Shown here piece by piece: positions 1 through 53,114 of a stretch of 53,114 nucleotides of DNA (positions are counted from its first letter, which is position 1; each line of letters opens with the position of its first letter). The notes under the pieces were generated by a model. It saw only the letters and a program-made list of their open reading frames with translations, was not told where the DNA came from and ran no database searches. The stretch spans positions 1 to 53,114 of the forward strand of contig NZ_WIVE01000027.1 of NCBI RefSeq assembly GCF_009601025.1, read 5' to 3'. The stretch is from Roseospira navarrensis. GTDB taxonomy: Bacteria; Pseudomonadota; Alphaproteobacteria; Rhodospirillales; Rhodospirillaceae. Both the position numbers and the translations under genes were made by a program.

Positions 1-46
1 CAGCGGCGGCGCGCGCGCTGTGCGCGTGCAGTCGATCCACGTGCAT
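1..46 (-). CDS. possible N-terminus of a gene running off the left edge
   Basis: Read leftward, the first 46 bases open from an ATG as MHVDRLHAHSARAAA with no stop before the edge. The ATG lies about seven bases beyond the predicted start point of a leftward promoter whose -10 is covered by a perfect dyad, an arrangement typical of autoregulated repressor genes. Fifteen residues are too few to assign a family and no clear Shine-Dalgarno is visible, so the call rests on the promoter rather than on the protein. Confidence 0.25.
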   Translation of the reverse strand, partial: MHVDRLHAHSARAAA

Positions 47-58
47 AATCAGGTTGCA

Positions 59-87
59 TATATTAGCGCACACTAATATAAAGTCAA
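59..87 (-). promoter_or_regulatory. leftward promoter with overlapping dyad operator
   Basis: On the minus strand TTGACT (82-87) is followed by a 16-bp spacer and TAATAT (60-65), a strong sigma70-like match. The perfect inverted repeat TATATTAG-N6-CTAATATA (59-80) covers the spacer and the -10, as a repressor operator would. A weaker rightward promoter, TTGCAT (54-59)-N17-TATAAA (77-82), shares the same dyad, so one regulator could act in both directions. No protein in the window is an obvious partner. Confidence 0.5.
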
Positions 88-114
88 CGCGTTTGTTCCG
101 GGGGCCGTGCGATG

Positions 115-154
115 CCCCCCCCCCCCCCCCCCCCCCCCCCGGGGGGGGGGGGGG
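115..154. repeat. C26-G14 homopolymer block
   Basis: Twenty-six consecutive C residues are followed at once by fourteen G residues. Nothing else in the window approaches this. It could be a real hypervariable tract able to fold as a C/G hairpin or a quadruplex, but it also looks like a sequencing or gap-filling artefact. It lies between the dyad promoter and tRNA-Thr and is not in a gene. Confidence 0.9.
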
Positions 155-214
155 ACCGTGTGGTCTGACCAGGGCCGGGGCCGACCCCGGGTCGGTCATG
201 GCGAAGACCAGGAT

Positions 215-290
215 GCCGCAGTAGCTCAGCTGGTAGAGCAACGCATTCGTAATGCGTGGGTCGGGGGTTCAAGTCCCTCCTGCGGCACCA
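215..290 (+). tRNA. tRNA-Thr (anticodon CGT)
   Basis: A 76-base tRNA with encoded CCA. The acceptor arms GCCGCAG and CTGCGGC pair fully, the discriminator is A, the D arm contains AGCTCAGCTGGTAGAGC, the T arm contains GGTTCAAGTCC, and the anticodon stem ACGCA/TGCGT holds the loop TTCGTAA. Anticodon CGT reads ACG (threonine). An integrase remnant points at its 3' end, so this tRNA has probably served as an attachment site. Confidence 0.97.
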
Positions 291-305
291 GCCTTTTCAA
301 AGGCT
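290..305 (+). terminator. hairpin immediately after the tRNA
   Basis: AGCCTTT-TC-AAAGGCT is a perfect 7-bp inverted repeat beginning at the last base of the tRNA CCA. There is no T-tract after it, so it may be a weak terminator, a processing signal, or part of an old integration core. Confidence 0.35.
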
Positions 306-326
306 TAGGGTCAAACCAGGGCAGCA

Positions 327-543
327 TTACTGGCCCTGTTTTCCATTCCGGCGACCGCCGTTTTCCAAACCTTGGCGCGTGTTCGCCTCCTGTTCCGCAG
401 CACTCTGCAACAGTTCGAACGCTCTGATGGCGCGCCGACGCTGGTCGGCCGAGCGCGTGTAGCGCCGCACCATGGCCGTGTCTGCATGCCCTGTGATCGA
501 CCGGATGGTCTCTCCGTCGGCGCCGGCATCGGCCAGACGTGTT
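327..543 (-). pseudogene. C-terminal remnant of a tyrosine recombinase (integrase)
   Basis: The readable part, about 72 codons, runs from TRLADAGADGETIRSITGHA to the stop and contains the conserved GH(A/x)D histidine segment and the tyrosine segment MVRRYTRSADQRRRA, the end of a phage/island integrase catalytic domain. The N-terminal three quarters, with the first Arg of the triad, is absent. Upstream the sequence changes into the transposase-site repeats of the prophage. It points at the 3' end of tRNA-Thr 37 bases away, the normal position for the integrase of a tRNA-targeted element. The missing half is not found beyond the right end of the prophage. Confidence 0.8.
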
Positions 544-557
544 TGTAGCGCGGCGGC

Positions 558-592
558 GGATTTGGCACAAATCGGCAACGATTTGGCACACC
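558..592. repeat. left-end transposase-binding repeats (attL side)
   Basis: Two copies of GATTTGGCACA stand 22-23 bp apart. The inner one, with its flank (571-592), is the inverse complement of a right-end block (42706-42727) at 20 of 22 positions. In Mu, the A protein binds several such sites within about 180 bp of each end, so these are the probable L1/L2 sites. Confidence 0.75.
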
Positions 593-648
593 GGACAGGT
601 GTCCGGGGCGCGCGTGGGAGCGGCGTCGCGCGGGGTGGGGTCGAGGCC

Positions 649-680
649 GGTTTGAGGGGTGTTTGAGGCCCGCTCAAACC
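649..680 (-). terminator. hairpin at the end of the late operon
   Basis: GGTTTGAG (649-656) and GTTTGAG (661-667) can both pair with CTCAAACC (673-680), giving two mutually exclusive stems just downstream of the last late gene. There is no strong T-tract on the minus strand. Position and stem strength suggest termination of leftward late transcription before the phage end. Confidence 0.45.
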
Positions 681-707
681 GCACCACCGACGCGCGAGCG
701 CGCGTGC

Positions 708-1220
708 TCACGGCGTGGCCGCGTGGAGGGTGCGCAGGGCCGTCAGGGCCTGGTCGCGGGCGGTCTGGACGGCGGCCGCATCCTCGGCGGCGGCGACGGC
801 CAGCTTGCCGGCGCGCCGCACCTGCTTGATGTCGGCCGACACGTGGGACCAGCCCTGGGCCTGCGCCTCCACGAGGGCGACGGCCTCGGCCAGGTCGGCG
901 GCGCCGCCGGCGCGGACCTCGGCGTCCAGGTGGGGATAGGCGCCCTCCGCCAGCGTGCCGCCGGCATCCAGCACGGCGCGGGCGGCGGCGGCCTCGGCGG
1001 CGGTCAGGCGGTACTCGGCCGCCTGGCCCGCCCCCGGCGTCACATAGGTCAGGCGGGCGGCCTCGGCGGCGCGGTCGATGGCCGTGGTGGCCTGGGCGCG
1101 GGCGGCCGCCAGGGGTTCCATCAGGTCGGGGTGAGCATCGGGCAGCCACTCGGCCCCGGGCCGCGCGATGGCGGTCTGGGTGAGGATGGCGCCGGTCTCG
1201 TCTCGCGTGACGTAGGGCAT
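708..1220 (-). CDS. tail fibre chaperone-like protein
   Basis: A 170-residue, alanine-rich protein that closes the late operon, 24 bp after the fibre gene. The opening MPYVTRDETGAI and the C-terminal segments YPHLDAEV (95-102) and IKQVRRAGK (131-139) resemble the small collar/fibre assembly proteins that follow fibre genes in many phages. Its likely role is folding or attaching the preceding fibre. The match is to a loose, poorly conserved group, so the family call is tentative while the position argues well for the role. A hairpin follows the stop. Confidence 0.55.
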   Translation of the reverse strand: MPYVTRDETGAILTQTAIARPGAEWLPDAHPDLMEPLAAARAQATTAIDRAAEAARLTYVTPGAGQAAEYRLTAAEAAAARAVLDAGGTLAEGAYPHLDAEVRAGGAADLAEAVALVEAQAQGWSHVSADIKQVRRAGKLAVAAAEDAAAVQTARDQALTALRTLHAATP

Positions 1221-1244
1221 AGACTCTGTCCTCCTGGTCTCGGC

Positions 1245-2231
1245 TCAGATCCCGCGTCCGCGCGGATCGACGTAGCCCTGGACCCGCACGCGGATGATGG
1301 CCGGGTCCAGGAGCGGATGGCTCAGCACCACGGCGCCATCCAGGGTGTGCAGGCGTCCGGTGCAGTTGATCCCGTCCACCGTGCCGAACAGGCCGGCCGT
1401 GCCGGTGTCGATCCCTGCCTCGATCCCGCGCGAGGACGCGCCGGTGGGCCGGGCGGCCACACCCATGTTCTCGTGCCCGCCGCTGACCGGCTGGACGTCG
1501 AGCGACAGGGTCACCTCGACGCCCGGCAGCGGCGGCACCGGCAGGGGCACGGTGGCCTCGCCGGCGGCGGCCACGGTGGTGGTGGCGTCCCACTGCGCCG
1601 GGTCGTACTCGATCCGGTCGCCCCACTGCACCCACGCCCGCAGCGTGCCGGCGCCATCGGTGACCAGGGTCCCGATGCGGCGGCGCGCGGTCCAGCCGAT
1701 CGGCGCCGTGGGCGCGGTGAAGCTCTCCGAGATCAGGGCGTCCAGCGTCCCGGCGGCATCGTCCGTGATGAGCCACAGGGCGTAGCGCGTGCCCGCCGCG
1801 ACCGCGCCCGTGTCCAGGCCCCCGGCCCCGTCCCCGGCCGACCACGCCGCATCCATGCGCTTGGTCAGCGGCGCGTCCAGGCGCAGCAGGCCCGCGCCGC
1901 CCGCGACGGCGAGGCAGGCGCCGGGGCTGAGGGTGACGGCCACCGTGGCCAGGCCGGCGGCCGGCGCCGTCTCCAGGCCGCGCACCGCCATCAGGGGCAG
2001 AGCCGTCATGTAGCCCTCGATCGCCTGGCGGAGCTGCGTCAGGTCGCCGGCGTCGGGCGTCAGGCCGCCCAGGGTCTCGATCACGTCCAGGATCTCACGC
2101 TGGGGATGCTCGATCGCGTCCCCGTGCACGATGTCGCCGGCCACGCCGGTGCTGGGATCGCCGGTGACGTACGGAGACCCGGCGGCCTTGGGCAGGCCGG
2201 TCGCCGGGTCGATGGGGACCACATAGTCCAT
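1245..2231 (-). CDS. tail fibre protein
   Basis: A 328-residue protein in the place of the Mu fibre gene S, directly after the gp48-like gene (2-bp gap). The N-terminal 80 residues (MDYVVPIDPATGLP...) are polar and would attach to the baseplate. The remainder is rich in Gly, Ala, Thr and Val with short beta-prone stretches, as expected of a fibre shaft and tip. No enzyme motif is visible. It is shorter than Mu gpS and much shorter than the tailspike encoded upstream, so the particle may carry two receptor-binding proteins. Confidence 0.65.
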   Translation of the reverse strand: MDYVVPIDPATGLPKAAGSPYVTGDPSTGVAGDIVHGDAIEHPQREILDVIETLGGLTPDAGDLTQLRQAIEGYMTALPLMAVRGLETAPAAGLATVAVTLSPGACLAVAGGAGLLRLDAPLTKRMDAAWSAGDGAGGLDTGAVAAGTRYALWLITDDAAGTLDALISESFTAPTAPIGWTARRRIGTLVTDGAGTLRAWVQWGDRIEYDPAQWDATTTVAAAGEATVPLPVPPLPGVEVTLSLDVQPVSGGHENMGVAARPTGASSRGIEAGIDTGTAGLFGTVDGINCTGRLHTLDGAVVLSHPLLDPAIIRVRVQGYVDPRGRGI

Positions 2232-2233
2232 CT

Positions 2234-2866
2234 CTACACTCCCTCGTAGCGGAAGATCAGGTGCGTGTGCGCCGGGGCGCGCCGCCGGAACTGGCACTCC
2301 AGGTCCTCGGCGCGGCGGATCGCGGTGAGTTGGTCGACACCGCATTGCGACGTGCCGACGTGGAACCGGGTGACGCGCGGCTCCAGCACCGTGACCCGCC
2401 ACACGAATCGGATCTGCGGCGGCCCGAGCTGAGGGCCAAGCATGCCGGGATCGACGGACGGCCCCACGCCGGAGAGACCGACCTGGAACGGCCGCCACTC
2501 CTCGATCGTGATGGCGTAGCCCAGCGCCTCGGCGATCCCGAGGAAGAACGCCCGCGACTGCCCGCCGCGCGCGGTCAGGCGCTGCACGACGGCGGCGCGG
2601 CGCTCCTCCAGCGTCGGCGTGCCGGCCGCGCGCGAGCACGTGTCGGGCAGGCCGCACACGCGCTCCCAGTCGGCCAGCATCTCCCACGTGGTGCGGGGAT
2701 CGGCCTCGTCCACCAGGGCATCGGCGCGGGCGTCGGCGCGGGCCAGGGGCGCGCCCAGGGCCTCCAGCAAGCGGCCCAGCACGGACCCGGGATCGCGGCG
2801 CCAGGCGGCGCCTCTGGGGAGCAGCCCGGCCAGCACCCGGCGGTATGCGGCGGCGTCGCGGGCCAT
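2234..2866 (-). CDS. Mu gp48-like baseplate/tail protein (DUF2313)
   Basis: 210 residues. The N-terminus MARDAAAYRRVLAGLLPRGA, the central WEMLADWERVCGLPD (about 63-77) and the C-terminus THLIFRYEGV are typical of the YmfQ/gp48 family, which connects the baseplate wedge to fibres in Mu-like tails. The ATG overlaps the stop of the gp47-like gene as TGATG, so the two are translationally coupled. Length is normal for the family. Confidence 0.88.
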   Translation of the reverse strand: MARDAAAYRRVLAGLLPRGAAWRRDPGSVLGRLLEALGAPLARADARADALVDEADPRTTWEMLADWERVCGLPDTCSRAAGTPTLEERRAAVVQRLTARGGQSRAFFLGIAEALGYAITIEEWRPFQVGLSGVGPSVDPGMLGPQLGPPQIRFVWRVTVLEPRVTRFHVGTSQCGVDQLTAIRRAEDLECQFRRRAPAHTHLIFRYEGV

Positions 2867-3924
2867 CAGGACCACACCACGCTGTCGTATCGCAGGATCT
2901 CACCGACCGCCGGCGCCACGTCGGCCGTGGGGCTCACCAGGGCGTGATCGGTCTCGCCGGCGGCGCGACTGATGGCCTCGCGCAGGTGGGAGACGCGCAG
3001 CGTGCCCTGGCCGGCGCCGTCCCCGGGGGCGGCGACGCGGGCCACCAGGTCGGCGATCTCGGCCTCCACGGCGGCGCAGACAGCGGCCGTGTCGGGCGTC
3101 AGATCGGCGATCTCGACCGTGAGAGGCAGGGCCACGGGGGCCAGGGCCAGCACCTCGGCCGTGACCGGGCGCGCGGTGTCCAGGTGCGCCTGGAGCGCGG
3201 CGATCAGCGCGGGATCGGGGAGACCATCGTCGGCCATCACGCGCACGATCACGGTGCCCAGACCCTGCTCGACCGGGTGGCACCAGGCGCGGGCCACGCC
3301 GGGCACCTCCAGCGCCCAGGCCACGTAGTCGTGCCGGGCGCCGCCGTGGGGCGGCTGCTGGATGCGCCGGAGCACGCGGGCGCGCAGGGCCGCGTCGGTC
3401 TCCAGGTCGGCCCCACCGCCCAGGCCGCCGGCGGCCACCACGGCCGCGCTCTCCAGGCCCGCGATGGGGGTGACGACGGCGACCTCGGCCCCGGCCGCCA
3501 GGTCGCCTGTGGCCCCGGCGGTCTCGGCCGCCACGGCGATGGCGCCCGTGCCGCCGGCCAGGGTGGCGGAGGCCGTGGCCACATAGCGGCGGCCGTCGGC
3601 CGATCGCCAGACGGTGCCCATGGGGACGACGGCGCCGGTGGCGCCGGTCAGGGCCAGCGCCCCGGCGCTGGCCGTGGCCGGGCGGCGGGCCAGCCCCCAG
3701 ATGCCGGCGTGCCGCTCCAGCCACGCCGTCTCGGCCGTGTCCGGCAGCACTTGGCGCGACACCCATCTCAGATACGCATGCAGGCCGCTGACCGCGCCCG
3801 CCACGGCCCGGCCGACGGTGCCCAGCACGGTGCGCGGCGTGGCCTCGGCGCCGGGCAGGCGCGCCTGCATGTCGGCCGTGAGCTGGTCGGTGAGTTGCTG
3901 GAGGGTGGGCGTGGTCCAGGGCAT
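2866..3924 (-). CDS. baseplate J-like protein (Mu gp47)
   Basis: 352 residues of the baseplate J family, the wedge protein of contractile tails. The N-terminus MPWTTPTLQQLTDQLTADMQ, the central GVARAWCHPVEQGLGTVIVR and the C-terminal region rich in beta strands fit the family throughout. It is followed by the gp48 homologue with a TGATG overlap, as in Mu. It is separated from gp46 by two extra tail genes, which is not the Mu order. The spacing to the tailspike stop is 2 bp. Confidence 0.92.
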   Translation of the reverse strand: MPWTTPTLQQLTDQLTADMQARLPGAEATPRTVLGTVGRAVAGAVSGLHAYLRWVSRQVLPDTAETAWLERHAGIWGLARRPATASAGALALTGATGAVVPMGTVWRSADGRRYVATASATLAGGTGAIAVAAETAGATGDLAAGAEVAVVTPIAGLESAAVVAAGGLGGGADLETDAALRARVLRRIQQPPHGGARHDYVAWALEVPGVARAWCHPVEQGLGTVIVRVMADDGLPDPALIAALQAHLDTARPVTAEVLALAPVALPLTVEIADLTPDTAAVCAAVEAEIADLVARVAAPGDGAGQGTLRVSHLREAISRAAGETDHALVSPTADVAPAVGEILRYDSVVWS

Positions 3925-3926
3925 GC

Positions 3927-6900
3927 TCAAACGTCCGTGAAGGGGCCATCGACGACGGTCAGGGTGCTGTCGTCGGCGCGGTTGCGGTGGAAATCGGCCG
4001 CCGGGCCCATGCACAGCAGCGCCGGGGGGGGCGGCGCCGTGAGGATCTGCGCCGGCTCCCACCAGGCGCGGACGGCGGCATCGGACAGGTCGGGCAGCGT
4101 GCCGGGGAACGACACCGACACGAAATCCACGTCGCCCCGGAAGACTTGGCCGTCACCCGTGTAGTTCAGCACCCGCCAGGGGCTGGCGCCGGGACTCTGC
4201 TCGACGTACGCGCTCGGGTCCCAGTTCACGCCGGTCAGGGCGGCGGGGGCGATGGCGGTGCCGCCACGGTAGACCTGCACGCCGTCGAGATGGGACGCGG
4301 CGGACAGGTCCACCGACACCAGGATGGTCTCCACCGGGGGCGCCGTCGGCACCGCGTTCGGGATGCGGAAGGACGAGGCCAAGCTGTTGCCCAGCGTGAC
4401 CCTGAGCTCGCCCGTGGCCATGGCCTGCAGCCCGATGTCCTTCGCGGCGTCCATGCTCAGGATATTCCCGAACGTGTCCGACGTCGGGTCGCGGTAGAGG
4501 CGGACGGCAATCAGGATCCGGGTCTGCGGCCCGGCCGGCGCCGCCAGGGTGCCGGTGAGGTATCCGCCGGCGGCGGCGACTGTCTCGAAGCTCGACGGCG
4601 CCGCCGCATCCGTCTCGAACGCCAGCGTGACGTCGTCCGCGATCCCCGGCCAGTCCGTGCCGTACAGTCGCGACGTGATCGCGCCGGCCGCGGCCCGGAC
4701 CGAGACGGTGGCCGGGCCGGGCATGGAGGCGCCCGGCGTGATCGTCACGGTGTTCTGGCTGGCGGCGACGGTGCCGCCAGAACTGCCCGTGCCGAGGTCC
4801 ACGTCGAAGGTCTCGATGTCCACGCTGTCGGTGACGTTCCGCAGCGTGATCGTGCCTGCGCCCAGCATCACGAACTGATCGAACGTCAGAACGATGGGCG
4901 TGTCCACACCCACCGGGTCGGCCCCGTGGGCTGGGCTGGACGACGCCAGCACCGGCGCCGGCAGCACGGCGGTGTTCACCGCGTCGAGGGTGAAATCGTA
5001 GTAGGGCACGGCCCCGATCAGCGTGCCATCCAGCGGCCCGCCGGGCTTGGGCTGCGCCGCCGCGATGCACTCGGCGCGGGTCCGGGGCTGGTACGCGGCC
5101 CGGGTGGTCGCGGCGAGATGCGCGACCAGGGAGGCCGGCACCGTCGCGGTGTCGGTGATTCCCAGGGCGATGCTCCCCAGGTCCGTGGCGGCTGCGCCGT
5201 AGCTGGTGAGATACAGGCCGCCGACCGTGAAATTCCGCTGACTGAAGGCTGTCACGCCGGACAGGTAAATCGGGCTGTCCTGGCCAGTGTTACCTTCGTA
5301 GCGACCAATCACCCCGTCGGCGTTCATATCGTCGGGCAGGATCGAAACGGCGGTGTTGTTGAACACTTGCAAGCCGGGCACCTCGCACTCGATGCGCACG
5401 AAGTCGCCCCAGACCGCCGCGATATTGCCGTGGACCTTGATGTTCCGGTATGGACCACGATTGGCGAAGAAAAACGTCCCCGTGGGGAGGCGTTCTTCGG
5501 CGGTCCAGTTGCCGGCGCCATCGCCGGTCAGGGTCAGGCCATAGCCCACGGGCAGCACAATCTCCGCGACCGGCGCGCCGTGATGCGTGAGCGTGCCCGA
5601 TGCGGCCACCACGCGGCAGGTGTGATCGCTGATCTCGCACTGCACGTGGTACGGGCCGGCATCGCCCAGCAGCGTGCCCGTGACCGGACCGGCCGACCCG
5701 TCCATCTTGGTGACGAGGCCCGCCTCAAACGGACCAAAATCGAAGTCCGTGGAGCGGTGCTGGAACCACGCCCGGCCACCCTGCGGCGCCGGTGTCCAGT
5801 CGCTGACGCCGTCGGAGACCATGGTCACCCACTCCCCGGCCGCCGCGAGCGTCGGGCCGGTGGCCCCGCCCATCCAGGTGTCATCGCCATCCAACGAGAT
5901 CGTCGCCGTGCCCGCGCCGCCGGTCATGCGGACGTTCAGTCGCATCCGGCCGGTCGAGGCCGGCGGGATGGGGTAGACCTCGGCGCCGGGCGGCTCCACG
6001 CGCGTCTCGCGGCCGTGCATGGACACCGGGATCGGCGCGCCGGTGGTGTAGGGCGCGTATTCCTCCGTGGTCTGCGTGTCGCTCGGGTCCACCTGCGCCA
6101 CGATGGGGGCGTGGTACAGCGTGACGGTGTTGCCGACCACCTCCAGTCCGTCCACCCAATGGACGTCGGTGACCTCGGTCCAGTAGGTCGGATGGGCGGC
6201 CCGATCCTGGGCGAACGTGCCGGTGCCGGAGGTATGGTCGACGAGGCACCGCCAGTAGGAGCCGTCGCCGCTGCCGTCCGACGCCACGGCGTCGATCACA
6301 TAGGCCGTGTCCGGCTCCCACCATCCGGTATCGCCGGCCGGCCGCGTGGGCTGGAGCTGGATGGTGTCGATGTGATGATAGCTGGTGTCGCCGGCCGGGC
6401 CGTGGATGTGGTTCGCCGCGATCAGCACGCCGGTGACCGGCGCGTTGTAATTGGAGACCACAAACGGGTCGGCATGGAAGCCGGAGATGTCGTTGTGCCT
6501 GATCGTGGCGTTCTCTACGCCGGACAGTTCGAGTCCGGCGCGGCAGCCGGTCACGACGTTGTGCTCGAAAGTGAAATTCATGCCGTTCTGGATGCGTACA
6601 GCCGGGTTGTTGACCGTCATTCGGCCGCCGGCTGCCCAGGCGGGAAGGTTGCCCCGAAACTCACAGTACCGGAATGAGGTGCCCGTGAACTCGGAGCGGT
6701 CCGCGCCACCATGACAGATGGCATACATCGTCGAGGGCAGCGGGCTCCAGAACGGCGCCGGGGCGGAGGGATACGGCATGTCGAAGATGACATGCTCGAA
6801 GCCGAGGGTGCCGGGCTCGGCCACATGATCCAGGACCCAGCGATTGAAGATGGGCGGCTGCGCCAGGTCGGCCGCCATCCAGGTGACCCCGGTGGGCTGC

Positions 6901-7307
6901 GCCGAGGTCGTCAGGCTGTCGATGTCGTAGCTGCCCGGCTGGACGCGGATGCGGGTCTCGCCAGCCTCGCGCGGGTGCGTGCCGTCCAGGAGGGTCTGGA
7001 TCTCGGCCAAGGTGGCGACATGACGTTCGCCGGCGGTGACGGAGACCGATACCGTCTGGCCGCTGTCCAGGATCATCTCGTAGGGACCGGCGGACAGGTC
7101 CGCCGCGTCGCCCGACGCCGACGGGCTCAGCAGACCGCCCGCGATCTGCCAGTGTCCGGCCGGATCGCCGCTGACGATGGCCGTGCCGGTGACCGCGATG
7201 CCGTTCTGACCGGCCTTGGTGTGCTCGCCGACCGATGCCACCAAGTCGGCGGGCAGACCCACCGGCCGCCAGCCGGGGATCGCGCGCAGGGCCGCGTTGC
7301 CGAGCAT
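3927..7307 (-). CDS. large tailspike with beta-helix and Ig-like (Big_5) domain
   Basis: 1126 residues, the largest gene in the window. Residues about 130-330 contain repeated short runs such as NATIRHNDISG and TGVLIAANHIHG, the pattern of a right-handed parallel beta-helix found in polysaccharide-binding or -cleaving tailspikes. Residues about 785-890 (SSPAHGADPVGVDTPIVLTF...) match a bacterial Ig-like domain of the Big_5/SbsA type. The last 220 residues look like a lectin-type beta sandwich. The ATG overlaps the preceding stop as TAATG. The likely role is receptor binding or capsule depolymerisation; catalytic residues cannot be named from sequence alone. Confidence 0.75.
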   Translation of the reverse strand: MLGNAALRAIPGWRPVGLPADLVASVGEHTKAGQNGIAVTGTAIVSGDPAGHWQIAGGLLSPSASGDAADLSAGPYEMILDSGQTVSVSVTAGERHVATLAEIQTLLDGTHPREAGETRIRVQPGSYDIDSLTTSAQPTGVTWMAADLAQPPIFNRWVLDHVAEPGTLGFEHVIFDMPYPSAPAPFWSPLPSTMYAICHGGADRSEFTGTSFRYCEFRGNLPAWAAGGRMTVNNPAVRIQNGMNFTFEHNVVTGCRAGLELSGVENATIRHNDISGFHADPFVVSNYNAPVTGVLIAANHIHGPAGDTSYHHIDTIQLQPTRPAGDTGWWEPDTAYVIDAVASDGSGDGSYWRCLVDHTSGTGTFAQDRAAHPTYWTEVTDVHWVDGLEVVGNTVTLYHAPIVAQVDPSDTQTTEEYAPYTTGAPIPVSMHGRETRVEPPGAEVYPIPPASTGRMRLNVRMTGGAGTATISLDGDDTWMGGATGPTLAAAGEWVTMVSDGVSDWTPAPQGGRAWFQHRSTDFDFGPFEAGLVTKMDGSAGPVTGTLLGDAGPYHVQCEISDHTCRVVAASGTLTHHGAPVAEIVLPVGYGLTLTGDGAGNWTAEERLPTGTFFFANRGPYRNIKVHGNIAAVWGDFVRIECEVPGLQVFNNTAVSILPDDMNADGVIGRYEGNTGQDSPIYLSGVTAFSQRNFTVGGLYLTSYGAAATDLGSIALGITDTATVPASLVAHLAATTRAAYQPRTRAECIAAAQPKPGGPLDGTLIGAVPYYDFTLDAVNTAVLPAPVLASSSPAHGADPVGVDTPIVLTFDQFVMLGAGTITLRNVTDSVDIETFDVDLGTGSSGGTVAASQNTVTITPGASMPGPATVSVRAAAGAITSRLYGTDWPGIADDVTLAFETDAAAPSSFETVAAAGGYLTGTLAAPAGPQTRILIAVRLYRDPTSDTFGNILSMDAAKDIGLQAMATGELRVTLGNSLASSFRIPNAVPTAPPVETILVSVDLSAASHLDGVQVYRGGTAIAPAALTGVNWDPSAYVEQSPGASPWRVLNYTGDGQVFRGDVDFVSVSFPGTLPDLSDAAVRAWWEPAQILTAPPPPALLCMGPAADFHRNRADDSTLTVVDGPFTDV

Positions 7308-8173
7308 TACGACACACTCCCAATATGGGTGACGATCAGGTCCGCGCCGTCGTGGGTGACCGCAACCAGATCGCCCGCGCCGGCGGTTGTCTGCCAGGTG
7401 GGCGCGGCGGCGCCGACCCACTTCGCGGCAGTCGCGTCGGCCTGTTGCAGAGTCGGAGTCCGTCCGCCCGTGGCGTCCTGGATCAGGCGCAGCGTGATCG
7501 AGTAGCCGCGACCGGCCGGCGGGTCGGGCAGGGTCAGGGCGGTGTCGGCGGTCAGGGTCAGGGCCTGATATTCCCCGTCCGCCAGAGACACGGTGTGCGC
7601 GGCGCCGACGCTCGCGGCCGTCACGGCGAACCGGGCCAGGGTGTAGTCGATCAGCGCCAGCGTGGCGTTCGCGCCGGGCTGAATGGCCGTGTCGGCCGCC
7701 GCGCCCTGCGCCGCCGTGGCATAGTCGGTCGCGGCCGTCGCAGCCGCCGTGCCCAGCGTCGGCCGCCCCGTCAGGTCGCCATAGGCGCCGGTGGTGGCGA
7801 CGGTGGCCAGCGCCCCCGGCTGCACCGCGCTGTCTGCGAGCGCACCCTGGGCGGCGGTGGCATAGGCGCTCGCGTCCGTGGTCGCCGCCGTCCCGAGGTC
7901 CCCCGGCTGCACGGCACTGTCCGCCGCAGCCCCCTGCGCGGCCGTGGCATAGGCGCTCGCGTCCGTGGTCGCCGCCGAGCCCAGACCCAGCAGGGTCCGG
8001 CCCGCCGCCGCATCGGCGGCGAGGGCCATGGAGCGCCCCCAGGCGGACGACACCGCCGCCCACAGGGCCGCGACCGTGGCGCGCCAGGTGGCGCCTGCGG
8101 CGACCACGGCGACCTGGTCGCTCTCCGTCGGTGTGGGGCGCTGCGTGAGCGCGGAGATCTTCACCTCGGCCAT
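7307..8173 (-). CDS. tail fibre-like protein with tandem repeats
   Basis: 288 residues. After a short N-terminal region (MAEVKISALTQRPTPTESD) there are two near-perfect copies of TTDASAYATAAQGA(A/L)ADSAVQPG (about 69-120) and a diverged third (about 148-168), the pattern of phage tail-fibre collagen-like or coiled repeats. The C-terminal 110 residues form a beta-rich domain (VSLADGEYQALTLTADTALT). Together with the downstream spike it forms a module inserted between the gp46 and gp47 homologues; it probably serves as adaptor or stalk for the spike. Confidence 0.7.
   Translation of the reverse strand: MAEVKISALTQRPTPTESDQVAVVAAGATWRATVAALWAAVSSAWGRSMALAADAAAGRTLLGLGSAATTDASAYATAAQGAAADSAVQPGDLGTAATTDASAYATAAQGALADSAVQPGALATVATTGAYGDLTGRPTLGTAAATAATDYATAAQGAAADTAIQPGANATLALIDYTLARFAVTAASVGAAHTVSLADGEYQALTLTADTALTLPDPPAGRGYSITLRLIQDATGGRTPTLQQADATAAKWVGAAAPTWQTTAGAGDLVAVTHDGADLIVTHIGSVS
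7847..7985. repeat. DNA repeats inside the tail fibre-like gene
   Basis: The segment around 7860-7890 is repeated almost base for base around 7945-7980, encoding the ASAYATAAQGA units. Near identity at the DNA level, not only the protein level, suggests recent duplication and a site for length variation of the stalk. Confidence 0.7.
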
Positions 8174-8176
8174 TGT

Positions 8177-8872
8177 TCACTCCGTGGTCAGAAGGCGGCC
8201 ATCCTCGGCCGCCAGTCGTCGAGCATCCTCGGCCGTGAGCGCGGGCCGCACGGTCGCCGCGGCCAGCGGCGCGCCGCCCTCGATGGCGACGGCCAGCACG
8301 CGGCCGTCCTCGGTGGTCAGGATCCGGCCGTCCTCGGTGGCCAGCGCCACCGGCGGCGAGACCACCATGGCCCGCGCCGGCGGGGCGGTGGCGGCGGCCA
8401 GGTCAATGGGCACCGTGCTGCCGTCATGCAGCGTGATGGTGATGCGGGCGGCCACGCGGTTGAGACCCTGGCGCTCCACCTGCACGTCCACCGACCGCGC
8501 CAGCCCGACGGCCGCGTCGGTCATCCAGGCCAGCGCCTCGCGGATGGCGTCGCGGTGCCGGGCCAGGGTCTCCGGCGTGATCTTCTCCCTCTGGAGGAGC
8601 CACAGCCGCGACCCGATCCGATCACCGATGAACACCCGCCCGCCGATCGTGGGCGGCAGGGCGTCCCCCCACCAGCCGCGCCGGTCCTGGTCGGCATCCG
8701 GCCGCTGGTCGGGCATCGTGTCGTCCGGCCGCGCGCGGCGGTCCGAGAACAGGGACACGATCACGGCCGTGCGCAGGCCGTCGTCCGCCACCAGGTCGCC
8801 ATCGGGACCGAGCGCCAGATCGGCGGCCCCGGCCTCGGCATCCCAGATCAGCGCGGCATCGGTCAGGCCCAT
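8177..8872 (-). CDS. Mu gp46-like tail protein with C-terminal EDGR repeats
   Basis: 231 residues. The N-terminal 130 residues (MGLTDAALIWDAEAGAADLA..., GWWGDALP, WLLQREKI) fit the GP46 family of baseplate proteins that act between the spike and the J-like wedge. The C-terminal third is an unusual tail of short repeats of the form (T/A)EDGR(I/V/L)L (about 176-231). These repeats are not in Mu gp46 and could bind the fibre-like protein encoded next. Start chosen at the ATG 1 bp after the gp45 stop. Confidence 0.82.
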   Translation of the reverse strand: MGLTDAALIWDAEAGAADLALGPDGDLVADDGLRTAVIVSLFSDRRARPDDTMPDQRPDADQDRRGWWGDALPPTIGGRVFIGDRIGSRLWLLQREKITPETLARHRDAIREALAWMTDAAVGLARSVDVQVERQGLNRVAARITITLHDGSTVPIDLAAATAPPARAMVVSPPVALATEDGRILTTEDGRVLAVAIEGGAPLAAATVRPALTAEDARRLAAEDGRLLTTE

Positions 8873-8873
8873 G

Positions 8874-9395
8874 TCACCCTCCCGCCCGGACGATGGTGGA
8901 GCCCTCGACGATGGGCCACAGCCCGGCGCTGGACCCGCTGCCCACCTGCACGCGGTCACCGATGCGGGCCACGCGCGGCCCGTCTTCCTCGCCCAGGTGC
9001 ACGTCGGGGCACTCGATGGTCACCCGCGTCGGCGAGCGCACCACGATGCGGTCGGTGCGCAGCTCGACCGACTGACCCTTGTCGTCGTAGATCGCCACCT
9101 CGCCCCGCTGGAGGTCGGTCGGCCGGTGCGCCCGCCCGCCCACCACCAGGGCGATGGGCGTGGAGCTGACCCCGCCCGGGAACACCAGCACCACCTCGGA
9201 CCCCGGCAGCGGGTGCGCCGAGAACCCATAGGGCAGCGCGTGCTTGACCCTGTCATGGGTCTCGCCGTCATAGACCGACACCTGCAACTCCTGGGTCTGC
9301 ATCGTGGCGCGCACCAGGCGCAGCACGCCCCATCTCACCATCAGGCGCAGGCGGGTGGAGACGGCCCCGGTGGCCTTGTGGATCGCCCGCATCAT
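8874..9395 (-). CDS. baseplate spike protein (Mu gp45, gpV-like)
   Basis: 173 residues of the phage baseplate assembly protein V family, forming the central membrane-piercing spike. The segment LPYGFSAHPLPGSEVVLVFP (about 54-73) is the characteristic OB-fold region. The C-terminal half is a run of short beta strands (VELRTDRIVVRSPTRVTIEC) expected of a trimeric spike helix. ATG overlaps the gpP stop by 4 bases. Length is close to Mu gp45. Confidence 0.92.
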   Translation of the reverse strand: MMRAIHKATGAVSTRLRLMVRWGVLRLVRATMQTQELQVSVYDGETHDRVKHALPYGFSAHPLPGSEVVLVFPGGVSSTPIALVVGGRAHRPTDLQRGEVAIYDDKGQSVELRTDRIVVRSPTRVTIECPDVHLGEEDGPRVARIGDRVQVGSGSSAGLWPIVEGSTIVRAGG

Positions 9396-10477
9396 CGCGC
9401 CACCCACTGCTCATCGGCGTCGCCGCCCGATTCGGGCGGGGTCTCCTGGCGGACATCGAACGCCCCCTCCGCGACCACCTCCAGGGTGGCCGTGGTACCG
9501 TCATCGCTCTTGTCGTAGGTGACACCCGCGATGAGCATGGCGCGGTCCAGCGCCAGCCACGGATCGACCACGCGGACCAGCGTCAGCGGCCGCCACAGGG
9601 CGTCGGCATCGTCGCGCCAGCCGGCCACGGTGATCTCGGCGCGGCGGCTGCGGCCCTGGCGGACCGTGCGCTCCCAGGCCGCGCGGTCGGCCAGCGACTC
9701 GCCCTCCTCGGCCAGCACGATCAGCGGCCGATGGCGCGGCACGCCGGCATCGGTGACGCTGGCCCGGCCCGCCGCCACGGCCTCGACGCCGAACCCGTCG
9801 TCCAGGGCGCTCTGACCCTTCACCGTGATCGTGCTGTACCGATCCCGATGGCTCATCATGCCGCGCGCCGACAGGACCCGCGTGCCCGGCACCCGCTCCA
9901 GGGTGGCGCCGGTGTCGCGCGCCTGCGCCGGCGTGGTCAGGACCAGCCCGCCCAGGCCGTCGCTCATCGCCAGGATGCCGCGATACCGGCAGGCCCGCTC
10001 CAGCGCGTCCCAGACCGTCTCGCCCTCCTGGATGCGGAACGATGCGAATGCCGGGCCCGTGTCCGCGGCCGCCCGGACTGAGATCCCGTAGGGCGCCACC
10101 AGGTCGCGGGCGATCTGGTCCAGCGTCACCCCGTGCCACTCGCCGGACGGCAGGTGGATGGCCGAGCAGTCCACCAGATCGCCGGCGGCATCGCGGCCCC
10201 GCACCGTGACCTCGTGCGACTGGGCGTCGTAGCTGGGCTCGACATCGTCGATGTATCCGGTCAGCACCGGCGTGCGCCGGCCGCGCTCATCCTCGACGCT
10301 GACCCGACACGGCCCGCCCAGGGGGATGCGCAGGCGCGCCCCGGTCCGGCGGGTCAACGTCAAGTCGAACGCCCCGGCGACCGCCTCGATCGACCGCGTC
10401 ACGGACACGCTGGTCCAGCCGCGCCAGAGCTGGTCGCCGAGTTCCAGGACCATCAGATCAGTGGGCAGCGTGCTCAT
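9392..10477 (-). CDS. baseplate hub protein (Mu gpP/gp44)
   Basis: 361 residues of the contractile-tail hub family. The N-terminus describes a local beta barrel (SVSVTRSIEAVAGAFDLTLT), followed by the typical VRGRDAAGDLVDCSAI segment (about 90-105) and GETVWDALERACRYRGIL (about 151-168), present in gpP/gpD-like hubs. It anchors the gp45 spike and caps the tail tube. It overlaps both neighbours by 4 bases, as expected of a coupled tail operon. Confidence 0.92.
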   Translation of the reverse strand: MSTLPTDLMVLELGDQLWRGWTSVSVTRSIEAVAGAFDLTLTRRTGARLRIPLGGPCRVSVEDERGRRTPVLTGYIDDVEPSYDAQSHEVTVRGRDAAGDLVDCSAIHLPSGEWHGVTLDQIARDLVAPYGISVRAAADTGPAFASFRIQEGETVWDALERACRYRGILAMSDGLGGLVLTTPAQARDTGATLERVPGTRVLSARGMMSHRDRYSTITVKGQSALDDGFGVEAVAAGRASVTDAGVPRHRPLIVLAEEGESLADRAAWERTVRQGRSRRAEITVAGWRDDADALWRPLTLVRVVDPWLALDRAMLIAGVTYDKSDDGTTATLEVVAEGAFDVRQETPPESGGDADEQWVAR

Positions 10478-11718
10478 GGATCCAGCACCTCCAAGGTGCC
10501 GTCGGTGAACAGCGGGTGCCGGATCCGATTCCGGTCCACGATGTCGGCCGCACCGTCGAGCACCGCGTCCAGGTCATCGCCCCACCAGCCGTGGGCCAGG
10601 GCCAGCGCCGGCGCCGGGGCATCCACCGTGACGGTGCGCAGGCGCGGCAGCCGCCCGGCGCGGACGGTCAGGTCCCGCACCACGGCCGCATGCACGGCGG
10701 CGAGCCGGGCATAGACGGCCGGGTCGCTGGTCTCCAGCATCACCGCGTCCAGGGCCTCACTGACCGCGCGCCGCACCGCCTCCGCCTCGCCCGCGCTGGG
10801 GTAGTCCACCGCCGCCGCCAGCCGCGCCGCGCCGACGATATGCGCCTCCGTGACCGCGTCCCGCAGCACCGTGCGCAGGTCCGCCAGCGTGGCCTCGGAC
10901 GCCGTGGGCCAGCCCGTCGCCGGCGTCGCGACACTCAGGCCCGGGGACCGCGCCGCCGCCAGCGCCGCCAGCACGGGCCGGGTGGCGTCCGGCCCGGACC
11001 AGGAGGCGCCCAGGTCGCCCAGCCCGGCCAGCCCGCGCCATACGCCCTGCACGGTGCCCAGCAGCTGGTCGGGCATGGCCATCAGCGACAGCCCCAGCCC
11101 CACGGCCGAGCCGATCGTGCCCGTGACCAGGTCAGCCACCGACCGCACCACCTGGAGCGGCATCGTCACCACACGCACGGCGTTGAACACCGCATCGATG
11201 TCGCCGGCGAGGGTGTCGATCGCGAATTGAGGCTGGCTTGACGCGGCCTCAAACGCCTCTTGAAACGCCGTCAGAGCATCGGTCTCGGCCGCGTCGGCCG
11301 CCGTGGCGACGGCCGCCTGTGTGTCCGCCGTGGCGACCGGCCGCACGTCCTTCTCGGCGGTCTCGACACAGACGAACGAGACCTCGCACACCCCGCCCTG
11401 ACGGCTGGACGTGCGGGTGGACACCTCGCCCGTGGCCCGCACGATGCGGTCGCCGTAGTACGGATGCACCAGGGTCGCCGCCCCCGGCTCCTCCAGCGCC
11501 GCCAGCAGGGCGTCGCGCTCGGCCATGTAGTCCGCGCCCACCAGGAACGCCTGCACCCGCCAGCGGCGCACCTGCCGCCCCAGATCCTCCGGCGTCAGCC
11601 CGTCGGTCTCCGGATGCACGTGCTCCACCAGACGGCGCCCGGTGGTGTGGTCGTCGCTCACCACATGAAACGGCACGCCCCGGAACGACGCCGGGCGCAG
11701 ATTGTCGCGCCACGCCAT
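10474..11718 (-). CDS. DNA circularisation/tail protein (Mu gpN/gp43)
   Basis: 414 residues. The N-terminal 100 residues (MAWRDNLRPASFRGVPFHVV, GRRLVEHVHP, VHPYYGDRIV) match the DNA_circ_N family of Mu gpN, a tail component first linked to circularising injected DNA. The C-terminal two thirds are helical and alanine-rich with no strong family signature. The gene starts 44 bp from the start of a gene on the other strand (the secreted moron), so a divergent promoter region lies between them. Confidence 0.9.
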   Translation of the reverse strand: MAWRDNLRPASFRGVPFHVVSDDHTTGRRLVEHVHPETDGLTPEDLGRQVRRWRVQAFLVGADYMAERDALLAALEEPGAATLVHPYYGDRIVRATGEVSTRTSSRQGGVCEVSFVCVETAEKDVRPVATADTQAAVATAADAAETDALTAFQEAFEAASSQPQFAIDTLAGDIDAVFNAVRVVTMPLQVVRSVADLVTGTIGSAVGLGLSLMAMPDQLLGTVQGVWRGLAGLGDLGASWSGPDATRPVLAALAAARSPGLSVATPATGWPTASEATLADLRTVLRDAVTEAHIVGAARLAAAVDYPSAGEAEAVRRAVSEALDAVMLETSDPAVYARLAAVHAAVVRDLTVRAGRLPRLRTVTVDAPAPALALAHGWWGDDLDAVLDGAADIVDRNRIRHPLFTDGTLEVLDP

Positions 11719-11730
11719 CAGGTGTACCCT
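11702..11730 (+). promoter_or_regulatory. candidate rightward promoter for the secreted moron
   Basis: TTGTCG (11702-11707) and TACCCT (11725-11730) are 17 bp apart and point at the gene starting at 11763. The match is modest (4 of 6 at each hexamer), but a separate promoter is needed because the gene opposes the late operon. Confidence 0.4.
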
Positions 11731-11762
11731 CCCAGAGACAGCACCCCATGGGAGAGACCGCC

Positions 11763-12395
11763 ATGCGCCCGCGCGCCGCGCACATATATAGTGTCGCCCT
11801 GATCGCCGCTTTCACCCTGGCTGGGGCCACCCACGCCGCCGAGGAGGCGGGACAGGATGCGGCGGACTGTGATCGGTGGTGGGTCGGCGAAGCGGATACG
11901 GCGGACTGCGAACCGGACCCGACGGTGACCGTGCCCCTGCCGGAGGGCGACATCACGGTCACGCTGCGTGGCGAGCCGACGGAGGCCCTGGCCGAAGCCG
12001 CCGAGACCTTCTTCCGCGCGTGCCGCCAGTTGGCGGAGCACCCCGAGGCGATCAGCTATGTGTCGGCCACCTGGACGACGTTGCCATTCGGGCCGGATTT
12101 GGTGGACGGTGCCCTGTCGCTGCGTGGGTGGACACATGCCATCAGGCTGCGGGTCGATCTGCGCGCCATGGCCGACTGGCCGCACGACCTGAAAATGGCA
12201 TTTCTCGACCGCGATTACCTCGTGGCGGAGGGGGCGTGGTACATCGGCGACGATGCCGTCATCGGTCATGACCGGGATGACCAGACCCTCTGCGGCTGGG
12301 ACGAGGGCGCCGAGACACTCGGCCACATCCGACGCCATCCGGACATCCGACGCCTCTACGTCAATCAGACCGATCTGTTCGCGGCGCTGTTCTGA
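11763..12395 (+). CDS. secreted moron-type protein of unknown function
   Basis: 210 residues, encoded against the late operon in a gap between the tape measure and gpN genes. The first 29 residues are a clear signal peptide (MRPRAAH, hydrophobic IYSVALIAAFTLAGA, cleavage near THA-AEE). The mature part is acidic with four cysteines, which could form periplasmic disulphides. Start at the second ATG, which has GGAGAG six bases upstream; an in-frame ATG 15 bases earlier lacks this. No family is recognised. Own promoter, own strand and an envelope-directed product are the marks of a phage moron expressed in the lysogen. Confidence 0.8.
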   Translation: MRPRAAHIYSVALIAAFTLAGATHAAEEAGQDAADCDRWWVGEADTADCEPDPTVTVPLPEGDITVTLRGEPTEALAEAAETFFRACRQLAEHPEAISYVSATWTTLPFGPDLVDGALSLRGWTHAIRLRVDLRAMADWPHDLKMAFLDRDYLVAEGAWYIGDDAVIGHDRDDQTLCGWDEGAETLGHIRRHPDIRRLYVNQTDLFAALF

Positions 12396-12397
12396 CA

Positions 12398-14356
12398 TCA
12401 CTGCCCCACGCCCCCCATGGTGGGGCCGCGATCGGGATCGCTGCCGCCCATCGGCTGGCCCCGGCGGCGGTGCGGGCGCACCGCCAGCCCGGCGGCCACG
12501 CCGGGATTGGTGTTGGTCACGCTGATCTCGATCTCGTCGATCCCCACACCCCACTTTTCCAACTGTTCTATGGCGGCATCCGCGATCTCCCGCCCGATCT
12601 CGCTGCCGGCGATGCCGCCCGCAATGGCGCCGCCGAGAGCCCCGGCCGGCGCCATGACGGGCGCGAGCGGTCCCGTCGCCGCGCCCAGCGCACCGCCCAC
12701 CTGCGCCCCGACCCACGCACCGCCGGCAGCGCCCAGGGCGCCGCCGCCGGCCTCCACCGCGCCGCGCGTGTCGCCGTCGGCCAGCGCCATGCCGGCCTCG
12801 ACCGCGCCGAGCCCCAGCGCCGTGACGCCGCCCGCCCGGCCGATCAATCGCAGCCGCAGACGCTGACCCAAGGCGGCGGTGCCGGCGGCCGTCGCCCCCG
12901 CAGATCCCATGCCGCCGGCGCCCACCGCCCCGGCCGCTCCGGCCATTCCGGCCCCGGCGGCGCCCGCGCGGCCGCCGCCCAGACGGCGCGGCCAGTTGGT
13001 GACCAGCACAGGGGTCGGCCCCATGCCGGCGGCCGCCCCGGCCAGCGTCGGACCAGCCGCGCCGGCCATCCGGCGCATGCTCAGCGCCGTGGTGACGGCG
13101 GCCCCGGTGCGGACCACCTGATTGCCGACGACGAGCGCCCCGAGGGTCCCTGCGCCGATGGCCAGCGCCCGCATCGTCTTGTCGAGGGTGTCCGGATCCA
13201 GGTCGGATATGGCCCGGGCCAGATCGTCGATCGGGCCGGACAAATTCTGGTCGGCGAACTTCTGCCATGCGTTCGACAGGCTGGTGAGCGCGGCGCTCAT
13301 GGTTTCCGCCCGGATGGCGGCATCCTGAAACAACTGCTCCCGCGTGCCCTCGACCTCCATCAGACCGTCGAGCAGTCTGAGTTCGCCAGTTTTTCGGTAT
13401 TCGTCGAGCAGCGGGATTAGGACTGCCTGAGCGCCCTCTTCCGTGAAGACGTTCTTGAAGAGGGCATCTGATTCGGTGACCTCGCCTTTCGTGGCTCGGA
13501 CGATGTCTCGCAGGATGTCCGGAACCGCGCGCATCTGATTGAGGTTCTCGGGGTCCATCACCTGGATCCCCATGTCGCCCAGCGCGGCCTTCACGTCCGG
13601 ATCGCTCAGTGTCCGCATCAGGCCCTCCACCGCCGTCGCGGCCTCGGAGCCTGAGCCCGTGCTGGCCCGGGCGATCTGAGCCAGCGCCATCGCCTCACGG
13701 CCAGCGTCGAGCCCTGTGCGGCCCGTGCGCATGTAGGCCGCCGCGATCGTTGGCGCCTCTCGCGCCAGTTCGGCGAGGGTCAGCTTGGCGAGCTTTCCCT
13801 GTTCGTTGATCGTGCTGAGGTAGGCAATCAACTCACCGCGATCATCGATTCCCAGATTGGTGATCGCGTTGGCGATCAACTGGCCCATGGATGTGGCATC
13901 GCCGCCCGTCGCCCGCATCGCCGCGCCCAGCGCCAGCAGCCCCTCTTCGTCGTCCAGCAACACGCTCGAACGCGTGTAGACCTCCTGCAGACCGGCCGTG
14001 AGCTGCGACACATCCAGCCGGACGGCCGGATTGTTCGCGATCTCGAACAGGCGCTCACGAAGGACCTTGATCTCATCGGCCGAGCGGCCGGAACTGGTCC
14101 GCAGCGCCGCGAGCTGGTCCTGGAGCGAGGCCACCTGTCGGATCGCCGCTGCCGCCCCCGCGCCCGTCAGCAGGGCGGTGTAGCGGTTCCCCAGGCTGGC
14201 CAGCCCATCGCTCGCCGACCGCGCGGCCCGGCCGAGCCGGCGGAGGTCCTGCTGGCCGCCGGCGGACAGCCGCCCCAGCGCGCCCTGCATGGTGCGGGCA
14301 CGGGTGGCCAGGTTGCCGGCCAGGTCGATCGCGAGGCTGTACTTCATGTCGGCCAT
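12398..14356 (-). CDS. tail tape measure protein (Mu gp42)
   Basis: 652 residues. The N-terminal 350 residues (MADMKYSLAIDLAGNLATRA, followed by helical segments) fit the TP901-type tape measure core; TMP sets tail length and is ejected with DNA. Residues about 400-600 are Gly/Ala-rich and hydrophobic, typical of the membrane-inserting part. It follows the frameshifted chaperone gene, the conserved order. The C-terminus (PHRRRGQPMGGSDPDRGP) is basic and polar. A GCCCCA...TGGGGC stem overlaps its last codons, close to the end of the opposing moron. Confidence 0.93.
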   Translation of the reverse strand: MADMKYSLAIDLAGNLATRARTMQGALGRLSAGGQQDLRRLGRAARSASDGLASLGNRYTALLTGAGAAAAIRQVASLQDQLAALRTSSGRSADEIKVLRERLFEIANNPAVRLDVSQLTAGLQEVYTRSSVLLDDEEGLLALGAAMRATGGDATSMGQLIANAITNLGIDDRGELIAYLSTINEQGKLAKLTLAELAREAPTIAAAYMRTGRTGLDAGREAMALAQIARASTGSGSEAATAVEGLMRTLSDPDVKAALGDMGIQVMDPENLNQMRAVPDILRDIVRATKGEVTESDALFKNVFTEEGAQAVLIPLLDEYRKTGELRLLDGLMEVEGTREQLFQDAAIRAETMSAALTSLSNAWQKFADQNLSGPIDDLARAISDLDPDTLDKTMRALAIGAGTLGALVVGNQVVRTGAAVTTALSMRRMAGAAGPTLAGAAAGMGPTPVLVTNWPRRLGGGRAGAAGAGMAGAAGAVGAGGMGSAGATAAGTAALGQRLRLRLIGRAGGVTALGLGAVEAGMALADGDTRGAVEAGGGALGAAGGAWVGAQVGGALGAATGPLAPVMAPAGALGGAIAGGIAGSEIGREIADAAIEQLEKWGVGIDEIEISVTNTNPGVAAGLAVRPHRRRGQPMGGSDPDRGPTMGGVGQ

Positions 14357-14371
14357 GGGATGGGCCTCACA

Positions 14372-14871
14372 TCAGGATCGGGTGTTGAGTGTCCGCGCGG
14401 CGTCAATGCAGCGCAGCGCCCGGCGGAGGGCGTAGGTGCGCGCCTCCGCCCAGCTCAGGCCGAGGCGCCCGGCGACGATCTGCCACGTCTGGGCATCGTC
14501 CACCTGGGCGCCTACGGCTCCCCCCGGCGGGACAGCGCCTCCGCGAGCGCGCGGCCGGCGGCCTCGTCCAGCTCGGCCGCGTGCGCCTGCAACAGCGACA
14601 GGTCCCGGCCGGACAGGCTCCGGATCTCGGTCAGCGTCAGCGCCCCCGGCCGGTCACCGACCCGTGCCACCTGACGGCGCAGGCCCTCCAGGCCCAGCAG
14701 GGTCGAGGACTGCATCAGCGCCAGCGACCCGTCGGCCAGACGCATGGGCCGCTCGGCCGCCATGCCGGCGTCCAGGATGTCGCCGGCGGACATCTCCTTG
14801 AGGGTGACGGTCGTGTGGATGTCGGCCCCAATGGTCAGGCCGTCCAGCAGGTCAAAGGTGACTTCAGCCAT
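14372..14871 (-). CDS. tail assembly chaperone, -1 frameshift extension product
   Basis: The chaperone gene ends ...CGC CGG GGG GAG CCG TAG. A -1 slip on the six-G run replaces the last two residues and continues for 49 codons (GAVGAQVDDAQTWQIVAGRL..., ...LRCIDAARTLNTRS) to a TGA 16 bases before the tape measure start. The extension is a well-formed helical segment in the normal codon use of the phage. Two products from one gene by frameshift just upstream of the tape measure is a conserved feature of long-tailed phages. Predicted product: 166 residues; no ATG serves the second frame. Confidence 0.8.
14512..14871 (-). CDS. tail assembly chaperone (Mu gp41-like), unshifted product
   Basis: 119 residues of the small tail assembly protein family that follows the tube gene in Mu-like phages. 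MAEVTFDLLDGLTIGADIHT and VTLKEMSAGDILDAG (about 22-36) are characteristic. It probably coats the tape measure while the tube assembles. The final codons carry a G-run slippery site leading into an overlapping frame. The spacing to the tube gene stop is 1 bp. Confidence 0.88.
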   Translation of the reverse strand: MAEVTFDLLDGLTIGADIHTTVTLKEMSAGDILDAGMAAERPMRLADGSLALMQSSTLLGLEGLRRQVARVGDRPGALTLTEIRSLSGRDLSLLQAHAAELDEAAGRALAEALSRRGEP

Positions 14872-14872
14872 G

Positions 14873-15235
14873 TCACGACTCCTCCATCTCGGGCCCGTGA
14901 AACTCCACCTGGACGCCACCCGAACTGCCGCCGGCGAGCCGGGTCTCGCCCGTGCACCACCACTGGCTGCCCACGTACCGCTGGCCGGTATCGCACTCGA
15001 AGGTGACGGTGGCGTCGTCCGCATCCTTCAGGCTGCCGAGCACCTGACCGGGCTTGAACAGGATCTTGCAGGTGACGGTGCCGTGGCGCGTCTCCTCCGA
15101 GAACCCGACGGTGCCGGTGTCGCTGGCGCGGGGAGATCGGGTCACCCCGCCGGTGTCGCACTCGGCGCCGGGCTCCGATTCCAGAAGCTGGCCGTTGACC
15201 CTCACGAAGGCGCGGCCGAACCGTTTGAGAGACAT
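14873..15235 (-). CDS. tail tube protein (Mu gpM)
   Basis: 120 residues. MSLKRFGRAFVRVNGQLLES and the conserved RHGTVTCKILFKPGQ... segment identify the Mu-type tail tube family, the inner tube of the contractile tail. It sits between the sheath and the chaperone as in Mu. A 23-bp gap to the sheath stop contains a good ribosome site (AGGAGGT on the minus strand), suggesting high independent translation, as needed for an abundant structural protein. Confidence 0.92.
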   Translation of the reverse strand: MSLKRFGRAFVRVNGQLLESEPGAECDTGGVTRSPRASDTGTVGFSEETRHGTVTCKILFKPGQVLGSLKDADDATVTFECDTGQRYVGSQWWCTGETRLAGGSSGGVQVEFHGPEMEES

Positions 15236-15258
15236 TCAAGACCTCCTTTAGCGGCCGC

Positions 15259-16719
15259 TCAGAGGCGGAATTGGACTTGTCCGGCGAACACGCGGAACTG
15301 GTTGATGACGTCGGGCGGGATCAGCGCGTTGACCCGGTTGGGGTCCGACTGGTCGCGCTCCACGATCAGCTCCGACTTGAACTGGTCCGCCTGCTCCACG
15401 AGCCCGGCCGTCTCCCATTCGCGGAACAGGGCCACCAGCTCGTCGCGGATCACGGCGGGCGTCACGATGGCCTGGCCGGGGCCGTAGCGGGTGCCGTCCG
15501 ACGCCAGCTTGTGGCGCGGGAAGCGCTGGAAGATGCGCGCCCGCACGCTGTAGCGCAGGTACGCCAGCGTCTTCAGGGTGGTGACGTCGAGGTAGCTGAT
15601 GTCCTCAATGCCCCACTGATTGGTCTGGAAGGTCGTGATCGCGCGGTCGATCTGGACGGTGTTGACTTCCGTCCGCGCGGTCGCGATGCCGTCGTGGAGG
15701 AGCAAATTCCTCTCCTCCATCGTGAACCGATCCGCCTCGGCCGGCGGCAGCACGCCGCGCAGCTCCAGCGTCTGGAGCGGCCGGGCCGGGTCGATCTGGA
15801 GGTGGTACGCCGCGACGGCGCCCAGGGCGGCGGCGGCCTCCCACGGCGGGGTCGGGCTGCCGTCCATGCCCATGATGGTCAGGTGCGGCGAGTTGCGCGA
15901 ATCGCCCAGCGTGGTCAGCTCGGCGTGCGTGCCCTGCGCCCAGGCGTAGGCGTGCGCGTCCTGCATGACCAGCGGCCCGAACCGGGTCTCCAGCTCGGCC
16001 TCGATCGCGGCCAGGGACGCCGTGTCCGTGTAGGGCAGGATGATGTCCGTCACCCACTCGTCCCCGATCGCGGCGAGCGCGGCCGTCAGGTCCGGATTGG
16101 CGGACCCGCCCGACATGGGCGTGATGGTCAGGCCGACGCCGGCGGGCATGGCCTCGCCGTAGTACCCCACGCGGATGTCGATGGCGTTGCCGGTCTCCCC
16201 GCTCCACCGGCAGGTCAGCGTGACGTCGGCGGCCGTGGCGGCGGCCGTCACCGGCAGGTCGAGGACGGCGTTGATTGCGGCCGCCGTCGCCGTGGCGATG
16301 GCCGTGGCGGCGGTGCCGGCGGCCACACCCACGCGCACGCGCTGGCCGGCGATCCACAGCACCAGGGTGCCGGAGGCCGTGGCCGGGCCGGTGATCGCCA
16401 GCGTGCCGGTGGCGGCCTGGGCCGCGCCGTCATCCTCCATCGGGATCACGGTGGCCCGGGTGACGGTGTTGTTGGCACGCAGGAAATGCGCCATCCGGTG
16501 CAGCATGGACCCGCGCCCGAAGTACCCGGCGGCCTGGTCGCCCGTCAGAATGTCGATGGGCTCCAGCGCCGTGGCGGTGCCGGTCGAGAGCATCTGGCCG
16601 AGCACCAGGATCCGGCTCGGCATGCCCGGCAGGCCCTGGACGGCGCGGCTGTTGTCGATCTCGATGTACGCGCCCGGCGCGCGCAGGTCGATCGGGATGG
16701 CATTGAACGAGATGGCCAT
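15259..16719 (-). CDS. contractile tail sheath protein (Mu gpL)
   Basis: 486 residues. The N-terminus MAISFNAIPIDLRAPGAYIE and NSRAVQGLPGMPSRILVLGQ (about 24-43) are diagnostic of the Mu-type sheath. The C-terminal domain carries RARIFQRFPRHKLASDGTRY and the conserved end VINQFRVFAGQVQFRL. It forms the outer contracting cylinder around the tube. Full length, with no sign of damage. Confidence 0.95.
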   Translation of the reverse strand: MAISFNAIPIDLRAPGAYIEIDNSRAVQGLPGMPSRILVLGQMLSTGTATALEPIDILTGDQAAGYFGRGSMLHRMAHFLRANNTVTRATVIPMEDDGAAQAATGTLAITGPATASGTLVLWIAGQRVRVGVAAGTAATAIATATAAAINAVLDLPVTAAATAADVTLTCRWSGETGNAIDIRVGYYGEAMPAGVGLTITPMSGGSANPDLTAALAAIGDEWVTDIILPYTDTASLAAIEAELETRFGPLVMQDAHAYAWAQGTHAELTTLGDSRNSPHLTIMGMDGSPTPPWEAAAALGAVAAYHLQIDPARPLQTLELRGVLPPAEADRFTMEERNLLLHDGIATARTEVNTVQIDRAITTFQTNQWGIEDISYLDVTTLKTLAYLRYSVRARIFQRFPRHKLASDGTRYGPGQAIVTPAVIRDELVALFREWETAGLVEQADQFKSELIVERDQSDPNRVNALIPPDVINQFRVFAGQVQFRL

Positions 16720-16722
16720 GGC

Positions 16723-16920
16723 CTAGCTCTCCTTGGTGCGCGTCTTGGTCGGCCGGACCTCGACCACGTCGCCGGCGGAGAGGCGCCGCTGCCAGAAGAT
16801 CGACCAGGTCACGGCCAGCCCCTCATCGGGCAGGCGTCCGGGCGGCGCCCCCGGCGCCGGCGGCGGCATGCGGACCAGCAGACCCGGGCGGGCCGGCTTG
16901 AGGGTGCGGGTCTCGGGCAT
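16723..16920 (-). CDS. DUF2635 small tail protein (Mu gp38-like)
   Basis: 65 residues, rich in proline. PARPGLLVRMPPPAP and the C-terminal WQRRLSAGDVVEVRPT match the DUF2635 family always found just upstream of the sheath gene in Mu-like phages. The function is unknown; a role in tail terminator assembly is assumed from position. The ATG overlaps the DUF1834 stop (TGATG). Confidence 0.85.
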   Translation of the reverse strand: MPETRTLKPARPGLLVRMPPPAPGAPPGRLPDEGLAVTWSIFWQRRLSAGDVVEVRPTKTRTKES

Positions 16921-17534
16921 CACGGATCCTCCGGACGATGAATGGTGTCGCGGGCGTCGGCCTCCGGCGCCGGCAGGTGGCCGTCCGCATCGGGCGTCAC
17001 GTTGCCGTGCACGGGCAGGTCCCAGTCCCCGTGGAAGGTCAGGAACTCGCCCATGGCGTCGGCATCCGGCGGCGACGCCAGCGTCCACGCGGTGGTCAGG
17101 TCGATGCCGTAAGCGGCCAGCCGCTGGTCGCGGGCGGCGGTGTGCAGCAGCGGCCGCACGCCCTCCACCTGGATCGGCTCGATCTCCAGGCCGAGCGCCT
17201 GGTCGTGCAGCAGGGCACAGACGTCCTCGGCCAACTGATAGGCCCCCACGCGATCGTCGGCGCCGTGCCGGCGCTCGTGTTCGTTCCGCCCGGATCGCGC
17301 CGCGACCACGACCACGTAGCGGGCGCGCCACAGCTCGCCGCGTCCGTCCTCGTGACGGTCGAGCCTGGAGAACGCCACCCACGCGGCCGGGAACCGCTGG
17401 CGCAGGATCGCGGTGACGTCCTCGTCCAGCTCGTCGCGGTAGGTGCCGAGCGCGCCCCAGGCATAGCCCAGGTGCCCGGCGTCGGCCGCCGCCCGCAGAC
17501 GGGCGATGATGGCATCCTCGACCGCCCCGATCAT
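16920..17534 (-). CDS. DUF1834 tail protein (Mu gp37-like)
   Basis: 204 residues. MIGAVEDAIIARLRAAADAG at the N-terminus and VCALLHDQALGLEIEPIQVE in the centre are the recognisable parts of the gp37 family, considered a tail terminator/completion protein in Mu-like phages. ATG overlaps the stop of the virion morphogenesis gene by 4 bases, placing it in a coupled block with DUF2635. Confidence 0.88.
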   Translation of the reverse strand: MIGAVEDAIIARLRAAADAGHLGYAWGALGTYRDELDEDVTAILRQRFPAAWVAFSRLDRHEDGRGELWRARYVVVVAARSGRNEHERRHGADDRVGAYQLAEDVCALLHDQALGLEIEPIQVEGVRPLLHTAARDQRLAAYGIDLTTAWTLASPPDADAMGEFLTFHGDWDLPVHGNVTPDADGHLPAPEADARDTIHRPEDP

Positions 17535-18046
17535 GCGCCCGCCTCCCCGCGCCGCAGGGCGTCGCGCAGGCGCTCGCGGATGATGTCGCCGATCTCCTCC
17601 CGGTCGTCGGCGGAGATGCCCAGATAGGGCCGTGCCGGCAGGGTGACAGACTTGCGCAGCGCCACGCCGCCGTCCGGCAGCGGGATGGCCAGGGCGCCCC
17701 CGGCCCGGGCACGGATCTGCCCGCCGAGCTGGTGAATGCGCGCGTAGATCAGATTGGTCCCGACGCGCGCCGACCGACTGTCGGCGGCATGCGTGATGCT
17801 GTCGCGCAGGTGCCCCCGATCCACGAGGGTCTGCCCGCCGGTGCGCGCGGCCCGACGGCTGGGGGTCCATCGGTCGCCGTCCGGGCTCCGGCCCGCCTGG
17901 AACCGCTGCTGCACGGACGTGACCAGGGCCGCCCCGATCTCGTCCATGAGGTCGTGCGCCCGGTCGGCGTCACGGACCAGCGCGTCCAGCGCGTGCCCCG
18001 CCCGGCGCAGGTCGGCGTCGTCGATGCGGATGGCGATGCCCGACAT
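17531..18046 (-). CDS. virion morphogenesis protein (Mu gpG-like)
   Basis: 171 residues of the phage virion morphogenesis family (Mu gpG, P2 gpS). Conserved elements are QRFQAGRSPDGDRWTP (about 47-62), LVDRGHLRDSI (about 74-84) and IYARIHQLGGQIR (about 100-112). It probably acts at tail completion or head-tail joining. In Mu this gene lies next to F; here it lies after the capsid between the DUF1320 and DUF1834 genes, the arrangement seen in B3-type phages. Confidence 0.9.
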   Translation of the reverse strand: MSGIAIRIDDADLRRAGHALDALVRDADRAHDLMDEIGAALVTSVQQRFQAGRSPDGDRWTPSRRAARTGGQTLVDRGHLRDSITHAADSRSARVGTNLIYARIHQLGGQIRARAGGALAIPLPDGGVALRKSVTLPARPYLGISADDREEIGDIIRERLRDALRRGEAGA

Positions 18047-18048
18047 GG

Positions 18049-18471
18049 TCAGAACCCCCGCAGCGTGTCGCGGGTGAACAGGCGCGGCGGCGCATCCACG
18101 ATCACGGCGCCGGCGCCGCTGGGCGTGGTGTCCACCGGCGCGTCCAGCGTCACCTCGCCGCGCGCGATCATGCGCAGCTGGTCGCGGGCCCACTTGGCGC
18201 GGGCCGTCACCTCGTCAGGCGTGTGGTCGGGCCACAGCCACCACCAGGTCAGGGCACAGGCCACGTCCACGATCAGCGGCGGCACGGGTGCCAGCGGCAC
18301 CACGTACCGGCCACGCAGGGCCGCGTCGATCTCACCGTCCGCGGAGGCGATGGCGCGATCCAGCACCGCCGCCACCACCGCGCCGGTGTACGGCTCGGCG
18401 ACGTCGGTGCGGTCGATCAGCGCACGCTCGCTGTAGCGCTCGATCATCGCGGCTGTGCTGGCGTACGGCAT
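18049..18471 (-). CDS. DUF1320 head-tail connector (Mu gp36-like)
   Basis: 140 residues. MPYASTAAMIERYSERALID, AIASADGEIDAALRGRYVVP (about 41-60) and CALTWWWLW (about 72-80) are typical of the gp36/DUF1320 family, adaptor proteins that fill the portal-proximal neck. It is preceded by a 178-bp non-coding gap and followed by the gpG-like gene after 2 bp. Confidence 0.9.
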   Translation of the reverse strand: MPYASTAAMIERYSERALIDRTDVAEPYTGAVVAAVLDRAIASADGEIDAALRGRYVVPLAPVPPLIVDVACALTWWWLWPDHTPDEVTARAKWARDQLRMIARGEVTLDAPVDTTPSGAGAVIVDAPPRLFTRDTLRGF

Positions 18472-18649
18472 TTCTGCCCCTCAGGCGTGACAGCCCGGCG
18501 CGACCGCGCCGGCGGGCCGAAGGCCCGGAGGCCCGCGCCGCCATCCGGCGGCGCTGGGCCGATCAGTACCCAAACCGGCCTACTCCCCGGGCTCATCCGA
18601 CCGGCGTCATCCGCACCGGCCGGGATCGACACCCGGGTTTCGCGCGGGA
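18472..18649. other. non-coding gap with hairpins between head and neck genes
   Basis: 178 bp with no convincing reading frame. It contains CGGGCC-GAA-GGCCCG and further GC-rich stems. It may hold a transcript-processing or partial terminator signal reducing expression after the capsid gene. The late-promoter palindrome is not present here. Confidence 0.5.
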
Positions 18650-18838
18650 TTACTTCGCCGGGGGCTTCTCCTTCGGCGGCTTGGCCGGCGCGACGTCCTC
18701 GACCGTCAGCTCGGGCTCGACCCGCAGTGCCTCGACCTGCGCGTCGGTCAGGTCGCCGTCCGGCACGGTCACCGGCTCGGCCGGCCAGTGACGGCCGGCA
18801 CGACGGATAGGGTGGCGGGCGGTCACACGGATCGGCAT
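18650..18838 (-). CDS. Mu gp35/HI1506-like small protein
   Basis: 62 residues: a basic N-terminal half (MPIRVTARHPIRRAGRHWPA), the conserved PVTVPDGDLTDAQVEALRVE (about 22-41), and a Lys/Pro-rich end. This pattern matches the FluMu HI1506-like proteins located directly after the capsid gene in Mu-like phages. Function unknown; possibly a minor head component. The start is the ATG 14 bp after the capsid stop. Confidence 0.8.
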   Translation of the reverse strand: MPIRVTARHPIRRAGRHWPAEPVTVPDGDLTDAQVEALRVEPELTVEDVAPAKPPKEKPPAK

Positions 18839-18852
18839 GGCGTCGCCTCCCC

Positions 18853-19746
18853 CTAGACCAGCCACGGCACGACGACGACCTGCACCAGACCCTTGTTCGG
18901 GTTGGTGGCGCCGTTGGCCAGGCGCTCGACGCCGACAATTTCCTGGGCCGCTTCGCGAAGGGACGGCGGCACGACCAGATGCGTCGGCATGATGCCCAGC
19001 GGCCGCCCGTGGTCGCCGGTCCGCCCCATCATGGCGGCGTAGGCCGCATTGAAGTTCGTGGCATCCAGGTCGCCCTTGCTCGCGTAGGCGAGCTGCCAGA
19101 GCGAGAATCCGACGTTCAGCCGCGCGTCGGTGCCGTACACGAAGGTGTCGGTCATGAACACGCGCTCGCTGTCCAGGTCGGTGAGCGCCCGGAACTGATA
19201 GTCGCGGCGCTTCTGGAACAGCACCGGCTTGATCGCCCGATTGAGGGCCATCAGGTACCACGGCGCGCCGGCGCCGGTCTGAAGGTTCGACTGGCTCCCG
19301 GTCGCGCCATCGGACCCGATCACCGGATGGTCCGTGTCGAAGTAGTACTGGCCGTCGTAGCACTTCGTGGTCAGGCCGCCCTTGATGAGACCGAACACCA
19401 GCTCGTTCGGGTGCGCCGCCGTGCTCTCACCCATCTCCTGGAACATGGGCGAATAGACGCCGAGGTTGTCGTCTTCGATGTCGTCACGCGACACCTCGAC
19501 GCTCAGCTCGAACTTGCGGTTCCGGATCGTATAGCCGTGCACGGCCAGACCATGCAGGACACGATCTCCGATCCACTCGCGCATGCGCGGCATCTTGCCG
19601 AGCCACCCGTACTCCTCCTTGGAGGTGGTGCTGGTCACCTCGGTGACGAACGGCCGATACATCGGCTCGTGCATCCCCAGGCCGGACTGGAAGTGGGTCT
19701 TGAAGCCGGTGCCCAGCGCCGTCAGCGTCCCCTTATTGACAATCAT
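18853..19746 (-). CDS. major capsid protein (Mu gpT)
   Basis: 297 residues. The N-terminus (MIVNKGTLTALGTGFKTHFQ), KMPRMREWIGDRVLHGLAVH (about 51-70) and the C-terminal region LVVPPSLREAAQEIVGVERL (about 257-276) place it in the Mu gpT major head subunit family, an HK97-fold shell protein. Downstream of protease/scaffold and cement genes, as expected. Length is close to Mu gpT (about 305). Confidence 0.95.
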   Translation of the reverse strand: MIVNKGTLTALGTGFKTHFQSGLGMHEPMYRPFVTEVTSTTSKEEYGWLGKMPRMREWIGDRVLHGLAVHGYTIRNRKFELSVEVSRDDIEDDNLGVYSPMFQEMGESTAAHPNELVFGLIKGGLTTKCYDGQYYFDTDHPVIGSDGATGSQSNLQTGAGAPWYLMALNRAIKPVLFQKRRDYQFRALTDLDSERVFMTDTFVYGTDARLNVGFSLWQLAYASKGDLDATNFNAAYAAMMGRTGDHGRPLGIMPTHLVVPPSLREAAQEIVGVERLANGATNPNKGLVQVVVVPWLV

Positions 19747-19760
19747 GGTCCGTCGTCCTC

Positions 19761-20165
19761 CTAGACCTCGACCCAGACGCCCTGGGCGTCCACGTCACGG
19801 ATGGTGCCGCAGGCGCTGCGGGTGCTGGTGCCGTCGGTCGCGGCCACGGTCTGGTCATCGACGGCATAAGCCGGCGACCCGATGTGCGCCCGGGTGATCG
19901 CGTCGCCGCCGGCGCTGTTCGCCCAGCGGAAGCACCCGCGCTCGATCCGCACCGTCACGTCACCGTCGGCCGGCCCGCCGGTGACGGCCTCGGCGGCGCG
20001 GCCGCGCGGCGTCAGAGTGGTGGCGACGGCGGCCGGCACGGCGTAGCCGTCGGCGTCGAGCATCGTCATGGCGCCGGCATGGATGACGGCGGCGGCCTTG
20101 ACCGGATCGTCGAACGCCGTGACCTCGCGCCGGGGCGTGTCGCGGTCAGTGGTGAGAGCGGCCAT
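19761..20165 (-). CDS. putative head cement/decoration protein
   Basis: 134 residues between the protease/scaffold and the capsid genes, where B3-like phages encode a small head protein. The C-terminal half contains GCFRWANSAGGDAITRAHIG followed by a beta-rich end (GTIRDVDAQGVWVEV), a layout seen in cement proteins that stabilise the shell. The family call rests on position and general pattern rather than on a diagnostic motif. Confidence 0.65.
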   Translation of the reverse strand: MAALTTDRDTPRREVTAFDDPVKAAAVIHAGAMTMLDADGYAVPAAVATTLTPRGRAAEAVTGGPADGDVTVRIERGCFRWANSAGGDAITRAHIGSPAYAVDDQTVAATDGTSTRSACGTIRDVDAQGVWVEV

Positions 20166-20168
20166 GGC

Positions 20169-20699
20169 TTACGCCTCCGTCTTTTCGGCGCCGTCGCGCG
20201 TCGCGAGGTACTGCGCCTCGGACAGACCGAGCTGGCGACAGGTGGCGCGCTCCTCGTCGGACAGCGATCCGGCACCGGCGGCCTGCGCGGGCGGCGTCTT
20301 GCCGACCAATCCGTCGGCGACCACCTTCGGCGCGGCCTGGACATAGGTCTCGAAGGCCGTGAGCCCCTCGGCCGTGCGGCAGGTGGCGCGGTGATAGGCC
20401 TCGCTGGCCGGCGTGATCTTGCCCGCCTCCAGCGCGCCCTTGATGGCCGCGTCCACCTTGGCCTGGTGGCCGGCGGCCTCCAGGTCGGCGAGCTTCTGTT
20501 CGGCGGCCGTGGCGCGGGCGACGGCGGCGTCATGGTCCGCGCGCGGCACGAAGCGCTCCAGCGGCGGCTGCTCGGCGGCGGCCGTGGCGCGCGCCTCGCG
20601 GTCCTTCAGGCCATTGATGGCGCCGAGCACCTGCGTCTCGTTGGCGCCGTCCGTCAGGCCCAGCGCCTGCGTGACGCTGGCCGGGATGACATCGGTCAT
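20169..20699 (-). CDS. internal in-frame scaffold product (Mu gpZ-like)
   Basis: An ATG at residue 167 of the protease gene (MTDVIPASVTQALGL) is preceded by AGAGGAGG on the minus strand, with 11 bases between. In Mu the scaffold Z is made from an internal start in I. Translation here would give a 176-residue protein consisting only of the helical scaffold part. The strong internal ribosome site is visible; the use of it is inferred by analogy. Confidence 0.6.
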   Translation of the reverse strand: MTDVIPASVTQALGLTDGANETQVLGAINGLKDREARATAAAEQPPLERFVPRADHDAAVARATAAEQKLADLEAAGHQAKVDAAIKGALEAGKITPASEAYHRATCRTAEGLTAFETYVQAAPKVVADGLVGKTPPAQAAGAGSLSDEERATCRQLGLSEAQYLATRDGAEKTEA

Positions 20700-21197
20700 G
20701 GGTCGGGGGTCCTCCTCTCGGGCCAGGGCTGGCATCTGGAAGTTGGGGAAATGCACGAGGCCGGCGCCGACGAGACGCTTGATCCGTCGGGTCTCCTTCT
20801 CGAAGTCGAAGGCGGGGGACAGGTACCGATAGGCCCGACCGGCGACGTCGCGGGCCCCCTCGGCCGCCCAGGTGACGCGGCCCCAGATCGAGCCGTCCGG
20901 GCGCCGCTCGACATCCTGGATCCAGCCGGCCGCCGGCGTGCGCTCGCCGGCGCGGCCGCGCGTCTCGCTGGCGTGTTCCCAGTCGATGACCAGGTCACGG
21001 GCCAGGGCGCGGGTCTCGGCGACCACGGCGTCGGGATCGGGGTTGGTCCAGCGCCGGCCGTCGCGGGCCGACAGGTCGGCGCCCGCCGGCAGCAGCATGA
21101 TCCATTCGGGCGCGGCGCCGTCCTCGGCCGGAGCGGGCAGATCCAGGCACAAGGCGCGCCGGCAATCGCCGGTCGTATGGGGGATGGCGTCGGTCAT
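20169..21197 (-). CDS. head maturation protease/scaffold (Mu gpI-like)
   Basis: 342 residues. The N-terminal half is the Mu I protease type (RDLVIDWEHASETRGRAGER at about 67-86, TPAAGWIQDVERRPDGSIWG, then YRYLSPAFDF), with a conserved Asp-Trp-Glu-His segment. The C-terminal half is helical and charged, as in a scaffold, and would be removed after shell assembly. The ATG is coupled (ATGA) to a 34-codon leader frame. A palindromic late-promoter candidate lies 137 bp upstream. Confidence 0.9.
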   Translation of the reverse strand: MTDAIPHTTGDCRRALCLDLPAPAEDGAAPEWIMLLPAGADLSARDGRRWTNPDPDAVVAETRALARDLVIDWEHASETRGRAGERTPAAGWIQDVERRPDGSIWGRVTWAAEGARDVAGRAYRYLSPAFDFEKETRRIKRLVGAGLVHFPNFQMPALAREEDPRPMTDVIPASVTQALGLTDGANETQVLGAINGLKDREARATAAAEQPPLERFVPRADHDAAVARATAAEQKLADLEAAGHQAKVDAAIKGALEAGKITPASEAYHRATCRTAEGLTAFETYVQAAPKVVADGLVGKTPPAQAAGAGSLSDEERATCRQLGLSEAQYLATRDGAEKTEA

Positions 21198-21298
21198 GGC
21201 TGCACCGTGCCACGCGCGACGGGAGCGCGCGCCCGGACGGATGTCCGGTCAGACAGTGGTGCGGCCCGGGGCCGGCGATATGCGGGGGCGTCGGTCAT
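21194..21298 (-). CDS. 34-codon leader frame coupled to the protease gene
   Basis: MTDAPAYRRPRAAPLSDRTS... ends GTVQP with a stop overlapping the protease ATG as ATGA. The ATG falls at the predicted transcription start of the upstream late-promoter candidate, so its mRNA could be leaderless. The peptide is very basic and low in complexity, suggesting that coupling rather than the product matters. It begins with the same MTDA as the protease, which could also mean a partial duplication of the start. Confidence 0.4.
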   Translation of the reverse strand: MTDAPAYRRPRAAPLSDRTSVRARAPVARGTVQP

Positions 21299-21304
21299 GG
21301 GCGG

Positions 21305-21351
21305 ATCATGCCGCCCGGATCACCCTTCGGCTGCCCGGAAGGACTTCCGGG
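21305..21351 (-). promoter_or_regulatory. late promoter candidate upstream of protease (PI-like)
   Basis: The 18-bp palindrome CCCGGAAGGACTTCCGGG (21334-21351), with CTG beside it, is identical to that before the endolysin gene. A -10-like CATGAT (minus strand, 21305-21310) lies exactly 23 bp downstream, the same spacing as in the other copy. No -35 is visible, as in activator-dependent Mu late promoters. Probable target of the Mor/C-type activator. Confidence 0.65.
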
Positions 21352-21629
21352 TGCTGGGCGATGGAGCCCGCGCGACCGACCCCGGGAGCATGCTCCCGCC
21401 CGCGCCAGCGGTCAATGCCGGGGCCGGCACGGCGCCGGAAGGTCCCTGGAGGGCCGATTAAATCCGGTTTTAAACGGGGTCTCCGGCGCGCGCGGCCCTC
21501 GGGGCCGGATCGACGCCCGCTCGCCTGTGTGGGCCTCTCAGGGCCGATCCCGCGCACAGGCCGCCACAGAGGCGTGCCGTCCCCGAACGGCCCGATGGCC
21601 GGGCCCGACCCGGCTCGCGCACGCTGCCC

Positions 21630-21659
21630 CCTCTTATGGCCTCTTATGGGCGTCTTAAT
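21630..21659. repeat. tandem 10-bp repeats, CCTCTTATGG
   Basis: Two exact tandem copies (21630-21649) followed by a degenerate third (CGTCTTAATT). The 10-bp period equals one helical turn, which suits a protein contacting one face of the DNA. It lies about 120 bp beyond the F gene stop within the late control region. Confidence 0.6.
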
Positions 21660-21742
21660 TTGCGCCGGCTCGGTCGCAGGTGTATGATGGTCGCAATGGA
21701 TCGCGTCCCCCCCGCCCGCCGGGTTCATGAGGTCGTGATCCG

Positions 21743-21780
21743 GACGGCAGTGGGCGGCGCCGCTGCCGTCATTCTTTTTC
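21743..21780 (+). terminator. terminator-like hairpin reading rightward
   Basis: GACGGCAG (21743-21750) and CTGCCGTC (21763-21770) form a perfect 8-bp stem, followed by ATTCTTTTTC on the plus strand. This is a good intrinsic terminator for rightward transcripts, yet no rightward gene is seen upstream. It would protect the head operon from antisense transcription or end an unrecognised rightward small RNA. Confidence 0.45.
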
Positions 21781-23049
21781 CGGACGGCGGTACAGCAAGA
21801 CCCCGCGCCGCCGCTCGGCGAGATACCCGGCCGGTCGCGACTGGAACAGGGTCACGCCACGCCATCCCGCCTCCGACCATTCCACCAAGGCAAACAGCCC
21901 GTGGCCCCGCTGCATCTTGTTCAGCCGGGGCAGATCGAGCGCGGCCAGATAGGTCCGGCGCAGGACCGGCCGCCCCGTGTGATCGGCCGCCCAGGACAGC
22001 CAGATCTCGTCGGGCGCCTTCAGGGCCTCGGCGAGCACCGGCAGGAACCGGTGCCGGCCCTGACTTTCGACCTTCCAACTCCCATCGCGGCGGCGGAACA
22101 AGTCGGCGTCGATTCCCATCACATACCCGGCCGCATCGCGATACAGCGCGCCCTGATCGACCGTGGCGCCGAACTCGGACAGGAACGCCTGGGCGTACGC
22201 TTCCGGCGCCAGCCCCTCGGGCAGCACCCTGGCCGCGTCCACCGGGCGCGGCGCCGGCAGCGCTGGCAGGTTGGGCGGCACCGGCATCTCCAGATCGGGC
22301 AGGTCGGGCAGCGGCTCGCGCAGCTCTCGCGGCACGGCGCCGGACAGCCACGACCGCCCGACGTTGTAGCCGAAGCCCGTGTCGAGTCCCGCCGGGGTCT
22401 CCCACGTCTCCGTCGAGCCATCGGCCAGGGTCACGGTGCGCTGTTCCATCGCCACCGGCGGCGCCTGGTCGTCAGGCGTGACGCTGTAGCCGTACCGCCG
22501 CAACTGCCGCTCGGTCAGGGCCTGCACCGTACAGCGGCATCCCCAGCCGTTCGGCGGGTAGTGGGCGCGCCACCAGGGATGATCGGCCGGCAGCACCGTG
22601 CCGTGCCACGCCTTGTGCTCGTCGCGCGTCCGGCCATCCATCACGGCCACATAGCGCAGGTACAGGGTCCGGCCGGCCTCGGCCTCGCGCTGCCGCTGCC
22701 GCTCAATCCGGTCCCAGTGGCCCGCCGCCCGGGCCATCCGCATGTTGGTGTCGTAGATCACGCGCGAGCGCCAGTTCCGTCCGCCTTTGTACGACCAGCC
22801 GTGTTTTGTGACGATCGTATCGAAGTCTTGGCGGAACGTCTCCAGGGTCGTGCCGTTCTCGATGGCGCTCCGGATCGACCGATGGAAGTCCGCGACCAGC
22901 GCATCGGTGGTGGCGCCGGCGACGACGAAGGACCGGGCGTGTGCGCCCTCCCGCAGATCGGTCCACGCCTGCGTCGGCAGGCGCGCCTTGCCGGCCAGGA
23001 AGTCAATGGCCTCGGCGAAAGGCAGCGGCGCGCCGACATCATCCGCCAT
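21769..23049 (-). CDS. minor head protein (Mu gpF/gp30) fused to a PBECR2-type nuclease domain
   Basis: 426 residues. Residues 1-200 are the phage Mu F family, with THPWW-like and GWGCRC elements (DHPWWRAHYPPNGWGCRC at about 155-172), the minor head protein next to the portal. After a proline-rich linker (about 250-290), residues about 295-426 match the Barnase-EndoU-ColicinE5/D-RelE-like nuclease class 2 (KVESQGRHRFLPVLAEALKA, PDEIWLSW, LRRTYLAALDL). The domain is probably packaged and ejected with DNA. The start overlaps the portal gene end by 11 bases. Confidence 0.85.
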   Translation of the reverse strand: MADDVGAPLPFAEAIDFLAGKARLPTQAWTDLREGAHARSFVVAGATTDALVADFHRSIRSAIENGTTLETFRQDFDTIVTKHGWSYKGGRNWRSRVIYDTNMRMARAAGHWDRIERQRQREAEAGRTLYLRYVAVMDGRTRDEHKAWHGTVLPADHPWWRAHYPPNGWGCRCTVQALTERQLRRYGYSVTPDDQAPPVAMEQRTVTLADGSTETWETPAGLDTGFGYNVGRSWLSGAVPRELREPLPDLPDLEMPVPPNLPALPAPRPVDAARVLPEGLAPEAYAQAFLSEFGATVDQGALYRDAAGYVMGIDADLFRRRDGSWKVESQGRHRFLPVLAEALKAPDEIWLSWAADHTGRPVLRRTYLAALDLPRLNKMQRGHGLFALVEWSEAGWRGVTLFQSRPAGYLAERRRGVLLYRRPEKE

Positions 23050-24589
23050 CGGCCGATCCGCCCAGATAGGCGACCATCAGGCCCTGTCCCATGACCTCGG
23101 CCAGCGCATCTGGCGACAACTCCGGATACAGGTCCAGCAGTCGGCGCTCAACGTCGGCCAGATCATCGGACGTGGCCAGCAGGTCGCGGAACCGGTCCAG
23201 CATGGAGTCGATCGCCGGCGCGGCCGCTGCATCCATCTGGTCCACCAGATCGTCCACGTCGTCCAGGGGGGCCGGTCCGCGCTCGCGCGCCGTACCGCGA
23301 TCGGTCGGTGGCGGGGGCGCAGTCTGGCTGGCGCCGGGCGGGTGCAGCAGCTCCTCGTCGGCATCCGGATCGGGCAGACCGAGCTTGTCCCGCACCGTGC
23401 TCATCCCGACTTTGGCGCCCCGGTCCACCAGGTCGCAGACCATCTGAACCCACTGCTTCAGGTCGTCCATGTCGGGGACAAGCAGCTTGATGGTCGGATA
23501 CTGCCCGGACGCCGGCACCCCCCAGTTCAGGCCCACGAACACGTTGACCAGGTCGCGTTGCAGCGTCTCGGAGATGTCGGCCGCGTCGGCCTCCAGGATG
23601 TCCAGGCGCACCTGGTCATGCACCTGCGCCTGGGCGCGGCTGGATCCGTCGTCGGCCGTCATGGTCTGACCCAGGATCACCTTGGAGACCTGCTCGTCCC
23701 AGTACCGCGCCAGACGTTCGAACACATCCGGCCCCACCGCGCCCTGGGCGGCGTCGATGAACTCCAGATCCATGCCGCGCGGCAGAATGGCGGCGGCCTG
23801 ACGGCCGATCATGCTGACGGCCTGTTTGAGGACCGCACGGTCCTCGGCCGAGTGCGCCTGGTCGTAGCGGCCGATGCGGATCGGCATGCCGTAGATCTCG
23901 CCGAAGGCGGCCCAGTCCTGCAACGAGAACGACTTGAACATGAACGACCACACGCCGAGCATCGCCAGCCCGCCGGCCACCGGCAGCCCGGTGATGAGGT
24001 CCGGCACATGGATCATGAACCGGTTCGGCGGCAGCTCGGCTCCATCGGGGGAGCCGTCGCGCAACCGGATCTCCTGCCCGGCCACGCGGTCGAGCTGAAA
24101 GAACGTGGGGTCACGGTGCTCGTAGCGTGGATACCACGGGCCATCCGCTGTCTCGTGCCAGACCAACTCGACGACGGAGTACCCGCGCGCCAGACCGTCC
24201 AGGAGATGCCCGATCATGCGCCGTGTACCCGGCCGCGCGACCAGGTCGCGCACGGCATCGGCCAACGCCACGTCGGCCGCGTCGTCGGAGGCCGCCTCCA
24301 CCATGATCTGGAGGCTCTTGCACTGCAGCTTCCGGGTGCCGAGCTGGGCGCGGTAGTGCAGCTCCAGTCGCTCGATCTCGCCGGCCAACACCAGATACTC
24401 GTGGGTGTCGCCTTGCATGGCGGAGCGCAGGATGCGCGCCAGCCGCGCCGGGGTCAGGCCGGCGGCATAGCTGTCGTGCCAGACGGTGCGCTGCCCGACC
24501 AGCTCCGGTGGGGCGATCTCCCGCGTCAGGGCGGCGGGGGCGCGTTTCAGGGGTCGCGTCGGCGTACGGCTGGGCGTCGGCTTTCTCAT
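23039..24589 (-). CDS. portal protein (Mu gp29, DUF935)
   Basis: 516 residues. Typical DUF935 features: GDTHEYLVLAGEIERLELHY (about 60-79), KSFSLQDWAAFGEIYGMPIR (about 238-257), DEQVSKVILGQTMTADDGSS (about 317-336). Forms the ring at the DNA entry vertex and docks the terminase. The first 20 residues are basic and Pro/Thr-rich. ATG overlaps the terminase stop by 4 bases; its 3' end overlaps the F-like gene. Confidence 0.93.
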   Translation of the reverse strand: MRKPTPSRTPTRPLKRAPAALTREIAPPELVGQRTVWHDSYAAGLTPARLARILRSAMQGDTHEYLVLAGEIERLELHYRAQLGTRKLQCKSLQIMVEAASDDAADVALADAVRDLVARPGTRRMIGHLLDGLARGYSVVELVWHETADGPWYPRYEHRDPTFFQLDRVAGQEIRLRDGSPDGAELPPNRFMIHVPDLITGLPVAGGLAMLGVWSFMFKSFSLQDWAAFGEIYGMPIRIGRYDQAHSAEDRAVLKQAVSMIGRQAAAILPRGMDLEFIDAAQGAVGPDVFERLARYWDEQVSKVILGQTMTADDGSSRAQAQVHDQVRLDILEADAADISETLQRDLVNVFVGLNWGVPASGQYPTIKLLVPDMDDLKQWVQMVCDLVDRGAKVGMSTVRDKLGLPDPDADEELLHPPGASQTAPPPPTDRGTARERGPAPLDDVDDLVDQMDAAAAPAIDSMLDRFRDLLATSDDLADVERRLLDLYPELSPDALAEVMGQGLMVAYLGGSADGG

Positions 24590-26229
24590 GCCAGGATCCC
24601 CGTGCGGGCGCGGCGGCCGATCCCCCGGCCGCCCGCAAGATCATCCAGATCGTCGTCCATGTGCGGATCCCACGACGGCGGGACGACGGGTTCGGCGGCC
24701 GTCAGCGGCCCGCCCACATCCACGTCGAGCGCGGCGTAGCAGTTGAGGGCGGCGACGGCGGTGTCGGCATGGCGCCGGCCCCCGTCGGTCCCTTCCGTGC
24801 GCACATCGCGCGGGATCTTGCCGACACCGTTGGTGACCCGGAATTGCTGCAGGTCATCACGGTGGTCGCGATCCGCCGGCGCTCGAATTGTGCGGTCCTC
24901 AAAGGCCGCGCGGAACCGGGGGGTGTGATCGCGCAGCCAAGCGTCGTTGGCGATCAGCTCCGTGACCCGCTCCTGGCCCAGGGCCTGACGGGCCTCCTGC
25001 GCCAGCACCATGCCGTTGCCGTTGGCGTCCAGGATGCAGTGGCCGAACCGGCGCCGCTCCGCCATGAGGTCGCGCGCCAGCATCAAAAGAACCTGTTTCT
25101 GCTGGTCATAGGGGCACTGCGCCAGTTCGACGATCAGGGGCATGTGCCGCACCAGATCGCGGGCCGTGAACCCGACGACGTAGGCGCTCCGATCCTGGCG
25201 CATGGCGAAGTCCCCACCGATGGCGTAGACCATATCGGCCGGCAGGGCCGCGACCATCGGTGCGACGTGGGCCGCATACCACTGTGCGACGTGGTCCCGA
25301 CGCGTGCGCTCGGGCCAGTCTACAAAGTCAGCGGCCGGTGGAGACCACCGGACGACATGGTAGTCCGGGGTCATGGCGACCTCGATCAGAGCCAGGGGCA
25401 GCATGGTGCCGTCGCCCTCGCGCGGCACCGCGTCCAGCTCCTCGCGCATGGCCTCCTGGCGACTGCCGTAGGCCCGGCGGATGCGCCCATACCAGTCGTG
25501 CTTGCCCGCCACGGTGCAGTCCCATCCGCGCATCAGGCAGACGCGCTCATAAAGCCCGTTGGCCACGGCGACGTCGAACGGCACATGATGAATGGACGCA
25601 TCACGCTTGCCCGCCCGCACCTCCTGGATCAGATCGTTGAACGGGTTGGTCTTGCCGTTGTGCGTGCTGATGACGCGGATCTTGCCGCCCCAGATCAGCA
25701 GCGCGACGGCCGCGTCCAGGACGGCGCGGACCTGCCGATGGAAGGCCGCCTCGTCGATGACGACGATCCCCTGCAGGCCGCGAATGTTGGCCGGACTGCC
25801 GCTCAGGGCCGCGATCCGAAACCCGCTGGCGAACGTGATCCGCCACGCGGTAATGTGCTTGGTGGTGCCGTCGTCCTGCTGATCCTCAAACAGGAACTCT
25901 TCGACCGTGCCCTGCAGGGTCTTCCCCAGCATCTCGGCAAATCCGGCGCAGGTCTGCACGAACTCCCGACCCTTGTCCTTGGTATCGCCGATGTACCAGA
26001 CGTCGTCGCCGCCGGCGGATCGGGCGGCGGAGGCCACCAGCACGTCGTCCAGAGCCTCGGCATAGGTCAGGCCTGTGCGCCGGCCCTTCTCCGCGATCTT
26101 CAAGTCAGCCTGGTCCGCGATCCAGGCGCGTTGGTGGGCCATGAGAATGCCGTCGGCGAGCGGGTCGCGCCCGTTGGCGCCCGGCACATCGCCGTCATCC
26201 ACGGCACTGCGGGGCGAGTCCCACTCCAT
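24586..26229 (-). CDS. terminase large subunit (Mu gp28)
   Basis: 547 residues. An ATPase core with a Walker A-like KGRRTGLT (48-55) and Walker B in GLQGIVVIDEAAFH (about 145-158), then a nuclease domain with acidic residues in GGDFAMRQDRS, CILDANGNG and RRHADTAVAAL. It powers headful packaging and cuts DNA in the flanking host sequence. Start chosen at ATG in the TGATG overlap with DUF3486; an adjacent GTG one codon earlier is possible. Confidence 0.95.
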   Translation of the reverse strand: MEWDSPRSAVDDGDVPGANGRDPLADGILMAHQRAWIADQADLKIAEKGRRTGLTYAEALDDVLVASAARSAGGDDVWYIGDTKDKGREFVQTCAGFAEMLGKTLQGTVEEFLFEDQQDDGTTKHITAWRITFASGFRIAALSGSPANIRGLQGIVVIDEAAFHRQVRAVLDAAVALLIWGGKIRVISTHNGKTNPFNDLIQEVRAGKRDASIHHVPFDVAVANGLYERVCLMRGWDCTVAGKHDWYGRIRRAYGSRQEAMREELDAVPREGDGTMLPLALIEVAMTPDYHVVRWSPPAADFVDWPERTRRDHVAQWYAAHVAPMVAALPADMVYAIGGDFAMRQDRSAYVVGFTARDLVRHMPLIVELAQCPYDQQKQVLLMLARDLMAERRRFGHCILDANGNGMVLAQEARQALGQERVTELIANDAWLRDHTPRFRAAFEDRTIRAPADRDHRDDLQQFRVTNGVGKIPRDVRTEGTDGGRRHADTAVAALNCYAALDVDVGGPLTAAEPVVPPSWDPHMDDDLDDLAGGRGIGRRARTGILA

Positions 26230-26789
26230 CACCGCACCCCCAGGAACTCACGCCGCATCTGGGCCACGCGCTCCGCCGACAGGCCCTGTTCGCCGGCGGC
26301 CTGGGCCTCGGCGGCCGCGTCGTCGATCGCCCGGGCCGCCATCTCTGCGGCGAGCTTTTTGGCGCGCTGCTCCACGCGCTCCTCGAAGTCCTGGTCCAAC
26401 CGGGCGGCGCGGGCCATTTCGGCCAGCGCCTTGCCGAGCATCATTGCGGCCTTGGGATCCAGACCTTCGGCGCCCGCCTGCGTCAGGAAATCGAACACCA
26501 GCGACCGGCTCACCTCGACCAGCAGGCGCCCCTGCTGCCCCTGAGTGGCGGCCTCGCCCAGCTCCTGGACCAGTCCCTCGGTGATCGCCCGGCTCTCGCG
26601 CAGGCGCGCCGCGACGGCCGCCTGGCGCTGGGCTGCGCGGCCGACGGCGGACCGGCTGATCTCATACCCCCGCGCCTCCAACCAGTCGGTCAGATCGTCG
26701 ATCGTCATCCGGCCTTCGCCGAGGAGGCGACGGAACTCCGCCCGGTCCTCCTCGGACAGTTGGGTGTCGATGCTCGACTTCCGGCCCAT
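26229..26789 (-). CDS. DUF3486 protein, probable small terminase (Mu gp27)
   Basis: 186 residues. The N-terminal DNA-binding part (MGRKSSIDTQLSEEDRAEFR, then DWLEARGYEISRSAVGRA at about 35-52) is an HTH of the DUF3486 family; the remainder is a long helical region. It precedes the large terminase gene as in Mu and would recognise packaging-start DNA at the phage end. Length agrees with the family. Confidence 0.88.
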   Translation of the reverse strand: MGRKSSIDTQLSEEDRAEFRRLLGEGRMTIDDLTDWLEARGYEISRSAVGRAAQRQAAVAARLRESRAITEGLVQELGEAATQGQQGRLLVEVSRSLVFDFLTQAGAEGLDPKAAMMLGKALAEMARAARLDQDFEERVEQRAKKLAAEMAARAIDDAAAEAQAAGEQGLSAERVAQMRREFLGVR

Positions 26790-26791
26790 GC

Positions 26792-27097
26792 TCAGGCCCC
26801 CGGCCGGGGACGGCGCACACCGGGGTGCCGGGCCATGCCCTGCGAGACGTCCAGGCCGTGCCCGGTCAGGGTGGCCACGGTGACGCGGCCGCCGGTCAGC
26901 GTCTCGACGGTGACCAGACCGGCCTCGGCCAGCCATTGCACATCCCCGTCCACCACGTCGCGAGCCACACCGTGCCCGTAGCCGGCGAGCACCGTCTGGA
27001 GGATGCTGGTGTTCAGGCTGTAGTCGATGTCCTCGGCCAGCGTGCGGAGGATGACGAGGCGCCGGTCCTCGCGCTGGAGTGTCGCCAGATCGGTCAT
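26792..27097 (-). CDS. Mu gp26-like winged-helix protein
   Basis: 101 residues. Pattern: RRLVILRTLAEDIDYSLNTS, LAGYGHGVARDVVDGDVQWL, LAEAGLVTVE and a C-terminal MARHPGVRRPRP. This matches the gp26-type proteins between DUF2730 and DUF3486 in Mu-like phages, often annotated as ArsR-like. The layout is a winged helix whose target is unknown. ATG overlaps the DUF2730 stop? No: it is its downstream neighbour, sharing four bases (ATGA). Confidence 0.8.
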   Translation of the reverse strand: MTDLATLQREDRRLVILRTLAEDIDYSLNTSILQTVLAGYGHGVARDVVDGDVQWLAEAGLVTVETLTGGRVTVATLTGHGLDVSQGMARHPGVRRPRPGA

Positions 27098-27528
27098 CGC
27101 TCCCCCCCACGTCCGCGCGCCAGCTCATGCTCCGTCAGCAGGTCGAGCGACCGCTCCAGGCGCCCGGCCAGATGCGACAGCCCATCCAGCCGCGCCGCGA
27201 CCTCCCGGGTCTGGGCCGAGCCCTCGGCCACCATGGTGGTGAGTGCCGTGAGGTCCGCATGCGTCGGCAGCCCCTCGATCCGCGATTCGAGGCGCTGGAA
27301 CCGCGCCTCGCCCCGGTCGAGCCGGGCCGTGATCTCCGCGTGCGCCTCGGCATGCCGGTCGCGCCAGTCCTGGACGTCGCGTCGCAGCGCGTTCACGTCA
27401 CTCCTCGGCGTGAACACGGGCCACATGCGCCACAGCACGAAGCCCACCACGGCCACGCTGATGAGGCCGGCCCAGGCGCCGGCCCCCACGATCCAGTCGG
27501 CGACCCGCCACAGATCATCCATCGTCAC
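27094..27528 (-). CDS. DUF2730 membrane-anchored coiled-coil protein (Mu gp25-like)
   Basis: 144 residues. One transmembrane helix near the N-terminus (WIVGAGAWAGLISVAVVGFV, about 12-31), then a long coiled coil, with GLPTHADLTALTTMVAEGSA (about 86-105) being the DUF2730 signature. Conserved in this position in Mu-like phages; a role in lysis or in head assembly has not been settled. ATGA overlap on both sides. Confidence 0.85.
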   Translation of the reverse strand: MTMDDLWRVADWIVGAGAWAGLISVAVVGFVLWRMWPVFTPRSDVNALRRDVQDWRDRHAEAHAEITARLDRGEARFQRLESRIEGLPTHADLTALTTMVAEGSAQTREVAARLDGLSHLAGRLERSLDLLTEHELARGRGGER

Positions 27529-27749
27529 ACCCCCGTCCGCAGGCGCCGGTCGCGGCGCCGCTCATGGTCGTTCTGACAGTCGGCACAGCGCACCGCACCC
27601 GGACAGGCGGCGCGACGGGCCGCGTCGATCTCCTCGCCGCACACCTGGCACGCATCGGCTCCCTCGGCCGCCGGCCGGGTCAGCCCCGCCAGGATCGCGG
27701 CCCGCTCTCGCTCCGCCAGCGCGCCGGCGATATCGCAAAGGTCAGCCAC
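27525..27749 (-). CDS. DksA/TraR-type zinc finger protein
   Basis: 74 residues. The C4 zinc site is complete: C34-x2-C37 (CQVCGE) and C55-x2-C58 (CADCQ), spaced as in TraR/DksA. Small phage and plasmid TraR-like proteins bind the RNA polymerase secondary channel and mimic DksA with ppGpp. Here it would retune host transcription late in infection. The start overlaps the lipoprotein gene end by 8 bases. Confidence 0.85.
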   Translation of the reverse strand: MADLCDIAGALAERERAAILAGLTRPAAEGADACQVCGEEIDAARRAACPGAVRCADCQNDHERRRDRRLRTGV

Positions 27750-28383
27750 CGCACCCCTCCACCAGGGCGCGGGCCGGGGCGAGCACGGCGCGCCACTCGG
27801 CGTCGGTCGGGTCGCGGCCGTGGGCGACGACGTCGCGCAGCACGGCCAGCCCCACCGCCTGGTCGATCACGGTGCCGGGCAGGCGCTCCAGCGCGTCGGC
27901 GAGCTTCACGGCCGCCACCGCCACGGTCACGGGCGCGGCCGGAGACGCCGCCCCGGCCGCATAGGTCGCGGCGATGCGCAGCCCCCGGCTGGCGGCGCCC
28001 AGCACGATCACGGGGGCCGAGCCCTCGGCGATCGCGGCGTGCCCGTCGATGAGACCATGCGCGGCCTCGCAGGTCGCGGCCCGCACGTCCCGCGCGAGGC
28101 CCGGCCGCAGGGCCGGCCCGCTGGCCGTGTCGTACACCAGCTCCAGCGCCGGGGCGGCGAGCGCAGCCAGGCGATACGCCCGCTGGGCCTGCGTGTCCGC
28201 CGGCCAGCGCTGATCCAGGCGGGCGTCGATGACGCCGCCGTCCTCGACGGTGGACTGGATGTGGCCGCAGGCACTCAGCACAGCGCCGGCGCCGAGGATG
28301 ACGATCGCCAGCACGACCCCCAGGCGGAGGGCCGCCAGCAGGCGGTTCGCGGATCGGAGACTCATCGGGGTCATCGGGATCAT
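27742..28383 (-). CDS. putative phage lipoprotein in the lysis region
   Basis: 213 residues. A hydrophobic N-terminal helix (LRLGVVLAIVILGAGAVLSA, about 20-39) ends in the lipobox LSAC, predicting a lipid-modified cysteine after export. The mature part is alanine-rich and mostly helical. Two genes after the endolysin, an outer spanin-like role is possible, but the protein is long for an o-spanin and has no inner partner nearby. Start at the ATG downstream of the small preceding gene. Confidence 0.6.
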   Translation of the reverse strand: MIPMTPMSLRSANRLLAALRLGVVLAIVILGAGAVLSACGHIQSTVEDGGVIDARLDQRWPADTQAQRAYRLAALAAPALELVYDTASGPALRPGLARDVRAATCEAAHGLIDGHAAIAEGSAPVIVLGAASRGLRIAATYAAGAASPAAPVTVAVAAVKLADALERLPGTVIDQAVGLAVLRDVVAHGRDPTDAEWRAVLAPARALVEGCGG

Positions 28384-28385
28384 AC

Positions 28386-28583
28386 TCAGCCCTCCATCAT
28401 GCGGCGGAGCATCTGCCAGATGCCCTCGCACAGCGCCGTCCAGGCGCCCACGGTCACTTCGTCAAGCTCCAGGCCCCACACCGCCTGCGCCAGTCCGTAC
28501 GACACCAGCGCGGCCGCCATGCCGAGGCCCATCTGCGGGGCGGCGGCGGCGCGCTGCGCCTTGCTCATCGGGGCATCGGGCAT
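28386..28583 (-). CDS. small hydrophobic protein next to endolysin, holin candidate
   Basis: 65 residues. It has one hydrophobic stretch (MGLGMAAALVSYGLAQAVWG, about 18-37) and a short basic-amphipathic C-terminus (IWQMLRRMMEG). The ATG overlaps the endolysin stop (TGATG). Position and size suit a holin or a holin regulator, but most holins have two or three helices, so this is weak. Confidence 0.45.
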   Translation of the reverse strand: MPDAPMSKAQRAAAAPQMGLGMAAALVSYGLAQAVWGLELDEVTVGAWTALCEGIWQMLRRMMEG

Positions 28584-29170
28584 CAATCCTCCTCCGGCCA
28601 GAAGGCCGCGCGCGTCATCCATCCGCGCTCGAAGGACTGGAACGCGGTCCGCATGCGGATCAGGCCGGCGTAGTAGCCGGCCTGCTGGCCGCACAGGGCG
28701 AGGCGGAGGACCTGCCCGGGGATCTGGTCGAGGGCGGCGGCGGTGCGCGGACCCAGCACGCCATCCACGGCGACCGACCGGCCGCACAGGCCACAGGCGC
28801 GCTGGGCCAGGGTCACGGCCTGGCCCATGCCCATATTGACGCCCATGTCGATCAGCTTGACGGCCGGGCCGCGCTGGTGGACCAGGCCGAGCCGATACCG
28901 ATCCCACCACCGCTCGCGGTAGTACCGCGCAGCGTCATCGGGCGTCAGGGCGCGGATGTCGTCGGCATCCACGTCGCCGTCCTGATCCAGGTCCCAGTCC
29001 AGCAGGCCGTCGCCGTCCAGGTCGCCCTGGGCGCGCAGGGTGCGCAGGCTCATGCCGTACTTGGTGGCGCCACCGGGATCGGCGTCATGAGCGGCATAGC
29101 CGCCCTCGTGGCGCATGATGTAATGCAGCGCCTCGGGGAAATGGTCATGGGGTGTGATGCGCGCGGACAC
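28583..29170 (-). CDS. endolysin: GH108 muramidase with Ca-binding-like insert and peptidoglycan-binding end
   Basis: 195 residues, from a GTG with GGAGG seven bases upstream. HEGGY (21-25) gives the catalytic Glu22, and DPGGATKYGM (31-40) is the GH108 signature. Between this and the RYYRERWWDRY segment is an insert with two DxDxDG loops (DLDGDG 50-55, DLDQDG 60-65) like EF-hand/dockerin calcium sites. The C-terminal half (VDGVLGPRTAAAL) is the PG_binding_3 type. First gene of the lytic late operon; a palindromic promoter candidate lies upstream. No signal peptide. Confidence 0.92.
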   Translation of the reverse strand: MSARITPHDHFPEALHYIMRHEGGYAAHDADPGGATKYGMSLRTLRAQGDLDGDGLLDWDLDQDGDVDADDIRALTPDDAARYYRERWWDRYRLGLVHQRGPAVKLIDMGVNMGMGQAVTLAQRACGLCGRSVAVDGVLGPRTAAALDQIPGQVLRLALCGQQAGYYAGLIRMRTAFQSFERGWMTRAAFWPEED

Positions 29171-29205
29171 GGCGGGGCCTCCCTCACGGCGTGGAGCGTG
29201 GGGAG

Positions 29206-29252
29206 AGCATCGCAGTCGGCAGGGGTACGGACTGCCCGGAAGGACTTCCGGG
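29206..29252 (-). promoter_or_regulatory. late promoter candidate upstream of endolysin (Plys-like)
   Basis: CCCGGAAGGACTTCCGGG (29235-29252) with CTG beside it is the second exact copy of the element before the protease gene. The -10-like GATGCT (minus, 29206-29211) lies 23 bp downstream of it, the same spacing as the other copy. The activator gene candidate ends just upstream. Predicted transcription start near 29199 leaves a short leader to the GTG. Confidence 0.65.
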
Positions 29253-29310
29253 GCACCAGCGTCGGGGATGTGCGGGAATGGGGAGAGGATCGGCGCGGCG
29301 CCGAGACTTG

Positions 29311-29694
29311 TCAATCGCGGCCGAACAGATCGGCCTGCCGGTCGTTGCCGGCGTTCAGCGTCATGCGCACCCAGCGTTCGGTGCAGCCCAGTTCGCGGGC
29401 GATGGCGCGGTGTGAAAGGCCGCGCCGCTTCAGGGCCCCAATCCGGGCCTTGACACTGCGGGCCAGGGCATTGCGTGGCACGTCGATGTGGCCGCCGCCG
29501 TATTCCCGGCACAGGGCCCCCCATGCGTCCGCGCCCAGGATCGCGCGCCACGGGTGGGCCTCATGCGGCGCGTGGGGCACGTAGCACTTTTCCTGGCCGC
29601 CCACGACCTGGGCCAGCCGCAGGGCCGCCGGCACGCCCACGACCTGGGCGATCTCCTCCAGCCGGGCGGAGACGATGGGCGGGGCGTCCGTCAT
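29311..29694 (-). CDS. Mor/C-type late transcription activator
   Basis: 127 residues. N-terminal dimerisation helices, the beta-strand loop YGGGHIDVPR (about 65-74) and a C-terminal HTH in RGLSHRAIARELGCTERWVR (about 91-110) reproduce the Mor/C fold. In Mu, Mor switches on C, and C the late operons; here only one family member is seen, and it is the last gene of the early operon just before a late promoter candidate, so it may serve both steps. ATG overlaps the GemA stop by 4 bases. Confidence 0.92.
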   Translation of the reverse strand: MTDAPPIVSARLEEIAQVVGVPAALRLAQVVGGQEKCYVPHAPHEAHPWRAILGADAWGALCREYGGGHIDVPRNALARSVKARIGALKRRGLSHRAIARELGCTERWVRMTLNAGNDRQADLFGRD

Positions 29695-30407
29695 CGCCGG
29701 TCCTTCAGTGCCCGGCTCAGCGGGGCCTCGATCCCGGCCGCGTCCATGGCGTCGCGGAGCATGCGGCCGCGCTCGGCCAGCAGCCGGTCCAGGGCGCCGT
29801 CGGGCTCGGACAGCATCGCGCCCGCTGGCGCGTCCACCGCCACACCCAACAGGCCCAGCCGCCGCGCCTGTTCCACGGCCACGCGGACCTTGGGATGCGA
29901 TCCGAGGTTCTGGCCGCCGGCATAAATCGGCCTATCCGGCCGCTCCAGATCGGGCGCCACCCGGCGCAGCCAGCCGCGCAGGCCCCGGATCAGGCGATCC
30001 AGGTGTTCGCCGTCCAGCCATTCCAGCCGCGCCACACCCTGGCCGGACTGACCTCGCGCGCCCTTGGTCATGCGCGCCGCATAGGCTTCCAGGGCACTCT
30101 CAGAGGCGTCCGAGACCTCCCCCAGCACCCACAGATCCAGCCACAGCGCCCGGGCCTTCGCGAGCCCCGGCGCGCCGTCGGCGACCGGCCGGGGCCGGCG
30201 GGTCTGCTGGCGCGGGCGATGGCCGTTCAGGTGGTCGAGCACCGCCATGAGCTGCTGCGCCGTCATGTCGGCGCAGCTCTCCGCGCCGCCGTGCGTGCGC
30301 AGCATGGCGCGATAGGCCTCGCCCTCCAGGCCGCGCGCCCGGGCGGCCACATGGACGGCGCGGATCATACCGGCGCGATCGGGCGCGCGGCGACGGGCAG
30401 CGGTCAT
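29691..30407 (-). CDS. gemA: GemA-like regulatory protein (DUF1018, Mu gp16)
   Basis: 238 residues. AGMIRAVHVAARARGLEGEA, YRAMLRTHGGAESCADMTAQ and QLMAVLDHLNG (about 13-62) form the DUF1018/GemA signature. In Mu, GemA modulates host gene expression and DNA supercoiling. The C-terminal 100 residues (APDLERPDRPIYAGGQNLGS...) are a phage-specific extension with helical charge pattern. Coupled on both sides by 4-base overlaps. Confidence 0.88.
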   Translation of the reverse strand: MTAARRRAPDRAGMIRAVHVAARARGLEGEAYRAMLRTHGGAESCADMTAQQLMAVLDHLNGHRPRQQTRRPRPVADGAPGLAKARALWLDLWVLGEVSDASESALEAYAARMTKGARGQSGQGVARLEWLDGEHLDRLIRGLRGWLRRVAPDLERPDRPIYAGGQNLGSHPKVRVAVEQARRLGLLGVAVDAPAGAMLSEPDGALDRLLAERGRMLRDAMDAAGIEAPLSRALKDRR

Positions 30408-30661
30408 GACTCGGCCCTCCCCTCGACAGATACCGTGTGCGTCGCGGTGACGGTCAGATCCACGCCGCCGTACCGACGCCGCCAGACCAGCCGCACGGTC
30501 ACGCGGCCATCGCTGCGGCGGTAGGGCCTCACGGTGGGCGTCAGGCGATAGCCGCTGGCGCTCAGGCGATCGTGCAGGCCCGGGGCGAGCGCCTCGGCAA
30601 GGGGCGCGGCATCCTGCTCCGGCAGGTGCCGGCCGCACTTCGGGATCCGACGGCGGCTCAT
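30404..30661 (-). CDS. hypothetical basic protein
   Basis: 85 residues, strongly basic (MSRRRIPKCGRHLPEQDAA, RPYRRSDGRVTVRLVWRRRY). The C-terminal half predicts beta strands. No family recognised. Between the methyltransferase and GemA genes with ATGA overlaps on both sides, so it is made with them. The charge would suit nucleic acid binding, but no fold can be named. Confidence 0.75.
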   Translation of the reverse strand: MSRRRIPKCGRHLPEQDAAPLAEALAPGLHDRLSASGYRLTPTVRPYRRSDGRVTVRLVWRRRYGGVDLTVTATHTVSVEGRAES

Positions 30662-31296
30662 GACACCCACCCGTCTTTCCAGAGGGTGTGGACCGCCTCC
30701 AGCCCCCGGTGCCCATGCTCCCAGACGTACCAGGCATGGGCCGTCGTCGCGCCGCTGGTGCGCTGCTCGGGCGGGATGTCAAAGCGCCAGCACGTGGCCC
30801 GATCGCCACAGAGCCAGATGCGCGCCGGCGGATGCGCGGCCCACCAGGCGCGGCGATCGCGGCTCTCGCGCCAAGGGAAGCGCTGGAAGCACAGGATCTT
30901 GCGGGCGCCGAGGTCAGCGGCCCTGTCCACGAAGTCCGTGGCGTGCGAAAAAGGCGGGTTCATGAACACGCTGAACGGCTCGCCCGACTCGGCGTCCGGC
31001 GACTCCGCCATGCGCAGGAAGTCCTTCTGCGCGACCTGATCGCGATACCCCCAGTCATGCAGATCGGTGCTGACCACGGCATACCCGGCCGCCTGGGCCG
31101 CCTCGCTCAGAACCCCGGTGCCGCAGCAGGGATCCCACACCCGGGGCGTCAGCAGCTCCACCTCAAGGATGCGCTGCGCCGCCCAGGCTGGCGTCTCGAA
31201 GCACTCGGCCGCGCGGGCCTGCTCCTCCAACGACGCATACTCCGGCGCCGGCTCGACACCCTCCAGGTGCCGCCACAGCATCTCCTGCGCGGTCAT
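30658..31296 (-). CDS. orphan N6-adenine DNA methyltransferase
   Basis: 212 residues. Motif I (SAM binding) is DPCCGTG (55-61), preceded by the FETPAWAAQRIL segment typical of phage adenine methylases; motif IV is NPPF (113-116), which indicates N6-adenine methylation. The order I then IV is the gamma-like class. No restriction enzyme gene is nearby, so the enzyme most likely marks phage DNA against host restriction, analogous in purpose to Mu Mom. It lies in the early operon, not late as mom does. Confidence 0.88.
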   Translation of the reverse strand: MTAQEMLWRHLEGVEPAPEYASLEEQARAAECFETPAWAAQRILEVELLTPRVWDPCCGTGVLSEAAQAAGYAVVSTDLHDWGYRDQVAQKDFLRMAESPDAESGEPFSVFMNPPFSHATDFVDRAADLGARKILCFQRFPWRESRDRRAWWAAHPPARIWLCGDRATCWRFDIPPEQRTSGATTAHAWYVWEHGHRGLEAVHTLWKDGWVS

Positions 31297-31517
31297 GACT
31301 CGCGGCCCTCCCAGCGGCGGCACGCCGGCCGGGGGACGTAGACCGCGCCGAGGCGATCCAGCGACAGGCCGGTCTGGCTGGCCACCACGGCACAGACCGA
31401 GGTCGCGGGGCGGGTGGCCGGGCGCGGGCCGGGCGACGGCACGCAGTGCCGGCAGGAGCGGCAGGTCTCTCCGGACGGGCCGCTGCCCGCCACGTTGGCA
31501 TAGGTGGGTCGGCTCAT
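31293..31517 (-). CDS. small cysteine-rich, probable zinc-binding protein
   Basis: 74 residues with five cysteines: GETCRSCRHCVP (about 17-28), SVCAVVA and PACRRWE near the end. This spacing occurs in small proteins of alphaproteobacterial phages and suggests one zinc site. Function unknown. Joined to both neighbours by ATGA overlaps. Confidence 0.75.
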   Translation of the reverse strand: MSRPTYANVAGSGPSGETCRSCRHCVPSPGPRPATRPATSVCAVVASQTGLSLDRLGAVYVPRPACRRWEGRES

Positions 31518-31789
31518 GAGCGTGTGTCCTCGTGATCGATCCAGCGCAGGCGGCTGATGGCCGCGATCAGCGCGTCGTGAGAGCCGCCGGCGGCGTAGTA
31601 CGCCCGCACCAGCGCCTCGGCATCGGGTGGGGCGTCGCGCCGGGGATCGGCCCCGGCCCGGTCCGGCGCCAGGGTGGCCAGGGCCCGTCGCCAGGCCCCA
31701 TGCGCGCGGCGCTGCGCGACCGTCGCCTGTCGCCGCACCAGCGGCTCGACGGCGAGGGTCAGATCCAGCAGCGCGGCGCGGGGATCCAT
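31514..31789 (-). CDS. hypothetical protein
   Basis: 91 residues, predicted all-helical (ALLDLTLAVEPLVRRQATVA, then DAEALVRAYYAAGGSHDALI). The C-terminus WIDHEDTRS is polar. No family recognised; position in a compact early operon and clean overlaps support it as real. Confidence 0.7.
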   Translation of the reverse strand: MDPRAALLDLTLAVEPLVRRQATVAQRRAHGAWRRALATLAPDRAGADPRRDAPPDAEALVRAYYAAGGSHDALIAAISRLRWIDHEDTRS

Positions 31790-31791
31790 GG

Positions 31792-31971
31792 TCAGTCCCA
31801 AAGCGCATGGCGCGCCGAAAGCGCGCTCAGCACACTCAACATCCAGACGCAGAGCCCGTCCACGAACGACATGCCGTAGCGTCCGGCGACCTCGACCAGG
31901 AGCCCCAGTGCGGCCAGCGCCACCAGGACTAGGACGATCCGGCAGACCCCGATCATCACCTTCGCCAGCAT
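31792..31971 (-). CDS. small two-helix membrane protein
   Basis: 59 residues, of which about 45 are hydrophobic: helix one VCRIVLVLVALAALGLLVEV (about 9-28) and helix two FVDGLCVWMLSVLSALSA (about 36-53). The ATG overlaps the previous stop (TGATG). A membrane protein in an early operon could act in superinfection exclusion or membrane signalling; there is no homology to say which. Confidence 0.7.
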   Translation of the reverse strand: MLAKVMIGVCRIVLVLVALAALGLLVEVAGRYGMSFVDGLCVWMLSVLSALSARHALWD

Positions 31972-32276
31972 CACCGCCCTCCATCCAGGTCCGCATCCGC
32001 ATCCGCGATCATCCGGGCCGAGGTCCGCACATGGCTCGCCCGGACACTCAGCACCGCGCCGGTGACCGCATCGGCGGCCGGGCTGCCGATGCGCATGTCC
32101 GTGGCGGCCAGCTCCGCCAGCCACAGCTCGGCCAGAGCGAGGGAGATGGCGCGCATCTCCTCCGGTGCAGGCTCCGGCAGGTGCTCGCGCATGGCCTCCC
32201 GGACGGCGCGCCGCGCCGCCTCCTGGGTGCTGGCGATCGCCAGATCGAGCGGGCTCCATTCGGTCTGCTGTGTCAT
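31971..32276 (-). CDS. hypothetical protein
   Basis: 101 residues, MTQQTEWSPLDLAIASTQEA at the N-terminus and mostly helical, with acidic end DADADLDGG. Coupled (ATGA) to the DnaA domain I protein upstream, so possibly part of the same replication-related set. No family recognised. Confidence 0.72.
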   Translation of the reverse strand: MTQQTEWSPLDLAIASTQEAARRAVREAMREHLPEPAPEEMRAISLALAELWLAELAATDMRIGSPAADAVTGAVLSVRASHVRTSARMIADADADLDGGR

Positions 32277-32803
32277 GGCATCACCTCGATATCCGGCATG
32301 CGGCCGAGGGCGCGGCGGATCACGTGATCCAGGCGCGTAGACAGCCACTCGGCATGGAAGGGGGACGGCGCGCGGATCTCGACCGCCCCGCCGTCCGGGC
32401 CGATCTCGATCCGGCACGGCCGGATCCAGCGGTCATAGGTCGAGCGGTCCATGCCGGCGGCCACGAACATCGGCCACCAGACGTCATCGGGCTCGGCCAG
32501 CGGCGGAGCCTTGGGCTCGGCCGGGTCCGCGAACACCTCGTCCTCGAACCGGCGCTGCCGCAGCCACGTCTTGGCGTGCGCGATGTACATCACGTCCAGT
32601 CGGCGCTCGCCGCACTGGTCCGCGTACCGGCGCGCGGCGCGCGCCAGGAAATCCGGATCAACCCCGCCAGCCGGGCCGGCGTCGGCCGTCAGAGCGGCGA
32701 ACACCTCACGCGCGGCGGCCTTGCCCTCGCGCCTCGGGTACGCGCTCCAGAACGCCTCCCACGCGGCTTCCTGCCGCCGGGTCAGCCGGGCCGGGGGCTT
32801 CAA
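32273..32803 (-). CDS. replication protein ending in a DnaA domain I-like module
   Basis: 176 residues. Residues 8-85 have the pattern of phage replication/helicase-loader N-termini (AFWSAYPRREGKAAAREVFA at 17-36; YIAHAKTWLRQRRF). Residues 106-166 resemble DnaA domain I: DDVWWPMFVAAGMDRSTYDR, WIRPCRIEI, then VEIRAPSPFHAEWLSTRLDH. Domain I of DnaA binds DnaB helicase and DiaA-type partners. A separate DnaA domain IV protein is made two kilobases upstream in the same operon. It would be expected to recruit host helicase to transposition intermediates. Confidence 0.7.
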   Translation of the reverse strand: MKPPARLTRRQEAAWEAFWSAYPRREGKAAAREVFAALTADAGPAGGVDPDFLARAARRYADQCGERRLDVMYIAHAKTWLRQRRFEDEVFADPAEPKAPPLAEPDDVWWPMFVAAGMDRSTYDRWIRPCRIEIGPDGGAVEIRAPSPFHAEWLSTRLDHVIRRALGRMPDIEVMP

Positions 32804-33120
32804 AACGGGTTCTCCTCGCCCGCTGACAGCGCCTCATAGGACGCGAAGTGGAGCGCGTCGCTGATATCCGAGGCCGTGTCAGGGGACAGGCTCAGGGCCA
32901 GCGCGTCGCCCAGGGTCAGAGACACGCCGCCGTCGGTGGCCCGCACCTCCCACCGCCCCGGCCGGGCGATCAGAGAGACCGCCATCTCGTGACCTCGGGA
33001 CACGGCGTTGCCGTGCCGGTAGCGCGTCGCGCTCGGCGCCGGCGGGCAGTCCACGGCATCGCTCGCCCAGGCGAGCATGCCCGCCAGCCAGCGGCGGGCC
33101 AGGGTCCATCGGGTGGTCAT
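32800..33120 (-). CDS. hypothetical protein
   Basis: 106 residues. The N-terminal 45 residues have low complexity (LARRWLAGMLAWASDAVDCP); the rest (MAVSLIARPGRWEVRATDGG... LTLGDALALSLSPDTA) looks like a small alpha/beta domain. An internal ATG at residue 46 would give the domain alone. ATGA overlaps on both sides. No family recognised. Confidence 0.7.
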   Translation of the reverse strand: MTTRWTLARRWLAGMLAWASDAVDCPPAPSATRYRHGNAVSRGHEMAVSLIARPGRWEVRATDGGVSLTLGDALALSLSPDTASDISDALHFASYEALSAGEENPF

Positions 33121-33548
33121 GATGCACCTCGCTCGAAGAAGTCCCGGGGCAGGCTCAGCACCAGGAACGGCGCCGGCCCAGTGGCCGACATCTTGATGAC
33201 CTCATGCGTGACGCGGACGGATCGGTAGGTCCGGCCGGAGAACGCCTCGGGCAGAGCGCCGGTGTGGATCTTGAACACGTCCAGGGCCTTGTTCGCCCGG
33301 ACCGGCCACGTCGGACCGTCGTTGCGCTGCGGCCAGATCTTGACCTTGCCGGCATCGCGATCCGTGCCCCACAGGATGAGGACCGGCGTGCCCTCGGACC
33401 ACTTCAGCGCCACGGCCACATCCTGACCCATGGCGATGGTCAGCACGTGGCCACGCCCGGACGGCCCCACGCGCACGCTGACGGTCACGTCCTTCGCGCC
33501 GACGGGCGGTGGCTTGGCCTGATGCTTCAGAGCGATCACCTCAAACAT
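33117..33548 (-). CDS. hypothetical beta-rich protein
   Basis: 143 residues, with alternating hydrophobic strands (VTVSVRVGPSGRGHVLTIAM, TPVLILWGTD, GKVKIWPQ, PFLVLSLPRDFF). No cysteine, no HTH. It resembles small beta-sandwich proteins, but there is no family signature. Its N-terminus overlaps the upstream gene by 8 bases. Confidence 0.72.
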   Translation of the reverse strand: MFEVIALKHQAKPPPVGAKDVTVSVRVGPSGRGHVLTIAMGQDVAVALKWSEGTPVLILWGTDRDAGKVKIWPQRNDGPTWPVRANKALDVFKIHTGALPEAFSGRTYRSVRVTHEVIKMSATGPAPFLVLSLPRDFFERGAS

Positions 33549-33951
33549 GGCTCACCCCCCGGGCCTGCTCGGCCCGATCCATGGCGGCGATGGCGGCGAT
33601 CAGCAGGGCCGCGGCCTGGATGGCCTGGTCGCGCGCGTGCTGACGGTCGGGGCCTCGCGGCACTCGCACGAGCCCCAGGTGCGCACTCTCAGCCCGGGAC
33701 CGGGCCAGGGTCAGCAGGCGGACCGCGCCGCTGGCGTCGTCTTGCTCGGCCGTGTAGCCAAGGTCCACGACCTGGCGCGCCCGCTCGACCATCACGGCCG
33801 CCAGGCCGGGCGATGTGTCGTACAGCCCGCAGAGGGTTTCGGCCGCGCCGCCGTCGCTTAGGTCGGCCCAGGCGGCGAGGACGCAGGACGCCTCGTACGA
33901 GATAATCTCGACGGACTCCTCATGCATCGTCACAGGGATCATGCTGCTCAT
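33541..33951 (-). CDS. phage protein of the ERxRQ/GYTxExD type
   Basis: 136 residues. Contains VERARQVVDLGYTAEQDDAS (about 55-74), followed by helices ending AAALLIAAIAAMDRAEQA. A segment of the form ERxRQ...G(Y/W)TxExDD followed by paired helices is widespread in small phage early proteins of unknown role. The Gam-like gene lies upstream with a 13-bp gap containing GGGAGGG as ribosome site. Confidence 0.72.
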   Translation of the reverse strand: MSSMIPVTMHEESVEIISYEASCVLAAWADLSDGGAAETLCGLYDTSPGLAAVMVERARQVVDLGYTAEQDDASGAVRLLTLARSRAESAHLGLVRVPRGPDRQHARDQAIQAAALLIAAIAAMDRAEQARGVSHV

Positions 33952-33964
33952 CGTCAGGCCCTCC

Positions 33965-34489
33965 CTATGCCGCCGTCTCGATGTCGGCGGCGTCCCGCAA
34001 CAGGGCGTCCACCATCTTGTCGATCTCAGTGTCGGTGACGCGCACCACCACCTCGTCGTCGGCCTCCACGACCGTGACGCCGATGCGGCGCAGCTCTGCG
34101 GCGCTCATCTGGTTGAGCGCACCCTTGACGGGCGTTTCGGAGACCTTGACCAGGGTCTCGACCTGATCCGGAAAGTGCTTGCGGATCAGGTCGCAGACGC
34201 GGGCCGCGTCCGTGAAGTCCAGCTTCCCTTTGCCTTTGGCGAACCCGACCTTGACGCCGTGCAGCGTCAGGGTCCGGGGCTTCTGGAACAGGTCGGGCGC
34301 ATCGCCAACGGCGGCGGCCAGCCGGTCCCGCGCGTTGGACGCGCCGGACACCAGCCGGCGGATGCGAGCGATCCGCTGGCGACGGGCGCGCGCCATCTCC
34401 TCCTCCAGCGCGCGGACCTCATCCGCGAGCTTGGCGTGGGTCTCGCTGTAGGTCTTCGCGAGGCCCTCGATATCGCCGAGTGTCGGCAT
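33965..34489 (-). CDS. Gam-like host nuclease inhibitor
   Basis: 174 residues, the same length as Mu Gam. The N-terminal third is a coiled coil (THAKLADEVRALEEEMARAR, about 17-36). The central LTLHGVKVGFAKGKGKLDF (about 74-92) and LVKVSETPVKGALNQMSAAE, LRRIGVTVVE (about 113-142) fit the Gam pattern (GkvgfRkgk..., K...E.vnKeal, LkkiGv). Gam binds DNA ends like Ku and shields them from RecBCD/AddAB. Position in the early operon agrees. Confidence 0.65.
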   Translation of the reverse strand: MPTLGDIEGLAKTYSETHAKLADEVRALEEEMARARRQRIARIRRLVSGASNARDRLAAAVGDAPDLFQKPRTLTLHGVKVGFAKGKGKLDFTDAARVCDLIRKHFPDQVETLVKVSETPVKGALNQMSAAELRRIGVTVVEADDEVVVRVTDTEIDKMVDALLRDAADIETAA

Positions 34490-34490
34490 C

Positions 34491-34604
34491 TCAAATCCTC
34501 CTAAACAGGCGTTGAAACAGGGTTCGAACGGCGCTCCAGCGCCCCCTCCGGGGCGCCGCGACCAGGGTGCCGGCGACGATCAGCCGGCCGATGTCGGGGG
34601 TCAT
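34491..34604 (-). CDS. 37-residue basic peptide
   Basis: [20 protein letters not shown] then [17 protein letters not shown]. It is basic and amphipathic in its second half. The ATG overlaps the stop of the DnaA domain IV gene by four bases, and the stop is one base before the Gam-like ATG, so the operon has no room for anything else here. Function unknown. Confidence 0.6.
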
Positions 34605-34921
34605 GGCGGGGGCTCCGGCGGAGGCGCGCTCGTCAGGCGCGCTCGCACGGCGTCCATGCGCGCGGCGATCGCCGGATCCCGGGCGGCCCGCTCCGCCGTG
34701 CGCCGGACGGCGTGCAACACGGTGGTGTGGTCTCGGTCGAAGGCCCGGCCGATGACCGGCAGGCTGGCCATGGTCAGGTCGCGCGCCAGCGTCATCGCGG
34801 CCTGGCGCGGGACGGCCAGGTTCTGGGCGCGCCGGTCGGCCAGCAGATCCCGCCGGGTGACGCCCCACGCCTCGGCGGTGGCGTCGATGATGGCGGCGAT
34901 GGAGGGCGCGGTGCGGGTCAT
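34601..34921 (-). CDS. stand-alone DnaA domain IV (DnaA-box binding) protein
   Basis: 106 residues. [20 protein letters not shown] (38-57) and the signature [11 protein letters not shown] (63-73) are almost the textbook DnaA domain IV, including the loop that reads the DnaA box. No ATPase domain is present. The protein could bind DnaA boxes of host or phage DNA without ATP and either compete with host DnaA or mark phage DNA. It is in the same operon as a protein with a DnaA domain I-like end. Coupled (ATGA) on both sides. Confidence 0.88.
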
Positions 34922-35301
34922 GACACCGGCCCTCCCTGATCCTGATGCAGGGCCAGCAGCGCGCTCGACAGCGCCATCAGCTGCCCGTTCACCGGCTCTC
35001 GCACCTCGCGGCCGGCCGTGATGGTCTCGGCCAGGTGGACGGCGTACCGCAGCGTCTCGCCCGCCACCGCGCGGGCGATGCCGTCCGCGCCGATCTCCAC
35101 CGTCAGGTGGACCAACTCGCCCTCCGGGTGCGGATGCCCGTCCACGGGCACGCGCACACTCCACACGGCCCGGCCGCCGGCGACCCGGCGCACGGTTTTG
35201 AGCACGCCCTCCACCCGCGCGCCGCCCGGTCGGGCGACCACCACCCGGCTCTCGCACGGGGGGTGGCCCAGGGCCGGGCTGATCTGCGGCGCGGCGCTCA
35301 T
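34918..35301 (-). CDS. hypothetical protein
   Basis: 127 residues. The first half is beta-rich ([40 protein letters not shown]), the second helical ([20 protein letters not shown]). A beta barrel followed by helices would suit a single-strand-binding or adaptor protein, but no family is recognised. Confidence 0.7.
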
Positions 35302-35858
35302 GCCGCGTCTCCGCCCGGCTGGCCATAGTCCGCCGGCGCCGGCATCGGGCACCGGCAGTGAGGGCAGACGCCGGCCTCCGCCGGCGCAGACCCGCCGCAG
35401 TCCGGGCAGGACACGAGGGCCGCCGCCAGATCATCGAGCGAGAACACCGGCACCACGTCCAGGTCGATGACGGCGGGCGGCGGCTCCGCCCCCGTCCCGC
35501 AGACCGTGATGTGCCCGGCGATCTGCGGCCAGTCAGGCTCCTCCATGCGCCGCTCTGGATGGTGCAGCATGGCCGCCAGACGCGTCATCATGTCGGCCTC
35601 CGGCGGGTGTCCGGCACGGGCCATCGCCACGGCGACATCGAGCTGCCGCGCGACGCGCCCCATCACGTCCGCCATCGCGCAGTGCATCGCCGGGTCGATC
35701 ATCGGCCCACCGGCGGTCTCCATCGCCTCGGCCTGGGCGATGCAGTCGTCCAGCGACCGCACCAGGTCGGTGACGGACACCAGGCCGCGCGACGGGATGT
35801 CCCCGTTCAGGATGGCCCGCCAGTGGTTGCGCAGGCTGGTCAGTTTTTGCGACAGCAT
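35298..35858 (-). CDS. hypothetical protein with C-terminal zinc ribbon
   Basis: 186 residues. A helical N-terminal part ([20 protein letters not shown]), a middle region with [20 protein letters not shown], and a zinc ribbon formed by [20 protein letters not shown] (about 152-171). The ribbon suggests DNA or protein contact in the early complex. The ATG directly follows the stop of the HTH gene (TAGATG). Confidence 0.75.
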
Positions 35859-36260
35859 CTATCGATCCTCCTCTCGAAACACGGGGCACGCCTGACAGGC
35901 GCGGCGCATGCGCATGCGGTGGCTGGAGGTGGCGGCGGCATCCGCGCGGGCCTTGGCCTGCCAGTCCCAGCAGGCATCGGCGGTGATCGCCTCGCCCAGG
36001 CCGGGGCACTCCCACGCATCGGCGATCAGCGCGGCGGAGACGGCCGCCAGCACGGCGTCCAGGTCGCCGGGGTAGGCCCGTCCGAGCACCTGATTGATGA
36101 CGGTCGGCGAGTACGATCCGCGCCCGTCGCGGCGCCGGATCCCGGCCGCGACGGAGGCCTGGCTCTGGCGATCACACGCCTCGGCGAGGGCGCGCACGGC
36201 CGGGGGCATGTCGTCGCCCCAGGCGGCGCGGGCGCGGGTGAGGGCGCGGCCTTCAGCCAT
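35859..36260 (-). CDS. HTH protein similar to the MuB N-terminal domain
   Basis: 133 residues. Residues about 30-75 (SVAAGIRRRDGRGSYSPTVI, NQVLGRAYPGDLDAVLAAVS) read as an HTH of the type at the N-terminus of MuB, where ...S...IxxVLxGxYxGD... is typical. MuB in this phage lacks that domain, so this may be the separated partner. Two cysteine pairs follow near the end (RRACQACPVF). It overlaps the upstream gene by 8 bases. Confidence 0.65.
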   Translation of the reverse strand: MAEGRALTRARAAWGDDMPPAVRALAEACDRQSQASVAAGIRRRDGRGSYSPTVINQVLGRAYPGDLDAVLAAVSAALIADAWECPGLGEAITADACWDWQAKARADAAATSSHRMRMRRACQACPVFREEDR

Positions 36261-36918
36261 GACCACCCGCCCGGGCCGGAGACACATCGGCCTCGGCCTC
36301 GCCCATGAACTCGCCCCGATTGGGGTCCCAGACAGCGTGCGACACGCGCGCGATCATCGGCGCCGCCGGGCCGGTGTTCATGCCGCTCCGCAGGGCATAT
36401 CGGGTGGGGGCGCCGGTGCCGGGCCGATGCCCCGGCCGGCCCTCCTCGACGACGCGCAGATATCCGGCGCGGCACAGGTGGCCCAGATAACAGGCCGCCG
36501 TGGTGCGGTGGATGCCCCGCACATCCGTGCTGGCCATCACGGCCAGATCATCGGCCGTCACACCATCACGGCCGATCATGCGCAGGGTGCGCCACATGGC
36601 CTCCTGGCCCGTCGGCGGCACCTCGGAGCCGTCGCGGCGCAGGCGCGGCGCCTCCGGCCCGGCATCGCGCAGCAGGACATAGATACGCCCCCGGTCCGGC
36701 GTGGCGCCGGGCTGGCAATCCACGTACGCGGCCGCGCACAGGCGGCGGACATACTCCCGCACGGTGCTCTGGTCCGGCACGCCGGTGTCCTGCCAGATCT
36801 GGCGGATGCTCCAGTACTGGCCACGCGGCACGGCCCGGATGGCCTCCCAGATACCCTGGTGACCCCGGCGGACGCGCACCCGCAGCGCGGCCTCAACGTG
36901 ACAGGGATACCGGCTCAT
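36253..36918 (-). CDS. winged-helix DNA-binding protein
   Basis: 221 residues with two probable winged helices: WEAIRAVPRGQYWSIRQIWQ with DTGVPDQSTVREYVRRLCAA (about 24-63), and LRMIGRDGVTADDLAVMAST with TTAACYLGHLCRAGYLRVVE (about 112-157). Encoded immediately after MuB, ATGA-coupled, as in B3-type phages where similar proteins of unknown target occur. Confidence 0.75.
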   Translation of the reverse strand: MSRYPCHVEAALRVRVRRGHQGIWEAIRAVPRGQYWSIRQIWQDTGVPDQSTVREYVRRLCAAAYVDCQPGATPDRGRIYVLLRDAGPEAPRLRRDGSEVPPTGQEAMWRTLRMIGRDGVTADDLAVMASTDVRGIHRTTAACYLGHLCRAGYLRVVEEGRPGHRPGTGAPTRYALRSGMNTGPAAPMIARVSHAVWDPNRGEFMGEAEADVSPARAGGHG

Positions 36919-37688
36919 CGGCGGCCACCCCGAGCGGGCACCCGCTCGCCGGCCCGCATGGACGGCACCTGACCGGTGTACAGGTCCCGGTCACCCCATG
37001 TGGTCAGACCGACCACGTCCCACCCCTGGGCCAGGGCCTCGGTCGCCACCCGGTGCAGGTTCACCACCGCCCGCCGGATGCGCCCGGCCGAGGCCGTCGT
37101 GACCCGCTCGATCAAGTCCGCCGCGATGACCAAGTCCGGGTAGTACAGCCGGGCCACGATAGCGACGTCCTCGGGGGTCACCGGCTCCGCTGCCACCCAC
37201 GACAGCACGCGGTTGTGCGTGCGTTCCGACCGCGCCGCGATCATCTGGGGCAGGGCTTCCTCGCCCACCAGGATGATCGGCACGCCGGCCCGGTCCGCGA
37301 TCTCGCGCACGGTCTCCAGGTAGCCCCGGCGCACCACGTGGTCCGCCTCGTCGATGATGAGGGGCCGGTCCTGGCTCTCGCAGGCCAGGATGATCCGGTC
37401 CACCACATCGGCCGCCCGGCCGTGCCCATCCACCCCGACCTCGACGGCGACGGCCGCCAGGAACCGGGCGCGGGTCCAGCTCTCGCCGCACTCGACATAG
37501 CGGGCGCGGGTCTTGTTCGCCGCGTGCACGGCCGACCAGGTCTTGCCGTAGCCGCTGTGGCCGTAGAACACGCCCAGGCCGGGCAGATGCGCGGGCCGCT
37601 GGATGCAGGCGTCCAGCAGGGCGCCGAACCGCAGGACATTGCCGAGCGGCGCCGTGGTGGCGTTGACTGAGGGCTGTCGATCCGTCAT
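36915..37688 (-). CDS. transposition target-DNA ATPase (MuB-like)
   Basis: 257 residues. AAA+ ATPase with Walker A GHSGYGKT (43-50), Walker B PLIIDEADH (109-117) and sensor strand PIILVGEE (137-144). MuB forms filaments on target DNA, stimulates the transposase and gives target immunity. Compared with MuB (312 residues), it lacks the N-terminal HTH; a separate HTH protein is encoded two genes away. The transposase gene is 63 bp upstream. Confidence 0.94.
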   Translation of the reverse strand: MTDRQPSVNATTAPLGNVLRFGALLDACIQRPAHLPGLGVFYGHSGYGKTWSAVHAANKTRARYVECGESWTRARFLAAVAVEVGVDGHGRAADVVDRIILACESQDRPLIIDEADHVVRRGYLETVREIADRAGVPIILVGEEALPQMIAARSERTHNRVLSWVAAEPVTPEDVAIVARLYYPDLVIAADLIERVTTASAGRIRRAVVNLHRVATEALAQGWDVVGLTTWGDRDLYTGQVPSMRAGERVPARGGRR

Positions 37689-37751
37689 GCTCTCCTCGCT
37701 GTTGTTCAGTCAGGCCCGTGTCGGGGTGGCCGCCCCGCGCGGGTCGTTTCG

Positions 37752-39863
37752 TTAGGCGGACACCTGTCCGCCGCTCAGGCCGGACAGGAAGATGTCCGCG
37801 CCCCATTCCTCCAGCGCCGCCTCGTGGCTCCGGTATTCCGGCGTCTGGCTGTAGCCCCGCGCCCAGCGCAGGGCCTCGGCGTCCACCGGCCGGCCGGCCG
37901 CGTGCGCCTCCAGCGTCTGGTGGGCACGCCACCAGCGCTCTTTCGGGGTCTCGTCGCGCTTCGGCGGCGCGGCCATCTCGGCCGCCAGACGCTCTTTCGC
38001 GGCCGCCTCATCCGCCGTCAGGGCGCGCGGCGCCGGGGGCGCCGGCTCCGCCAGCAGCACTGGGGCCGCGCTCTCGTCGCGCAGGGCCATCGCGTCCTGC
38101 GCCGTGGCGCGGCGGGCGCGAGCCTCCTGCACGTCGTCGTCGTTGAAGTACGGGCGGACATTCCCGTTCTCGGCCGCTTCGCACACCAGACGCCCGTCCA
38201 GGTCCCTGATCCACACCCGGCCCATGTCGCGCGGGTCGTACTCCACGCGGACCTCGCGCCCGTGCATGTCCAGATCGTCGAGGGTCTGGCTGAAATACTT
38301 CCGCCCCCCGAGCTGCACCCACGCCCGACGCACCGTGCGGATCTCATGCGGCCGGAACAGATCGCGCGCCTCGGCCTCGCTCAGGCGCGGCGGCACCACG
38401 CCCAGATCATCCGCCGACGGCAGCAGCGCGACCCACTGTTCCGCCGGGGTGCGATGCCGCATCTTGCCCGTCTCCGGATCGCGGATCCGGGGCAACGACG
38501 AATGCGGGCGGTTGTTGTATCGCGCCCGGCAGTCCTCGACCCAGGTCAGGAACGCGTCCCACGGCTGGATGATCGGGCTGTGGCCGTAGGTTTTGATGTC
38601 CTTTCGGCCGGCTTTAAACGCCAGTTGACGGGCTTCCTGGTCCATGTCGTGCCCGACATAGGCGGTCGCCTGCCGCGCCGGCGCGATCAGGCCGGTCTGG
38701 TGAAAGCGCTCGATGACGCCCCGGGCCTGGGAGTTGTAGGGGATGCTGTGGCGGATGGTGATGCCCAGTCGCGCCATCAGGCCGGTGACCGGGTCGTTGT
38801 GGGCGCGGTTCTTGAAGCCGCACCCGTTGTCCACGTACCAGATCGCCGGGATCCCGGCGCCGACCACCGCCGTCCGCAGCGCCGCCGCGACCAGCCATTC
38901 GGCCTCGTCCATCCAGGCCGACCAGCCGACCCAGGCGCGGGTGGAGACATCCAGCACGCTGATGATCTCCGGCCGCTTCGGGCGTGACGGGTCCAGCGGA
39001 TGCGCCACTTCCCGGTCGTGCCGGTGGCCGTCGCTGGTGTAGACGTCGCCCGGCAACAGGTGATCGAACGACCGCAGCGCCAACGCCCGGAACCGCTTCA
39101 GGTCGCGCGGCCCGACCCGGCCGCGATGTTTGGCGATCGCGCCCAGGCTGCCGATGAACCGCCGCGCCTGGTCATACGACGGCGCCGCCACCGGCGCGTC
39201 CTGCGGCCACCACTCCAGGCACGCGGCGAGGCTCGGCTTCTGCGGCCGCGCATACAGCTTCATCAGGGGGAACGCCCACGCCGGCGCCTCGCGCGGTGTC
39301 TCCTCGGCCGGGGCCAGGGCGGTCACATCACCCGCCGCCCGCGCTGCCAGCCATCGCTGCACACTGCGCAGGCTCAGCACGCGGGACCCCGACGTGCCCC
39401 GCCGGGCGTTCGCCGCCGGCACCATGCGCGCCAGATGCGCCGGCATCTGCCCGGCCCGCGCCTGATCCACCAGGGCCTGCGCTGCCTGCCGCTCCGACAG
39501 CCCGTACTCCAGCCGCAGCCGGTCCACCTCGCCGCACAGGGCCGCCCGCGCATCCATGCACGACCGCGTGGCGTCGCGCATGTCCGCCGGATCGCGCTGC
39601 CCGCGTTCGGCCGCCACCACCGCCGGAGGCGGCGCCTCGACCGCCATCTCCCGCCGCGCCAGCGCCGCCCGCGCGGCCGGCGGCAGCGCCGAGACCGGAT
39701 ACTCGCGCCCCCCGCCGCGCCCCTGCCGGGGGCGGGAGGGCCAGGACTGGCGGGACGCCGCCGCATTGATGCCCTGCTTGGTGCCGGGGATATCCGGCAG
39801 CCGCATCGCCGCGAGTTCGGCGGCGGTGTACCAGCGATCGGGGTTGGGGAGGGCGGAGGGCAT
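37752..39863 (-). CDS. DDE transposase (MuA-like)
   Basis: 703 residues. N-terminal Mu-type winged helix (RWYTAAELAAMRLPDIPGTK, 10-29), an end-binding region (about 80-190), then a DDE catalytic core with D278 (YTSDGHRH), D345 (YVDNGCGF) and E385 (RGVIERFH). The beta-barrel domain follows (AWVQLGGRKYFSQTLDDLDM, about 514-533). The C-terminal 120 residues are charged, corresponding to the MuB-contact domain. All catalytic residues are present, so the prophage may still be able to move. ATG overlaps the CII-like stop (TGATG). Confidence 0.96.
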   Translation of the reverse strand: MPSALPNPDRWYTAAELAAMRLPDIPGTKQGINAAASRQSWPSRPRQGRGGGREYPVSALPPAARAALARREMAVEAPPPAVVAAERGQRDPADMRDATRSCMDARAALCGEVDRLRLEYGLSERQAAQALVDQARAGQMPAHLARMVPAANARRGTSGSRVLSLRSVQRWLAARAAGDVTALAPAEETPREAPAWAFPLMKLYARPQKPSLAACLEWWPQDAPVAAPSYDQARRFIGSLGAIAKHRGRVGPRDLKRFRALALRSFDHLLPGDVYTSDGHRHDREVAHPLDPSRPKRPEIISVLDVSTRAWVGWSAWMDEAEWLVAAALRTAVVGAGIPAIWYVDNGCGFKNRAHNDPVTGLMARLGITIRHSIPYNSQARGVIERFHQTGLIAPARQATAYVGHDMDQEARQLAFKAGRKDIKTYGHSPIIQPWDAFLTWVEDCRARYNNRPHSSLPRIRDPETGKMRHRTPAEQWVALLPSADDLGVVPPRLSEAEARDLFRPHEIRTVRRAWVQLGGRKYFSQTLDDLDMHGREVRVEYDPRDMGRVWIRDLDGRLVCEAAENGNVRPYFNDDDVQEARARRATAQDAMALRDESAAPVLLAEPAPPAPRALTADEAAAKERLAAEMAAPPKRDETPKERWWRAHQTLEAHAAGRPVDAEALRWARGYSQTPEYRSHEAALEEWGADIFLSGLSGGQVSA

Positions 39864-40342
39864 CACCGATGCCCTCCGCGCCGACGACGGCGCCGGGCCT
39901 CGATCCGCCGCTCCAGCCCGTCCAGGTACTCGGCCACCTCGTCGCGCCGGTCCAGGTCGATGATCTCCTCGATCGCCTCCTGGTGCCGGGCATCGACCAC
40001 CATGTGGTGGAAGGGCTCCGCCAGCATCTGCAGCAGCCGGACATCCCCGGTCGCATGAACCAGCGCCATCAGGCGCAGCACGCTGATGGTGTGGTCCTCG
40101 CGCGCCTCGCTGGCATAGCCGTCCAGCGCCGTCTTCGGCACCGGCTCGCCCAGGTACGCGCCCATCGCCGCCGCGATCTCGTCGCGCGGGGTGTCGCAAT
40201 CGCGCAGCGCCGCCGCCACCGCCCGGCTGACCTGCGCCCGCAGGCTCGCCGCGCGCACCTGATCGGGGGCGAACGTCTGCACCACCTCCGGCGGCGCCCA
40301 CGCCAGCAGATCGGCCGTGCGCGTATCGCCCTTCATCTTCAC
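39863..40342 (-). CDS. probable CII (CP76)-like HTH regulator
   Basis: 159 residues from a GTG with GGGAGGG seven bases upstream; an ATG two codons later is possible. VSRAVAAALRDCDTPRDEIA (about 39-58), LDGYASEAREDHTISVLRLM and ALVHATGDVRLLQMLAEPFH (about 101-120) follow the layout of phage CII/CP76-type regulators. It stands first in the transposition segment of the early operon. The C-terminus is very basic (RRIEARRRRRRGGHR). Family call moderate. Confidence 0.6.
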   Translation of the reverse strand: MKMKGDTRTADLLAWAPPEVVQTFAPDQVRAASLRAQVSRAVAAALRDCDTPRDEIAAAMGAYLGEPVPKTALDGYASEAREDHTISVLRLMALVHATGDVRLLQMLAEPFHHMVVDARHQEAIEEIIDLDRRDEVAEYLDGLERRIEARRRRRRGGHR

Positions 40343-40539
40343 GCCACCACCCTCCCCAAAAGATGGGCGGGCGCCCCGCGCGATACGGAGTCGCCCGCCC
40401 CAGTCCGGACAGGGAGGGAAAGGACCCGGGCGGCCGCGCCCGAAACGCGCGCGGCGGCAAGGGCGCGCGCATACAGCGCGACAGCCGCCCGGGCCACCCC
40501 TACACTCGGCGTCGTCACACCACCGAGGAGGGATAGGAT
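40343..40539. other. non-coding gap in the early operon with a rightward promoter candidate
   Basis: 197 bp of very GC-rich sequence with long alternating purine-pyrimidine runs. It contains GCGACA (40478-40483)-N17-TACACT (40501-40506), facing the gene that starts at 40540. The leftward early transcript must pass through it to reach the transposase gene. Confidence 0.5.
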
Positions 40540-40803
40540 ATGGATCAGGATCGACCCATCGCATTCTGGTTGAAGGCCGTCACGCTGGACGGGTTGGCAG
40601 ATGACCGAAACGGCCGGGAGGTCGGTCAATACAGAGCCACCTTCCGCCTGGACTTCGGCGCTCCAGCCGAGATCACCGTCATGATCGACACGACGGATGG
40701 CTGGGACGCCGCCTGCCGTCTGGCGTGGCAGGAGGCCGAGCGCCTCGGCCAGACAATCGCGGCCAAAGCCGCGCGGGAGAAGGAGACCCCCAGCCATCGC
40801 TAG
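40540..40803 (+). CDS. small counter-oriented phage gene
   Basis: 87 residues with an excellent ribosome site (GAGGAGGG about 8 bases before ATG). MDQDRPIAFWLKAVTLDGLA, then alternating strands (QYRATFRLDFGAPAEITVMI) and a helix (CRLAWQEAERLGQTIAAKAA). The fold pattern is beta-beta-alpha; no family recognised. It is antisense to the early operon and its end overlaps that of the neighbouring leftward gene by four bases. It may be expressed in the lysogen, when the early promoter is silent. Confidence 0.75.
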   Translation: MDQDRPIAFWLKAVTLDGLADDRNGREVGQYRATFRLDFGAPAEITVMIDTTDGWDAACRLAWQEAERLGQTIAAKAAREKETPSHR

Positions 40804-41102
40804 GCCACCGGACGCCGGAGAGACCGGCGCACATCCGCGCGCACCAGATCCGGAACAGCGACCTGCAAAAGCCCCAGGGCCGTCATGACATCCTCGGCCG
40901 GGACGCCATGTCGCACCGCATGCTGACGCGCGGCCTCGACCAGGCGGCACTCGTCATCATCCGGAGAGCGGACGGCCGTCAATGCGCCGGACACTGCCTC
41001 ACCGGCCACCGGCAGGACGACGGCCGCCATAGGCGATATGGCGGCAGCCACCTCCATGACGCGGGGAAAGGACATCTCTCGCGCTCCAGTCCCGATGCTC
41101 AT
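40800..41102 (-). CDS. hypothetical early protein
   Basis: 100 residues: MSIGTGAREMSFPRVMEVAA, then VLPVAGEAVSGALTAVRSPD and helices at the C-terminus (EDVMTALGLLQVAVPDLVRA). Mostly helical. Its ATG overlaps the previous stop by four bases. No family recognised. Ends convergently with the rightward gene. Confidence 0.68.
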   Translation of the reverse strand: MSIGTGAREMSFPRVMEVAAAISPMAAVVLPVAGEAVSGALTAVRSPDDDECRLVEAARQHAVRHGVPAEDVMTALGLLQVAVPDLVRADVRRSLRRPVA

Positions 41103-41497
41103 GCCACCGCCCTCCGCTCGGCGGCGCCGGACGGCGCGAACGCCGCAATGAGTTCCCCCGCCGCCAGCACTGCCAGCGCCTCGCGGTCGAGGGCCACGTC
41201 GTCGATCTCCAGCACCATGTCCGTCGTGAGCCGCGCGACCACGGCCTCGCACGCGTCCTCCAGCGCCGCGTGGGCCCGCGCCCCATGCAGCGCCGCGCAC
41301 CGCGCGCGCCGCACCAGGGCGCGTCCCTCCGCCGCCAGATGCAGCACCGGCTCCAGATAGGGGCCGTGCGCCCGGATGGTGCTGGGCCCGCCCTGGCGCA
41401 CCACGCCGTCCCGCCCCGGCACCACCGTCAGGGCCGCCACGAACCATCCACTGTCATCACGGGCGATCGTGCCCACGCTCTCGCACACCGTGCTCAT
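41099..41497 (-). CDS. hypothetical early protein
   Basis: 132 residues. A beta-rich N-terminal region (MSTVCESVGTIARDDSGWFV, AALTVVPGRDG) and a helical C-terminal half (ARAHAALEDACEAVVARLTT). The start is fixed by the ATGA overlap with the Ner-like gene; longer upstream reading in this frame has no support. No family recognised. Confidence 0.68.
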   Translation of the reverse strand: MSTVCESVGTIARDDSGWFVAALTVVPGRDGVVRQGGPSTIRAHGPYLEPVLHLAAEGRALVRRARCAALHGARAHAALEDACEAVVARLTTDMVLEIDDVALDREALAVLAAGELIAAFAPSGAAERRAVA

Positions 41498-41844
41498 GCC
41501 GCGTGCTCCTTTTGGCGCTGACCGGCATCGCCGGCCGCTGTATGGTCGGACAGTGAGCGCATCCGGTGCCGCGCCGGTCCCCGCGATTGGGTCAGCCGGC
41601 GTCCGCACTCGGACCAGCGCTCGGGGAAGAGTTCCTGGGGCGTCAGGCCGATGGCCTCGGCGATCACCGGCTCCAGGTGGATGTTCGGCGCCACGCAGGC
41701 CGCGCTCATGGCCTGCGCCGACACACCCGTTTGGCGCCCCAACTCGGCCAGAGACAGGCCGAGAGACCGCAACCTGTAGACGATCCACGCCCGGCGCTCG
41801 GCCGGGTTTTTCGGGATCGCGGTGTTTGAAGGGTCATGCGTCAT
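41494..41844 (-). CDS. Ner-like early transcription regulator
   Basis: 116 residues. RRAWIVYRLRSLGLSLAELG, RQTGVSAQAMSAACVAPNIH and LEPVIAEAIGLTPQELFPER (18-75) form the Ner/Nlp HTH family. In Mu, Ner turns down both the early and repressor promoters. First gene of the early operon. No Shine-Dalgarno is present, and the predicted transcription start is one base before the ATG, so the mRNA is probably leaderless. The C-terminal 40 residues are basic and dispensable-looking. Confidence 0.9.
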   Translation of the reverse strand: MTHDPSNTAIPKNPAERRAWIVYRLRSLGLSLAELGRQTGVSAQAMSAACVAPNIHLEPVIAEAIGLTPQELFPERWSECGRRLTQSRGPARHRMRSLSDHTAAGDAGQRQKEHAA

Positions 41845-41851
41845 GACAATG

Positions 41852-41881
41852 ACGATAGCCGCAGATTTACGGCGCTGTCAA
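41852..41881 (-). promoter_or_regulatory. early promoter (Pe-like)
   Basis: On the minus strand TTGACA (41876-41881) and TATCGT (41852-41857) are separated by 18 bp. With a start seven bases after the -10, transcription begins at about 41845, directly before the Ner ATG at 41844. It is the best promoter sequence in the prophage and the natural target of the divergently encoded repressor. Confidence 0.75.
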
Positions 41882-41895
41882 CTGAGATTTCCGGT

Positions 41896-41959
41896 GCGCA
41901 TGCCGTACATGCCCGGTTTCCACTTCAGGCGCGGAACGGATATGTCCATACAGTCCGTT
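41896..41959. promoter_or_regulatory. operator candidates between Ner and repressor genes
   Basis: A direct repeat CATGCC-GTA-CATGCC (41899-41913) and a nested dyad AACGGA-N13-TCCGTT (41935-41959) with TATGTCCATA at its left part. These lie between the early promoter and the repressor gene. An oligo-T stretch follows (41957-41972), which may bend DNA. Repressor and Ner binding are inferred from position. Confidence 0.5.
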
Positions 41960-42001
41960 TTTTGTTTTTTTTCATAGGGTTGGCCGAACTGGAAAATCGC
42001 C

Positions 42002-42610
42002 ATGTCGGACTCGTCAACGCTTTCCGGATCCGCCAGAGATCTGGAAAGCCGCATATCCCAGGTTCTGGACCTGTATCCGGACCGTGCATCTGCGGTTCGA
42101 GCGTCCGGGAAATCCCCCGACATGCTGATCGCGTATGTGCGGGGAACCAGTCGGGCGCCGTTCGATGCGCTGGCCGGGCTCGCCGCTGGCGTCGGCGTTA
42201 GCCTGGATTGGCTCGCCACCGGCGAGGGCCCCATGCGCCGCGACCGGGGCGCGGCCGAGGCGGCCCAATCCCAGTCTCAGGGCCAGACGCACGCCCAGCC
42301 CACGGCGGTGCCGTCCCCGCCTGTGCCAGAGGCCGCGACCAGCGCCGGCCAGCCTCTCGACGGCGCCCTTTTAGGCCTGTGTTTTGAGGGGATTAAACGG
42401 ACATACAGGGACGTGAACGCCCGCATCGACGACCGCTCGGCGGGCGTCATGGCGGCCCGGCTGTACGACGACGTCGTGGCCGCGACGGCCGGCGAGCCCG
42501 ATCCCGAGTCGGCCCGCCGCATCGCCCTGCGCCTGGCGCTCCAGCAGCTGCGCCGCGACCTTCAGACCGCGCCGACGGCCGCCGCCGATGCTGGGAAACA
42601 CTCGGCCTGA
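42002..42610 (+). CDS. HTH repressor of the lysogenic state (Mu c analogue)
   Basis: 202 residues. N-terminal XRE-type HTH (SRISQVLDLYPDRASAVRAS, GVSLDWLATGEGPM, about 16-78), with the SxxWLxTGEGPM segment common in phage repressors. A proline/glutamine linker (about 84-118) leads to a helical C-terminal part, probably for oligomerisation. There is no LexA-type peptidase domain, so induction would not be by RecA-stimulated self-cleavage. It faces the early operon across 157 bp. GGAAA lies nine bases before the ATG. Confidence 0.88.
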   Translation: MSDSSTLSGSARDLESRISQVLDLYPDRASAVRASGKSPDMLIAYVRGTSRAPFDALAGLAAGVGVSLDWLATGEGPMRRDRGAAEAAQSQSQGQTHAQPTAVPSPPVPEAATSAGQPLDGALLGLCFEGIKRTYRDVNARIDDRSAGVMAARLYDDVVAATAGEPDPESARRIALRLALQQLRRDLQTAPTAAADAGKHSA

Positions 42611-42705
42611 GGGTGGTGACGCAGACCGCCCACCGATGCACGTACCTGTTTGCGTGTGTGCTGTCTATTCCTGCACTTTTCCATACCGGCCCGACACCCG
42701 ATCAC

Positions 42706-42841
42706 GGTGTGCCAAATCCCTGCCGATCGGCGATCAGTCCTGATCGATCCGTGCCAAATCGCATTTCGGCCGTCGGGCCAAATTTTTTTGGTATCCCAAT
42801 ATCTTCCGCCAAATCCCGCCATATCCCGGGTGTGCCATACC
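42706..42841. repeat. right-end transposase-binding repeats (attR side)
   Basis: Elements resembling GTGCCAAATC occur at 42706-42718, 42751-42760, 42776-42784 and 42808-42817, with a diverged GGTGTGCCATACC at 42829-42841. The first is the inverse match of the inner left-end element at 20 of 22 positions. The outermost is about 15 bp inside the proposed terminus. The right end has more sites than the left within the same distance, as in Mu. Confidence 0.75.
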
Positions 42842-42856
42842 GATCACCCCCTCACA

Positions 42857-43297
42857 GCGGACCCAAAGGCACTGATCGCCGAGAGGACGCAACACCTCTG
42901 TCATTCGGGCTTGAGCTTTCGGCCCCGCACCCAAGGTCTCAACGCCTCGGAAGCGGTTCCCGTTGGTCGGACCAGGGCTTTGCGTAGACCGATAGCACCT
43001 GACGAGGACCGTTGCAGCCCGTGGCCGGCCCTGGCACCGTTTCGCGGTGCCATGCGCTCAAGGACGGGTGCCCGAAGGGCGCCCGGGGCGGGTGAGTCAC
43101 ACGCACCCGCCGCTGGTATTGCCGCGTCCTTCAGAACCCGCCGCGCGGCACGCCCTTGCTGCGCGACTCGCGGATCCGGCACCACGGCCTACGGGGGACG
43201 TCCAGCCCCACCCCACCCTGCCCGGACCACCACAGCGGTCCAGACAGCACCCGTCACGGCGCGACGGCCGGGAGCGCCTCGCGCGAGGGAGGGCCCC
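42857..43297. other. non-coding host DNA with hairpins
   Basis: 441 bp beyond the prophage. It contains GGCACCG-N5-CGGTGCC (43033-43051) and GGCGGGTG-N9-CACCCGCC (43087-43111). The second has a close relative at 44104-44130. Open frames here lack ribosome sites and recognisable families. The missing half of the left-flank integrase was sought here and not found. Confidence 0.6.
43087..43111. repeat. REP-like hairpin, copy 1
   Basis: Inverted repeat GGCGGGTG/CACCCGCC with a 9-base loop, sharing the arm GGCGGGTGAG with the hairpin at 44104-44130. The pair suggests a small repetitive extragenic palindrome family in this genome. Confidence 0.5.
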
Positions 43298-43918
43298 CTA
43301 CGAGCCCATCGGGTCCGCCGCGACGCCCAGGACCGCGCCACTCGCCGGGTCGTAGTCGCAGGTATAGGTCTGGGTCACCAGATCGCCCTGTTCGGTCCGG
43401 AACCGGATGCGGTCGCCCCCGTACGTCAGGGTGCCGGCGTGTTCGTCGGCCCACCGGACCTCACTCAGCCGGGATTCAGGGGACAGGGCGATCCAGACGA
43501 AATCGTGCTCGGCCAGCCGTTCGATCGCGGGCGAACAGGCGACGGCGGCATCGGCGGCATGGCGCGCCGCCCAGCAGAGAACGTCCTGGCGGCAGGCGGC
43601 GGCCTGTTGGGCCTCTTCCTCGACCCGGCGGGCGCGCTCGCGCAACAACGCGTCGTGCTCGGCCTTGGTCTCGACGCCGTCCGCCCGGGCCGCCTCCAGC
43701 GCCGCGATGGTGTCGAACCCCCCGGCGATGCGGGCGTCCTCCTGATCCTGCGCCTGTAGCATGGTGCCGCCGACGAGCGACAGGCCCAGGCCGGCCAGGA
43801 CCCCCGTCCCCGCCAGTTTGAACCAGCGGGCGCGGTGCCCCCGGACGAACAGGGCAGAGAGGGCAACACCCCCCGACACCATCAGAACCGCCGCCGCCCA
43901 CATCATCGCCTCAACCAT
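43298..43918 (-). CDS. membrane protein of unknown function
   Basis: 206 residues. Two transmembrane helices (MMWAAAVLMVSGGVALSALF; LAGTGVLAGLGLSLVGGTML), then a charged coiled coil (LLRERARRVEEEAQQAAACR) with several cysteines, and a C-terminal beta domain (DFVWIALSPESRLSEVRWAD, YTCDYDPASGAVLGVAADP). The C-terminal pattern W..xxAG..xYxGD..xF....Y.CDYDP recurs in small host proteins of this group. Start at the ATG giving MVEAMMWAA. Probably a host gene. Confidence 0.7.
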   Translation of the reverse strand: MVEAMMWAAAVLMVSGGVALSALFVRGHRARWFKLAGTGVLAGLGLSLVGGTMLQAQDQEDARIAGGFDTIAALEAARADGVETKAEHDALLRERARRVEEEAQQAAACRQDVLCWAARHAADAAVACSPAIERLAEHDFVWIALSPESRLSEVRWADEHAGTLTYGGDRIRFRTEQGDLVTQTYTCDYDPASGAVLGVAADPMGS

Positions 43919-44234
43919 AATTGCGCACCTCAAACAATATATTCACCCATTCGGGGCGCCACCCAATATAGCGGGATGTCTTTTGACACAAGCTTTTTGT
44001 CCGGGCGCCGTCGTCCTGCGTCGTCAGGACAGCAGCCATGCCCCGCTGCGCAGCGCCTGTGCAGCCGCACAAGCCGCTTGGCGTCCGACGCACCTCATAC
44101 CAGCGGCGGGTGAGGATGACTCACCCGCCGAGCGGCACCGGCCCTCCACAGAGGCCGTTGGCATTCACTCCTTGCCGGTTTGTTTTTGAGTTCGAACCCT
44201 TTGGAGTATTGGCGAACCGGCTCCATGCGTCACG
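43919..44234. other. intergenic DNA with promoter-like AT segment and REP-like hairpin
   Basis: The first 80 bp are unusually AT-rich, with TATATT-type elements that could be the promoter of the leftward membrane protein. Further right is the CGGCGGGTGAG-N5-CTCACCCGCCG hairpin. No gene is recognised. Confidence 0.5.
44104..44130. repeat. REP-like hairpin, copy 2
   Basis: Perfect 11-bp arms, CGGCGGGTGAG and CTCACCCGCCG, around GATGA. Related to the hairpin at 43087-43111. Confidence 0.55.
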
Positions 44235-45166
44235 TCAGGCGGCGTCGATCTGGTCGCATCCCTCGAAGACCCGATGGGCGATGACGGTCTGACGCAGGTC
44301 CTGCCAGCCGTTTTCGACGGGATTGAGTTCCGGCGCATACGGCGACAGCAGCAGGACGGAGATGTTATCGGGGACGGTGAGGCGTCCCCGCCTTGTGCCA
44401 GCCTGCGCCGTCGAGACTGACCCCGGCGTGATGTCCGAGTTGCACGTTGGCGCTGCGTTCGGCGAGGTGACGGGTCATCATGGCGGCGTTGGCGGTGGGC
44501 AGCACCAAGGCGGTGCCGTTTTTTTTGGTTCATCCCGGAAAATCGGGCTCGTGTGGGTGCGGGACCGCAGCGGCCACCCGAGACAACCCCTCCCCAGCCC
44601 TGGCCATTCCATGGGGAGGGAGTCCGGCTGGCGTCTGGTGGACCGGGACCCCTCCCCCAGTCATCGATCACGTTCACACATTTTTCGAACCGGAGCGGCC
44701 GGACCCGGCAAGAGACTGAACCACAAAGACACCAAGGTCACCAAGGGGTCGGTATCCCGCCCGACCGTTGCGGTTTCCGGCGACGAGTCTGGACATTAAG
44801 GCGCGCTGGTCCTGAAGCCTCGCTCTTGGTGTTCTGTGTGTCTTGGTGGTGAATGATCCGGCGCTGCCGGATCGTCCAGCGCCCGCCGCCAGCGGATCAC
44901 CCCATCAACCGCCGGGTCGGGGCCGGTCTCCAGCCATTCCGCACCCGCCTCATCTGCTCGGCCGTCAGCGGCGTGCCCGCACCCGACGGCTTGCGGTCCG
45001 ACACCCCTTCCAGGCCATCTGCGTTGTCGCGGTGGACCCAATCCACGAGGGTCTGCCGATCCATGCCAGCCAGACGCGCCGCGTTTGCGTCCCGGCTTTC
45101 CGCTGCGGATCGCCGCAACGACGCTGAATCGTCGTCATCCCGCGTGATCGGGATCGCCGTGCCCAT
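44235..45166 (-). pseudogene. decayed IS630-family transposase
   Basis: The start is readable as MGTAIPITRDDDDSASLRRS, AGMDRQTLVDWVHRDNADGL, then after a frameshift WLETGPDPAVDGVIRWRR. The end is readable as MTRHLAERSANVQL, SLDGAGWHKAG, a second frameshift, then LTVPDNISVLLLSPYAPELN and NPVENGWQDLRQTVIAH (DDE_3 domain, final Glu within PVEN). About 110 codons between are replaced by unrelated DNA including a dispersed inverted repeat. Full-length relatives have about 340 residues. No terminal repeats could be defined. Confidence 0.85.
44720..44851. repeat. dispersed inverted repeat, CACCAC ends outward
   Basis: ACCACAAAGACACCAAGG... (44720-44746) and, 77 bp later, the inverse type CTTGGTGTTCTGTGTGTCTT... 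(44824-44851). The arms belong to a purine-rich CACCACA(G/A)AGACAC element that also occurs near 52.7 kb. Here it lies inside the dead IS630 gene. Confidence 0.65.
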
Positions 45167-45281
45167 CGGTCCCTCCAACGCGACATCTGGAGAGAACACC
45201 GAATCATAAACACATGACCTTGGGACTTCCCCCGCAGCACACCGGAGAGTCAAGCCCCTCACCACTGGTCTTATCCTGATG

Positions 45282-45313
45282 GGCGATGAACCGGACTCGT
45301 CCGGTTCATCGCC
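45282..45313. terminator. 32-bp perfect inverted repeat downstream of crtB
   Basis: GGCGATGAACCGGAC-TC-GTCCGGTTCATCGCC: 15-bp arms with two central bases. It lies 75 bp beyond the phytoene synthase stop. As RNA it is a very stable hairpin, but there is no T-tract on the minus strand, so Rho-independent termination would be atypical. It may instead stabilise the 3' end of crtIB mRNA or be a protein-binding site. Confidence 0.55.
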
Positions 45314-45387
45314 GCCGCCGTTTCGCGGCGTCGGTGCCGTCGCACAGGACGACCGACCTATGACGTCGCTTCATGGGCCGATCCGGA

Positions 45388-46461
45388 TCAGACGCGACGG
45401 CGCTGGGGCAGTTCGTTACACAGAGCCACGGCCCAGATGAGGCGCCCGCCGAAGGACTCCTTCTCGGATGCGTCGGCGCGGTCCTCGACCCAGATGTTGC
45501 GTTCGATCGACGCGGCGTCAACCAGGAAACGGGTCTCGGCGAGCGCGGGCGCCGGGTTCACGCGCCGATACAGCACGGCGTCGCGGGTCGCCTGACCCAG
45601 CAGGGCCACCTTGCGGCGGCTGGACACATGGGCGCGGCGCGACACGGACTCGAACCCGGCCCGCGCCACCTCGTCGCCGATGCCGGCATAGATCAGGCGG
45701 GCGGCGTGGATGGCGGCCCGGCAGCCCAGCGGCAGCCCGGCGATGCCGGAGGCGGCGCGATCATACAGCCGCTTGGCCTCGTCCAGCAGGCGGGACACCA
45801 CCCGCGCCAGCTCCGGCGACCACACCGGGTCGGCCAGCCAGGCATCGGGGTCGAGGCCCGCGTCGCGCATCCACTGGCGCGGCAGGTAGAGGCGGCCGTT
45901 GCGGGCATCCTCGCCCACATCGCGGGCGATGTTGGTGAGCTGCATGGCCACGCCCAGGTCGCAGGCGCGGGCCAGCACGTGCGGTTGCCGCACCCCCATC
46001 AGCACCGTCATCATGGCGCCCACGGCGGCGGCGACGCGGGCGCTGTAGGCGCGCACCTCCGAGATGGTCTCGTAGTCCCGCGCCTCCGCGTCCCACTCGA
46101 AGCCTTCCAGCAGGGCCTCGGGCAGTTCCCGCGGCAGGCCGGTCTGGTTGACCATGTCGGCGAACGCCCGGTCCACGGGACTGTCCAGCGGCGTGCCGGC
46201 GTACACCAGGTCGAGCCGATGGCGCAGGCTCGCCACCGCCTGCGCGCAGGCATCGCGCTCGGCCGCCTGTTCGCATTCGTCCACGGCATCGTCCGAGAAC
46301 CGGCAGAACGCATACAGCGCATAGGCCGGATCGCGGTACGCCTGCGGCAACAGCAGCGAGGCGGTATAGAAGCTCTTCGACCCCGTGCGGATCATGGCCC
46401 GGCACTGGGTCCGGTCCTGGGGCGACGCGAAGTCGCGGGTCTTAGACCAGGGCTGCGGCAT
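45388..46461 (-). CDS. crtB: phytoene synthase
   Basis: 357 residues. Joins two geranylgeranyl diphosphates to 15-cis-phytoene, the first committed carotenoid step. Both Asp-rich motifs are present: DDAVD (57-61) and DVGED (181-185) in ARDVGEDARNGRLYLPRQWM. The N-terminus contains GSKSFYTASLLLP. Start at MPQPWSKTRDF, overlapping the crtI stop by 20 bases, so the pair is translated from one mRNA. Full length; a hairpin follows downstream. Confidence 0.96.
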   Translation of the reverse strand: MPQPWSKTRDFASPQDRTQCRAMIRTGSKSFYTASLLLPQAYRDPAYALYAFCRFSDDAVDECEQAAERDACAQAVASLRHRLDLVYAGTPLDSPVDRAFADMVNQTGLPRELPEALLEGFEWDAEARDYETISEVRAYSARVAAAVGAMMTVLMGVRQPHVLARACDLGVAMQLTNIARDVGEDARNGRLYLPRQWMRDAGLDPDAWLADPVWSPELARVVSRLLDEAKRLYDRAASGIAGLPLGCRAAIHAARLIYAGIGDEVARAGFESVSRRAHVSSRRKVALLGQATRDAVLYRRVNPAPALAETRFLVDAASIERNIWVEDRADASEKESFGGRLIWAVALCNELPQRRRV

Positions 46462-47995
46462 CGGGAACCACCGTATCCAGAACCCGGGCCGAGGACAGCA
46501 CACCGGGAAGACCGGCACCGGGATGAGTCCCCGCGCCCACGAGATAGAGCCGTTGAACGTCCTCGCTCTTGTTGTGCGGTCTGAACCAGGCGCTCTGCGT
46601 GAGCACCGGCTCCAGCCCGAAGGCTGCCCCCTTGACCGACAAGAGGTGATGGCGGAAGTGCATGGGTGTCACCATGCGGGAACTGACGACCGACTGCCCC
46701 AGCCCAGGCAGCACGGTCTTTTCCAGGAAGGCTTCGATCTTCTGCCGGTAGCCTTCCGCAATGGTCTCCCAGTCGTCGCCGCTGTCCATGTGCGGCACGG
46801 GGGAGAGCGCATAGAAGGCATCGCACCCGTCCGGCGCCATCGACGGGTCGGTGGCCGTGGGGCGATGCAGGTACAGACTGAAATCGTCCGAGAGGTGGTG
46901 CTTGTGGAAGATGTCGTCCAGCAGCCCCTTGTAGCGCGGACCGAGCAGGATCGTATGGTGCGGCACGTCCTCGTAGCGGCGGTTGGTGCCGAAGTACCAG
47001 ACGAACAGGCTCATGGAGTACTTGGCCTTGTCGAGCTTGGCATCCGTCCAGCGCCGCCGCTCCTTGGCCGGAACCATCATCTTGTAGGTCCAGGCCGAGT
47101 CGGCGTTGGACACGACGATGTCCGCGTCGATGGTCTCGCCCGAGCTCAGGCGCACGCCGCAGGCCTTGCGGTCCTTGACGAGGATCTGATCCACCTCCGC
47201 CTTGTAGCGGATGGTGTTGCCCTGCCCCTCGATCAGGCCGGCCATCCCCTTGGCGAGCTGCCCGGTGCCGCCCATGGCGAAGTGCACGCCGAAGGCGCGC
47301 TCCAGATAGGCGACAAGGCTGTAGATCGACGTCACCGTGAAGGGGTTGCCGCCCAGGAACAGCGGGTGGAATCCCATGCCGATGCGCAGGCGCTCGTCCT
47401 TGAAGTGCTTGGAGACATGGGCGTGCACCGACCGATCCGCCCGCAGGCGCATCAGGTTCGGCAGCAGCTTCGCCATGTCCATGAGGGTGTTGAACGGGAT
47501 GTGCCCCAGCTTCATGAAGCCGATCTCGAAGATCTCGCGGCTTTCCTTCAGGAAGCGGTCGTAGCCCTTGACGTCCTGCGGCGAGATGCTGGCGATCTGC
47601 GCGCGCATGGCGTCGGCGTCCGCGCTGCAGGTCAGCCACTCGCCGTCCGGGAAGCGGATCTTGTAGAACGGCGACAGGGCCTTGAGCTCCACATCGTCGG
47701 ACATGCGCTTGCCGCACATCTCCCACAGTTCCTCGAACAGGAACGGCGCGGTGACGATGGTCGGCCCGGCATCGAAGACGAAGCCGTCCTGACGGAAGAC
47801 GTAGGCGCGCCCGCCGGGCGCGTCCATCCGGTCCACCACCGTGACCCGGTACCCCCGGGCGCCGAGTCGGATCGCCGCCGCGAGGCCACCGAATCCGGCC
47901 CCGATAACGACGGCATGGGGCGGTGTCCCGCCCAGGGCGCCGCCTGCGGGGCCATCGGCCCGCCGGAGCGGCGTGGGAGCACGTGTCATGTTCAA
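46442..47995 (-). CDS. crtI: phytoene desaturase
   Basis: 517 residues. CrtI-type FAD enzyme that desaturates phytoene to neurosporene or lycopene at the membrane. The dinucleotide fold VVIGAGFGGLAAAIRLGARG (29-48) and GGRAYVFRQDGFVFDAGPTI (61-80) are intact, as is the C-terminal GAGTHPGAGLPGVLSSARVL. The number of desaturation steps cannot be read from sequence. It is first in a crtIB operon with a promoter upstream. In purple bacteria this pair feeds spirilloxanthin-type carotenoids. Confidence 0.96.
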   Translation of the reverse strand: MNMTRAPTPLRRADGPAGGALGGTPPHAVVIGAGFGGLAAAIRLGARGYRVTVVDRMDAPGGRAYVFRQDGFVFDAGPTIVTAPFLFEELWEMCGKRMSDDVELKALSPFYKIRFPDGEWLTCSADADAMRAQIASISPQDVKGYDRFLKESREIFEIGFMKLGHIPFNTLMDMAKLLPNLMRLRADRSVHAHVSKHFKDERLRIGMGFHPLFLGGNPFTVTSIYSLVAYLERAFGVHFAMGGTGQLAKGMAGLIEGQGNTIRYKAEVDQILVKDRKACGVRLSSGETIDADIVVSNADSAWTYKMMVPAKERRRWTDAKLDKAKYSMSLFVWYFGTNRRYEDVPHHTILLGPRYKGLLDDIFHKHHLSDDFSLYLHRPTATDPSMAPDGCDAFYALSPVPHMDSGDDWETIAEGYRQKIEAFLEKTVLPGLGQSVVSSRMVTPMHFRHHLLSVKGAAFGLEPVLTQSAWFRPHNKSEDVQRLYLVGAGTHPGAGLPGVLSSARVLDTVVPDAAALV

Positions 47996-48018
47996 CTGCC
48001 TCGGAAACTGTCAGCCAA

Positions 48019-48053
48019 GGTTGACTATACCAGTGTCAACCCAGCTTGATCAA
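48019..48053 (-). promoter_or_regulatory. crtI promoter with overlapping dyad
   Basis: Minus strand TTGATC (48048-48053)-N18-TATAGT (48024-48029). The inverted repeat GGTTGAC-N9-GTCAACC (48019-48041) covers the -10. It does not fit the TGT-N12-ACA site of PpsR/CrtJ repressors, so another regulator is implied. The distance to the crtI ATG leaves a leader of about 25 bases. Confidence 0.5.
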
Positions 48054-48126
48054 CCACCCGATTGCGCGTGCGGGTATTTCACGGATCCGTTGGCCGGGCC
48101 GGGATCGAGCGGCCGCGCCAACGCGG

Positions 48127-48615
48127 CTAGTACCGCCCAATCCGTTGGCCCAGCAGCATTTTGAGATGATCGTAGGCCTGCCGCAGCTCGTCCGCGGCTG
48201 TCTGCACCTCCGCCGACGCCTTGAAGTCCGGCGCCGCGATCTGGTCCAGCACCCCGTACAGCCAGGGGCTGTCCATCTCCATGGCGATCGCTTCCGCCGG
48301 ATCGGACGGCGGGGCCAGCGAGGGCCGCCGGCCCGGCTTGAAGCTCAGGCCGTATTCAAGGCCATGCTCCCGGACCACCTCGGCCTCCAGCGTCTCGCCG
48401 TCGGGAAACACCAGCCGCAGCGCGCCGCCCAGCCGGGTAACGTCGGAGACCTTCACCCGCGCCCCGTTCAACGAAATGTCGCGCACCACGCAGTCGATGG
48501 TGGATGCGCCGCCGCCCAGCACGAGGCGGGCGCCCTTGTAGACCTTCTTGCGCTTCGCGCGCCGCCTCAGGGGATAGGCCGAGGACCCTCGCGGCCCGGA
48601 CTCGTTGTCTGTCAT
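48127..48615 (-). CDS. PilZ domain protein
   Basis: 162 residues. PilZ (c-di-GMP receptor) domain with the RxxxR element in PLRRRAKRKK (about 15-24) and DISLNGA (46-52), followed by a helical C-terminal part (SAEVQTAADELRQAYDHLKM). Binding of cyclic di-GMP is expected from these two motifs. Output partner unknown. Start at MTDNESG, since the longer form lacks a ribosome site. Downstream of ruvX in the same direction with a 45-bp gap. Confidence 0.85.
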   Translation of the reverse strand: MTDNESGPRGSSAYPLRRRAKRKKVYKGARLVLGGGASTIDCVVRDISLNGARVKVSDVTRLGGALRLVFPDGETLEAEVVREHGLEYGLSFKPGRRPSLAPPSDPAEAIAMEMDSPWLYGVLDQIAAPDFKASAEVQTAADELRQAYDHLKMLLGQRIGRY

Positions 48616-48660
48616 GATTGCCCTGGTTCCGATTCTGCCCATCCGAAAGGCTGCAAGCGG

Positions 48661-49131
48661 TTACGCGGCGCGCCGAAGCGCATCCAGGGCGCCCTGCAGA
48701 ATGAAGGCCGCCGCCGCCGCGTCCACCTTTTGGGCCCGTTTGCCCCGGCTCATGTCGAATTCATCCACCATCATGCGCTGAACGGCGCTGGTGGACAAGC
48801 GCTCGTCCCACAACAGCAGCGGAATCGGCCGAATACTCTGCACATTCGTCGCGAAACTTCTGGTGGACTGGCAGCGACGCCCCTCGGTGCCGTCCATCTC
48901 CAGCGGCCAGCCCAGCACCAGCCCGACCACCGCGCGCTCCTCCATCAGGGCCAGGATCCGCGCCATATCCTGCGTGAACCTGGTGCGCTTGACCGTCTCC
49001 AGTGGCGAGGCCAGCCCGCGCAGCGGGTCCGACGTGGCCAGTCCGATCGTCTTGGTGCCCAGGTCGAGCCCGAACAGCGCCCCGGTGGGGGGCAGGGCCT
49101 GCGCCATCTCCGCCGTCGTCCGCAGGATCAT
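48661..49131 (-). CDS. ruvX: Holliday junction resolvase-like protein RuvX (YqgF)
   Basis: 156 residues with an RNase H-like fold. LFGLDLGTKTIGLATSDPLR (19-38) supplies the first Asp (23), LVLGWPLEMDGTEGRR the glycine-rich loop, LLLWDERLST the second acidic site and KVDAAAAAFILQGAL the last Asp. YqgF proteins process 16S rRNA precursor and resolve DNA junctions. Divergent from gatC; 94 bp between the starts contain both promoters. Confidence 0.95.
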   Translation of the reverse strand: MILRTTAEMAQALPPTGALFGLDLGTKTIGLATSDPLRGLASPLETVKRTRFTQDMARILALMEERAVVGLVLGWPLEMDGTEGRRCQSTRSFATNVQSIRPIPLLLWDERLSTSAVQRMMVDEFDMSRGKRAQKVDAAAAAFILQGALDALRRAA

Positions 49132-49225
49132 GGCCGCTGTGTCCCTCCGGTTGCCAAGCGCGCACCCCTCCGAGTAAACAGGGGCCTGACGTTTCTCCCC
49201 GCCCCGAACCGGAGTTGTCTACCCG

Positions 49226-49513
49226 ATGTCCCTGGACAAGGAAACCGTCCGCCGGATCGCCTTCCTGGCTCGACTCGACGTGCCCGACGATCAGCTCGAC
49301 CCGCTCGCCGGCGAGCTGTCCGGCATCCTGAACTGGATCGAGCAGCTTGGCGAGGTGGACACGGCCGACGTGGCGCCCATGACCAGCGTCGCCGAGATGA
49401 CCCTGCCGTGGCGGGACGACGTGGTGACCGACGGCGGCTATCCGGAGCGCGTGACGTCCAACGCCCCCGACCGCCACGACGGCTTTTATCTGGTGCCCAA
49501 GGTGGTGGAATAG
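49226..49513 (+). CDS. gatC: Asp-tRNA(Asn)/Glu-tRNA(Gln) amidotransferase subunit C
   Basis: 95 residues. MSLDKETVRRIAFLARLDVP, NWIEQLGEVDTADVAPMTSV and a C-terminal GFYLVPKVVE are typical. GatC clamps GatA to GatB in the amidotransferase that converts Glu-tRNA(Gln) and Asp-tRNA(Asn) to the correct aminoacyl-tRNAs. First gene of gatCAB, 12 bp before gatA. Confidence 0.97.
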   Translation: MSLDKETVRRIAFLARLDVPDDQLDPLAGELSGILNWIEQLGEVDTADVAPMTSVAEMTLPWRDDVVTDGGYPERVTSNAPDRHDGFYLVPKVVE

Positions 49514-49525
49514 GGAGCGGCCGTC

Positions 49526-51016
<1,491 letters not shown>

Positions 51017-51020
51017 GATC

Positions 51021-52496
51021 ATGGACGCGACTCCCGCCCCCACCTACGTGCTGTCCGGCGAAACCGGCGACTGGGAAGTGGTCATCGGTCTGGAGGTCCA
51101 CGCCCAGGTGATCTCACACGCCAAGCTGTTCTCCGGCGCCTCCACCACCTTCGGGGCCGACCCCAACAGCCAGGTCTCGCTGGTCGATGCCGCCATGCCC
51201 GGCATGCTGCCGGTCATCAACCGCGCCTGCGTCGAGCAGGCGGTGCGCACCGGCCTGGGCCTGCGCGCGCACATCAATCACACCAGCGTGTTCGCGCGGA
51301 AGAACTACTTCTACGCCGACCTGCCGCAGGGCTATCAGATCAGCCAGTACGAATTGCCCATCGTCGGCGAGGGCACGCTGATCCTGGACATGCCGGACGG
51401 CTCGTCGCGCACCGTGGGCATCGAGCGCCTGCACCTGGAGCAGGACGCCGGCAAGTCCATGCACGACCAGCACCCCAGCAAGTCGTTCATCGACCTGAAC
51501 CGCTCCGGTGTCGCGCTGATGGAGATCGTCTCCAAGCCCGACATGCGCAGCCCGGAAGAGGCCGGCGCGTACCTGCGCAAGCTGCGCTCCATCCTGCGCT
51601 ATCTGGGCACTTGCGACGGCAACATGGAGGAAGGCTCCATGCGCGCCGACGTCAACGTGTCGGTCCGCAAGGTGGGCGAAACCGGCCTGCGCACCCGCTG
51701 CGAGGTCAAGAACGTCAACTCGGTGCGCTTCGTCATGCAGGCGATCGAGGCCGAGGCGACGCGCCACATCGAGGTGTGGGAATCCGGCGGCGAAGTGATC
51801 CAGGAAACCCGCCTGTTCGACCCGGCAAAGGGCGAGACGCGGTCCATGCGCAGCAAGGAAGAGGCGCACGACTACCGCTACTTCCCGGACCCCGACCTGC
51901 TGCCGCTGGAGTTCGACGACGCGTTCGTGGACGGCATCCGCGCCACCCTGCCCGAGCTGCCGGACGACAAGAAGGCGCGGTTCATCAGCGACGTCGGCCT
52001 GACGCCCTATGACGCGTCGGTGCTGGTGGTGGACCGCCGCGAGGCCGATTTCTTCGAGGCCGTGGCCAAGGACCGCGACGGCAAGACGGCGGCCAACTGG
52101 GTGATTTCGACGCTGTTCGGCACGCTGAACAAGATGGGCGTGGGCATCGACGAGAGCCCCGTCTCCGCCGAGAACCTGGGCAAACTGATCGACCTGATCG
52201 CGGATGACACCATCTCCGGCCGCATCGCCAAGGACGTCTACGAGATCATGGTCGAGACCGGCGAGGCCCCGGACACGATCGTCGAAGAACGCGGCCTGAA
52301 GCAGGTGAAGGACACCGGCGCCATCGAGGCCGCGATTGACGAGGTCATGGCCGCCAATCCGGACAAGGTCGAGCAGGTGCGCGGCGGCAAGGAAAAGCTG
52401 CTCGGCTGGTTCACCGGACAGGTCATGAAAGCCACCCAGGGGAAAGCGAACCCCGGCATGGTGAACGACCTGCTGAAGAAGAAGATTTTGGGGTAG
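51021..52496 (+). CDS. gatB: amidotransferase subunit B
   Basis: 491 residues. [20 protein letters not shown] (24-43), [20 protein letters not shown] and [15 protein letters not shown] are hallmark segments of the GatB kinase/cradle domain; the C-terminal helical and YqeY-like domain ([20 protein letters not shown]) binds tRNA. It phosphorylates the misacylated residue and completes amidation. Last gene of the operon; a hairpin-containing repeat follows. Confidence 0.98.
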
Positions 52497-52506
52497 GACT
52501 CGCCCC

Positions 52507-52595
52507 GTAGGGTGGATTAGCCCCGCATAGCGGGGCAATCCGCCATGTGCCGCCGCAATACGGCGGGTTGCGCCTTCGGCGCGAACCCGCCCTAC
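52507..52595. repeat. GTAGGG...CCCTAC palindromic intergenic element
   Basis: An 89-bp element bounded by GTAGGGTGG and CCGCCCTAC, containing GCCCCGC-ATA-GCGGGGC and TTGCGCC-TTCG-GCGCGAA stems. This type of GTAGGGTGGAT element is frequent between genes in proteobacteria. Ten bases after gatB, it probably also ends gatCAB transcription. Confidence 0.65.
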
Positions 52596-52644
52596 AGCCT
52601 GTCGTCAAGGCGGGCGCCCACGTCCCGACCGGGTGACCAACGCT

Positions 52645-52727
52645 CCGTGTCCTCTGTGTCTCTGTGGTGACTCAATCCGGTCGGTCGCGCAGGGTTTCAC
52701 CACAGAGACACAAAGAACACAGAGACG
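52645..52727. repeat. dispersed inverted repeat, CACCAC ends inward
   Basis: CCTCTGTGTCTCTGTGGTGA (within 52645-52671) and TTCACCACAGAGACACAAAG (within 52695-52727) are inverted copies separated by 23 bp. The same unit occurs at 44720-44851 with arms facing the other way. It lies in intergenic DNA between gatB and the HicB-like gene. Confidence 0.7.
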
Positions 52728-52820
52728 GCGGCTCGATCCCGCGCCCTCGGCACGCCCGGGCCTTGGCGAAAAAATGGTTCGGCGCCAGTCAGGCGGGCGA
52801 CGCCTCGTGCCCAAATGGCG

Positions 52821-53015
52821 TTAGGCCTCCATCAACCGCCCCTTGGCCACCGGGATCGGGCGGCCCATGGCCTCGGCCTGTTCGATCCACTCGGCGATGA
52901 TGCGCTGGGCGTTGGCGACGGCCTCCTCGTAGCTGCCCCCGTCGGCCATGCAGCCCGGCCGGTCCGGCACTTCGACCAGAAACGCCTCGTCCGCGTCGCT
53001 CCAGGACACGATCAT
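52821..53015 (-). CDS. HicB-family antitoxin-like protein
   Basis: 64 residues: MIVSWSDADEAFLVEVPDRP, PGCMADGGSYEEAVANAQRI, IAEWIEQAEAMGRPIPVAKG match the HicB-like RNase H fold. Such proteins neutralise the HicA mRNA interferase and repress their operon. No HicA gene is adjacent in the window. The upstream codons read IRYE in frame, which continue the usual (M)RYE start of the family, so the true start may once have been three codons earlier, where ATC now stands. The N-terminus is therefore four residues short of normal. Confidence 0.85.
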   Translation of the reverse strand: MIVSWSDADEAFLVEVPDRPGCMADGGSYEEAVANAQRIIAEWIEQAEAMGRPIPVAKGRLMEA

Positions 53016-53034
53016 CTCATATCGGATGGCTCAA

Positions 53035-53080
53035 ATAGCGTTCGCTATGCATTCCCGGATTTGGTATCATGAAGGATACC
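53035..53080. promoter_or_regulatory. divergent control region with two dyads
   Basis: ATAGCG-TT-CGCTAT (53035-53048) lies just upstream of the HicB-like gene and GGTATC-N6-GATACC (53063-53080) just upstream of the rightward gene. TTCGCT (53041-53046)-N18-TATCAT (53065-53070) is a possible rightward promoter. HicB proteins often bind such dyads, but which protein binds here is unknown. Confidence 0.4.
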
Positions 53081-53097
53081 GAACGCGGGAGGCGGGC

Positions 53098-53114
53098 ATG
53101 GATCGGGACACGTT
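53098..53114 (+). CDS. start of a gene running off the right edge
   Basis: ATG GAT CGG GAC ACG with GGGAGGCGGGC directly upstream as ribosome site, divergent from the HicB-like gene. Only MDRDT is visible; nothing can be said about the product. Confidence 0.4.

Follow-up and report, generated by a model that had tools for sequence, protein, structure and literature searches.

The window analysed here (the whole stretch of 53,114 nucleotides) contains a Mu-like prophage that encodes, among its early genes, a phage replisome-organizer module fused to a DnaA domain I and, in a separate gene, a stand-alone DnaA domain IV. We could assign domains, folds and gene order for both proteins; both occur in Mu-like phages, and their distributions are independent of each other. 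We give about even odds to the fusion protein being an origin-less replisome organizer, one that would bring the host helicase DnaB to transposition forks. The domain IV protein more likely acts alone, as a competitor at the host origin or as a transcription factor.

By its MuA, MuB, Gam and GemA genes (Table 1), the prophage is a Mu-like transposable phage. These genes, together with a weak match to Mor, lie on the strand of the two DnaA-domain genes, and a MuB-type ATPase is encoded in the same operon as both. The GCCAAATC repeats at the two phage ends are inverted; a search for a target-site duplication found none. Among 88 recurring ORF clusters of Mu-like early regions, inspection by eye recognised no replication gene besides domain IV.

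Table 1. Features of the Mu-like prophage in the window
Feature	Position	Strand	Evidence
Right-end repeats, two GCCAAATC	559..587	-	repeat search
Mor-like activator	29311..29694	-	PF08765 5.8e-4, under cut-off
GemA homologue, start approximate	29691..30254	-	PF06252 3.3e-15
YPR + DnaA domain I fusion, 176 aa	32273..32803	-	Pfam, PHROG, relatives
DnaA domain I (PF11638), KH-like fold	32276..32479	-	Pfam, profile-profile, model fold search
YPR module (phrog_270/9474/9327-like), N-terminal here	32528..32782	-	PHROG, relatives
Gam-like gene (Mu end protection), immediately downstream of domain IV	33965..34489	-	PF07352 7.4e-7
Stand-alone DnaA domain IV, 106 aa	34601..34921	-	PF08299; 6/6 box contacts
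phrog_2119, conserved early gene, opens variable slot	35859..36287	-	PHROG
phrog_2030 transcriptional regulator, conserved early gene	36253..36918	-	PHROG
MuB-like AAA ATPase	36915..37688	-	phrog_296 1.2e-48
MuA-like transposase, start approximate	37752..39881	-	phrog_310 2.7e-144; PF09299
Repressor-like gene	42002..42610	+	PF07022 0.0022, under cut-off
Left-end repeats, three exact GCCAAATC and one variant	42711..42827	+	repeat search

The reading frame of the fusion protein is present on the minus strand with TTG as start codon; four relatives have ATG at or near this position. An earlier note on this DNA had suspected that the protein ends in DnaA domain I, and this was borne out. Residues 119–166 match PF11638 (DnaA_N; E 1.3e-5, 25.2 bits), marginally above the curated Pfam cut-off of 24.6 bits. 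Six of the eight family members pass this cut-off, and those in G207 (16.6 bits) and G580 (18.0 bits) fall below it. Profile-profile comparison of the C-terminal part with ten chromosomal DnaA domain I sequences gave a probability of 96% (E 4.4e-9), as against 0.4% for a control with the N-terminal half. The modelled C-terminal domain (pLDDT 91.8) has DnaA domain I structures as its three top fold matches in the PDB (4tps_D, 4tps_B and 2e0g, with E of 1.5e-3, 2.5e-3 and 1.8e-2), none of which reaches 0.001. Foldseek against the PDB returned no match at E <= 0.001 for the whole protein or the domain alone, and with the whole protein as query DnaA was absent from the best 50 matches. On the profiles and the model together we consider a real C-terminal DnaA domain I confirmed, and binding to DnaB is predicted.

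The residues that we take to be equivalent to E. coli Phe46 and Trp25, going by the E. coli sequence, are kept as Phe and Trp in all eight fusion proteins; the conserved Phe is Phe149 in the protein of the window. Phe46 of DnaA domain I contacts DnaB in E. coli, according to an excerpt of PMC5448010. Glu21, the second E. coli DnaB contact, is lost in the fusion proteins (T, A, K, D or S there), and the host's own DnaA has A at this position. A helicase partner is not forced, because domain I also binds DiaA, Hda and YfdR, partners named in the same excerpt (PMC5448010).

The N-terminal half resembles phage replication initiation families (phrog_270, 5e-14), which agrees with the replication-loader-like N-terminus proposed earlier, and the predicted-structure matches of the YPR module are 'replisome organizer' and RepA-like phage proteins. 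Of 24 relatives from viral contigs that have the module only, every one is hit by both phrog_9474 and phrog_270, and DnaA_N at E <= 0.01 is absent throughout. In 22 of them the YPR motif begins at residue 141–258 and in the other two at 76 and 91; in five members of the fusion family it begins at residue 22–23, and in the protein of the window at residue 22. The latter is devoid of the N-terminal domain that usually precedes the module in replisome organizers. This front domain, the presumed origin binder, may be missing because phages that transpose can do without an origin.

We found eight distinct YPR + domain I proteins, each among Mu-like early genes. A record of Roseospira visakhapatnamensis also carries a close relative of the protein in the window. 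MuA lies on the same locus in six of the eight phages; the two contigs from G484 end before MuA, yet carry DUF3164, GemA-like and Mor-like genes. The fusion is rare (3 of 385 genomes sampled from the class, the window's own counted), and most Mu-like phages are without domain I, which occurs in 6 of 92 MuA loci. The confinement of the fusion to Mu-like contexts fits helicase recruitment at strand-transfer forks. Two extra DnaA_N matches, in a 335-codon initiator-like frame (G278 C180; 21.7 bits, under cut-off) and in a 76-codon frame (G259 C28; 21.0 bits), were not confirmed by a purpose-built profile. A thin literature search found no report of a PF11638 domain in a phage or of a Mu-like phage replisome organizer with the DnaA N-terminal domain, and text searches in a small sample of papers on Mu-like prophages gave no mention of DnaA.

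Mu restarts its forks via host PriA. In the host of the present prophage, PriA was identified with 665 bits and DciA with 66.8 bits, and a search of the same genome for DnaT gave no match. In the mechanism that we favor, MuA strand transfer itself would create forks, the C-terminal domain I of the fusion would bind the host replicative helicase DnaB, and the YPR module would provide a putative link to single-stranded DNA or the replisome. The fusion could then pass DnaB to strand-transfer forks, either in addition to host PriA/DciA or in their place. As for the domain IV protein, it would be an independent early factor and no required partner of the fusion, reading DNA that resembles DnaA boxes, most probably that of the host.

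The domain IV gene (ATG start, minus strand) matches the earlier description as essentially DnaA domain IV without AAA+. PF08299 (Bac_DnaA_C) covers residues 9–74 with 2.3e-22 and 79.2 bits, far above the cut-off of 31.5 bits. Pfam detected no AAA+ domain in this protein or in the fusion, and neither is a full DnaA initiator. The host genome has two PF08299 matches, this one and a second on a different contig, in a 518-codon frame that we take to be the chromosomal dnaA. We rejected the idea that the phage recently captured domain IV from its host, as the 24 chromosomal domain IVs separate from the phage ones (97/99), although the branches are long. All six DnaA-box contacts (R399, P423, D433, H434, T435 and H439, as listed in an excerpt of PMC7561715) are kept, as they are in all of 24 chromosomal control sequences.

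What DNA the protein would read was approached through box counts. The earlier note had suggested a scan of the phage ends for boxes, and we set aside the idea that domain IV reads such sites there: exact TTATNCACA does not occur in the window, and one-mismatch sites number 3 vs 4.5 expected. Exact TTATNCACA is also absent across the 12 domain-IV phage loci, which says little because six loci without domain IV and five chromosomal dnaA loci likewise have none. As the window has no exact box and the 4.43 Mb host has ten, canonical targets of domain IV would be host ones; with 14 sites for a reversed-pattern control, the ten are no excess. Another motif, TGATCCACA, has 15 sites with at most one mismatch in the window vs 8.6 expected (a count reached in 2 of 100 shuffles), but was set aside as a phage target since the sites are scattered; the lone exact copy, at 38207, lies inside MuA.

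Two unlikely but credible roles can be considered for a domain IV that acts alone. One is that of a phage transcription factor. GafY and GafA, which activate alphaproteobacterial gene transfer agents, offer precedents. GafY is homologous to DnaA domain IV; it binds promoters together with IHF and also contacts the sigma factor RpoD (excerpts of PMC9632790 and PMC11150451), and GafA, with a DnaA-IV-like N-terminus, is found in roseophages (excerpt of PMC6363796). Among phage domain IVs, 2 to 6 of the six box contacts are kept, a variation expected if targets drift. On the other hand, the protein of the window keeps all six, whereas the GafY element, as given in an excerpt of PMC11150451, includes ACTATG, a sequence that is not a DnaA box. 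The phage also already carries a Mor-like gene. Scores point the same way: the protein reaches 82.5 bits with DnaA TIGR00362 vs 22.8 bits with NF004688 (cut-off 136). We take NF004688 to represent the GafY family, membership of which is excluded by this score; the profile had no match at E <= 1e-10 in the 60 genomes searched.

The other role, possible but again on the unlikely side, is sabotage: the domain IV protein, like the domain I that stands alone in one relative, would be a DnaA fragment that blocks host initiation and frees replication capacity for the phage, domain IV by covering oriC boxes and domain I by tying up DnaB or the regulators of DnaA. In Mu-like relatives, the slot just upstream of Gam/DUF3164 is filled by domain IV, except in G259 and its near copy L281, which have a stand-alone domain I there. 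This use of the slot, the six retained contacts and the occurrence of exact boxes in the host genome and not in the window all agree with such a role. Against it, several other phages have degenerate contacts, the host boxes do not exceed their control, and the replication module on the fusion protein would be superfluous for pure sabotage.

The earlier note had joined both proteins into a putative ATP-independent helicase-recruitment pair, in which domain IV tethers DNA and the fusion recruits DnaB. Such a split initiator is quite improbable. In three phages (the window, G207 and G209) both genes do lie in one operon, despite a very different transposase in G209, and over all 92 non-redundant MuA loci sampled the association gives p = 0.028. 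However, the loci divide into 3 with both genes, 9 with domain IV alone, 3 with domain I alone and 77 with neither, and p rises to 0.28 after removal of the four loci that entered via either gene. Domain IV occurs in 12 MuA-bearing phages, nine of which show no domain I, three of the nine on truncated contigs. Conversely, domain IV is missing from five of the eight fusion phages, among them the three from another family, for which the retrieved stretches contain none. The lack of exact boxes in the window also speaks against the pair. A working pair is weakly supported, and we dropped it as the main reading on these co-occurrence data and the fusion phages that lack domain IV; from the earlier interpretation, the two domains and the organizer fusion stand.

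It is very improbable that a theta-replicating element left the fusion behind as passive cargo that plays no part in transposition. In favor of this reading, phage early regions are mosaic, the fusion lies beside divergent MuA in G209 and G211, and a plasmid-like initiator with a C-terminal domain I exists in G046. Against it, eight phages, which come from at least two families of alphaproteobacteria, keep the frame open and the protein recognisable, each time in a Mu-like context.

The G046 initiator, a 382-aa protein on contig C57 of another member of the order, lies beside a ParA-type gene. Its domain I scores 23.0 bits in the Pfam scan (cut-off 24.6) and 26.6, above that cut-off, in the genome search, and its front is HTH_36-like (0.0035, under cut-off); neither this initiator nor the fusion protein of the window has a match among PLSDB plasmids. 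Because this initiator also ends in domain I, helicase recruitment by the fusion gains a precedent.

If the fusion does recruit DnaB, the placement of the helicase on strand-transfer forks in transposing phages other than Mu becomes directly testable, and DnaA domain I would be employed outside DnaA. The question of the fork helicase weighs most in bacteria without DnaC/DnaT; a DnaC-family protein is missing in Caulobacter (excerpt of PMC9825169). A wider picture, in which some alphaproteobacterial Mu-like phages bypass host restart with a self-made DnaB loader at strand-transfer forks and quiet the host origin with loose DnaA domains (IV or I) in the Gam/DUF3164 slot, is doubtful as a whole; DnaA would then have been dismantled and its pieces used separately by phages.

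Among known systems, bacteriophage Mu shares the MuA, MuB, Gam, GemA and Mor-type genes of its early region with the window; to our knowledge, Mu itself has neither the domain I fusion nor the domain IV protein. The latter has the entire domain and the box contacts in common with DnaA, but stands alone, with AAA+ and domain I missing from the chain. GafY/HdaB and GafA also carry a DnaA-IV-like domain, stand-alone or N-terminal, in alphaproteobacterial phage-derived systems, and differ from it in sequence, as its score far under the NF004688 cut-off indicates. The fusion shares sequence, the KH-like fold and the helicase-contact Phe with DnaA domain I. It differs in carrying the domain outside DnaA, without AAA+ and without the Glu21 contact, and its PF11638 match begins at profile position 13–18, with a poorly matched first helix. 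The helicase operator DciA (DUF721) has a similar fold and appears among the non-significant PDB matches (rank 4 for the whole protein, 36 for the domain alone), but PF05258 is not among the Pfam matches of the fusion (E <= 0.1). Like the fusion, the G046 initiator is a replication protein of a mobile element and has domain I at its C-terminus, although its front is a helix-turn-helix without YPR match and its neighbour is of ParA type. The phage replisome organizers (phrog_270, phrog_9474 and phrog_9327) are alike in the sequence and predicted fold of the YPR module; in the fusion, this module is N-terminal, without a front domain, and is followed by DnaA domain I in a Mu-like context.

The window is contig C117 of a 4.43 Mb genome (G000) and contains a Mu-like prophage. 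The motif GCCAAATC occurs in 5 copies in 53 kb against 0.94 expected, and none of 100 shuffles contained as many. The copies are inverted between the two prophage ends and absent elsewhere in the window; judging from the sequence, they are likely transposase sites at both ends. No target-site duplication was found at the prophage ends. The middle of the ORF next to the tRNA-Thr gene resembles, by eye, what we take to be the end of a tyrosine integrase, and the phage may have inserted into an island integrase gene near this tRNA. The early genes lie on the minus strand in the order MuA, MuB, phrog_2030, phrog_2119, domain IV protein, Gam, fusion protein, GemA and Mor-like, with unnamed genes interspersed. 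The candidate methyltransferase (PF13489, 0.0023, under the cut-off) has a relative in both the G207 and the G211 prophage.

Features of the window discussed in the text
Feature	Position	Strand	Remark
tRNA-Thr	215-290		
ORF	327-677	-	runs into right prophage end near 558
GCCAAATC repeats x2	559-587	-	right prophage end
Candidate methyltransferase	30658-31323		early region
Fusion protein	32273-32803	-	176 aa
Domain IV protein	34601-34921	-	106 aa
GCCAAATC repeats x3	42711-42815	+	left prophage end; repeat region to 42827

The C-terminal part of the fusion protein is a DnaA domain I (PF11638, 25.2 bits), and hhalign against 10 chromosomal domain I sequences gave 96% (control 0.4%). AlphaFold2 modelled the whole protein with a mean pLDDT of 91.0 and domain I alone with 91.8. 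With the latter model, Foldseek ranks 1-3 were all DnaA domain I (E 1.5e-3, 2.5e-3 and 1.8e-2; probability 1.00, 1.00 and 0.98), none of which reached E 0.001; when the whole protein was the query, no DnaA was among the 50 matches listed, and DciA stood at rank 4 (E 0.61). The N-terminal part is a YPR module (phrog_270 at 5e-14). Comparison of predicted structures matched it to 12 phage proteins at E <= 0.001, of which several bear the name replisome organizer or RepA-like; the superpositions are loose. The domain I-like C-terminus and the replication-loader-like N-terminus proposed in the earlier note were both recovered.

We found eight distinct fusion proteins (the window, G207, G209, G211, the viral contig L035, two in G484 and one in G580); IMG/VR contig L034, which shares 10 kb of identical sequence with the G207 prophage, was counted once with it. 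The PF11638 cut-off is passed by six of the eight, G207 (16.6 bits) and G580 (18.0 bits) falling below it. Among 317 genomes of the host's order, six match, full length in four (G000, G207, G209, G211) and with the module only in two (G136, G017). The class (385 genomes) gave 10 matches: full length in G000, G484 (two copies) and G580, four to the module (frame length 294-333 codons), and three (G439, G479, G625) to domain I in frames with a domain IV as well, which are therefore DnaA. A search of genome contigs returned three loci, all already counted (Roseospira visakhapatnamensis, a Rhodospira MAG and a Rhodospirillum MAG); from these names we take the host to be an alphaproteobacterium. 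MuA is present on six of the eight fusion loci; the two G484 contigs stop short of MuA but carry DUF3164 along with GemA- and Mor-like genes. In G484 and G580 the fusion gene is flanked by GemA and Mor; in L035 and G211 it directly follows DUF3164. The combination of YPR module and domain I was seen only in Mu-like contexts.

This anatomy, a DnaA helicase-binding domain behind a replisome module without a front domain, in a Mu-like context, speaks for a helicase recruiter; helicase binding and the place of action are what we infer from it. Domain I of the fusion protein would bind the host helicase. Equivalents of Phe46 and Trp25, assigned by the E. coli sequence, are kept in all eight fusion proteins; that of Glu21 is not, and it is likewise absent from the host's own DnaA. 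E. coli domain I touches DnaB via Glu21 and Phe46 (PMC5448010). PriA and DciA are both present in the host, whose genome gave no match to DnaT. Caulobacter is described as lacking a DnaC-family protein and loading DnaB by DciA, whose central domain is similar to the DnaA N-terminal domain (PMC9825169).

The second protein is a stand-alone DnaA domain IV, as had been noted: residues 9-74 match PF08299 (79.2 bits), and the E. coli domain IV structure 1j1v is matched at 3.8e-14. It keeps six of the six DnaA-box contacts listed in PMC7561715, as do 24/24 chromosomal domain IVs; 11 other phage rows (10 phages, as L267 duplicates G134) keep 2 to 6. In a tree with long branches, the 24 chromosomal rows separate from 13 phage rows (97/99), and the window clusters with G207, G205 and G209 (88/91).

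Where readable, the early order is steady: MuA, MuB, phrog_2030, phrog_2119, a variable slot, then Gam or a gene that we take to be DUF3164. The last two seem to substitute for each other in 103 Mu-like loci, copies included (DUF3164 in 58, Gam in 11). A DUF3164-type gene, as we name it, also stands in Gam's place upstream of the fusion gene at L043 10452-11348, L044 10575-11192 and L204 14704-15318. Of the 13 non-redundant domain IV loci, among them G199, whose locus lacks MuA, 11 have domain IV 93-401 bases ahead of the DUF3164/Gam match; no DUF3164/Gam was found in the other two. G259 and its near copy L281 carry a stand-alone domain I of ~83 aa in the slot (PF11638, 25.9 bits; L078 14121-14552, L281 4831-5262), and contents otherwise vary among the 66 slots examined.

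The earlier note had suggested that the two proteins could form a helicase-recruitment pair or else sabotage host initiation. We examined 103 loci, drawn from genomes of the order and from the 80 best among 344 viral MuA relatives (excluding contig C69 of G209 and one of the two pieces of G145); 102 had MuA, and 92 remained after removal of near copies at 97% DNA identity. Both genes occurred in 3, domain IV only in 9, domain I only in 3 and neither in 77 (one-sided Fisher p = 0.028), a value inflated because the window, G209, G211 and G205 entered the sample through one of the two genes. Minus those four loci, the counts were 1, 8, 2 and 77 (p = 0.28). Absences are partly due to short contigs, since 12/80 viral loci have <4 kb after MuA and three of the nine domain IV-only loci (L072, L229, L260) ~5 kb or less; loci with at least 6.5 kb downstream gave 3, 6, 3 and 60. 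No domain IV was found near the three fusion genes of G484 and G580 within the 17-20 kb fetched, which covered the slot before DUF3164. We conclude that the two are not an obligate pair: they do co-occur in related phages, but each is also found alone. The helicase-recruiter half of the earlier interpretation fits well; the pairing is not supported.

Two roles of its own are about equally plausible for the domain IV protein. GafY, reportedly described by Frandi and Collier (2020) under the earlier name HdaB, was proposed to act in replication control. The phage protein could be a transcription factor like GafY or GafA. GafY is homologous to DnaA domain IV, acts with IHF to switch on the promoters of gene transfer agents and makes contact with RpoD (PMC9632790, PMC11150451), and GafA is present in roseophages (PMC6363796). 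Of 14 control genomes, only Caulobacter vibrioides has a match to NF004688, from which we infer that this is the GafY family; the window protein scores 22.8 bits to it, far below the cut-off of 136, and is nearer DnaA (82.5 bits). It could equally compete at the host origin, as it keeps all box contacts while the window itself holds no exact DnaA box; however, the ten exact boxes of the host genome are no more than in a reversed-pattern control.

Two of these ten (L313 2162 and 2440, contig C197) lie 278 bases apart beside and inside an ORF that by eye resembles ribonucleotide reductase. Within one mismatch, TGATCCACA has 15 scattered sites in window 1-53114 against 8.6 expected (2/100 shuffles as high).

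A family alignment search of viral contigs gave 28 loci, three of them the fusion family itself (L034, L035 and L177, a copy of G209); the other 25 hold the YPR module without domain I by our own profile. Run against Pfam and PHROGs, 24 of the 25 (all except L181, which nearly duplicates L182; some near copies remain) all match phrog_9474 and phrog_270, four match HTH_36, and none matches DnaA_N at E <= 0.01. In 22 of these 24 the YPR motif begins between residues 141 and 258, and in the remaining two at residues 76 and 91; in five fusion family members it starts at residue 22-23 with domain I after it. Eighteen INPHARED records match the fusion protein, none covering >50% of it, and PLSDB plasmids gave 0 matches.

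A PF11638 search of 28 genomes added a 382-aa initiator-like protein in G046 (contig C57, L143 1438-2586), with a helix-turn-helix front (HTH_36 0.0035, under the cut-off) and a C-terminal domain I (23.0 bits against a cut-off of 24.6 in the protein scan, 26.6 bits in the genome search). A ParA-type gene (L143 445-1131) adjoins it; MuA, MuB and YPR matches are all absent on the 9 kb, and PLSDB gave 0 matches. The window phage is therefore not alone in having a mobile-element initiator that ends in domain I, and the G046 protein, with its own front domain and no YPR match, is a precedent outside Mu. With phage replisome organizers the fusion protein shares the YPR module; it lacks their usual front domain and carries DnaA domain I at the back. 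The domains and the kind of phage are known; their arrangement in this protein is new.
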